Below are positions 1 to 35,816 of a stretch of DNA of 35,816 bases, piece by piece. The DNA comes from Candidatus Rokuibacteriota bacterium (GTDB lineage: Bacteria; Methylomirabilota; Methylomirabilia; Rokubacteriales; CSP1-6). The notes beneath the pieces were generated by a model. That model worked only from the letters and a program-made list of their open reading frames with translations, was not told the DNA's origin and did no database searches. Location of the stretch: positions 1 through 35,816 of the forward strand of contig QHSV01000096.1 in NCBI GenBank assembly GCA_003221655.1, read 5' to 3'. Each line of letters starts with the position of its first letter. The stretch's first letter is position 1. Made by a program: the position numbers and the translations under genes.

Positions 1-2
1 AA

Positions 3-512
<510 letters not shown>

Positions 513-522
513 AGCCGGCGCG

Positions 523-1569
523 TCACTTGAAGGCGGGCATCACCTCGTGCGTGAGGAGCTTCAGGCTCCGCGTCTCGAGCTCCTTGGGGATGCGCCCGCC
601 CGGATTCAGCTCGGCGACGATCCCGTCCAGGCCCAGCTCTTCGCGGAGCCGGGTCAGGCGATCGATCACGCCGGCCGCGGTGCCGAACGCGACTTTCTTC
701 TCGAGGACGTCGTCGTACGAGAGGTTCGCCATGCGCTCGGCTAGCGCCTGACGGCGGTCGGCCGGTCCGGCGCCGGCGCGACCGATCACCGCGCGGGCGA
801 GCTCGGCCTGGCGACCGAAGAAGTGCATGAGGCTCTCGCGCGGCTCCTCGACCGCGCCCTGCTCGGTCGTCGACACGTAGACCGGGATGCGGAGATAGAC
901 GCTGGGCTCGCCGGGGTGTCTCGCTTCGCGCCAGGCTTGCCGGTAGATCGCCAGATGCGCCTGCAGATCGGGGATCTCGGCGGCACGGAGTCCGACGAAG
1001 ACGGCCAATCCCATCTGGCCGACCGCCGGGAACGTCTCCGGGGTGTTGGCAGCCATCCGGATGGGAGGATGCGGAACCTGAAACGGACGCGGCGAGACGG
1101 TCGCGTTCTTGAAGCGGTAGAACTCGCCCTCGTAGCTGAACGGCTCGCCCTTCCAGGCCTCCCGAATGATCTCGAGCGCCTCCCGGAACCGCGCCTGGCT
1201 CTCGCCGTATGGAATCCCGTAGATGTCGTACGAGCGAGCGACGCCGCTGCGGCCGATGCCGAACTCCAGGCGGCCCTCGCTGATGTGATCGAGCGTCGCG
1301 ATCTCCTCGGCGATGCGCAGCGGGTGGTTCAGGGGCAGCACGGTCACGGCCGTTCCGACGTGCAGGCGCCGGGTCCGGCTGGCGATCGCGCTGGCGACCT
1401 GGAGCGACGCCGAGATCACTGAGCGCGAGGGCATGAAGTGGATCTCACCGAGCCAGACGCAGTCGAGGCCCCAGGCCTCGGCATACTGGGCCAGCTCGAA
1501 TGCGTCCCGGAACGCCGAGACCTGGTTCGCCCCGTCGCGCATCTCTTCCACGAAGATCCCGAAGTGCAT
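523..1569 (-). CDS. LLM-class flavin-dependent oxidoreductase (luciferase-like monooxygenase)
   Basis: MHFGIFVEEMRDG..., AEAWGLDCVWLGEIHF, GTAVTVLPLNHPLRIAEEIATLDHISEGRLEFGIGRS. Start set at internal ATG 1569. Confidence 0.85.
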   Translation of the reverse strand: MHFGIFVEEMRDGANQVSAFRDAFELAQYAEAWGLDCVWLGEIHFMPSRSVISASLQVASAIASRTRRLHVGTAVTVLPLNHPLRIAEEIATLDHISEGRLEFGIGRSGVARSYDIYGIPYGESQARFREALEIIREAWKGEPFSYEGEFYRFKNATVSPRPFQVPHPPIRMAANTPETFPAVGQMGLAVFVGLRAAEIPDLQAHLAIYRQAWREARHPGEPSVYLRIPVYVSTTEQGAVEEPRESLMHFFGRQAELARAVIGRAGAGPADRRQALAERMANLSYDDVLEKKVAFGTAAGVIDRLTRLREELGLDGIVAELNPGGRIPKELETRSLKLLTHEVMPAFK

Positions 1570-1645
1570 GACGTGCCTCCTCGCCTGATCGCGATACTTA
1601 CCGCGCGGGCTCGGCCCCGTCAAGGAGGGGCTAGCGAGTGCCCGC

Positions 1646-2362
1646 TCAGAGCGCCAGGTACTGCTGGCGGATCGATTCGTCCTCGCGAAACTCGCGCGAG
1701 GTACCCTCGTAGCAGACGCGTCCCTTCTCGAGCACGTACACGCGGTCCGCGAGATTCAGGGAGAAGTCCACGTTCTGCTCGGCGAGGAGGATGGTGAGGC
1801 CGTCGGCCTTGAGCCGGCCGATCTGCTCCCGTAGATGGTGGACGACGAGCGGGGCGAGGCCCTCGGAAGGCTCGTCGAGGAGCAGGAGCTCCGGGTTCCC
1901 CATGAGGGTACGCGCGACGGTGAGCATTTGCTGCTCGCCGCCGGAGAGAAAGCCGCCCTGCCGGTCGCGTAGCCCGCGGAGCGCCGGGAACAGCTCGAAC
2001 ACGCGCTCGGCGGTGAAGCCGCCCGGCCGCGTCCGTCGCGCGGCGACGTCCAGGTTCTCCCAGACCGTGAGGTCGCCGAAGATTCGACGATCCTCCGGCA
2101 CGAACCCGATGCCAAGCGCGGCCACGCGAAAGGGGGCCGCGCCCGTGATGTCGCGTCCTTTCCACACGATGCGGCCGCTCGCCGGTGGCGTGAGCCCCAT
2201 GATCGACCGCATGGTCGTGGTCTTGCCGACGCCGTTCCGGCCGAGCAGGCAGACGCACTCGCCCGCCGCGACGCGGAACGACACGCCGAACAGCACGCGC
2301 GAGAGACCGTACGCCGTGTGGATCGCCTCGACCGCGAGGACGGGCTCGGCGCCCGACGCCAT
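1646..2362 (-). CDS. livF: Branched-chain amino acid-type ABC transporter ATP-binding protein (LivF-like)
   Basis: Walker A GRNGVGKTTT, signature LSGGEQQML, Walker B LLLLDEPSEGLAP; LivF spacing. Confidence 0.9.
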   Translation of the reverse strand: MASGAEPVLAVEAIHTAYGLSRVLFGVSFRVAAGECVCLLGRNGVGKTTTMRSIMGLTPPASGRIVWKGRDITGAAPFRVAALGIGFVPEDRRIFGDLTVWENLDVAARRTRPGGFTAERVFELFPALRGLRDRQGGFLSGGEQQMLTVARTLMGNPELLLLDEPSEGLAPLVVHHLREQIGRLKADGLTILLAEQNVDFSLNLADRVYVLEKGRVCYEGTSREFREDESIRQQYLAL

Positions 2363-3099
2363 CAGTGGCGCTCCCCGAGATACACGCGGCGCACGCCGGG
2401 ATCCCGCCGCACCTCGTCCGGCGCGCCGGCGGCGATCACACGACCCTGGTGGAGGACGGTGATGCGCTCAGCGATCGAGAAGACGACCTCCATGTCGTGC
2501 TCGGTGAACAGGAGCGTGAGCCCGCGCTCGCGCGCGAGGCGCTCGATGAGCCGGATCGAATCGCGCGTCTCCGCCGCTGACATTCCGGCGGTCGGCTCGT
2601 CGAGGAGCAGGATCTTCGGCTCGAGGGCCAGGGCGAGGCCCAGCTCGAGCTGCTTCTGGCCGCCGTGCGACAGGAAGCCCGCGACCTCGTGCGCGCGGTC
2701 GGCGAGCCCGATCGACTGCAGGAGCCCCAGTGTCTCATCGCGGTAGAGCCGCTCGACTCGGGTCAGGAGGTTCCATCCGCGCCCGCCGTGGGAGAGGAAC
2801 GCGGTCTGGACGTTCTCGAAGACCGTCAGGCGCGGGAAGATGTTGGTCCGCTGGAACGAGCGCCCGAGCCCGAGACGGCAGAGGTCGTGGGGCGCGAGGC
2901 CGGTGACGTCGCGCCCGTTGAGCACGACCCGGCCGCGGTCGGGACGGAGATGGCCCGTGATCAGGTTGAAGAGCGTTGTCTTGCCCGCGCCATTCGGCCC
3001 GATGATGGCGCCGATGCTGCCGCTCGGCACGTCGAAGCTCACGCCCGCGACGGCCAGGAAGCCGTCGAAGATCTTCGCGAGGTCGCGCACCTCAAGCAC
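2362..3099 (-). CDS. livG: Branched-chain amino acid-type ABC transporter ATP-binding protein (LivG-like)
   Basis: GPNGAGKTTLFNLITG, LSHGGQKQLELGLALA, LLLDEPTAGMS; likely GTG start at 3099 (VLEVRDLAKIF). Confidence 0.88.
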   Translation of the reverse strand: MLEVRDLAKIFDGFLAVAGVSFDVPSGSIGAIIGPNGAGKTTLFNLITGHLRPDRGRVVLNGRDVTGLAPHDLCRLGLGRSFQRTNIFPRLTVFENVQTAFLSHGGRGWNLLTRVERLYRDETLGLLQSIGLADRAHEVAGFLSHGGQKQLELGLALALEPKILLLDEPTAGMSAAETRDSIRLIERLARERGLTLLFTEHDMEVVFSIAERITVLHQGRVIAAGAPDEVRRDPGVRRVYLGERH

Positions 3100-4072
3100 T
3101 CCGGAGCCTCCGGAACAGGCGCCCCGCCAGCGCCCCCACGGCACCGGCGATCCCGCCGGGAAAGCCGAACAGCAGGACGACCAGGACAGTGCCGAGCACG
3201 AGCGGCCAGTACTCAGTGTACGAGACGATCTGCTGGTTCAGGAGGATCAGCACCAGGGCTCCGATGCTCGGCCCGTAGAAGCTCCCCATGCCGCCGAGGA
3301 GCGTCATGATGAGCACTTCGGACGACTTCGTCCAGTATGCGAAGTCGGGGAAGACGCCCCGGTTGAAGATGCCGAAGAGTCCGCCGGCGAGCCCCGCGAA
3401 GGCTCCGGCCAGCACGAAGGCGGCGAGCTCGTACCGGCGGACGTTGACGCCGATGAACTCGGCGCGCTCGGCGTTCTCCCGGATCGACGTCAGGATGCGG
3501 CCGAAGGGCGACCCCACGATCCGGTGCAGGGCGAACAGGCTCGCCGCCACCAGCACCAGCGTCACGAAGTAGTAGTACTCCGAAGTCCGCCACCCGCCGA
3601 GCAGCGGTACCCGCGCGCCCCACCGCTCGACCCAGCCGAAATCCGGATAGGGGATCTCCGGCATGCCCTGCTCGCCCCCGGTGACCTCGTTCCACTTGAA
3701 GCAGATCGCCCACACGATCTGCGCGAAGGCCAGCGTCAGCATCGCGAAATAGATGCGTGTGAGCCGCACGCAGAAAAAACCGAAGACGAGGGCGCACGCC
3801 CCGGCCAGCGCACCCGCGGCGGGCCACGCCAGCAGGAACGGCGCGCCGAGCTTCTTCATGAGGATACCGGTCGCGTAGGCGCCCACCCCGAAGTAGGCGG
3901 CGTGGCCGAAGGACACGAGGCCGGTGTAGCCCACCAGCAGGTTGAGGCTCGTGGCGAAGAGCGCCCAGATGACCACGTCGCCGGCGACGAACGTGTGGTA
4001 CCGCGAGCCCACCGCGGGCACGAAGAGCGCCGCCACGAACACGAGGAGTCCCCAGGGCACGCGCGCGATCAC
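3092..4072 (-). CDS. livM: ABC transporter permease (LivM-like)
   Basis: ATSLNLLVGYTGLVSFGHAAYFGVGAYATGIL and multiple TM segments. GTG start at 4072 overlaps the livH stop; the longer ORF to 4780 is a frame artefact. Confidence 0.88.
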   Translation of the reverse strand: MIARVPWGLLVFVAALFVPAVGSRYHTFVAGDVVIWALFATSLNLLVGYTGLVSFGHAAYFGVGAYATGILMKKLGAPFLLAWPAAGALAGACALVFGFFCVRLTRIYFAMLTLAFAQIVWAICFKWNEVTGGEQGMPEIPYPDFGWVERWGARVPLLGGWRTSEYYYFVTLVLVAASLFALHRIVGSPFGRILTSIRENAERAEFIGVNVRRYELAAFVLAGAFAGLAGGLFGIFNRGVFPDFAYWTKSSEVLIMTLLGGMGSFYGPSIGALVLILLNQQIVSYTEYWPLVLGTVLVVLLFGFPGGIAGAVGALAGRLFRRLRSA

Positions 4073-4953
4073 CGGAGCGGGCGCCCGAGGAGTCCCCAGG
4101 GACGGACGATGAGCACCGCCGCCATGAGGGCGAAGACGGCGAAGATCGAAAAGCGCGGGAAGAAGAGGATGCCGAAGGAGAGCACCTGGCCGTAGATGAC
4201 CGCACCGAGCAACGTGCCCCAGAATGAACCGAGGCCGCCGATCACGACGACCACGAACGCCTCGACGATGACTTCGGTGTCCATGCCCGGCACCGTGGCG
4301 CGCATGGGGCTGATGAGCGCCCCGCCCAGTCCCCCGAGGAACGAGGCGAGCATGAACACCCACGTGTAGAGCGCGTCGACGTTGACCCCGAGGGCGCCCA
4401 GCGTCTCGCGGTCGAGCGCGGCCGCCCGGATGAAGCGGCCGGCGCGCGTGCGCTGCAGCACGAACCAGAACGCCAGCGCGATCGCCGGCCCGAGCAGCAC
4501 GATGAAGAGGTTGTACGCGGGGATCGTGGCGCCGAAGAAGGCGAAGGAGCCCGTGAGACCCGGCGGCCGGCTCACCGACTTCTGCTGGGTGCCCCAGAGG
4601 AGCTTCGCCACGTCGCTCAGGATCAGCGCCAGCGCGTACGTGAAGAGGAGCTGGTAGAGCTCCTCCTTGCCGTAGAGGCGGCGGAAGAGGACGCGCTCGA
4701 TGAGGCCGCCGAGCAGGGCGACGGTGACGGCTGCCCCGAGGGCCGCGAGCCAGAACATCCCGGGGCCCGGGCCGAGCCACACTATGAGCTGATAGGCGAG
4801 GTAGGCGCCCAGCATGTAGAAGGTGCCGTGGGCGAAGTTGAGCACCCGCAGCACCCCGAAGATCAACGACAGGCCCGAGGCGATGAGAAAGAGGAACATC
4901 GCGGCCGTGAGGCCGCTCAGGCTCTGCGCGAAGACAAAAGACGGGTCAGGCAC
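4069..4953 (-). CDS. livH: ABC transporter permease (LivH-like)
   Basis: GLSLIFGVLRVLNFAHGTFYMLGAYLAYQ, hydrophobic; overlaps livM. Confidence 0.88.
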   Translation of the reverse strand: MPDPSFVFAQSLSGLTAAMFLFLIASGLSLIFGVLRVLNFAHGTFYMLGAYLAYQLIVWLGPGPGMFWLAALGAAVTVALLGGLIERVLFRRLYGKEELYQLLFTYALALILSDVAKLLWGTQQKSVSRPPGLTGSFAFFGATIPAYNLFIVLLGPAIALAFWFVLQRTRAGRFIRAAALDRETLGALGVNVDALYTWVFMLASFLGGLGGALISPMRATVPGMDTEVIVEAFVVVVIGGLGSFWGTLLGAVIYGQVLSFGILFFPRFSIFAVFALMAAVLIVRPWGLLGRPLR

Positions 4954-6138
4954 TCAGTCCATGAACCTCGACGGATCGACGTACACCACGGGCTTCATGA
5001 TCGCGAACGGAAACTTTGGATCCTTGACCGTCTTGCCATAGAGCTGGCCGCGATTGGCCTGGTGGTCCTTCTCGCGGATCGTCAGCGGGCCGATCGGCGT
5101 CTCCACCGTCAGGCCGAGCAACGCCTTGGCGACCTTGTCCGAGTCGGTGCTGCCGGCCTTCTTGATGGCCTCGGTCAGGAACTGCATCCCGATGTAGCCC
5201 TGGATGGCCCAGGACGAGGGGTATTCGTCCTTGAGGTACTTGCTGAGACGCGCCGTGTAGTCGCGATGCGCCGGCGTCTCGCCCCAGTAGAACGCGTCAT
5301 AGGAGTTGCCCCAGATCCCGACCGGATAGTCCGCGCCCATCGACTTGGTGGTTTCTGGTGTCGCGGCCTCGCCGACGCCGATGAAGTTGTACTTGATGGC
5401 GTCGAAGACCCCGAGCGCCTTGGCCTGCTTCGAGTACGTCACGAAGAAGCCACCCCAGATCGACGAGAACACCGCCTCCGGCTTCTTGGCCATCTGGGCG
5501 TTGATGAACGGGTTGTAGTCCTGCTCGCCGAGCTTGGGCCACTGCTGGTCCACGATGTGGACGCTGGGCTTCACCTTCTTGAGGTGGTCGACGAAGGCCT
5601 TCGTGACGTCCTGGCCGTACGCGTAGTCGAAGCTCATCGTGGCGACGTTCGTCACCGGCCACTTGGCGACGATCTCGGCCGCGCTCCGCCCTTCGATGGT
5701 CGTCGTGGAGGCGACGCGGAAGACGTAGGGGTGGAGCTTGTCGGGCGCGGTGAGCTGGTCGGTCTTGGGAATGGGCGCGATGAAGACGATCTTGTTTTCC
5801 TTGGCGACGACGGAGACCGCGGGGCCCTCGGCCGAGGTCAGCGTGCCCACGAGGAAGTCGACGTTCTCCTTGAGGATCAGCTCGCGCGCGACACGGACGG
5901 CCTCGTTGGCGTCGGCCTTGGAGTCGCGCAGCAACAGCTCCACCTTGCGCCCGAGCACGCCGCCCTTGGCGTTGAGCTCGTCCACGAACATCTGCGCGCC
6001 CTTCGTCGCTGGGTCGCCGAAGAGCGCGGGCGGCCCGGAGAGCGGCATCGGCATCCCGACCTTGATCGGCTTCTGCGCCTCGGCGACCAGCGGGAGCGCC
6101 AGCAACGCGGTCAGGAACACGGTGAGGACGTGCAGCAT
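4954..6138 (-). CDS. Periplasmic ABC substrate-binding protein (Liv/amide family)
   Basis: Signal peptide MLHVLTVFLTALLALPLVAEAQ; IKVGMPMPLSGPPALFGDPATKGAQMFVDELNAKGGVLG. Confidence 0.88.
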   Translation of the reverse strand: MLHVLTVFLTALLALPLVAEAQKPIKVGMPMPLSGPPALFGDPATKGAQMFVDELNAKGGVLGRKVELLLRDSKADANEAVRVARELILKENVDFLVGTLTSAEGPAVSVVAKENKIVFIAPIPKTDQLTAPDKLHPYVFRVASTTTIEGRSAAEIVAKWPVTNVATMSFDYAYGQDVTKAFVDHLKKVKPSVHIVDQQWPKLGEQDYNPFINAQMAKKPEAVFSSIWGGFFVTYSKQAKALGVFDAIKYNFIGVGEAATPETTKSMGADYPVGIWGNSYDAFYWGETPAHRDYTARLSKYLKDEYPSSWAIQGYIGMQFLTEAIKKAGSTDSDKVAKALLGLTVETPIGPLTIREKDHQANRGQLYGKTVKDPKFPFAIMKPVVYVDPSRFMD

Positions 6139-6193
6139 GAGGGAGCCTCCTTGCGTTAGTACGTCTGTCTCGCCCCGGCGACCGCGTCGTCGC

Positions 6194-7090
6194 TCAGAGC
6201 GCCGGCAGCCCCGGGACGCGCACGCGGATGCGGTACACCGAGGTCGACGCCGTGATGTAGAGGGACCGGAAATCGTCGTCGCCGAAAGCCATGTTCGCCG
6301 TGTGCTCCGGCACCCAGATGACGCCCAGGTCGACCGCGTCGGGTGTGAACACGTGGATCCCGCCCGGCCCGCAGCAGTAGATGTTACCCTGCGAGTCCAG
6401 CTTCATCCCGTCGGGCGCGCCCGAGCCTTCGCCCTTCGTCTCCGCCCACACCCGGCCGCCGGCGAGCGCGCCGTCACCCTTCACGTCGAAGACGCGGATG
6501 TGCTGGCGGGCGGTGTCGTTGACGAAGAGGCGCTGGCCGTCGAGCGAGAAGCAGAGCCCGTTCGGCCGGTCGAAATCATCAACGAGCAGCGTCGGTGACT
6601 TCGGGTCCGATCGGACGCGAAAGACACCCTGGAACGGGAGCTCCTGGGACCGCGGCACACCGTAGAACTCGGCGCGGCCGTAGGGCGGGTCGGTGAAGTA
6701 GATGTCGCCGCCCGCCGAGCACACGATGTCGTTCGGGCTGTTGAGCTGCTTTCCCTGGAAGTGGGTGGCGAGCGGTGTCACGGCGCCGTCGGCGCGGGTG
6801 AGCGTCACTTGACTCGAGGCGTGCTCGCACGCGAGCAGCCTTCCCTGGCGGTCCCAGGTGAGGCCGTTCGACATTCCGCATGGCTTCCGAAACGTCGTGA
6901 CGCCCTCCTGCGCCGACCACCGCCGGAGGTGATCGCCGGGCATGTCGCTCCAGAGGAGGTATCGATCTCGCGGGTGCCAGAGCGGGCCCTCCGTGAACAA
7001 GCAACTACTCGCGATCCGCTCGAACGTCACGTCGGGACCGACAACGGCAGCAAGCCGAGGGTCCCGGACCTCGAGGTTCACCGCTGGCAT
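6194..7090 (-). CDS. SMP-30/gluconolactonase/LRE family protein
   Basis: CLFTEGPLWHPRDRYLLWSDMPGDHLRRW, RLLACEHASSQVTL, NSPNDIVCSAGGDIYFTDPPYG, DRPNGLCFSLDGQRLFVNDT, GAPDGMKLDSQGNIYCCGPGGIHVF. Confidence 0.9.
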   Translation of the reverse strand: MPAVNLEVRDPRLAAVVGPDVTFERIASSCLFTEGPLWHPRDRYLLWSDMPGDHLRRWSAQEGVTTFRKPCGMSNGLTWDRQGRLLACEHASSQVTLTRADGAVTPLATHFQGKQLNSPNDIVCSAGGDIYFTDPPYGRAEFYGVPRSQELPFQGVFRVRSDPKSPTLLVDDFDRPNGLCFSLDGQRLFVNDTARQHIRVFDVKGDGALAGGRVWAETKGEGSGAPDGMKLDSQGNIYCCGPGGIHVFTPDAVDLGVIWVPEHTANMAFGDDDFRSLYITASTSVYRIRVRVPGLPAL

Positions 7091-7275
7091 GAGTAGACCT
7101 CGTCGTCTGAGGAGTTCGCCTCCGGAGGGCGGGAGCGTAGCATGGGGGCGCCGGACGCCGCAAGGCCGGTGCGACGCAACACTCAGGATAGCGGCTTGAC
7201 ACGGGCGTAACCCGTTGTGAAGAATGCGGCACCGGCTCGACGCTCGTCGAGCTGACCCCCCGAAGGAGAAAGAGC

Positions 7276-8910
7276 ATGCGCACATGGAGCCTGCTGGCCC
7301 TGGCGCTGAGCGGTCTTCTGGTTGCGGGCGGGCCTTCCGCGGCGGACGCCGCCGACAAGGACACGCTCGTCATCGCCCTGGATACACTGGGCGCTCAGGT
7401 CATGGATCCGATCATGGACACGCGTGCCCCGCACGCGCACTACCACGCGCCGATCTGGGACTCGCTGGTCGGCTTCGACCTCGAGAAGGGCGGGATCGGC
7501 CCTGGGGCCGCCGAGCGCTGGGAGCTCGCGGCGGACGGCCGGAGCTGGACCTTCTACCTCCGCAAGGGCCAGCGCTTTCACAACGGCGATCCGGTCACCG
7601 CGCACGACGTGAAGTTCAGCCTCGAGCGGGTCATGTCGCCCGAATCGATCTCCTCGGGCGCCGCCGCGCTCCGGCGAGCGGTCGACCGGATCGAGGTCGT
7701 CGACGACCTGACCGTCCGGGTCCACACGAAGGGCGTCATCCCGCAGTTCGCGGCGAGCCTCTCCCGGGCGGTCTTCATGGAAGGCTCGGTCATGCCGAAG
7801 AAGTACATCGAGACGGTGGGCGCCAAGGGCTTCCGCGACAAGCCGATCGGCAGCGGCCCCTGGAAGTTCGTCCGGAGCGTCCCCGGAGACCGCGTCGAGT
7901 ACGAGGCCGTCACCTACCCGCACTGGCGCGGCACGCCACAGTTCAAGCGCCTGACGCTCCTCCTCGTACCCGAGCAGAGTACCCGCCTGGCCATGGTTCG
8001 GTCTGGCGAGGCCGCGATCGTGAGCATCGGTCCCGAGGCGGTCAAGGAGGCGCGGGCCGGCGGAATGAAGATCGTGAGCGTGCCAGGCACGATGCAGGCC
8101 GTCTATCAATTCTGGGGTCTCTACCGGCCGGAGGCCAAAGCGTCGCCGCTCAACGATGTCCGCGTGCGCGAGGCGCTGTCCCTCGCCATCGACCGGCAGC
8201 AGATCATCGACCACGTGATGGGCAAGGAGGCACGGTGGCCGATGCCGTTCGCGGCGTTCAAGTATTCGAGCGACATGACCGTCCCCCGCTGGGAGGACTG
8301 GTCCCGGACGGCGCTGCGATACGATCCCGCTCGGGCTAAGCAGCTCCTCGCCGAGGCGGGACACGGCGGCGGCTTCCGGTTGACGTTCTGGAACACGGCG
8401 CTCCCCGGCACGCCCTTCATGGTCCCGATCGGCGAGGCGGTCGCCGGCTTCTGGGAGAAGATCGGGGTCAAGGTGGAGATGAAGACCGTGGAGTGGGGCG
8501 CGTTCGATCCCATGGGACGGGGCGAGCAGAAGGGTCTCGTCGGAACGGCCTCGATGTACCGGACCGCCGGACGGCCGGAACCGATACCACGCTACGCCAC
8601 GACCTTCGTCTCCAAGGGGATCCAGCACCTCTTCGGCGACCCCCAGAACTGCCCGGCCCTCTGCCAGGACGGGGACAAGGCCTACGAGGCGGTGGTCGCC
8701 GAGAGGGACGACGCGAAGCGCACCTCGGCCACCAACGGGATGCTCGAGCTCGTGGCCAAGAGCTGGATCGCCGTGCCGATCATCGAGGGGATGGGCACCT
8801 GGGCCGTGAACCCCAAGGGCGTCGGGTACTTCAAACCGATCCCGGGCCGGCATGAATTCGGCGACGTGGCCGAGCGGATGCCGCGCCCGGAACAGCGCCC
8901 CTGGCCCTGA
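7276..8910 (+). CDS. Peptide/nickel-type ABC transporter substrate-binding protein (SBP family 5)
   Basis: Signal peptide; AAERWELAADGRSWTFYLRKGQRFHNGDPVTAHDVKFSLERV typical of DppA/OppA. Confidence 0.9.
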   Translation: MRTWSLLALALSGLLVAGGPSAADAADKDTLVIALDTLGAQVMDPIMDTRAPHAHYHAPIWDSLVGFDLEKGGIGPGAAERWELAADGRSWTFYLRKGQRFHNGDPVTAHDVKFSLERVMSPESISSGAAALRRAVDRIEVVDDLTVRVHTKGVIPQFAASLSRAVFMEGSVMPKKYIETVGAKGFRDKPIGSGPWKFVRSVPGDRVEYEAVTYPHWRGTPQFKRLTLLLVPEQSTRLAMVRSGEAAIVSIGPEAVKEARAGGMKIVSVPGTMQAVYQFWGLYRPEAKASPLNDVRVREALSLAIDRQQIIDHVMGKEARWPMPFAAFKYSSDMTVPRWEDWSRTALRYDPARAKQLLAEAGHGGGFRLTFWNTALPGTPFMVPIGEAVAGFWEKIGVKVEMKTVEWGAFDPMGRGEQKGLVGTASMYRTAGRPEPIPRYATTFVSKGIQHLFGDPQNCPALCQDGDKAYEAVVAERDDAKRTSATNGMLELVAKSWIAVPIIEGMGTWAVNPKGVGYFKPIPGRHEFGDVAERMPRPEQRPWP

Positions 8911-8929
8911 GACCGGGCGAGCGTCACCA

Positions 8930-9847
8930 GTGCAACGGTTCATCCTGCGGCGGTTCCTCCAGAGCGTGCTGCTCCTCTTCGTCCTCGCTCTGGTCATCTT
9001 CGGCCTGGCGCGCGTGAGCGGGAACCCCGCGGATCTCCTCCTGCGCGAGGACGCCACCCAGGAGGACCGCGCGCATCTCATGCGCGCCCTCGGACTCGAC
9101 CGGCCGGTCCACGAGCAGCTCTACCTCTTTCTGGCCGGGGCGCTGCGGGGCGACCTCGGAGATTCCATCCGCTATCGCAAGCCGGCCACCGAGGTCTTCT
9201 TCGAGCGCCTGCCGAACACACTCAGGCTGTTGCCGCTCGCCATGGTCGGGGCGCTCGCCATCGCCATCCCCCTCGGCGTTCTGGCGGCAGTCTACCGGGG
9301 GACGATCATCGATCGGGTCTCGGGTGCCGTCGCCGTCCTGGGGTTCGCCACCCCGTCGTTCTGGCTCGGCATCGTGCTCATCTACGTCTTCAGCATCAAG
9401 CTCGGCGTGCTTCCCTCGTCGCGGATGGGAGGGCCGAGCCACTACGTGCTGCCCGCGATCACCCTCGGCGTGTTCCTCGTGGCGGGGATGATGCGGCTCG
9501 TGCGCTCGAGCCTCCTGGAGGTGATGGGGAGCGAGTTCGTCAAGCTCGCACGGCTCAAGGGGCTCTCGCAGACCGTCGTGATCTGGAAGCACTGCCTGCG
9601 GAACGCGCTGATCCCCGTCACCACGCTGTTCGGCGTCTATTTCGCGTTGCTCATCACGGGCGCGATCGTGACGGAGACCGTCTTCGCGTGGCCGGGCGTC
9701 GGACGGCTCACCTACGAGGCGGTGATCTTCCGGGACTATCCGCTGCTCCAGGCGGTCATCTTGTTGAAGGCGATCATCGTGCTCGGCGTCAACCTCGGCG
9801 TGGACGTTCTCTACGCCTACCTGGACCCCCGGGTTCGGTACGCATAG
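8930..9847 (+). CDS. dppB: ABC transporter permease (DppB-like)
   Basis: GTG start QRFILRRFLQSVLLLFVLALVIFGLARVSGNPADLL; EAA-like loop EFVKLARLKGLSQTVVIWKHCLRNALIPV. Confidence 0.88.
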   Translation: MQRFILRRFLQSVLLLFVLALVIFGLARVSGNPADLLLREDATQEDRAHLMRALGLDRPVHEQLYLFLAGALRGDLGDSIRYRKPATEVFFERLPNTLRLLPLAMVGALAIAIPLGVLAAVYRGTIIDRVSGAVAVLGFATPSFWLGIVLIYVFSIKLGVLPSSRMGGPSHYVLPAITLGVFLVAGMMRLVRSSLLEVMGSEFVKLARLKGLSQTVVIWKHCLRNALIPVTTLFGVYFALLITGAIVTETVFAWPGVGRLTYEAVIFRDYPLLQAVILLKAIIVLGVNLGVDVLYAYLDPRVRYA

Positions 9848-10759
9848 ATGGCGCGGGTCGAGGAGCGCATCGAGGTCGGCATCGGGTCCTCGCCAGCGGC
9901 CGAGGTATCGACTCGCCCCCGATCGCGCGGGGACCTGGCGCGACTGCCGTGGGTCTCGTTCTTCATCATCGCCGTCCTGGTCCTCGTCGCCGTGCTGGCG
10001 CCGCTCGTCGCACCCCACTCGGCCACCGAGCAGTCGTTGCCCGACAAACTCCGCCCGCCCGCGTGGCAGGAGGGTGGGAGCACCAAGCATCTGCTCGGCA
10101 CCGACGTCCTCGGCCGAGACGTCCTGAGCCGACTCATCTACGGCGCGCGCGTGAGCCTGATCGTGGCGGCCGCGGCGCTCCTGGCCGGTGGCGGCGTCGG
10201 GCTCATGGTGGGTATCGTGTCCGGCTATCTCGGGGGCCGGGTGGACAGCTTCCTCATGCGGGTGGTCGACGCGACGCTGACGTTTCCGACGATCCTCATC
10301 GCCTTGCTGCTGGCCGTGAGCCTGGGGCAGGGTCTCCAGACCATCGCCATCGCCATCACCGTTCTGATCTGGGCCCGCTTCGCCCGGGTGGTCCGGGGCG
10401 AAGTCCTGGCCGTGAAGGCCCGCGATTTCGTCGCGTTGGCCCGGGTCCACGGGTGCTCGCACCTGCGCATCATGGCCATCCACATCGTCCCGAACGTTTT
10501 GAACACGTTTATGGTGCTGCTGACCCTGCACATCGGCTTCGTCATCATCGTGGAGGCCTCGCTCTCCTTCCTCGGCGCCGGGATCCCGCCGCCGACGCCG
10601 TCCTGGGGGCAGATGGTCGCGGACGGTCGCAGCCACATCGCGAGCGCCTGGTGGCTCTCGGTCGTGCCCGGCGCCGCCATCATGCTGGTCGTGCTCGCCT
10701 TCAACCTGTTCGGCGACTGGCTCCGCGACTGGCTGGACCCACGTCTCAGGCAGGTCTGA
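9848..10759 (+). CDS. dppC: ABC transporter permease (DppC-like)
   Basis: HLLGTDVLGRDVLSRLIYGARVSL; DFVALARVHGCSHLRIMAIHIVPN. Confidence 0.88.
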   Translation: MARVEERIEVGIGSSPAAEVSTRPRSRGDLARLPWVSFFIIAVLVLVAVLAPLVAPHSATEQSLPDKLRPPAWQEGGSTKHLLGTDVLGRDVLSRLIYGARVSLIVAAAALLAGGGVGLMVGIVSGYLGGRVDSFLMRVVDATLTFPTILIALLLAVSLGQGLQTIAIAITVLIWARFARVVRGEVLAVKARDFVALARVHGCSHLRIMAIHIVPNVLNTFMVLLTLHIGFVIIVEASLSFLGAGIPPPTPSWGQMVADGRSHIASAWWLSVVPGAAIMLVVLAFNLFGDWLRDWLDPRLRQV

Positions 10760-10772
10760 GGAGTCACGCGCG

Positions 10773-11768
10773 GTGAATGCCGCGGAGCCGATCGTGCTGG
10801 AGGTCAAAGACCTGCGCGCGTATCTCTACACGCGCTGGGGCGTCGTGCGGGCGGTCGACGGCGTGAGCTTCGCCCTTGGGGAGGGCGAGACCCTGGGCCT
10901 CGTGGGTGAATCGGGTTGCGGCAAGACGATGACCGGGCTCTCCATCCTTCGTCTGCTGCCGGAGCCGGCCGGCCGCATCGTCCAGGGGCAGGTGCTGCTC
11001 GAAGGTGAGAACCTCGTCACGAAGAGCGAGGCCGAGATGCGGCGGGTCCGCGGGCGGCGGATCTCGATGATCCTGCAGGATCCCCAGACCTCCCTGAACC
11101 CAGTGTTCACCGTCGGCGACCAGCTCGTCGAGGCGCTGAGGATGCTTCACACTGACGGGGAGCGAGCGCTCTCGCACCGGGCCGAAGAGGCCCTGCGCCG
11201 CGTGAAGGTCGCAGCACCGGAGCAGCGGATGCGCGCCTACCCGCACCAGATGAGCGGCGGCATGAAGCAGCGGGTCGTGGGCGCGATCGCCGTCGCCGGG
11301 GAGCCTCGCGTGCTCATCGCCGACGAGCCCACGACCGCCCTCGACGTGACGATCCAGCTCCAGTACCTGACGCTCCTGAAGGAGATCCAGGCGCGAACCC
11401 GGCTCGCGATGCTCTTCATCACCCACGACTTCGGGATCGTCGCGAGGATGTGCGATCGGGTCGCGGTGATGTACGCCGGACGGATCGTGGAGAGCGGGCC
11501 GACGCGCGCCCTCTTCCGCAATCCGCGCCACCCGTACACCGAGGCGCTGATGGCCTCGGTGCCGCGGATGGAGGCGAGCGTGGAGCGGCTGCCGTCCATC
11601 GAGGGCCAGCCGCCCCCCCTTCACGACCTGCCGGTCGGCTGCCGCTTCGCGCCGCGGTGCCGCTACGCGGATGACCGCTGCCGTCGCGAATACCCGCCCA
11701 CCTTTCCCATCGGGCCCGCTCACGAGGCCGCATGCTGGAGAGTGGAGCCATCGCCGTCGAGCCGCTGA
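10773..11768 (+). CDS. dppD: Oligopeptide ABC transporter ATP-binding protein (DppD-like)
   Basis: [45 protein letters not shown]-terminal Cys-rich [19 protein letters not shown]. Confidence 0.9.
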
Positions 11769-12719
11769 TCCGCGTCGAGGATCTCACGAAGCACTTCCCC
11801 GTCACTCGGCTTGCTCATCTCGCGGACCACGGGCCAAGTGAGGGCCGTCGACGGAATCAGCTTCACGATTGGACGGCAGGAGACGTTCGGTCTGGTCGGC
11901 GAATCCGGCTGCGGTAAGACGACGACCTCGCGACTTCTGCTCCGGCTCGATCGGCCCACCGCGGGGCGCGTGCTCCTCGACGGCCAGGACGTCCACGCGC
12001 TCACGGGCGCGGACCTCAGCAAGTACCACACGCGGGTCCAGGCAGTCTTCCAGGATCCCTGGTCCTCCCTGAACCCGCGGCTCAGGGTCCGGGACACGAT
12101 CGCCGAGGCGCTCGTCGTGAACCGGCGCGTCTCGAAGGCCGGCAGGCTCGAGCGGGTCGAGGAGGTCCTGCACCAGGTCGGCCTCCCGCTGGCCGCGGCC
12201 AGCCGTTACCCGCACGAGTTCAGCGGCGGCCAGCGACAGCGGATCGCGCTCGCGAGCGCGCTCGCCTCGGACCCCGAGCTGATCGTCCTCGACGAGCCGG
12301 TCTCGGCCCTCGACGTGTCGATCCGGGCCCAGATCATGAACCTGCTCAAGGACCTCCAGGCCCGGCAGCAGCTCAGCTACCTGCTGGTCGCCCACAACCT
12401 GGCCACGGTGCGGTACATCGCCCATCGCACCGCCGTCATGTACCTCGGCCGCATCGTGGAGCACGCCGACACCGAATCGCTCTACCGGAACCCGCTCCAT
12501 CCCTACACGAAGGCACTCTTCGCGGCGGCGCTGCCCGCCGACCCGGACGCGCCGCGGGACGACATGATTCTCAGCGGCGAGGTGCCGTCCCCGATCGAGC
12601 CGCCCTCGGGGTGCCACTTCCATCCGCGCTGCCCGTTCGCCATGGAGCAGTGTTCGAGGGTGGAGCCCGCGCTCAAGGCGGTTGCGGCCGGGCACGTGGT
12701 CTCTTGCCACCTCTACTGA
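11732..12719 (+). pseudogene. dppF: Oligopeptide ABC transporter ATP-binding protein (DppF/OppF-like), frameshifted near the N-terminus
   Basis: Frame at 11732 gives [17 protein letters not shown]; the protein resumes in another frame as [45 protein letters not shown]. The frame change falls at about 11803-11812. The rest of the ATPase is intact (FSGGQRQRIALA, LIVLDEPVSALDVSIRAQ). Confidence 0.75.
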
Positions 12720-12736
12720 TTCAAGGGAGGTCACCA

Positions 12737-13177
12737 ATGGCTCGTCGCATTCTCCACCCGACCGATTTCTCCGGGGCGTCGCGCGCGGCCTTCCGCAAGG
12801 CGATCGAAATGGCGAAGTCGAGTCACGCCGAGCTGCTGCTCGTACACGTCCTCAACCCCATCATGCCCGTGGCCGGCGAGGGGTACGTCTCGCCGAAGAT
12901 GTACGACGAGATCGCGGCGTCGACCCGAGCGTGGGCGCAGAAGCAGCTGGACCGCCTGCTGGCGCAGGCGAAGAAGGCGCGGGTCCGCGCGAAGGGGTTT
13001 GTCCTCGAGGGCGTGCCCCACGAGCAGATCGTCCGCTTCGCCAAATCCAAGCGCGTCGATCTCGTGGTGATGGGCACGCACGGGCGCACCGGGCTCGCGA
13101 AATTGTTTGTCGGCAGCGTGGCGGCACGAGTCGTAGCCGCCGCGCCGTGTCCGGTCCTGACCGTCAGGGGGAAGTAA
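12737..13177 (+). CDS. Universal stress protein (UspA family)
   Basis: MARRILHPTDFSGASRAAF...; GTHGRTGLAKLFVGSVAARVVAAAPCPVLTVR. Confidence 0.92.
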   Translation: MARRILHPTDFSGASRAAFRKAIEMAKSSHAELLLVHVLNPIMPVAGEGYVSPKMYDEIAASTRAWAQKQLDRLLAQAKKARVRAKGFVLEGVPHEQIVRFAKSKRVDLVVMGTHGRTGLAKLFVGSVAARVVAAAPCPVLTVRGK

Positions 13178-13203
13178 GCGTCATCGTATGCGCGCCCAGT
13201 GTT

Positions 13204-13231
13204 CGCCGAGGAGCGGTGACGCCTCTCGGCG
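13204..13231. terminator. Putative hairpin (terminator-like) between uspA and the cytochrome genes
   Basis: CGCCGAG-GA-GCG-GTGA-CGC-CT-CTCGGCG: 7-bp outer and 3-bp inner stem. No T-tract seen. Confidence 0.3.
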
Positions 13232-13271
13232 ATTGCGGATCTCCCTCATGAATGGAGTACGATAGCGGGCG

Positions 13272-14441
13272 ATGCGGCGTAGAGTCGTCTTCGTCGCCTG
13301 TCTTCTGCTCCCCTCTGTCGCGCTCGCCCAGCCGCTGTTCGGCACGCCGCAGGATCCGCTCGCAGGATCCCGGGTCTTCGGCGCGAAGGGCTGCGTCAAG
13401 TGTCACACGATCAACGGGGTCGGCGGCGAGGGCGCGCCTGATCTTGGCCGCATCCGGCGCCCGCGCTCGTTCTACGATCTCGCGACCGCCATGTGGAACC
13501 ACGCGCCGCGCATGGCCGAGCGGATGGCGGAGCTCGGCATTCCCAAGCCCCAGCTGGACTCGCGCGAAGCGGGGGACCTCGTTGCATTTCTGTTCACGGT
13601 CGACTACTTCGATCCTCCCGGCCGGGTGGACGCCGGCCGGCAGCTCTTCACGGAAAAGCGCTGTGTCGTCTGCCACCAGGTCGGCGGCACTGGCGGCGTC
13701 GTGGGGCCGAACCTCGATTTCCTGAAACAGTACGGCTCTCCGATCTTCCTCGCCACCGCCATGTGGAATCACGGTCCCCAGATGTCCGAGGCGATGCAAG
13801 CCAGGGGAATCGCGCGGCCCACCTTCAAGGACGCCGAGCTCCGAGACCTGATCGCCTACGTCAACTCGGCCTCGCCGGTGTGGCCGCAGGGGCCCCTGTA
13901 CGTCCTGCCGGGCCGAGCGACCGAGGGCCGCGTGCTCTTCGCGCAGCGGCGCTGCGCCGACTGCCATGGTGCCGCCGGTCAGGGCGGCAAAGTCGGGCCC
14001 GACCTCGCCGACCGCAGTCTTCAGCGGAGCCCGAGCCAGTTCGTCGCCGCCATGTGGAACAAGGCCCCGGCGATGCTCGAGGCGATGAAGCGCCGGGCGG
14101 TCCCGCTGCCCCGACTCCAGCCGGAGGAGATGGCCGACATCGTCGCCTACCTCTATTCCGTTCGCTATTTCCAGTCCGGCGATCCGAGGAACGGCGTGCA
14201 GGTGGCGGTGTCCAAGGGGTGTCTCGGTTGCCACTCGCTCCACGGAGAGCGGGGCAAGACCGCGAGCGACCTCGCGCGCGCCAAGGGACTGGACTCGCCC
14301 GCAGCCGTGCTCGCGGCGTCGTGGAACCATGTCGTCGTCACAGCGCCCCCGTCGGCGCGCACGAAGGCGCCGTGGCCCGAGCTGGGGGCCGCAGAGATGG
14401 CCGATCTCGTGGCGTATCTGCAGTCACTCAGGCGACCGTAG
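13272..14441 (+). CDS. Exported multi-domain cytochrome c with four CXXCH motifs (four tandem class-I-like domains)
   Basis: Signal peptide VVFVACLLLPSVALAQ; GCVKCHTI, RCVVCHQV, RCADCHGA, GCLGCHSL; repeated MWN[HK]xPxM and DL[VI]A[FY]L segments. Confidence 0.9.
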   Translation: MRRRVVFVACLLLPSVALAQPLFGTPQDPLAGSRVFGAKGCVKCHTINGVGGEGAPDLGRIRRPRSFYDLATAMWNHAPRMAERMAELGIPKPQLDSREAGDLVAFLFTVDYFDPPGRVDAGRQLFTEKRCVVCHQVGGTGGVVGPNLDFLKQYGSPIFLATAMWNHGPQMSEAMQARGIARPTFKDAELRDLIAYVNSASPVWPQGPLYVLPGRATEGRVLFAQRRCADCHGAAGQGGKVGPDLADRSLQRSPSQFVAAMWNKAPAMLEAMKRRAVPLPRLQPEEMADIVAYLYSVRYFQSGDPRNGVQVAVSKGCLGCHSLHGERGKTASDLARAKGLDSPAAVLAASWNHVVVTAPPSARTKAPWPELGAAEMADLVAYLQSLRRP

Positions 14442-14443
14442 TG

Positions 14444-15727
14444 ATGGGCGCCGCGCGTCCGACGATGCCTGCTCTCCTGTTCGCCGCGATCGTCGGGTGG
14501 GCGGTACCCGCCACCGCGCAGCCCACGCGGCAGGCGGAGGGCTGCGTGGCGTGCCATCTCGAGACCGGCGACGACCGGCTCGTGAAGCCGGCAAAGGCTT
14601 TCGCCGGGGACATCCATGCGGCGAAGGGTTTCGGCTGCGTCGCCTGTCACGGTGGGGATGCCAAGCAACAGGGGATGGAGGCGATGGATCGGGCCCAGGG
14701 CTACGTCGGCAAGCCCGACCGCCAGCAAGTCGTGCAAGTCTGCGGCCGGTGTCACGCCGACGCACGGTTCATGAAGCAATACAACCCGTCGCTGCGCGTC
14801 GATCAGGTCATCGAGTACGCCACGTCGGTCCACGGCCGTCGGCTCCGGGAGCTGAACGACCCGAAGGTCGCGGTTTGCACGAGCTGCCACCCCGCCCACT
14901 CGATCAAGCCACCCTCGGACCCGACGTCGAGCGTCCATCCGCTGCGGGTCGTCGACACGTGTGGCACTTGCCACGCAGATGCCAAGTATATGACCGGCTA
15001 CAGGATCCCGACTGACCAGCTGTCGAAGTACAAGACGAGCGTCCACTGGAAGACCATGTCGGCGAAAAGCGATCTGTCGGCCCCGACCTGCAACAAGTGC
15101 CACGGCAACCACGGCGCCGCACCCCCCGGAGTCTCCTGGGTGGGCACCGTCTGTGGCCAGTGCCACACCGTGATGGCGGAGCTCTTCACGAAGAGCCCCC
15201 ACGCGAAGGTCTTCGCCGCGATGGGAGTGCCTGGCTGCGTCACCTGCCATGAGAGCCACGCCATCCAGGAGGCTGGTGACGAGATGCTCGGACTCAGAGA
15301 CAAGGCCGTGTGCGCGAGCTGTCACTCGGCGTCCGACAAGGCCGGGAAGAGCGCGGCCGAGATGCGGGCCCTCATCGACTCGCTCAGGAATGAATCCGAC
15401 AAGGCGCGCGCGATCCTGCGCCAGGCGGAGCACGCGGGGATGGATGTCAGCCAGGCCCAGTTCGACCTGAACGAGGCCAAGGGCGCTCTCGTCAAGGCCC
15501 GCGCGGCCGTCCACGCGTTCGCCGTGGATGCCGTGAAGAAGGAGACGGACGCCGGGCTCGGCGTCAGCGCGAAGGCCCATGCCCGGGGTGTCCGAGCGCT
15601 CAGGGAGCTCCAGTTCCGAAGGGCGGGGCTCGTGGTATTCCTGGTGATCATCGTGGCGCTCATCGCCGCGCTTGTCCTCAAGATCCGCCAGCTGGAGCGT
15701 CGGCAGCAGTCACGAACGGGAGGCTGA
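14444..15727 (+). CDS. Membrane-anchored multiheme cytochrome c with nine CXXCH motifs
   Basis: CVACH, CVACH, CGRCH, CTSCH, CGTCH, CNKCH, CGQCH, CVTCH, CASCH; C-terminal helical region and TM segment [19 protein letters not shown]. Start at ATG 14444 (or GTG 14441); the longer ORF from 13493 is a frame artefact. Confidence 0.9.
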
Positions 15728-15742
15728 GCGCGGAGGCGCCAC

Positions 15743-16195
15743 ATGGACCAGACGCTCGAGGGGCTCACGACCCGACGAGGCTTCGTCAACTGGCTGCTCG
15801 GCACGAGCGCCGGAGCGTTCCTGCTCTCGGTGCTGTATCCGGTTGGCCGCTACCTGGTCCCTCCGAAAGTGGGCGAGTCCACGGCCGCGGCGGTCACGCT
15901 CGCGATCAAGCCCGACGACGTGCGACCGAACACAGGGTTGGTCTTCAAGTTCGGCAGCCGGCCGGCGATCCTCGTCCGCTCGCCGACGGGCGAGCTCCGC
16001 GCGTTCTCGGCCGTGTGCACCCATCTCAACTGCACCGTGCAGTACCGGCCCGACCTGAGCCATATCTGGTGCGCGTGCCACAACGGGCACTTCGACCTCA
16101 ACGGCCAGAACATCGCCGGTCCGCCCCCTCGGCCGCTGGACGGCTTCGTCGTCAACACCCGCGGCAACCAGATCGTGGTGAGCAAGAGCGCCTGA
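15743..16195 (+). CDS. Rieske [2Fe-2S] protein of a cytochrome bc/b6f-type complex
   Basis: N-terminal twin-arginine [12 protein letters not shown]; cluster motifs CTHLNC and CACHNGHF. Confidence 0.92.
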
Positions 16196-16197
16196 GC

Positions 16198-17292
16198 ATG
16201 GCCGTGTCCGAGACGCGCCACGGTAAGCTCCGGACCTGGCTCGATCAACGCATCGGGTTGGCGGACCTCGAGAAGCTCGCGAGGAAGAAGCAGGTCCCGG
16301 TCCACCGTCACGGCCTCTGGTACTACTTCGGCGGAATGACGCTCTTCCTGTTCGTCGTTCAGGTGGCGACCGGCATCCTGCTGCTGCTCTATTACCGGCC
16401 GAGCGCCGAGGAGGCGTACGAGTCCATCCAGTTCCTGATGGCCGAGGTCGAGTTCGGCTGGTTGATCCGCTCCATCCACGCGTGGTCGGCCAACCTGATG
16501 ATCCTCGCGTTGTTCGTCCATCTCTTCAGCGTGCTGCTCCTCAAGGCGTACCGCCCGCCGCGCGAGGTGACGTGGCTCTCGGGAATGGCGCTCCTGGGCG
16601 TGGCGCTGGCCTTCGAGTTCACCGGTTACCTCCTGCCCTGGAACGAGCTGGCCTACTTCGCCACGAAGGTGAGCACGGAGACCACGGGCGCCATCCCGCT
16701 GGTCGGTCGCTTTCTCCTCCGGCTGCTTCGCGGGGGCGACGAGGTGACCGGCGCGACGCTCACGCGGTTCTACGGTATCCACGTCGCCGTTCTCCCGGCG
16801 CTGGTCACGCTCGCCCTGGGCCTCCATCTGTATCTGGTCCATAAGCACGGGATGAGCGTGCCGCCCGGCGTCGAGCGCGAGGACGCTCCGCGCTTCATGC
16901 CCTTCGTGCCGAACTTCCTCCTGCGTGACGTCGTCGGCTGGCTCTCGGCCGTCGCCATCCTGGCGGCGCTGGCGGCCTTCCTCCCCGCCGAGCTGGGGAA
17001 GAAAGCCGACCCGTTCGCGCCGGCGCCGGTGGGTATCAAGCCCGAGTGGTACTTCGTGTTCATGTTCCAGACGCTCAAGTACCTCCCGGGTCACATCCTG
17101 GGTATCGAAGGGGAGATCGTCGGCGTCGTCGGCTTCGGCCTCGGCGGGGTGCTCCTCCTGCTCACCCCGTTTCTCGACCGTCGAGCCGTGCGCGGCGAGC
17201 CGAGCCCGCTGTTCACGTTGATCGGGATCGCATTGATCGTGTACGTGCTGGCGCTGACGTATCTTGGCTACACTGCCAGTCCCACGAAGTGA
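16198..17292 (+). CDS. Cytochrome b (b6-like, N- and C-terminal parts fused) of a bc-type complex
   Basis: [15 protein letters not shown] and [16 protein letters not shown] heme-ligand helices; [27 protein letters not shown] (PEWY motif). Confidence 0.92.
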
Positions 17293-17311
17293 CGAAGGTG
17301 GGAGACCGAAG

Positions 17312-18166
17312 GTGAGACCGAACCGCCCCAAAGCCGAGCCCTCTCCAGGCGCGCGTCACTGGCCCGTGGCGTCTCTCGCCGCCGCGGGACTCGTCCTATC
17401 CGCGTACCTGGCGTGGACCAGGTGGGCGGGCGCCGTCGCGCTCTTCTGCGAGAGTGGGAGCGGCTGCGACGTCGTCCAGGCCAGTCGCTACGCGGTCTTT
17501 CTCGGTGTCCCGACCGCGGCGTGGGGCGCGGTCCTCTACGCGGCGGTGCTCGCCCTGACTCTGGCGGGCACGACGCCCAGGCGCTGGACGGCGGCCTACG
17601 CGCTCGCGGTCGTCGCCACGGCGTTTTCCGCGTACCTCACGTACATCGCGCTCGGCGAGTTGCACGCCGTCTGCCCGTACTGCCTCGCCGATGCGATCAT
17701 CGCTCCGGCCCTGCTCGTGACGCTGCTCCTCCGCGGCCCGACCGGCGCCGGCCGCCGGTCGGCGGCTCGGGCGGGCCGCCTCGTTGCGATCGGCGCGTCG
17801 ATCGCCGTCGCGACCGTGATCTTCGCCGCCGGCGTCTTCGTGACGGGTGCGCCCACCGCTCCCTCGACATATCAGGAGGCGCTCGCGCGTCATCTCGCCG
17901 ACTCCGGTGCGGTCTTCTACGGTGCATACTGGTGACCCGCGTGCGGGGAGCAAAAGGCCCGGTTCGGGCCCGCGGCGGCGCTCCTTCCGTACGTCGAGTG
18001 CGATCCCCAAGGCCGCGGCGCCGCGCCGGCGCGGTGTGAGACTGCGGCCGTGCGTCGTTATCCGACCTGGCTCATCGCCGGACAGCGCTACGAAGGCGTC
18101 CTGACCCTGGACGAGTTGACCCGCGCCTCGGGGTTCGCCATCCGCGATGCGCCGCGCTCGCGCTAA
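17312..18166 (+). CDS. Candidate selenoprotein: VKOR domain fused to a thioredoxin-like domain, in-frame TGA (Sec) at 17933-17935
   Basis: VKOR core: FCESGSGCDVVQASRYAVFLGVPTAAWG, CPYCLADA. After TGA the same frame reads PACGEQKARFGPAAALLPYVECDPQGRGAAPARCETAAVRRYPTWLIAGQRYEGVLTLDELTRASGFAIRDAPRSR, then TAA at 18164-18166. The ORF track stops at 17935. TGA occupies the first CxxC position of the Trx-like domain (YGAYW[C]xxC). Confidence 0.75.
17945..17986 (+). promoter_or_regulatory. Putative bacterial SECIS hairpin downstream of the in-frame UGA
   Basis: Upper stem GGCCCG (17956-17961) / CGGGCC (17965-17970), loop GUU (17962-17964). Lower stem GGGGAGC (17945-17951) / GCUCCUU (17980-17986), separated by an internal loop. 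Confidence 0.55.
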
Positions 18167-18358
18167 TTGTTGTTGAAGGCGAAAGCATTTCCGTCACGCC
18201 TGGAGGAGCTGCTGCGGTTGGCGCAGCGTCTGCAGTGCGCGGCGACCGTGAATGACTACGCGCCGAAGCCGTCAGCCATCTCCTGATCGCGCGCCTTCCC
18301 ACGCGCCATTGGCCCGCCCCCTCCAACGATGATAAATAGGTTCGCAATGGAGGGGGAC

Positions 18359-19357
18359 ATGAGGTCGAAGCTCGCCTCGACGCTGATCGCGCTGCTGCTC
18401 ATGGCGCAGCACGCCCACGCCCAGCCGCCGCAGAGCACCGGGGTTCCCGCCGTCGTCGCGAAGGTGAAGCCGGCGGTGGTGAACATCGCGACGCGGCAGC
18501 TGAGCTACGACGCGTTGCTTCGCCCGGTTCCGGCCCAGGGCATCGGGTCCGGCGTCATCTTCGACGCGCGCGGCTACGTGTTGACCAACCATCACGTGGT
18601 CGAGGGCGCGCAGCAGATCCGGGTCATCCTGCCCGACGGCCGCGCGTTCCCAGGCAAATTGGTCGGCGCGGACCCGCTGACCGATCTGGCGGTGGTCAAG
18701 ATCGACGGCCGCGACCTCCCAACGGCGCGGCTCGGCGACTCCTCCAAGCTCGAGGTCGGCGAGACGGTCATCGCCATCGGCAACCCACTCGGGCTCGAAG
18801 GAGGCCCGACGGTGACGGTCGGCGTGGTCAGCGCGGTCGCGCGGTCGATCGAGGAGCCGGGCGGCGCGGGGCTCTACGATCTCGTCCAGACGGACGCGGC
18901 GATCAACCCCGGAAACTCCGGTGGCCCGCTGGTGCGGATGGCCGGCGACGTGATCGGGATCAACACCGCGATCATCCAGCAGGCGCAGGGGATCGGCTTC
19001 GCCATCTCGATCAACAGCGCCAAGCCGATCGTCCAGGAGCTGCTCGCGCACGGGCGCGTCGTCCGTCCGTTCATCGGGATCGTGCCCGTCAGTGTGACGC
19101 CGCAGATCGCCAGCGCCTATGACCTGCCGGTCGACCACGGCGTTCTGGTCGCCCGGCTCGATCCTCGTGGGCCGGCCGCGCGGGCGGGCATGCGGGCGGG
19201 CGACATCATCGTGGCGCTGGGCGGGCATCCCGTGAAGAGTCTGGGTGAGCTGCGGGTCGCGATCGGACAGCACAAGATCGGGGAAACCGTCGATCTAGCG
19301 GTCCGGCGCGAGAAGACGTCGGTGACCATCAAGGTGACGCTGGCCGAGATGCGCTGA
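18359..19357 (+). CDS. HtrA/DegP-like trypsin-family serine protease with PDZ domain
   Basis: Signal peptide; [31 protein letters not shown] catalytic motifs; C-terminal PDZ. ORF may start upstream at 18329. Confidence 0.92.
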
Positions 19358-19362
19358 CGCGC

Positions 19363-19626
19363 TCAGGTGAGCAGGACCCACACGCCGATCGCGACGAAGC
19401 CGAGCCCGGCCATGAACCGCAGATGCTCGGGGGCGATCCACCGGCCGATGTGAGCGCCGACGACCACCGCCAGAGCGCTCGACGCGATGAGAGCCGCCGC
19501 GGCCGCGAGGAACACCCCGAGCTTGCCGGTCTCAGGGTTGGCTGCGAAGAGCAGCGTGGCGATCTGGGTCTTGTCTCCGAGCTCGGCGACGAGCACACTC
19601 AAGAAGACGGCCAGGTAGAATTTCAT
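19363..19626 (-). CDS. Gdt1/TMEM165 (UPF0016) family protein, half-size
   Basis: AELGDKTQIATLLFAA motif in an 87-aa three-TM protein. Confidence 0.85.
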   Translation of the reverse strand: MKFYLAVFLSVLVAELGDKTQIATLLFAANPETGKLGVFLAAAAALIASSALAVVVGAHIGRWIAPEHLRFMAGLGFVAIGVWVLLT

Positions 19627-19662
19627 GCGCCCAGAGTACCAAGGCCCGGCCGAGGATGACGC

Positions 19663-19807
19663 GGTGAAGCTTTGCCTGCTGCTGGCGCTTTCGACCCCCG
19701 CGCTCGCCTATTTCGCGCTGCGCCTGCTCGGCTACCCGCGGCTCGTCGGCTACGACCGCTCGTGGAGCGAGTGGGGGAACCGCGACGACCTTCCGTTCGC
19801 ACGGTAG
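19663..19807 (+). CDS. Possible small one-TM protein
   Basis: GTG start; VKLCLLLALSTPALAYFALRLLGYPRLVGYDRSWSEWGNRDDLPFAR. No family recognised; ORF track extends it to 19625. Confidence 0.25.
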
Positions 19808-19852
19808 CGCGCGGCGAGCGAGGACCGTGAGAGAGTAGCTCGGGGAGGGGCC

Positions 19853-20548
19853 ATGCCATACACACCACACGTCGAACAGCACTTCACCCGCGGCCTCGTC
19901 GTGAGAGACACCGTCATCGGCATGTCAGACGGTCTCACGGTGCCATTCGCGCTGGCCGCGGGGCTCACCGGCGCCGTTGACTCGACAACGCTCGTCGTCA
20001 CGGCCGGCCTGGCCGAGATCGCCGCCGGCTCGATCGCGATGGGGCTGGGCGGTTACCTCGCGGGGAAGAGCGACGTCGAGCACTACGCGAGCGAGCGCGC
20101 ACGCGAGCAGCTCGAGATCGAGCAGAAGCCGGAGGTCGAGGCGATGGAGGTCATGGAGCTTCTCCAGTTTTACGGCCTCACTCCCGAACAGAGCGCTCCC
20201 GTCGTCGACGCCTTGCGCCAGCGCCCGGAGGCATGGCGCGACTTCATGCTCCGGTTCGAGCTGGGGCTCGAGAAGCCCGACCCCCGGCGTGCCCTGACGA
20301 GCGGTGTGGTCATTGCCGCCGCCTACGTCGCCGGCGGGCTCATTCCGCTTTGTCCCTACATGCTGCTCCCGAGCACGGCAGCTGCTCTCTCGTGGTCGAT
20401 CGCCCTGACCGGCACGGCGCTGGCCGTCTTCGGCTGGATCAAAGGGCGCTTCACGGGCGCCTGGCCGCCGCGGAGCGCGCTGCAGACCGTGCTGATCGGC
20501 GGCCTTGCCGCTGCGGCTGCCTTTCTGATCGCGCGCGCTATCTCGTAG
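19853..20548 (+). CDS. VIT1/CCC1-family Fe/Mn transporter
   Basis: RDTVIGMSDGLTVPFALAAGLTGA, GSIAMGLGGYLAGKSDVEHY, C-terminal TM pair. Confidence 0.9.
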   Translation: MPYTPHVEQHFTRGLVVRDTVIGMSDGLTVPFALAAGLTGAVDSTTLVVTAGLAEIAAGSIAMGLGGYLAGKSDVEHYASERAREQLEIEQKPEVEAMEVMELLQFYGLTPEQSAPVVDALRQRPEAWRDFMLRFELGLEKPDPRRALTSGVVIAAAYVAGGLIPLCPYMLLPSTAAALSWSIALTGTALAVFGWIKGRFTGAWPPRSALQTVLIGGLAAAAAFLIARAIS

Positions 20549-20701
20549 CCTAGCCGCTGACCGAATCCACCGAGCGCGATCAGGACGCGTAGCGCTGGGG
20601 ATCCCGACAGACCCTCTCCGATCTCCGACGCGCCGGGTGAAGACGAAGCTCGTCTTGATATAGCGGCGGATGAGCGCCGGCACGCGCCGCCCGCGCGGTC
20701 G

Positions 20702-21442
20702 CTACACCGCGATGTCCGCCGACTTGATCCGCTTGACGCCCGCGCCCAGCATGTCTGCCCACGCCTTGGCGAGCGAGCCGCCCGCGTCGATGCCGCGGCA
20801 GGCGTCCTCGATCACCAGCGCCCCGAAGCCCACCTTGCGCGCGTCCATGGCCGACCATGCGACGCAGAAGTCGGTCGCCAGACCGACGAGGAACACCTGG
20901 GTGAGGCCGCGATCGCGCAGATAGCCCGTGAGCCCCGTGGGCGTCTTGCCGTCGGCCTCGTAGAACGCCGAGTAGGAGTCCATGTGCTTGCGATAGCCCT
21001 TGCGGATGATCAGCTCGGCGTGCGGGATCCGGAGGTCCTTGTGGAGGTCGGCGCCGGGCGTGCCCTGCACGCAGTGATCCGGCCAGAGGACCTGAGTGCC
21101 ATAGGGGAGCTGGGTCGTCTCGAAGGGTTTCTTGCCGGCGTGCGACGACGCGAACGAGATGTGGCCGGGGGTGTGCCAGTCCTGCGTGAGCACGACGTGC
21201 TCGAACGCGGTGGCGAGGCGGTTGATGAGGGGGATGACCTGGTCGCCCTCCTTCACCGCCAGTGAGCCGCCGGGCGTGAAGCAGTTCTGCACGTCGATGA
21301 CGAGGAGGACGTCTTGCACTGTCGGCTTCATCTTCATACTCCCGGTCTGCGCCGCGGCCACCCGTGCGGCGCCGGCGATCCCGGCGACCACGAGGCTACG
21401 GCCAGCGCCCTTGAGGAACTCGCGCCGATCGACTGTCATCAT
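20702..21442 (-). CDS. Tat-exported isochorismatase-family hydrolase, nicotinamidase-like
   Basis: Tat signal DRREFLKGAGRSLVVAGIAGAARVAAA; LLVIDVQNCFTPGGSLAV, TQDWHTPGHISFASSH, LWPDHCVQGTPGA, LVGLATDFCVAWSAMDA. Confidence 0.9.
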   Translation of the reverse strand: MMTVDRREFLKGAGRSLVVAGIAGAARVAAAQTGSMKMKPTVQDVLLVIDVQNCFTPGGSLAVKEGDQVIPLINRLATAFEHVVLTQDWHTPGHISFASSHAGKKPFETTQLPYGTQVLWPDHCVQGTPGADLHKDLRIPHAELIIRKGYRKHMDSYSAFYEADGKTPTGLTGYLRDRGLTQVFLVGLATDFCVAWSAMDARKVGFGALVIEDACRGIDAGGSLAKAWADMLGAGVKRIKSADIAV

Positions 21443-21470
21443 GCCATTCCTCCCTTGAAGTCGCACTCGG

Positions 21471-22109
21471 TCAATGGGCCCGAGGATGCGGTAGGAGGCG
21501 CTCGACGAGTGCTTGCATCTCGTCACTGTTCCATTGGCGCGCGCCCATCGCCATGCCGGCCACCTCGCCGCCCGGCCGGACGATAAAGGTCGCCGGGAGG
21601 GCCGTGACCCTCCAGCGGTCGGACGTCTTCGAATCGGGGTCGAGGAGGATCGGAAACGTGAGCTTCAAGTTGCGCACGTAGGGCTCGAGGAGCGCTCTCG
21701 GCGCGCCGCGATCCACGGAGACGCCGACCACGACCAGCCCGCGGTCGCGGTGCCGCCGCCACAGCGCCTCGAGCGAGGGCATCTCGACGGTGCAGGGCTG
21801 GCACCAGGTCGCCCAGAAGTTCAGAACGACGAGCTTGTCGCGATGGTCCGTCAGCGAAACGCGACCGCCGTCGAGGGTGAGGAGCGCGAAGCCGGGGGCC
21901 TGCTGCCCCTCCTTCAGCTCGACGACCCCGGCCTTCTCGAACGGGTCGAGGACCTGCGTGGCCGCGCCGTGGTGGCCGCCGTCCTGGCCCGGCCGGCGCA
22001 CCGGCAGGACCCAGACGACGCCGCCCAGGATGACGACGGCGAGGCCGGCGCGGATCAGCGTCTGTCGCCTGCTCGCCCCGAAGATCGCGTCAGACGCCCA
22101 GCTTTTCAC
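21471..22109 (-). CDS. TlpA/ResA-like membrane-anchored thioredoxin-domain protein
   Basis: N-terminal TM; LVVLNFWATWCQPCTVEMPSLEAL; VTALPATFIVRPGG. Confidence 0.9.
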   Translation of the reverse strand: MKSWASDAIFGASRRQTLIRAGLAVVILGGVVWVLPVRRPGQDGGHHGAATQVLDPFEKAGVVELKEGQQAPGFALLTLDGGRVSLTDHRDKLVVLNFWATWCQPCTVEMPSLEALWRRHRDRGLVVVGVSVDRGAPRALLEPYVRNLKLTFPILLDPDSKTSDRWRVTALPATFIVRPGGEVAGMAMGARQWNSDEMQALVERLLPHPRAH

Positions 22110-22797
22110 GCGTCACCGGGCTCTCCCTGAGCTCTCGTGACGAGGCCTCGAAGACGATGGCGCCTTTTTCCATGATGTAGCCCCGGTCGCAGACAGAGAG
22201 CGCGACCCGCGCGTTCTGCTCGACCAGCAGCACGGTCACCCCGAGCCGCTTCAGCTCGGAGACCATGTCGCGGATGTGGCGGATGAACGCGGGCGCCAGC
22301 CCCTGCGTGGGCTCGTCCATCAGGATGAGCCTGGCGCCCGCCATCATCACGCGGGCGATCGCGAGCATCTGCTGCTCGCCGCCCGAGAGCGTCTTGCCGG
22401 CCTGATCGATGCGCTCGCGGAGGCGAGGGAAGTGGTGGAACACCTCGTCGAGGCGGCGGCGCCGGAGCGCGGCCGACCGGTCGACCGCGGCCGAGAGGCC
22501 GAGCTCGAGGTTCTCGCGGACGGTGAGCCCTGGAAAAATCCGGCGGTTCTCGGGAACGAGGCCCACCCCGAGGCGGGCGATCTCGTGCGGCGCCCGTCGC
22601 GTCAGATCCACGCCGTTGAGCTCGATCGTCCCGCGCCCGGGTTTCAGGAACCCCATCGCGGTCTTCATCAGCGTGGTCTTGCCCATCCCGTTGCGGCCGA
22701 GGAGCGCGACCGCCTCGCCGGCGCGCACCTCGAGCGAGACGCCGAAGAGGATCGGCGTCGCCCCGTAGCCGGCGTGGACGTCCGTCATCTTAAACAA
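22090..22797 (-). CDS. livF: LivF-like ABC transporter ATP-binding protein (second Liv operon)
   Basis: LLGRNGMGKTTLMKTAMG, LSGGEQQMLAIARVM, LILMDEPTQGLAP. Confidence 0.9.
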   Translation of the reverse strand: MFKMTDVHAGYGATPILFGVSLEVRAGEAVALLGRNGMGKTTLMKTAMGFLKPGRGTIELNGVDLTRRAPHEIARLGVGLVPENRRIFPGLTVRENLELGLSAAVDRSAALRRRRLDEVFHHFPRLRERIDQAGKTLSGGEQQMLAIARVMMAGARLILMDEPTQGLAPAFIRHIRDMVSELKRLGVTVLLVEQNARVALSVCDRGYIMEKGAIVFEASSRELRESPVTREKLGV

Positions 22798-22799
22798 CG

Positions 22800-23561
22800 C
22801 TAGTCCTCGGGCGGGCCGAGGTAGGCCTCGACCACCTTCGGATCGCTCCTGATCTCCTCCGGCGCGCCCTCCGCGATTTTCTCGCCGAAGTGGAGGACCG
22901 CAATCCGGTCCGAGATCCCCATGACGACGGACATGTCGTGCTCGATCAGGAGCACCGTCAGGCCGCGCGCCGACGCGATCTGCCTGATCAGCGCCGTCGC
23001 CTCCTTCGTCTCGCCCGGCGTCATGCCCGCCGTCGGCTCGTCGAGGAGCAGCAGCGTCGGCTCGGTCGCGAGCGCCAGGCAGATCTCGAGGTAGCGCTGC
23101 TCGCCGTGCGAGAGGTTCTCCGCCATCTCGTCGTACTTGGCCGCGAGCCCGAACGCGCGCAAGAGGTCCGCCGCCGCGGCCTCGACGTCGGGCAGGCGCC
23201 AGAGGGAGGGGAGCCGTCCCGACTCGCGGACGCGCGACTGGGCGGCAACGCGCACGTTCTCGAAGACCGAGATCTCCGGGAAGATGTTGGTGATCTGGAA
23301 GGTCTTGGCGACGCCGAGGCGGTTGATCGTCTCGGGCGCAAGCCCCGTGATGTCCCGGTCGCGGAACCGCACGCGGCCGGTGGTCGGCGCATGGAGCCCC
23401 GAGACCACGTTGAAGAGCGTGGACTTGCCCGCGCCGTTCGGCCCGATCACCGAGAAGATCTGGCCGGCCCGCACCACGAGGCTCACGCTCGAGAGCGCCG
23501 CGAGGGCCCCGAAGCTCTTGGAGATCGCGTCGACCTCCAGGACTACGCCGTCGCGCGCCAT
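22800..23561 (-). CDS. livG: LivG-like ABC transporter ATP-binding protein (second Liv operon)
   Basis: IGPNGAGKSTLFNVVSG, LSHGEQRYLEICLALA, LLLLDEPTAGMTP; ATG at 23561. Confidence 0.9.
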   Translation of the reverse strand: MARDGVVLEVDAISKSFGALAALSSVSLVVRAGQIFSVIGPNGAGKSTLFNVVSGLHAPTTGRVRFRDRDITGLAPETINRLGVAKTFQITNIFPEISVFENVRVAAQSRVRESGRLPSLWRLPDVEAAAADLLRAFGLAAKYDEMAENLSHGEQRYLEICLALATEPTLLLLDEPTAGMTPGETKEATALIRQIASARGLTVLLIEHDMSVVMGISDRIAVLHFGEKIAEGAPEEIRSDPKVVEAYLGPPED

Positions 23562-24493
23562 CGCCGCCCGCCGAGGAGCTCGCGGATACCGAGCAGACCC
23601 TTGGGCATGAACAGGACGATGAAGATCAGGACCAGGCCGATCACGATGAAGTACCAGTCCACGTACGACGAGACCTTCTCCTGCAGCAGGACGAAGAAGG
23701 CGCCGCCGACGACGGGGCCGGCGAGCGTCCCGAGCCCGCCGATCATGACCATGATGATGAACTCGCCCGACACCGTCCAGAGCATGAGGTCGGGCGTCGC
23801 GAAGGCCGAGCGCCCGGGATAGAGCGCGCCGCCCAGACCGGTGAGGAGCGCCGAGATCATGCACACGGCCATCTTGTAGCGCTGGACGTTGTAGCCGAGA
23901 AAGCGCGCGCGATCCTCGTTCTCCCGGATCGCGACGAGCACCTTGCCGAAGTGCGAGGTGACGAGCACGCGGCACGCGATGTAAGCGAGCCCCAGGTAGA
24001 CGAGGACGAGGTAGTAGTTCCGCATCGGCGTGTCGATCGCGAAGCCCCCGACCAGACGCGGGGGCGGGAGCCCCTGGATCCCGTCCGAGCCGCCGAACGT
24101 CTGCGTGTAGCGGAAGAACGTGTACACGACCTCGGCGAAGATCAGCGTGAGCAGCGCGAAGTAGATCCCGCGGCGCGCCGTGGAGAAGTAGCCGACCACC
24201 AGCGCGTAGAGGCCGACGACGAGGACGGCGAAGAGGAGGCACGCCCACAGCGAGACGACCCCGCGCTCCAGGAGCACGGCGCTCGCGTAGGCGCCCAGGC
24301 CGAAGAACGCGGCGTGGCCGAACGAGACCAGCCCGGTGTAGCCGATGAGCAGGTCGAGGCTCATCGCGATCGCGCCGAAGAGGAGCGCGTCGAAGGCGAG
24401 CAGCAGGTAGAACTTCGACATGAAGGGCAGGGCCGGCAGCACGGCGAGCAGCGCCCACACGACCACGGCCCGCCAGGAGAGCGCCCTACTCAA
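23543..24493 (-). CDS. livM: LivM-like ABC transporter permease (second Liv operon)
   Basis: MSLDLLIGYTGLVSFGHAAFFGLGAYASAVL; GRSAFATPDLMLWTVSGEFIIMVMIGGLGTLAGPVVG. Confidence 0.9.
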   Translation of the reverse strand: MSRALSWRAVVVWALLAVLPALPFMSKFYLLLAFDALLFGAIAMSLDLLIGYTGLVSFGHAAFFGLGAYASAVLLERGVVSLWACLLFAVLVVGLYALVVGYFSTARRGIYFALLTLIFAEVVYTFFRYTQTFGGSDGIQGLPPPRLVGGFAIDTPMRNYYLVLVYLGLAYIACRVLVTSHFGKVLVAIRENEDRARFLGYNVQRYKMAVCMISALLTGLGGALYPGRSAFATPDLMLWTVSGEFIIMVMIGGLGTLAGPVVGGAFFVLLQEKVSSYVDWYFIVIGLVLIFIVLFMPKGLLGIRELLGGRRWRATA

Positions 24494-25364
24494 GCACGCC
24501 CTCCCGGCCGAAGAAGCCGCGGGGCCGGACGATCAGCACGACGATCATGATCGCGAAGATCGCGATCGCGACGCGCTGAGGGTTCATCCAGAGGGTCAGA
24601 AGACTCTGGGCCAGCCCGATGACGAAGGCTGCGGCGACCGAGCCGCCCATCGAGCCCATGCCCCCGAGGATCACGACGATGAACGCGAGCAGGATCATCT
24701 CCACGCCCATCTGCGGGTAGACCGTGAAGATGGGGGCGAGCAGGAGCCCGGCCAGCGCGGCGAGGGCAGCCGAGCCGGCGAACGTCAGCGTGAAGACGCG
24801 CGGGACGTTGACGCCGAGGCCGTCGAGCATCTCCGCGTCCTGCACGGCCGCGCGTACGAGGACGCCGGCGCGCGTTTTGGTGAAAAAGAGCCAGATCGCC
24901 AGCAGGAGCAGCGACGAGGCGACGAGCAGGAAGAGACGGTAGTTCGGATAGGTCATGCCGAGGAGCGGCGTCGAGCCGGTGAACGGGGGCAGGATGCGCC
25001 GCATGTCGCCGCCCCAGATCTGCCGCGCGCCCTCCCGGAACACGAGCGCGAGCCCGAAGGTCAGGATCAGACCGTACAGCGGCTCACGACGATACAGCGG
25101 CCGCAGCGTCGCAACTTCGGTCACCGCGCCGATCGCGCCGACCGCGATCGGCGCGACCACCAGCGCCGCCCAGAACGAGTGAGTCACGCCGACCACCGCG
25201 ATCCCTGCGTAGGCGCCCAGCATGTACAGCTCACCGTGGGCGAAGTTCATGACGCCGAGCAGGCCGAAGATCACGGTGAGGCCCAGCGCCAGCAGCCCCA
25301 GCGCGGCCCCGAAAACGAGGCCGTGCAGGAGCTGCGGCAGCAGGATCGCGACGACGTAGTCCAA
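24486..25364 (-). CDS. livH: LivH-like ABC transporter permease (second Liv operon)
   Basis: LGLTVIFGLLGVMNFAHGELYMLGAYAG; FIVVILGGMGSMGGSVAAAF. Confidence 0.9.
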   Translation of the reverse strand: MDYVVAILLPQLLHGLVFGAALGLLALGLTVIFGLLGVMNFAHGELYMLGAYAGIAVVGVTHSFWAALVVAPIAVGAIGAVTEVATLRPLYRREPLYGLILTFGLALVFREGARQIWGGDMRRILPPFTGSTPLLGMTYPNYRLFLLVASSLLLLAIWLFFTKTRAGVLVRAAVQDAEMLDGLGVNVPRVFTLTFAGSAALAALAGLLLAPIFTVYPQMGVEMILLAFIVVILGGMGSMGGSVAAAFVIGLAQSLLTLWMNPQRVAIAIFAIMIVVLIVRPRGFFGREGVLE

Positions 25365-25374
25365 ACGAGCCTAG

Positions 25375-26592
25375 CTACTTTTTCTTGATCTCCCACGTGA
25401 ACCCCTCGACGGGGTCCTTGCCCACCATTGCCTCGCCGATCGAGTCGCTGCCGGCGATGCGGGCGATCGGAAGGTTCTTGCCACCCTTCACCTGGTAGAG
25501 GTGCATGTCCATGACGACCTGGTGGTCGTCCTTGCGGATGCACTGGCGGCCGATGTGCGTGTTGTCGACGCACATGCCTTCATGCGCCTCGGCGACCTTG
25601 TCCGGATCGAACGACTTGGCCTTCTCGACCGCGGCCGCCCAGAAGAGGACCGCGTCATAGGAGCCGGCGGCGATATTCGCGTCGGTGCCGAACTTCTTCT
25701 TGAACCGCGCGTTGTAGGCCTGCATGTTGGGATCGGGGTTGTACGGCGAGAAGTGGTTCAGCTGCACGAACCCTTCCATCGGCTCGGCGATCGACGGCAA
25801 GTCTTGCTGCAGGAGGAAGCAGTCAATACCCGCCATCTTGTACTTCTTGGTCATGCCGAAGGAGTGGAGCTGCGTCATCAGGCGCAGCGAGTCGGTGCCG
25901 GCGAACGCCACGAAGAGCACGTCGGGGTTCGACTGGTTGATGGCGCCGAACCAGGGGCTGAAGTCCTTGGTGTCGAGCGGCGCGCCGGCGACGCCGACCA
26001 CCTCGCCACCGAGCTTCTCGAGCGCGGTCTTGAACTGGCGCCCGTCGGACTGCCCCATCGCGTAGTCGGTGTAGAAGATGTAGACCTTCTTGCCCATCTT
26101 GTCGACGATGTACTTGGCGAGTCCGTTGGCCTGCATGCGAGAGTCGGGCTGGTTCGAGAAGTAGTACTTGTGGAACTTCGTGGTCCGCATGAACTCGGCG
26201 CAGGAGACCGAGTTCCAGTGGATCGTCTTGTGCTTCTTGGTGACGTCCATCACCGCCAGCGTTGCGCCGCTGGAGACGGCGCCGACCAGCAGCTTCACGT
26301 CGTCCTGGAGGATGAGCTTCTCGGCCTTGCGCACCGCCGGCGCGGGCTTCGTCTCGTCGTCCTCGGAGACGATCTCGATCTTGTGGCCGAGGACGCCGCC
26401 CTTGGCGTTGAGCTCCTCGACTGCCATCTGGATGCCCCACGTCTGATACTTCCCGTAGCCCTCGAAGACGCCGACCTTGGAGCCGAGGTCGCCGATCTTC
26501 ACGACCTGCGGCTGCGAGACGGCGGGCGCCGAGATCCAGACGAGCGCGGCGACCGCGACGAGTGTCGTGAATCCCCACGTGACACGCTTCAT
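25375..26592 (-). CDS. Periplasmic ABC substrate-binding protein (Liv/amide/urea family; second Liv operon)
   Basis: Signal peptide; VVKIGDLGSKVGVFEGYGKYQTWGIQMAVEELNAKGGVLGHKIEIVSEDDETKPAPAVRKAEKLI; strong SD (AGGAGG) upstream of ATG 26592. Confidence 0.9.
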   Translation of the reverse strand: MKRVTWGFTTLVAVAALVWISAPAVSQPQVVKIGDLGSKVGVFEGYGKYQTWGIQMAVEELNAKGGVLGHKIEIVSEDDETKPAPAVRKAEKLILQDDVKLLVGAVSSGATLAVMDVTKKHKTIHWNSVSCAEFMRTTKFHKYYFSNQPDSRMQANGLAKYIVDKMGKKVYIFYTDYAMGQSDGRQFKTALEKLGGEVVGVAGAPLDTKDFSPWFGAINQSNPDVLFVAFAGTDSLRLMTQLHSFGMTKKYKMAGIDCFLLQQDLPSIAEPMEGFVQLNHFSPYNPDPNMQAYNARFKKKFGTDANIAAGSYDAVLFWAAAVEKAKSFDPDKVAEAHEGMCVDNTHIGRQCIRKDDHQVVMDMHLYQVKGGKNLPIARIAGSDSIGEAMVGKDPVEGFTWEIKKK

Positions 26593-27218
26593 GAGTTCCT
26601 CCTTGCTTGCGTTGACGACGCTTCGATCAGAGTCGAGAGGACCTGTGCGATTCGCTGGAGCGGCGGCCGCAGCCGGGCCGGATCCGCCGGCGCCGTCGCG
26701 CCGGTCGCGGGCTTCACGTAGGTCTCCGCCTCGTCGAACGCGAGGCGGACGGCGACCGACGTCTTGTTGTCGCGCGTCGCGACGGCGAAGTCCACGAGGT
26801 TGTAATAGCGCCAGATCGCCTCGAGGAACTTGCGGCCGGTCGCGGCGCGGCTCTCGGCGGTGCCGCCGGTCTCGGCCAGCCGGCGGTCGGCCTCGAGCGC
26901 GAGATCGCGCGCGAGCGCGGCGAAGAAGATCATGAGGCGGCGCTCGACCTCCGGCCCGTCGCTGGTCGCGAGCGCGGCCCGCGTCTCGTCCTCGAGCCCG
27001 GCCGGCAGGGTGGCGGCGTGAGCGCGCATCTCGGCGCGGAGGGCGCCCGTCTCGAAGAGACGCAGCGCGACGTCGAACTTCCTGGCCTGGACGGAGAACT
27101 TCACCTGCTTGAAGTTGATGGTGACGGCGTTGTCCTTCGGCACGTACGCGCCCACGTGGTGGGCCGCCGCCGGGGCGGCGAGGAGTGTCGCGAGCAGGGC
27201 GAGCATCGCGCGCGTCAT
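26589..27218 (-). CDS. Exported protein of unknown function (signal peptide, AHHVGAYVPKDN N-terminus)
   Basis: MTRAMLALLATLLAAPAAAHHVGAYVPKDNAVTINFKQVKFSVQARKFDVALRLFETG; ATGA overlaps with both neighbours. Confidence 0.75.
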   Translation of the reverse strand: MTRAMLALLATLLAAPAAAHHVGAYVPKDNAVTINFKQVKFSVQARKFDVALRLFETGALRAEMRAHAATLPAGLEDETRAALATSDGPEVERRLMIFFAALARDLALEADRRLAETGGTAESRAATGRKFLEAIWRYYNLVDFAVATRDNKTSVAVRLAFDEAETYVKPATGATAPADPARLRPPLQRIAQVLSTLIEASSTQARRNS

Positions 27219-27754
27219 CGTCCGATCATGCGCAGGGCGATCAGCCCGGTGAGCCACCACAGCGCCACGATGGTGGCGGAGCCGAACGGGATCCAGACGA
27301 GCCACTCGGCGATCGTCTTTGCTCGCTCCAGGCCGTACGCGGGAATCAGGGCACTCCATACGAGGTAGCCGACAGGATAGCCCGCCCCGCCTGTCGTGAG
27401 AAGGGCGATGATCACCCGGCGGGCGACCCCGGCCCGGGCCACCGTGGCCGCGACCATCGTGGTCGCGATGATCACCAATCCCATTCCTTCGGCGTGCATG
27501 TGGAAGAGCCTCAGCCCGGCGTCGAACTTCACGAGCGCCTCGTCGAGGATTCGCTCGTCCACGTCGCGGACGCCGACGAGGCCGTGGACCGCGGGCCGGG
27601 CCAGCATCGCGTCGCGGGCCCAGCGCGTCAGCTCGACCTTGAAGCGCGCCATCGAGGCGCCGCCGACCTCCGCGCACACGATCGAGAGCACGGCGACCAG
27701 CAGCACCCACCGCGGCGGCACGTGCCAGGGGTGGGGCTCGGCGGCGACGGTCAT
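27215..27754 (-). CDS. Uncharacterised multi-TM membrane protein with FHMHAEG motif
   Basis: Several hydrophobic segments; LRLFHMHAEGMGLVIIATTMVAATV; overlaps neighbours by ATGA. Confidence 0.75.
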   Translation of the reverse strand: MTVAAEPHPWHVPPRWVLLVAVLSIVCAEVGGASMARFKVELTRWARDAMLARPAVHGLVGVRDVDERILDEALVKFDAGLRLFHMHAEGMGLVIIATTMVAATVARAGVARRVIIALLTTGGAGYPVGYLVWSALIPAYGLERAKTIAEWLVWIPFGSATIVALWWLTGLIALRMIGR

Positions 27755-28272
27755 GCGTGTCGGCGCGCGGTGACGAGCAGCAGGCCGACCAGACCGGCGA
27801 TCGCCGCGATGCCGAGCGGCGTGAGGATCCAGCGCTCGGCCAGCTCGATCCCGGCGTCGCGCCCGACTTCCAGCACGGCGGCGCCGTAGACGACATACCC
27901 CAGCGGGAAGAGCCCGCCGAGCGTCAGCAGCAGATAGAGGGCGGCCCGCACGCGGCGCCAGGGCACGGTCGCCGCCGCCAGCGTGCTCGCGAAGAAGAGC
28001 ACCAGCCCCACGCCCTCGGCGTGGATGTGGAAGAACGAGAGCCCAGCCTCCGCGGCGAAGATCGCGCGGTTCCGCACCTCGTCGTCGTACTCGGCCGAGC
28101 CCGAGAAACCGTGCGCCTGCGCGTTCGCGGTGACGCGCGCGGCGGCGTAACGCTGGATCTCGGGCTTGAGCCGGGACATCACGGCGCCGGCCGTCTCTCC
28201 AAGCGCGAGCATCGCGATGGCGACGAGGACGACGGCGAGGGGCGGGCGCCTCACGGGGCCGGACAGTATCAT
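27751..28272 (-). CDS. Uncharacterised multi-TM membrane protein with FHIHAEG motif, paralogous to the neighbouring gene
   Basis: LSFFHIHAEGVGLVLFFASTLAAATVPW; RRPPLAVVLVAIAMLALGETAGAVMSRLKPEIQRYAAARV. Start uncertain (ATG 28272 or GTG 28254). Confidence 0.7.
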   Translation of the reverse strand: MILSGPVRRPPLAVVLVAIAMLALGETAGAVMSRLKPEIQRYAAARVTANAQAHGFSGSAEYDDEVRNRAIFAAEAGLSFFHIHAEGVGLVLFFASTLAAATVPWRRVRAALYLLLTLGGLFPLGYVVYGAAVLEVGRDAGIELAERWILTPLGIAAIAGLVGLLLVTARRHA

Positions 28273-28324
28273 CGCCGCCCGGGGTTTGTCATTATTCGCC
28301 GGCTGTGGCAAGGTTGGCCCGCTC

Positions 28325-29767
28325 ATGCGCAACGGTGACGCGTACGTCGCGAGTCTCCGGGACGGGCGGTCCGTGTACCTCGATGGCGAGCGGATCGACG
28401 ACGTCACCAAGCACCCGGCGTTCGTCGAGCCGATCCGGCGCATCGCCGAGACCTACGACCGCGCGAAGGCCGCGGCGGGCGAGCCGGCGCTGACCTTCGC
28501 CGACCCGTCGACCGGAGCACGTCACAGCAACATGTGGCTCGTCCCGCGCTCGGTGGAGGACCTCGGCGCCCGGCGGCGAGTCCACCGGTTCTGGGCCGAG
28601 CCGTCGTTCGGCCTGATGGGGCGAACACCCGACCATGTCGCGTGCGTGCTCACGGCCTTCTCCGCCTGGCGACACCTCTTTGACCGCGGCGGTGCGAGCT
28701 TCGGCGACAACGTCGTGCGCTTCTACGAGCGCGCGCGCGACGAGGATCTCTACGTGACCTACGCGATCGTGCCGCCGCAAGTGGACCGATCGCAGCCGGC
28801 CCATCGCCACCCCGAGCCGTTCCTGCATCCGGGGGTGGTTCGGGAGACCGCCGGCGGCGTCGTCGTGCGCGGGGCCCACGCCATCGCCACGTCGGCGACG
28901 ATGGCCGACTGGCTCTTCGTCTCCTACATCACGCCGCTGGTCCCGGGCGACGAGGACTACGCGATCTCCCTCGTCATGCCGATGAACGCGGAAGGGCTCC
29001 GTCTCTATCCGCGGCGCCCGTACGCATCGATGTCGACGAGCGTCTTCGACTATCCGCTCTCGTCCCGGTTCGACGAGGTCGACACGACCGTCGTCTTCAA
29101 CGACGTGTTCGTGCCCTGGGAGCAGGTCTTCATCTACCGGAACGTGGACCTGGTCAATGCCCAGTTCCACGATTCGCCCTCACACACGACCGCGAACTTC
29201 CAGGCCCTCGTGCGGTTCGGGGTCAAGCTCGAGTTCATGGCCGGCCTTGCGATGCGGCTCGCCGAGGTTCAGACGGCGCAAGGCGACCCGGGAGTCCAGG
29301 CGACGCTCGGCGGCGACATCGCGTCGCTCTGCGCGGCGTTCGACGCGCTGGTAAAGGCCGCCGAGCGCTTTCCCCTGGTCACCGGCGGCGTGGCGCGGCC
29401 GCACCCGCAGTACATCTACGCCGGCATGGGACTCCAGCGGAGGCTCATCGTCGACATGCTGCGGACGCTCCGCGAGCTGGCCGGCGGTGCGTTCCAGACC
29501 GTGCCGTCCTCGGAGGCCGCGTTCACCAGCGCGGAGACCCGCGCCGACACGGAACGCTACTACCGGTCGGCCGCCGCGGGCGCGCGTGAGCGCATCAAGC
29601 TCGTGAAGCTCATCTGGGATTTCGTCGGCACCGAGTTCGCTGGCCGCCAGCTCCAGTACGAGATGTTCTATTCGGCGTCGCAGCCCGTCGTGAACCGGCG
29701 AATGTTCAAATCCTACGACTGGGACGCTGCCAAAAATCTGGTCGACCGTTGCCTCGGCGAGTACTAG
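28325..29767 (+). CDS. 4-hydroxyphenylacetate 3-hydroxylase (HpaB)-family flavoprotein
   Basis: MRNGDAYVASLRDGRSVYLDGERIDDVTKHPAF; ATSATMADWLFVSYITPLVPGDEDYAISLVMPMNAEGL; VFNDVFVPWEQVFIYRN. Confidence 0.9.
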   Translation: MRNGDAYVASLRDGRSVYLDGERIDDVTKHPAFVEPIRRIAETYDRAKAAAGEPALTFADPSTGARHSNMWLVPRSVEDLGARRRVHRFWAEPSFGLMGRTPDHVACVLTAFSAWRHLFDRGGASFGDNVVRFYERARDEDLYVTYAIVPPQVDRSQPAHRHPEPFLHPGVVRETAGGVVVRGAHAIATSATMADWLFVSYITPLVPGDEDYAISLVMPMNAEGLRLYPRRPYASMSTSVFDYPLSSRFDEVDTTVVFNDVFVPWEQVFIYRNVDLVNAQFHDSPSHTTANFQALVRFGVKLEFMAGLAMRLAEVQTAQGDPGVQATLGGDIASLCAAFDALVKAAERFPLVTGGVARPHPQYIYAGMGLQRRLIVDMLRTLRELAGGAFQTVPSSEAAFTSAETRADTERYYRSAAAGARERIKLVKLIWDFVGTEFAGRQLQYEMFYSASQPVVNRRMFKSYDWDAAKNLVDRCLGEY

Positions 29768-29865
29768 CGTTGCGTCTGCGTCATCTCGACGAGCGCGGCG
29801 CGCCCGCCCGCCACGCCCGTCGGCCTGTCACCGGGTGCTGACGTGATTTCGCGGACGGGACGCTA

Positions 29866-31059
29866 ATGCCGACGCTGGGTCTGGTCAACATCGGCGCGGT
29901 GGCGACCGGGATACTCGCGGCGCCGCGCGTCGATGCCGAGGCGATTCTGGTCGAGAACGGACGGATCGCGGCGGTCGGAGACACTTCCCGGACCGGGGCC
30001 GGGAGCGCCGACGTGGTCGTCGACTGCCGAGGGACGACGGTCATCCCCGGCCTCATCGACTCGCACTGTCACGTCGTGCTCGGCGATTACACACCGCGCC
30101 AGAAGACCGTGGACTTTCTCGACTCCTACGTGCACGGCGGCATCACGTCGGTGGTCTCGGCGGGCGAGGGCGTGCACGCGCCCGGCCGACCGCACGATCC
30201 GGCCGCCGCCAAGGCGCTGGCCATCGCCGCGGCGAAGTGCTTCGAGCACTTCCACCCGAACGGCATGAAGGTCAACGCGGGGTCGGTGGTGCTCGAGCCC
30301 GGGCTCACCGACGAGGACTTCGCCGAGATGGCGAAGCACGGGGTCCGCCACGCCAAGTACGGCTTCGGCGGCTACGCGCAGCCGAGGGACGGCGAGCCGG
30401 AGGTGCGCCGCGCCCAGAAGCACGGCCTCTGCGTCATGTCCCACAGCGGCGGCACGTCCATCCCGGGCTCGAGCCCAATCAGCCACGACGTCTTGCTGCA
30501 CCTGCGGCCCGATGTCTGCGGCCACGTGAACGGTGGCACGACGTCGCTCGACGAGGCAGGGATCGATCAGATCATCCGCGAGACGGAGATGGCGCTGCAG
30601 GTCGTCCAGGCGGGCAACCTTCGCGCGACCCTTTACATCGTGAAGCGGGCTCGCGAAGCCGGCGCGCTGGCGCGTGTGTGCGTCGCCAGCGACACGCCGA
30701 CGGGCACGGGCGTCATGCCCATGGGCGTCATGAAGAGCGTATGCGAGCTCGCGTCGCTGGGCGATCTCCCGCCGGAGCTCGTGATCGCCCTGGCGACCGG
30801 GAACAACACCCGCGCCTTTCGCCTCTCGGCGGGCACGGGAACGATCGTGATCGGCGCCCCGGCCGACCTGGTCGTGTGCGACGCGCCGTCGGCATCGCTC
30901 GCGCCCGACGCGCTGACCGCGATCGCCCGGGGGGACATTCCCGGGATCTCCTGCGTGATCATCGACGGGCAGGTGCGAGTCGGCCGGAGCCGCAACACGC
31001 CGCTGGCCAAGCGCCTTGCGACGTTCGAGGGAGTCTCGGTCTCCGGCGCGGGGCACTGA
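29866..31059 (+). CDS. Amidohydrolase-superfamily protein, enamidase-like
   Basis: TTVIPGLIDSHCHVVLGDYTPRQKTVDFLDSYVHGGITSVVSAGE; HVNGGTTSLDEAGIDQII; CVASDTPTGTGVMPMGVMKSVCELASLG; GAPADLVVCDAP. Confidence 0.85.
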   Translation: MPTLGLVNIGAVATGILAAPRVDAEAILVENGRIAAVGDTSRTGAGSADVVVDCRGTTVIPGLIDSHCHVVLGDYTPRQKTVDFLDSYVHGGITSVVSAGEGVHAPGRPHDPAAAKALAIAAAKCFEHFHPNGMKVNAGSVVLEPGLTDEDFAEMAKHGVRHAKYGFGGYAQPRDGEPEVRRAQKHGLCVMSHSGGTSIPGSSPISHDVLLHLRPDVCGHVNGGTTSLDEAGIDQIIRETEMALQVVQAGNLRATLYIVKRAREAGALARVCVASDTPTGTGVMPMGVMKSVCELASLGDLPPELVIALATGNNTRAFRLSAGTGTIVIGAPADLVVCDAPSASLAPDALTAIARGDIPGISCVIIDGQVRVGRSRNTPLAKRLATFEGVSVSGAGH

Positions 31060-31200
31060 GGGGGCGGGCCGGCGGGCCTGAGAGCCTCCGGCCGCCTCCG
31101 GCGAGGCCCGGGAGGACTTCAACGCGCCCTTCGGAAAGGCCTTCCGCGGGGCCTACGAGGCCCAAGTCAAGCAGCTGCGTGGCGAGAAGCGGTAGAGCGT

Positions 31201-31488
31201 TCAGCGAGTCGCGCGCGACGCGCGACTCTCGAGGAGCCGACCGAACTCCTCCGTCGTCGGCAGCCCGGCGCAGCCCAGCATCAGCGAGTCGCCGTCCGCG
31301 CGACCGCGAGTCCACCAGAGCCCCTTCCACCCCGTGCTCTCGCCCCAGGCGAGCAGCGCTTCTCCCTCGGCCAGGGGTCCGAAGGCCTCGACGGAGGACA
31401 AGGCACGCAGCGTCCCCCACGGCACCCTCGGGATCTGCGGCAGCTTCCCGTACCATCCAGCAATCGGGTGGTGCGGGTCCGCGGTCAC
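31201..31488 (-). CDS. tagF: TagF/ImpM-like type VI secretion protein, unusually short (95 aa)
   Basis: N-terminal GWYGKLPQIP resembles the TagF start; GWKGLWWTRG...LMLGCAGLPTTEEFGRLL resembles the TagF C-terminus; next to tssM with ATGA-type (GTGA) overlap. Confidence 0.65.
   Translation of the reverse strand: MTADPHHPIAGWYGKLPQIPRVPWGTLRALSSVEAFGPLAEGEALLAWGESTGWKGLWWTRGRADGDSLMLGCAGLPTTEEFGRLLESRASRATR
31206..31228. terminator. Perfect 10-bp GC-rich inverted repeat in a convergent gene junction
   Basis: GAGTCGCGCG-CGA-CGCGCGACTC, directly at the 3' end of the minus-strand tagF-like ORF and after the plus-strand genes. Confidence 0.35.
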
Positions 31489-34400
31489 AGGGCCGTGGGG
31501 CAGCGGAACTGACTGAGCTCGGGCAGGCGGAAGGGGTTACGCACGCTCGAGGCGAAGATTTCGAAGACCGTGCGGCGACCCTCGACGTTGATCGTCGCGA
31601 CGAACCGCTCCGACTGCCTGGTCTCGGCAATCTGGACACCGTCGAACATGCGGAAGAGCGCCCACGGGCCCTCGAACCTCACGCCGGTTGAGCCCGAGGC
31701 CGGCGGCGGCGAGATGGACGCGCGCACCAGGCTCCGGCCCCCGGGGCCGGGGAACTGCACGGGGACTGCGATCTGGGGCCCGTGAGAATACTTCACGAGC
31801 TTTCCATCCACGTCCAGGATGAACTGCTGGATCGAGGCGTCCATCTCCACCGGCTTGAACTCCAGCTGGATGCTCGGAGCGCTGTCGCCACCGCGGAAGA
31901 AGACGTCGCGGATGACTTGTGCACGCTGGAACTCTGCGAGCGCCGCCGACTGCCCCATGGCGGGATCCTTGAACCGCCAGGGCATTTGACTGGTGTCGAC
32001 GTGCTGCGCCAGATACTTCTGAAAGAACCCTTCGAGCAGACCACGCTGCGCAAAGAGGCGCGCGAAGTCTTCGGGCGTCACGTCCTGTGCGCTGGTGCGC
32101 ACGAAAGGGTAGCGGCCACCCGTCGCCTGGACGCAGAAGTCGGCCACCTGCGCCCGCAGCTCGGCGTCGATCCTTTCCCGCGTCTTTCCCACCGTCGCCC
32201 GCGTGCCACCTTCCGCCAACCCCTGGAGCATCGAGCGCAGAGGCTCGGGCTGCCGGGAGGCCTCCGCGCGGAGCTTGTTGGCGGCGTCGGTCAGGGGCGC
32301 TGACTGGCCCGTGTCGAGGGCGGCCTTGGCCGCCATCATCCACTGGTAGGCCTCGTTCAGAAGCTGGAGCAAGCCATCGATCGGAGCCGGTGCGTTCCTG
32401 CCCGGGCCGCTGACGAATTTGCGGACGTCTTCGAACTGGTCGTCGACGAGGAACTTCTCGAGCGAGCTCGTGGCAATGCCCGTGACGGTCTGACGAGCTC
32501 TGCCCGCGTCCTCTTGCGCCTTGCCGGCCAATCCTTCGCGGTCGGGCGGGATCGAGAGCGTCGTCTCGCGCTCGAAGGCCTTCATCAGCGGCTTCAGCGG
32601 GGTGTCCGGCGCCGAGAGGACGCGGGTGATCTCGATCGACCTGTTGAGGTCACGATCGCGAATGATGATGATGTCGCTGATGAACTGCCGCCAGATGCGG
32701 CGGTAGTCCTCCAGGTAGAGCCGCCTCACCGCCTCGGTGGCCGACACGACCGAGCCCCGGGCCGTCCCCAACACCCACGTCTCCTCGTCGGCCAACTGAA
32801 GGGTGTTCACCTCGACGCGTCCGGCGAAATGCTTGTAGTAGCCGTCCTTGGTGTAGAGGCCCGGCACGCCCCTGGTCATCGGCTGCTTGCTCTCACGCTC
32901 GAAGACCAACAGGGCGTTGGGACCGGCCTTGTCCGGGATGGTGAACTCCCGAAGATCTTCGACCGGTTCCCGCTTGAGTCGCGCGTAGACGCGGTTCGCG
33001 AGGGAGTCGCGGCCGATCGCGGAGCGCACGCGGGTAATCAGCCCGTCGTTTCGTGGCACGATCGGATCCACCCACCCTCGGTCGTAGAGGGCGTCGAAAT
33101 GCGGCTTCAAGGTCTTGAGCGCGACCTCGGGACCCAGCACCTGCTCGCCTCGCGTCTGATACCAGCGCCAGACGGCCTCGGCGTCGAGATGCTTGGGGTC
33201 GTGGAGCATGATGTAGGTTTTCAGCGCCTCGTAAGACTCTTCCTGGCTGCCGGGGGCTTCCTGACGGAGGTACTGCTCGAGATACGTGGCCAGCGACGGC
33301 AGGAAGGTGTCCTGAAGCATCCGGCGGTATGCAGCGTCGGTGGCCGCCTCGAGCTTGCGGCCCTGGTAGAGACCGAAGCGCCACGACCAGGGCACGGAAG
33401 CATCCGGCGTTGCGCGTGTCTGGGCGAGAGCGCGCACACCGGTCAGCGTCGGCAGTAAAGCCGCGAGGTCGCTTCGGGCGCCGGCGCGGACCACCGTCAC
33501 TTGTTTCTGTACTTCGTCTAGCTGCACTCTGACCTCCGCGAGATAGCGCCGGTTGTGCGAGGCGCTGACCCACCAGGCCAGCGTGAGGACCACCAGCGCG
33601 GCCCCACATGCCGCCACCGCTCCGACCTGCAGCCATTGACGGCGGCGCTCCCGGCGGAGGTCGGTCCCCCCGAGGCCGGCCTCGGGGAACACAACCTCGC
33701 GCAGGAGCCGAGTGAGAAAGTAGCTCCGGCCGGTCGGGTGCTGAGCGGGCAGGAGCATACGGTCGATGGGACTTTCTTCTTGCGTGCCGCTCGTGAAATA
33801 GACGCCGCGGAAGACGAGCGTGGCTTCTAACCGGCTCGGAGCGAAGGCCGCATCGACGAACTGGACGAGGCGGTCGCGCAGCAAGGCGAACTGCTGGGGG
33901 AAGCCGTAGAGCAGAGCCCGTAGCGCCGGATCGTGCTCCTCCTCGAGCCGCTCGGGCAGACGATCGTACAGGCGCCCCTCCAGGCGCTGAAGCTCGGCCG
34001 ACATGGCGGCGGGGTCGAGCCCTTCTTTCCCAAAGGGAAGCGAGAAACCCCAGGCCTGACCGCGCTCTTCCTTGCCGAACGCGGAGAAGAAATCGCTGAA
34101 CCCGGCGAGAAGATCAGTCTTCGTCACCAGCACGTAGACGGGAATGCGCACGCCCAGGATCTGGTAGAGCTCCTGCACGCGCACGCGCAGGGCCTGGGTG
34201 TGCGCCTCGCGCTCCGCCGGCGACTGCTGCAGAAGGTCACCCACGCTCACCGTGACCAGCACGCCGTTGATGGGGCGGCGCGGCCGGGATTTCTTGAGGA
34301 GCTGGAGGAAGCTCTGCCAAGCCGAGGCGTCGACGGCGCGGTCGCTCTGCTGGGTCGTGTATCGCCCCGCCGTGTCGAGGAACACGGCCTCGTCGGTGAA

Positions 34401-34973
34401 CCACCAATCGCAGTTGCGGGTACCGCCCACACCGCGGACGGCCTCGCGGCCGAGTCGGTCCGCGAGCGGAAAGCGCAGCCCGAAGTTGATCAGCGCGGTC
34501 GTCTTGCCGGCCCCGGGAGCGCCGATGAAGACGTACCACGGCAGATTGTAGAGGTGCTGCTGTGAGCCGAGCGCGCGGATGCGGGCCCACAGCGAGGGCC
34601 GCTCGGTGCCGAAGCGGAGCCTCCGCAGGAGCCCGAGCGCTTCCTCGAAGCGCTTGCGGAGCTGCGCCGTCTCTTCCGCCGACGCGTCAGCGCGGATCTC
34701 GCCTCCCGCCGGTATCTGCTGGAGGAGACCGCGCGTCAGCGCCGCATTGGCGCGCCTGGCTTTGACGTATCTCCAGACCAGCCGCGCGACGGGCGCGAGC
34801 ACGATCAGCGCGATCTGCAGCACGCGCACCCACTCCGCTTCGAATGGGCGAAAGTCGCTGATCGCGATAGCGGGCCCGATCCACCAGACGAGGATGGCGA
34901 GCGCGAGCAGACCGATGGCGAGCAGCACCCAGCGGTTGAAGATCAGTTTCAAGATCGCGAGAACGGACCTCAT
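31485..34973 (-). CDS. tssM: Type VI secretion system membrane protein TssM (IcmF)
   Basis: N-terminal TM segments; Walker A FIGAPGAGKTTALINFG; DTAGRYTTQQSD; VTKTDLLAGFSDFF; LEATLVFRGVYFTSGTQEESPIDRML; VRASISPPPASGSTGVRFEGPWALFRMFDG. Confidence 0.93.
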   Translation of the reverse strand: MRSVLAILKLIFNRWVLLAIGLLALAILVWWIGPAIAISDFRPFEAEWVRVLQIALIVLAPVARLVWRYVKARRANAALTRGLLQQIPAGGEIRADASAEETAQLRKRFEEALGLLRRLRFGTERPSLWARIRALGSQQHLYNLPWYVFIGAPGAGKTTALINFGLRFPLADRLGREAVRGVGGTRNCDWWFTDEAVFLDTAGRYTTQQSDRAVDASAWQSFLQLLKKSRPRRPINGVLVTVSVGDLLQQSPAEREAHTQALRVRVQELYQILGVRIPVYVLVTKTDLLAGFSDFFSAFGKEERGQAWGFSLPFGKEGLDPAAMSAELQRLEGRLYDRLPERLEEEHDPALRALLYGFPQQFALLRDRLVQFVDAAFAPSRLEATLVFRGVYFTSGTQEESPIDRMLLPAQHPTGRSYFLTRLLREVVFPEAGLGGTDLRRERRRQWLQVGAVAACGAALVVLTLAWWVSASHNRRYLAEVRVQLDEVQKQVTVVRAGARSDLAALLPTLTGVRALAQTRATPDASVPWSWRFGLYQGRKLEAATDAAYRRMLQDTFLPSLATYLEQYLRQEAPGSQEESYEALKTYIMLHDPKHLDAEAVWRWYQTRGEQVLGPEVALKTLKPHFDALYDRGWVDPIVPRNDGLITRVRSAIGRDSLANRVYARLKREPVEDLREFTIPDKAGPNALLVFERESKQPMTRGVPGLYTKDGYYKHFAGRVEVNTLQLADEETWVLGTARGSVVSATEAVRRLYLEDYRRIWRQFISDIIIIRDRDLNRSIEITRVLSAPDTPLKPLMKAFERETTLSIPPDREGLAGKAQEDAGRARQTVTGIATSSLEKFLVDDQFEDVRKFVSGPGRNAPAPIDGLLQLLNEAYQWMMAAKAALDTGQSAPLTDAANKLRAEASRQPEPLRSMLQGLAEGGTRATVGKTRERIDAELRAQVADFCVQATGGRYPFVRTSAQDVTPEDFARLFAQRGLLEGFFQKYLAQHVDTSQMPWRFKDPAMGQSAALAEFQRAQVIRDVFFRGGDSAPSIQLEFKPVEMDASIQQFILDVDGKLVKYSHGPQIAVPVQFPGPGGRSLVRASISPPPASGSTGVRFEGPWALFRMFDGVQIAETRQSERFVATINVEGRRTVFEIFASSVRNPFRLPELSQFRCPTAL

Positions 34974-35816
34974 GGCGTCCGCGGGGACGGGCTTGACGCC
35001 GCCGCGGATGTGTCGCCTGCGGGTACGTAGAGGGTGATCTCGACCCGGCGGTTCCTGGCCCGGTTCTGGGGCGTGTCGTTGGCCGCGACCGGCTCCGCCT
35101 CCCCCCGGCCGTCTGCGCGTATGCGCCCCGGGCCCACGCCGGCTGCCAGGAGCCGCGCGACCGACTCTGCACGCGCCCGGGAGAGCTCCCAGCTCGACGG
35201 AAAGCGCAGCGTGCGGATCGGCACGTTGTCGGTGTGGCCGATCACGTCGACCTGACCGGGCACACTCCTGAGGGCATTGGCGATCCGGTTGAGGAGCCAC
35301 TGGTCGTCGGCGCTGACCGTGGCCTCGCCGGGCTTGAACAGCCCGTCACCCAGAATGGTGACCACGCTCCGGTCGATGTGATCGTCGACCTTGACGAGCC
35401 CGCGCCGGATCTCGTCGGCGAGGTATGTCGCCAGCCTCGGCGCCGCTGCTGCCCTGGGCGCCACGGGCGCGGCGACGCGAAGGCCGGCGATCTCCGCCGC
35501 GAGCTTGTCGGAGGCCCGGCCCAGACTCCAGTCGAAGCCCACGTAGACGCCGAGCAGCACCACGGCCGTGACCGCCCCGATGACCCAGAGCGGCAACCAG
35601 CCGAGCCGCCGGCGGGCGACACCCGCGACGCCACGCCAGTTCGGAGAGAGGTGACGCTCGTACTCCCCGCGTTGCTTCCGGATGATCATGAGGAGCCGCT
35701 GGCGGATCGCCTCGAGCTGACGCTGGCCGCCCTCGGCGATCCGATATCGCCCTTCGAAGCCGAACTCGAGGCAGACGTACATGAGCTCGAGGAGATCCAG
35801 GTTGGCCTGAGGGTTC
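34970..35816 (-). CDS. tssL: Type VI secretion protein TssL (DotU) with C-terminal OmpA-like domain; N-terminus beyond window
   Basis: NPQANLDLLELMYVCLEFGFEGRYRIAEGG; OmpA-family VDVIGHTDNVPIRTLRFPSSWELSRARAESVARLLAAGVGPGRIRADGRGEAEPVAANDTPQNRARNRRVEI; frame open to window end. Confidence 0.92.
   Translation of the reverse strand, partial: NPQANLDLLELMYVCLEFGFEGRYRIAEGGQRQLEAIRQRLLMIIRKQRGEYERHLSPNWRGVAGVARRRLGWLPLWVIGAVTAVVLLGVYVGFDWSLGRASDKLAAEIAGLRVAAPVAPRAAAAPRLATYLADEIRRGLVKVDDHIDRSVVTILGDGLFKPGEATVSADDQWLLNRIANALRSVPGQVDVIGHTDNVPIRTLRFPSSWELSRARAESVARLLAAGVGPGRIRADGRGEAEPVAANDTPQNRARNRRVEITLYVPAGDTSAAASSPSPRTP

Follow-up and report, generated by a model that had tools for sequence, protein, structure and literature searches.

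A predicted selenocysteine-containing VKOR-thioredoxin fusion enzyme in Rokubacteria and other bacterial lineages

Results

An in-frame UGA codon in a VKOR-thioredoxin gene

We analysed a 35,816-nt stretch of DNA from a Candidatus Rokuibacteriota bacterium, called here the window. It contains a gene for a VKOR-thioredoxin fusion that begins 19 bp downstream of the stop codon of a cytochrome b gene and carries an internal UGA codon (Table 1). Translation of the window placed the GTG at 17312, the TGA at 17933-17935 and the TAA at 18164-18166 in one shared frame, with 76 sense codons between the TGA and the TAA. An earlier note on this DNA, made from the sequence alone, had described a single in-frame TGA located exactly on the first Cys of a C-terminal thioredoxin (Trx) motif (W-U-P-A-C); the 76 open codons after this TGA would be missed by standard ORF calling. 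Translation confirmed this description, the residues encoded past the TGA being exactly those given there, and standard gene calling does stop at this codon. The GC contents at codon positions 1/2/3 are 0.75/0.63/0.84 after the TGA vs 0.70/0.62/0.87 before it; the region 3' of the TGA keeps the coding signature of the 5' part. A scan of the window for other open frames interrupted by TGA gave no second candidate, most of them being gene ends or antisense shadows.

Table 1. Features of the window and the selD gene of the same genome
Feature	Position	Strand	Basis or remark
c-type cytochrome, four Cytochrom_C domains (context)	13272..14441	+	Pfam PF00034
Multiheme c-type cytochrome and Rieske protein genes (context)	14465..16195	+	Pfam
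Cytochrome b (bc/b6f type), immediately upstream gene (context only)	16195..17292	+	Pfam PF00033
VKOR-thioredoxin selenoprotein CDS (predicted)	17312..18166	+	GTG start, TAA stop, 284 aa with Sec208
VKOR membrane domain, residues 17-137	17360..17722	+	Pfam PF07884, E 1.1e-22
Loop pair Cys46/Cys52 (= Cys50/Cys56 of Synechococcus VKOR)	17447..17467	+	Alignment to 3kp9; invariant in 34/34 Sec forms
Quinone-side active-site CxxC, Cys121/Cys124 (= Cys130/Cys133)	17672..17683	+	Alignment to Synechococcus VKOR; invariant in 34/34
C-terminal thioredoxin-like domain, ~residues 186-284	17867..18163	+	3kp8 match, structure model
UGA codon, predicted Sec208 in U-P-A-C	17933..17935	+	Counterpart of Cys209 in Synechococcus VKOR
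Predicted bacterial SECIS hairpin GGCCCG-GUU-CGGGCC	17956..17970	+	All 20 clade A Sec genes
TlpA/AhpC-type periplasmic thioredoxin (WATWCQPC)	21471-22109	-	~3.3 kb from Sec-VKOR
selD (L039)	G000:C256:799-1743		Complete, UGA at the usual Sec site near the N-terminus

Domain composition and fold of the read-through protein

In a profile search, the read-through protein aligned over its full length with the structures of the Synechococcus VKOR-thioredoxin fusion (E 4e-64; about 1e-64 for 3kp9, 4nv2 and 4nv6). Its AlphaFold model has a mean pLDDT of 78, and the top PDB matches in Foldseek were 4nv6, 4nv5, 4nv2 and 3kp9, with an E value of 1e-17 and a TM of 0.71-0.76 for 4nv6. The presence of a four-helix VKOR domain is supported by both the PF07884 match and the Foldseek matches to 4nv6 and 3kp9, and the Trx-like domain superimposes on the isolated Trx domain 3kp8 with a TMt of 0.90. 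The protein thus shares with the Synechococcus fusion (3kp9, 4nv2, 4nv5, 4nv6) the domain order, the eight redox positions, ~38% identity and the fold. In contrast, the Trx CxxC motif has a predicted Sec in place of Cys209 and reads UPAC here vs CPHC there: its first Cys is replaced by the UGA, and the second (C211) is kept. The second conserved pair of the Trx-like domain is Cys230/Cys242. As the earlier note had claimed, the other cysteines of the Trx domain and both VKOR Cys pairs are retained; these seven redox cysteines are invariant in all 34 Sec genes identified below.

UGA and Cys codons alternate at one position in homologous genes

Among 59 related genomes we found 13 full-length homologues, 3 with Cys at the column of Sec208 and 10 with exactly one in-frame TGA, located at that column. 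A scan of GTDB genomes gave 80 loci, 12 of them with TGA and the remainder with TGT or TGC at the site; the 12 TGA loci belong to Rokubacteria and also to Nitrospirota and deltaproteobacterial lineages. In a survey by phylum, TGA was present in 21/24 matching genomes of Methylomirabilota, 6/23 of Nitrospirota (the phylum of locus L070), 2/3 in the phylum of the Desulfobulbaceae locus L100 and 3/7 in that of the deltaproteobacterial L091. The Sec-VKOR family is much wider than Rokubacteria.

Removal of duplicates left 34 distinct homologues, all aligned with a single TGA at the Sec208 column, eight invariant Cys/Sec positions and no second stop; the base following the UGA is C in each of them. 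All non-TGA homologues aligned at this column (71 in the tree set) have Cys, encoded by TGT or TGC. The earlier note had held that the read-through frame could hardly be open by chance, and had named decay downstream of the TGA in homologues as an outcome that would refute the Sec reading. The first point is upheld by the recurrence of the TGA at the same column, in most of the first homologues and in 34 distinct genes overall, and no such decay was seen, the Trx domain being intact in the 34 genes.

Within the genus of the window genome the distribution of the gene is patchy, as Sec-VKOR was absent from all eight same-genus genomes searched (G001-G008). Two other kinds of matches were recorded. 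One Sec-VKOR genome has a second match restricted to the VKOR part (L144; G133:C7:6580-7089), a possible paralogue. Loci of the same class (L014-L023, family f5) gave VKOR-domain matches at 32-37% identity within open frames of ~555-605 residues; they represent a different, longer VKOR fusion in another Methylomirabilota family.

Sec genes form two clades

In a tree of 102 proteins, the Sec genes fall into two clades with Cys genes between them. Clade A (20 genes) corresponds to Methylomirabilota (Rokubacteria), and clade B (14 genes) comprises Nitrospirota, Desulfobacterota and another deltaproteobacterial group. At least two label changes are needed on the tree, and the starred branches also require two.

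A single clade grouping all Sec genes was rejected by the AU test (p 6e-7). Caution is needed here, since reversion to Cys is possible and long branches are present.

Predicted SECIS hairpins differ between the two clades

A predicted SECIS element, which the earlier note had not examined, is present downstream of the UGA. With the U of UGA as nucleotide 1, the clade A hairpin spans nucleotides 24-38, and the loop G of the window SECIS is nucleotide 30. All six pairs form in 20/20 genes, the only variation being a change from G-C to G-U at the closing pair. In columns of conserved residues, the entropy of synonymous codons is 0.13 bits in the hairpin vs 0.95 elsewhere in the gene (permutation p<5e-5). 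The hairpin of clade B, GAACAGA-AGNN-UCUGUUC, spans nucleotides 16-33 and has seven pairs in 14/14 genes, with a synonymous entropy of 0.23 vs 1.17 elsewhere (11 genes in the entropy test). The corresponding dip is much weaker in the control clades of Cys genes (0.64 vs 0.79 and 0.91 vs 1.33). The clade B stem is closed by the wobble base of codon +8, the most telling position of the SECIS. All 14 genes have T there, whether they encode D, S, A, F or V at this codon, vs 6/69 of the Cys genes (p=1.5e-11; the sequences are related, and the p value overstates their independence).

Bacterial SECIS elements are located immediately downstream of the UGA and have a small apical loop containing a G (PMC1088965). 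Both hairpins fit this published description, the G being the first base of the loop in clade A and the second in clade B.

Folding energies were less informative. Hairpins of 23-24 nt fold better than shuffled sequences, with z scores of -2.2 for clade A (the 23-nt hairpin of the window) and -3.8 for clade B; the 44-nt segment of the window, taken as a whole, folds no better than shuffles (z -0.16). As the folding energy of 44 nt does not discriminate in the GC-rich clade A, we relied on synonymous-site conservation. Compensatory base changes are almost absent from both hairpins; thus, the RNA evidence is one of constraint, i.e. frozen synonymous sites, and not of covariation.

The EQKxLF codons, at positions +5 to +10 past the Sec/Cys site, pair naturally, and a partial hairpin arises even in Cys homologues. 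A clade B-like hairpin, GAGCAG...CUGUUC, can partly form in Cys genes, of which 2/69 make all seven pairs. The presence of a hairpin alone was therefore not used as proof. It is possible that the sequence at these codons was pre-adapted to SECIS formation.

The tree does not settle whether there were two gains or an early gain followed by losses. The dissimilarity of the two hairpins favours two gains, a view that we hold with moderate confidence given several long branches.

Sec machinery genes in the window genome and its relatives

The earlier note had proposed a search of this genome for selA, selB, selC and selD, with a mixed outcome: selA, selB and a UGA-containing selD were found, and neither a covariance model nor similarity to a tRNA-Sec from the same genus revealed tRNA-Sec in this assembly. 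The selA gene, adjacent to selB, is partial: contig C519 ends within it, leaving residues 162-454. Relatives have tRNA-Sec ~1.3 kb upstream of selA, i.e. past the end of that contig; since the contig breaks inside selA, the absence of tRNA-Sec is expected from the assembly. When compared with two relatives, SelB (L038; G000 contig C519, 7500-11082) is ~68 residues shorter through an in-frame gap that includes the end of the G domain. A fault in the assembly, a MAG of 557 contigs with a contig end close to the gap, may be responsible, but it cannot be distinguished from a real loss. Because of the missing tRNA-Sec and the SelB gap, decoding in this exact MAG is unproven from its own sequence.

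SelA is encoded in 11/12 named Sec genomes vs 10/28 Cys genomes (Fisher p=0.0015; 40 named genomes). There is a single Sec genome without SelA (G059; same contig as G029, 81%-complete MAG). The selD gene of the window genome itself appears to code for a selenoprotein, and nearly all complete selD genes of the 59 relatives also contain one TGA.

If the UGA is decoded, the hairpin ~20 nt downstream, together with SelB, tRNA-Sec and SelA/SelD, would direct the insertion of Sec at 17933-17935.

Possible function and gene neighbourhood

In Synechococcus VKOR, electrons flow from the substrate to Cys209-Cys212, then to Cys50/Cys56, Cys130/Cys133 and the quinone, and characterized VKOR-Trx fusions form disulfides (PMC3800646). 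As all positions of this relay are present, with Sec in place of Cys209, we infer a quinone-coupled, disulfide-forming enzyme whose selenolate is the substrate-facing nucleophile. Within the U-P-A-C motif of the Trx-like domain, Sec208 would act as the exposed nucleophile. If the protein works like the Synechococcus enzyme, the Sec208-Cys211 selenenylsulfide would oxidize substrate proteins at the outer face of the membrane, and the electrons would move on through the loop pair Cys46/Cys52 and Cys121/Cys124 to the membrane quinone.

Genes for cytochrome b, Rieske and c-type cytochrome proteins are found near Sec-VKOR in several, but not all, clade A genomes, and this neighbourhood was not found in the Nitrospirota regions checked. 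Given this patchy link, the gene context only hints at function. In one genome (locus L172; G050:C3, 4221-14918), Sec-VKOR lies among genes for multiheme c cytochromes, a cytochrome b561-like protein and an MtrB/PioB porin, which suggests an extracellular electron-transfer gene cluster. That periplasmic or extracellular cytochromes are clients of Sec-VKOR is plausible, but it is a guess, the substrates being inferred only. The TlpA/AhpC-type thioredoxin encoded nearby in the window is a possible redox partner.

Alternative readings

The exchange between UGA and Cys at one column across many genomes, the conservation of the partner cysteines, the constraint at the RNA level, the fold and the Sec machinery genes are observations. 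In the absence of expression, 75Se or mass-spectrometry data, the actual translation of the UGA as Sec in the fused enzyme is an inference, which we nevertheless consider very likely to be correct. Only one draft MAG of this organism was available and no reads were inspected, so that a sequencing or assembly error, or a pseudogene, had to be envisaged; however, the same TGA occurs in independent assemblies from several phyla without other frame damage. Given this recurrence, a miscalled base at 17933 is very unlikely; error or pseudogene is refuted as an explanation and retains hardly any weight. Reassignment of the whole code, with UGA read as Trp or Cys, is refuted too and deserves slightly less still. 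We found no evidence for it, the earlier note had judged it unlikely for a reason that stands, namely that TGA ends other genes of the window (20/29 likely ones), the column holds Cys and not Trp in other homologues, and Sec machinery is present. Recoding of UGA as Sec is generally incomplete, which makes some truncated product likely, and standard gene calling ends the gene at the TGA. If the codon were a true stop, the product would be a VKOR-only protein and the downstream frame either a relic or a Trx domain with its own translation start. This is most improbable in view of the intact and strongly conserved Trx frame in 34/34 genes, the RNA hairpin with its frozen synonymous sites and the Cys found at the site in every other aligned homologue. 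The remaining possibility, that the Sec-VKOR family is real but that the Sec system is decaying in this species, leaving a truncated VKOR here, is unlikely, if less so than a true stop. It would account for the shortened SelB and the missing tRNA-Sec. However, the contig with selA-selB ends inside selA, where tRNA-Sec would follow upstream, and the 204-bp in-frame loss near a contig end of a fragmented MAG is possibly an assembly fault. SelB is otherwise intact, selD has its UGA and an intact frame, the SECIS hairpin and the Trx domain of the VKOR gene are undamaged, and most genomes of the same genus have full SelA, SelB and SelD.

Granting Sec insertion, the direction of electron flow is a separate question, and the disulfide-forming, quinone-reducing activity is inferred by homology only. 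The enzyme might instead be mainly reducing, passing electrons from quinol or another donor through the selenenylsulfide to substrate disulfides, e.g. so that the haem-binding CXXCH motifs in the multiheme cytochromes encoded nearby stay reduced. Selenenylsulfides are usually more reducing than disulfides, and c-type cytochrome genes occur near Sec-VKOR in several genomes. In contrast, every cysteine of the oxidizing relay is kept, and the fusions characterized so far form disulfides (PMC3800646). A reducing role, which competes only with the oxidase part of our interpretation, thus seems rather unlikely without being negligible, and we consider the oxidase direction probable.

Discussion

We propose that the gene represents a new selenoprotein family built on a known enzyme architecture, with no earlier report in the literature searched. 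VKOR is missing from the 119 families and subfamilies of prokaryotic selenoproteins listed in a 2026 review and is not mentioned in its text (PMC13188914); there is no mention of it in a 2022 review (PMC9312934) or in the 2008 GOS survey (PMC2398784) either. NCBIfam (June 2026) has only ordinary VKOR models for this protein, and no selenoprotein model matches it. Nothing relevant came out of literature searches combining VKOR with selenocysteine or selenoprotein, or Rokubacteria with selenoprotein; subscription papers and preprints lay outside their reach.

Known bacterial selenoproteins with UxxC motifs include a Sec thioredoxin, DsbA-like and DsbG-like proteins and a thiol:disulfide interchange protein (Table 1 of PMC13188914). 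The protein described here resembles them in its Trx fold, in a CxxC-type motif whose first residue is a predicted Sec and in a predicted SECIS just past the UGA, but none of them is listed as a VKOR fusion. Similarly, the presence of selA, selB and selD and of a hairpin with a G in a small apical loop shortly past the UGA conforms to the bacterial Sec decoding system; the two hairpin types in two clades, and the failure to recover tRNA-Sec in this assembly, set it apart.

In the most far-reaching interpretation compatible with the data, two independent events, with two different SECIS hairpins, brought Sec to the substrate-facing thiol of a membrane enzyme that generates disulfides and is linked to quinone. 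Sec would then serve, unusually, in an oxidase of protein folding and in a family that has not been reported, possibly specialized for the maturation of extracellular multiheme cytochromes. We regard this full scenario as evenly balanced between right and wrong.

The coding of Sec by TGA in this family recurs in dozens of uncultured bacteria, and standard annotation cuts every Sec-VKOR gene short. In many Rokubacteria and Thermodesulfovibrionia, the enzymes of oxidative folding are thus probably misannotated as VKOR proteins without their Trx partner. The two clades, whose hairpins differ, lend themselves to a natural comparison of the ways in which a SECIS can be built over one protein motif (EQKxxF). 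Sec is best known in reducing enzymes, whereas here it would be found at the substrate-facing thiol of an enzyme presumed to form disulfides in secreted proteins. What selenium brings to such an enzyme, be it speed, resistance to over-oxidation or another direction of electron flow, is a testable question.

Follow-up and report, generated by a model that had tools for sequence, protein, structure and literature searches.

We analysed a window of 35,816 nucleotides, the whole stretch of DNA presented above, in which positions 17312-18166 carry a gene for a VKOR protein fused to a C-terminal thioredoxin (Trx)-like domain (the gene and the features within it described below are on the forward strand). 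The frame is open on both sides of an in-frame UGA codon at 17933-17935 and, with the UGA read as selenocysteine (Sec), encodes 284 amino acids. A GTG start is likely, as judged from the Shine-Dalgarno-like sequence GGTGGGAG upstream. The VKOR domain was matched by PF07884 (E=1.2e-22), and a sequence search gave an end-to-end match to the Synechococcus VKOR (PDB 3kp9, E=5e-46 over 26-286). The AlphaFold2 (AF2) model of the product has a pLDDT of 85, and its top Foldseek matches are structures of Synechococcus VKOR; thus, the fold agrees with the result of the sequence search.

The VKOR part contains four transmembrane segments and constitutes the quinone-reducing domain. Its loop cysteines C46 and C52 (17447-17467), the equivalents of C50 and C56, are invariant in 19 aligned homologues, and the alignment columns of C121 and C124, which form the quinone-site CxxC (17672-17683), and of the second Trx cysteine, C211, are likewise invariant. 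The column of the UGA, residue 208, contains either the proposed Sec (U208) or Cys. U208 is the first residue of the motif UPAC, where it would replace the first cysteine of a CPxC motif, and it aligns with the catalytic Cys209 of the Synechococcus VKOR. The four redox cysteines and the Trx-like CxxC domain by which a VKOR-Trx fusion (PF07884) is recognized are therefore all present. The UGA is located after the transmembrane domain, just past the first strand of the Trx fold.

Directly upstream of the VKOR gene, the region 13272-17292 encodes multihaem cytochromes c, a Rieske protein and cytochrome b, and a similar cytochrome/Rieske cluster lies within ~10 kb of the Sec-encoding VKOR gene at five other loci (L099, L101, L103, L104 and L106). 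This arrangement suggests a functional link to quinone/cytochrome redox, and it is a reasonable inference that the role of the VKOR protein is tied to quinone turnover or to the redox maturation of extracytoplasmic cytochromes. The genes downstream of the VKOR gene encode a DegP/HtrA-like trypsin-PDZ protease and a VIT1-family protein (18329-19357 and 19853-20548), the latter of which is also found near the VKOR gene at one other locus (L094).

Downstream of the UGA, the RNA can form a hairpin at 17956-17970, GGCCCG-GUU-CGGGCC (which can also be written GGCCC-GGUUC-GGGCC). Its six base pairs join the 5' arm GGCCCG (17956-17961) to the 3' arm CGGGCC (17965-17970), and its apical GUU loop (17962-17964) starts with G 26 nt after the UGA. 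An earlier note on this DNA had described this stem and loop as a bacterial SECIS (bSECIS)-like structure, and its coordinates proved exact: in RNAfold, the 6-bp upper stem was present in every stretch tried, and the hairpin alone (17952-17974) has a free energy of -11.3 kcal/mol. The published bSECIS rule (PMC13188914) specifies an apical loop of 3-9 nt with G within the first two positions, an upper stem of 4-16 bp, a distance of 16-37 nt between the UGA and the loop, and a minimum free energy of -7.5 kcal/mol or lower. The VKOR hairpin falls within all four constraints, with a 3-nt loop that has G first (or GGUUC), 6 bp, 26 nt and -11.3 kcal/mol, and by every published criterion (PMC13188914) the putative element is of the known bSECIS kind. 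The earlier note had likewise named an early G in a loop roughly 16-37 nt after the UGA as a feature of bacterial SECIS models, and G is in the first position in all 21 UGA-containing homologues.

As a single sequence, the hairpin is no more than expected by chance, and its agreement with the SECIS rules weighs little in DNA of such high GC content. The free energy over 54-71 nt, compared with dinucleotide shuffles, gave z values of +0.9 to +1.2 in three of the four stretches and a mildly more stable value (z -1.5) in the fourth. A loose bSECIS model requiring at least 6 bp fits 20.5% of the 842 TGA sites in the window and its strict version 5.9%, in line with the caution of the earlier note that GC-rich DNA makes hairpins easily. 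No SECIS family was detected by Rfam scans of the window at gathering cut-offs or of 17900-18050 at E values up to 10. These ordinary statistics, including fold z-scores that for most stretches are positive or close to zero, are what would be expected if the hairpin were incidental, a product of the GC-rich codons of the conserved peptide KARFG[PS], with the UGA read otherwise or not at all. The significance of the hairpin derives instead from its conservation across homologues.

Homologues were collected from 95 genomes of the phylum together with nine loci from a general genome collection. In the column of U208, 21 genes, each from a separate genome and representing several families, have UGA, and 12 have a Cys codon. 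The sequence G GCC CGG UUC GGG (C/U)C is present in all 21 UGA genes without exception or indel, with 6/6 pairs formed and the GUU loop invariant, and 20 of them also match a longer, stricter pattern. In each of the 12 Cys genes, by contrast, at most three of the six pairs are possible, usually one, and RNAalifold found no consensus structure among them. The earlier note had held that TGA homologues without the hairpin, or Cys homologues that keep it, would count against a bSECIS; neither was found (21/21 versus 0/12 with more than three pairs). Because the hairpin is kept in the UGA forms and absent from the Cys forms, it cannot be regarded as a by-product of codon constraint.

The homologues were also compared for compensatory changes in 17956-17970, as the earlier note had proposed. 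Five pairs of the upper stem are invariant, the remaining pair alternates between G-C and G-U (changed in 6/21), and there are no double compensatory changes among the 21 UGA homologues. The support for the stem, as far as the alignment can provide it, therefore rests on synonymous invariance, this one G-C/G-U pair and the contrast with the Cys genes. The lower stem GGGGAGC/GCUCCUU (17945-17951/17980-17986), which had also been proposed, is complementary in this sequence, but only 55.8% of the homologue cells are paired, and we rejected it as a part of the element within 17945-17986. Additional helices predicted by RNAalifold (columns 10-20 and 39-70 of alignment A1) were also discarded; they cross conserved codons and show at most one both-side change.

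The conservation of the hairpin exceeds that expected of codons. When codons were compared at identical residues, no synonymous difference was found in the hairpin codons (+8 to +11 relative to the UGA) in 840 pairwise comparisons among the Sec forms, whereas 41% of such comparisons differed outside this region. The Sec forms that were aligned share 48-70% of their residues with the window protein. Among 82 four-codon windows, the value was zero only at +8 to +11 and in the overlapping window that starts one codon earlier. The Ala, Arg and Gly codons of the hairpin are fixed, as against an expected entropy of 1.2-1.7 bits. If synonymous codons were drawn at random according to the usage of the genes themselves, the stem would be kept in ~9% of cases per sequence, a figure that we did not multiply into a p-value because the sequences are related. 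The encoded protein also differs between the two forms. Residue U+9 is Arg in all 21 Sec forms and Leu, Met, Ile or Phe in all 12 Cys forms, and since the stem requires a CGG codon, and hence Arg, at this position, the hairpin has apparently altered the protein sequence by replacing a hydrophobic residue with Arg. Residue U+12 in the Sec forms is only Pro or Ser (CCN/UCN), either of which preserves the G-C/G-U pair. At the level of these sequence comparisons, the synonymous invariance, the fixed codons and the Cys homologues that lack both the hairpin and Arg rule out conservation through the codons alone, and we regard an incidental hairpin as very improbable.

The selection probably extends to the unpaired AAAA 5' of the stem, within CAAAA at 17951-17955. 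Its Gln codon is CAA in 18 of the 21 UGA genes versus a background of 8/102, the Gln codons elsewhere in these genes being CAG in 94/102. CAAAA is possibly recognized by SelB or required to be unstructured.

The genes required for Sec decoding were also found in the window's genome. SelB scored over the cut-off, and a SelA reading frame, which we identified as the ORF beside selB rather than by a family search, adjoins selB and is incomplete because the contig ends within it. The SelD of this genome (L078, 829-831; contig C256 of G000, near 829) itself has an in-frame UGA in the motif CAGU (CAGUASK), followed by a hairpin, CUCCUGGA-GAUC-UCCAGGAG, which fits the bSECIS model and has G as the first loop base, 21 nt past the UGA; SelD is thus predicted to be a second selenoprotein of this genome, one of a known type. 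Therefore, selB, selA and selD, the marks of a Sec-decoding genome, are all represented. No tRNA-Sec above the threshold was found in the genome's own assembly, in which the selAB contig extends 0.9 kb beyond selB on the upstream side. In relatives where this was checked (e.g. G003), tRNA-Sec lies ~2.7 kb upstream of selB, and its absence here is explained, although not proven, by the contig end near selA. A weak tRNA-Sec candidate on contig C342 (30.8 bits) was rejected for its many broken pairs. Among the 95 genomes of the phylum, SelB is present in 90 and tRNA-Sec over the cut-off in 79, and the phylum as a whole is predicted to use Sec. A search of the genome with the hairpin model returned the VKOR site as the only confident hit (next best, E=0.6). 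A candidate formate dehydrogenase alpha subunit of the same genome has no in-frame stop and so gave no second SECIS.

With the hairpin in 21/21 TGA homologues and the Sec machinery in the genome, the proposal of a bSECIS is well supported, and we conclude with high confidence that the hairpin is a bSECIS element, which is predicted to direct Sec insertion at UGA 17933; the homologues decide the matter, since the UGA forms keep the hairpin and the Cys forms do not. It is equally as improbable as an incidental hairpin that the UGA is a true or programmed partial stop that releases a free VKOR domain, with the hairpin regulating termination or message stability. The UGA does fall past the transmembrane domain, and stand-alone VKOR domains exist. 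However, the Trx domain 3' of the UGA is conserved as protein in the Sec homologues, including an invariant Cys and a PTW motif, a cut just after the first Trx strand would leave a broken domain in the AF2 model, and the Sec machinery is present. Partial termination beside Sec insertion is possible. A pseudogene or sequencing error, for which a single base change (TGC or TGT to TGA) at a Cys codon would suffice, has a negligible probability; it is refuted by recurrence, since 21 separate genomes from several families share this TGA. An in-frame UGA at a Cys position might also mean that UGA is reassigned throughout the genome (e.g. to Trp or Gly) or that a tRNA-Cys reads it, but this too is extremely improbable, because neighbouring genes end in TGA (the upstream cytochrome b gene at 17290-17292), the UGA occurs at a single redox-active position per gene (VKOR and SelD), the tRNA-Cys seen has the anticodon GCA, and SelA and SelB are present.

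From the bSECIS reading we infer Sec insertion, SelB binding, the direction of the enzyme, its substrates and the benefit to catalysis as follows. With the ribosome at UGA 17933, SelB with Sec-tRNA-Sec would bind the hairpin GGCCCG-GUU-CGGGCC, which lies 20-35 nt downstream, so that Sec is delivered instead of termination. The product would be a VKOR-Trx fusion in which the active site is Sec-Pro-Ala-Cys. If it acts like the Synechococcus VKOR, its Trx-like domain would oxidize substrate thiols, and the electrons would pass from this domain to C46/C52, then to C121/C124 and finally to a membrane quinone. Disulfide generation within one chain, from a Trx domain through the VKOR cysteines to quinone, is known for VKOR homologues (PMC4555120, PMC11208910). 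Selenium may speed up the reaction of the nucleophilic residue, the first of the Trx motif, and raise its acidity.

The comparison with known systems reveals both likenesses and differences. The bSECIS elements of E. coli fdhF, fdnG and fdoG and the bSECISearch consensus are likewise stem-loops in the coding sequence right after the UGA, but the VKOR hairpin has its own sequence, matches no Rfam family and, instead of a conserved lower stem, has a conserved unpaired AAAA on the 5' side of its stem. The Synechococcus VKOR-Trx protein (PDB 3kp9, 4nv2, 4nv5 and 4nv6) is alike in domain order, fold, the four VKOR cysteines and the Trx motif; the first Cys of its CPHC is replaced here by the proposed Sec (UPAC), and residue U+9 is Arg rather than hydrophobic. 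The DsbA-like, DsbG-like and Trx-like selenoproteins (UxxC) of bacteria, which Table 1 of PMC13188914 gives as Trx-fold proteins, also have Sec as the first residue of a thioredoxin-fold CxxC, but in the present protein this domain is fused to a membrane VKOR that would re-oxidize it.

The terms VKOR, PF07884, vitamin K and epoxide do not occur in an inventory from 2026 that covers 119 (sub)families of prokaryotic selenoproteins (PMC13188914). VKOR was likewise absent from the other selenoprotein literature examined, a VKOR phylogeny paper makes no mention of selenium, and no dedicated NCBIfam model scores. A 2026 groundwater-MAG paper (Cell Reports), which reportedly describes 63 selenoproteins in one Methylomirabilota genome, may list VKOR. 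The Sec-containing VKOR is therefore likely to represent an undescribed selenoprotein family, a self-contained membrane disulfide generator with a selenium-based Trx site, whose SECIS fixes four codons and exchanges a hydrophobic helix residue for Arg. If this is true, selenium chemistry extends to the enzymes of de novo disulfide formation, a family that includes VKORC1, the target of warfarin, and the standard reading of the gene truncates the VKOR-Trx enzyme at its active site. The gene would also provide a clean natural case of a coding-region RNA signal that dictates protein sequence, in which Sec and Cys orthologues can be compared directly.

The distribution of the VKOR-Trx gene is patchy, as would result from loss or transfer: the other eight genomes from the same genus (G001-G008) gave no match. 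The Sec form may have a single origin, of which a tree with long Cys branches gives no demonstration. One gene from the same taxonomic family (L028 of genome G010, 1501-2298) encodes a Cys-containing VKOR-Trx protein (CPHC) with Leu at the position of the Arg. It does not have the conserved hairpin, folds another, weaker one, and offers a natural Sec/Cys comparison.
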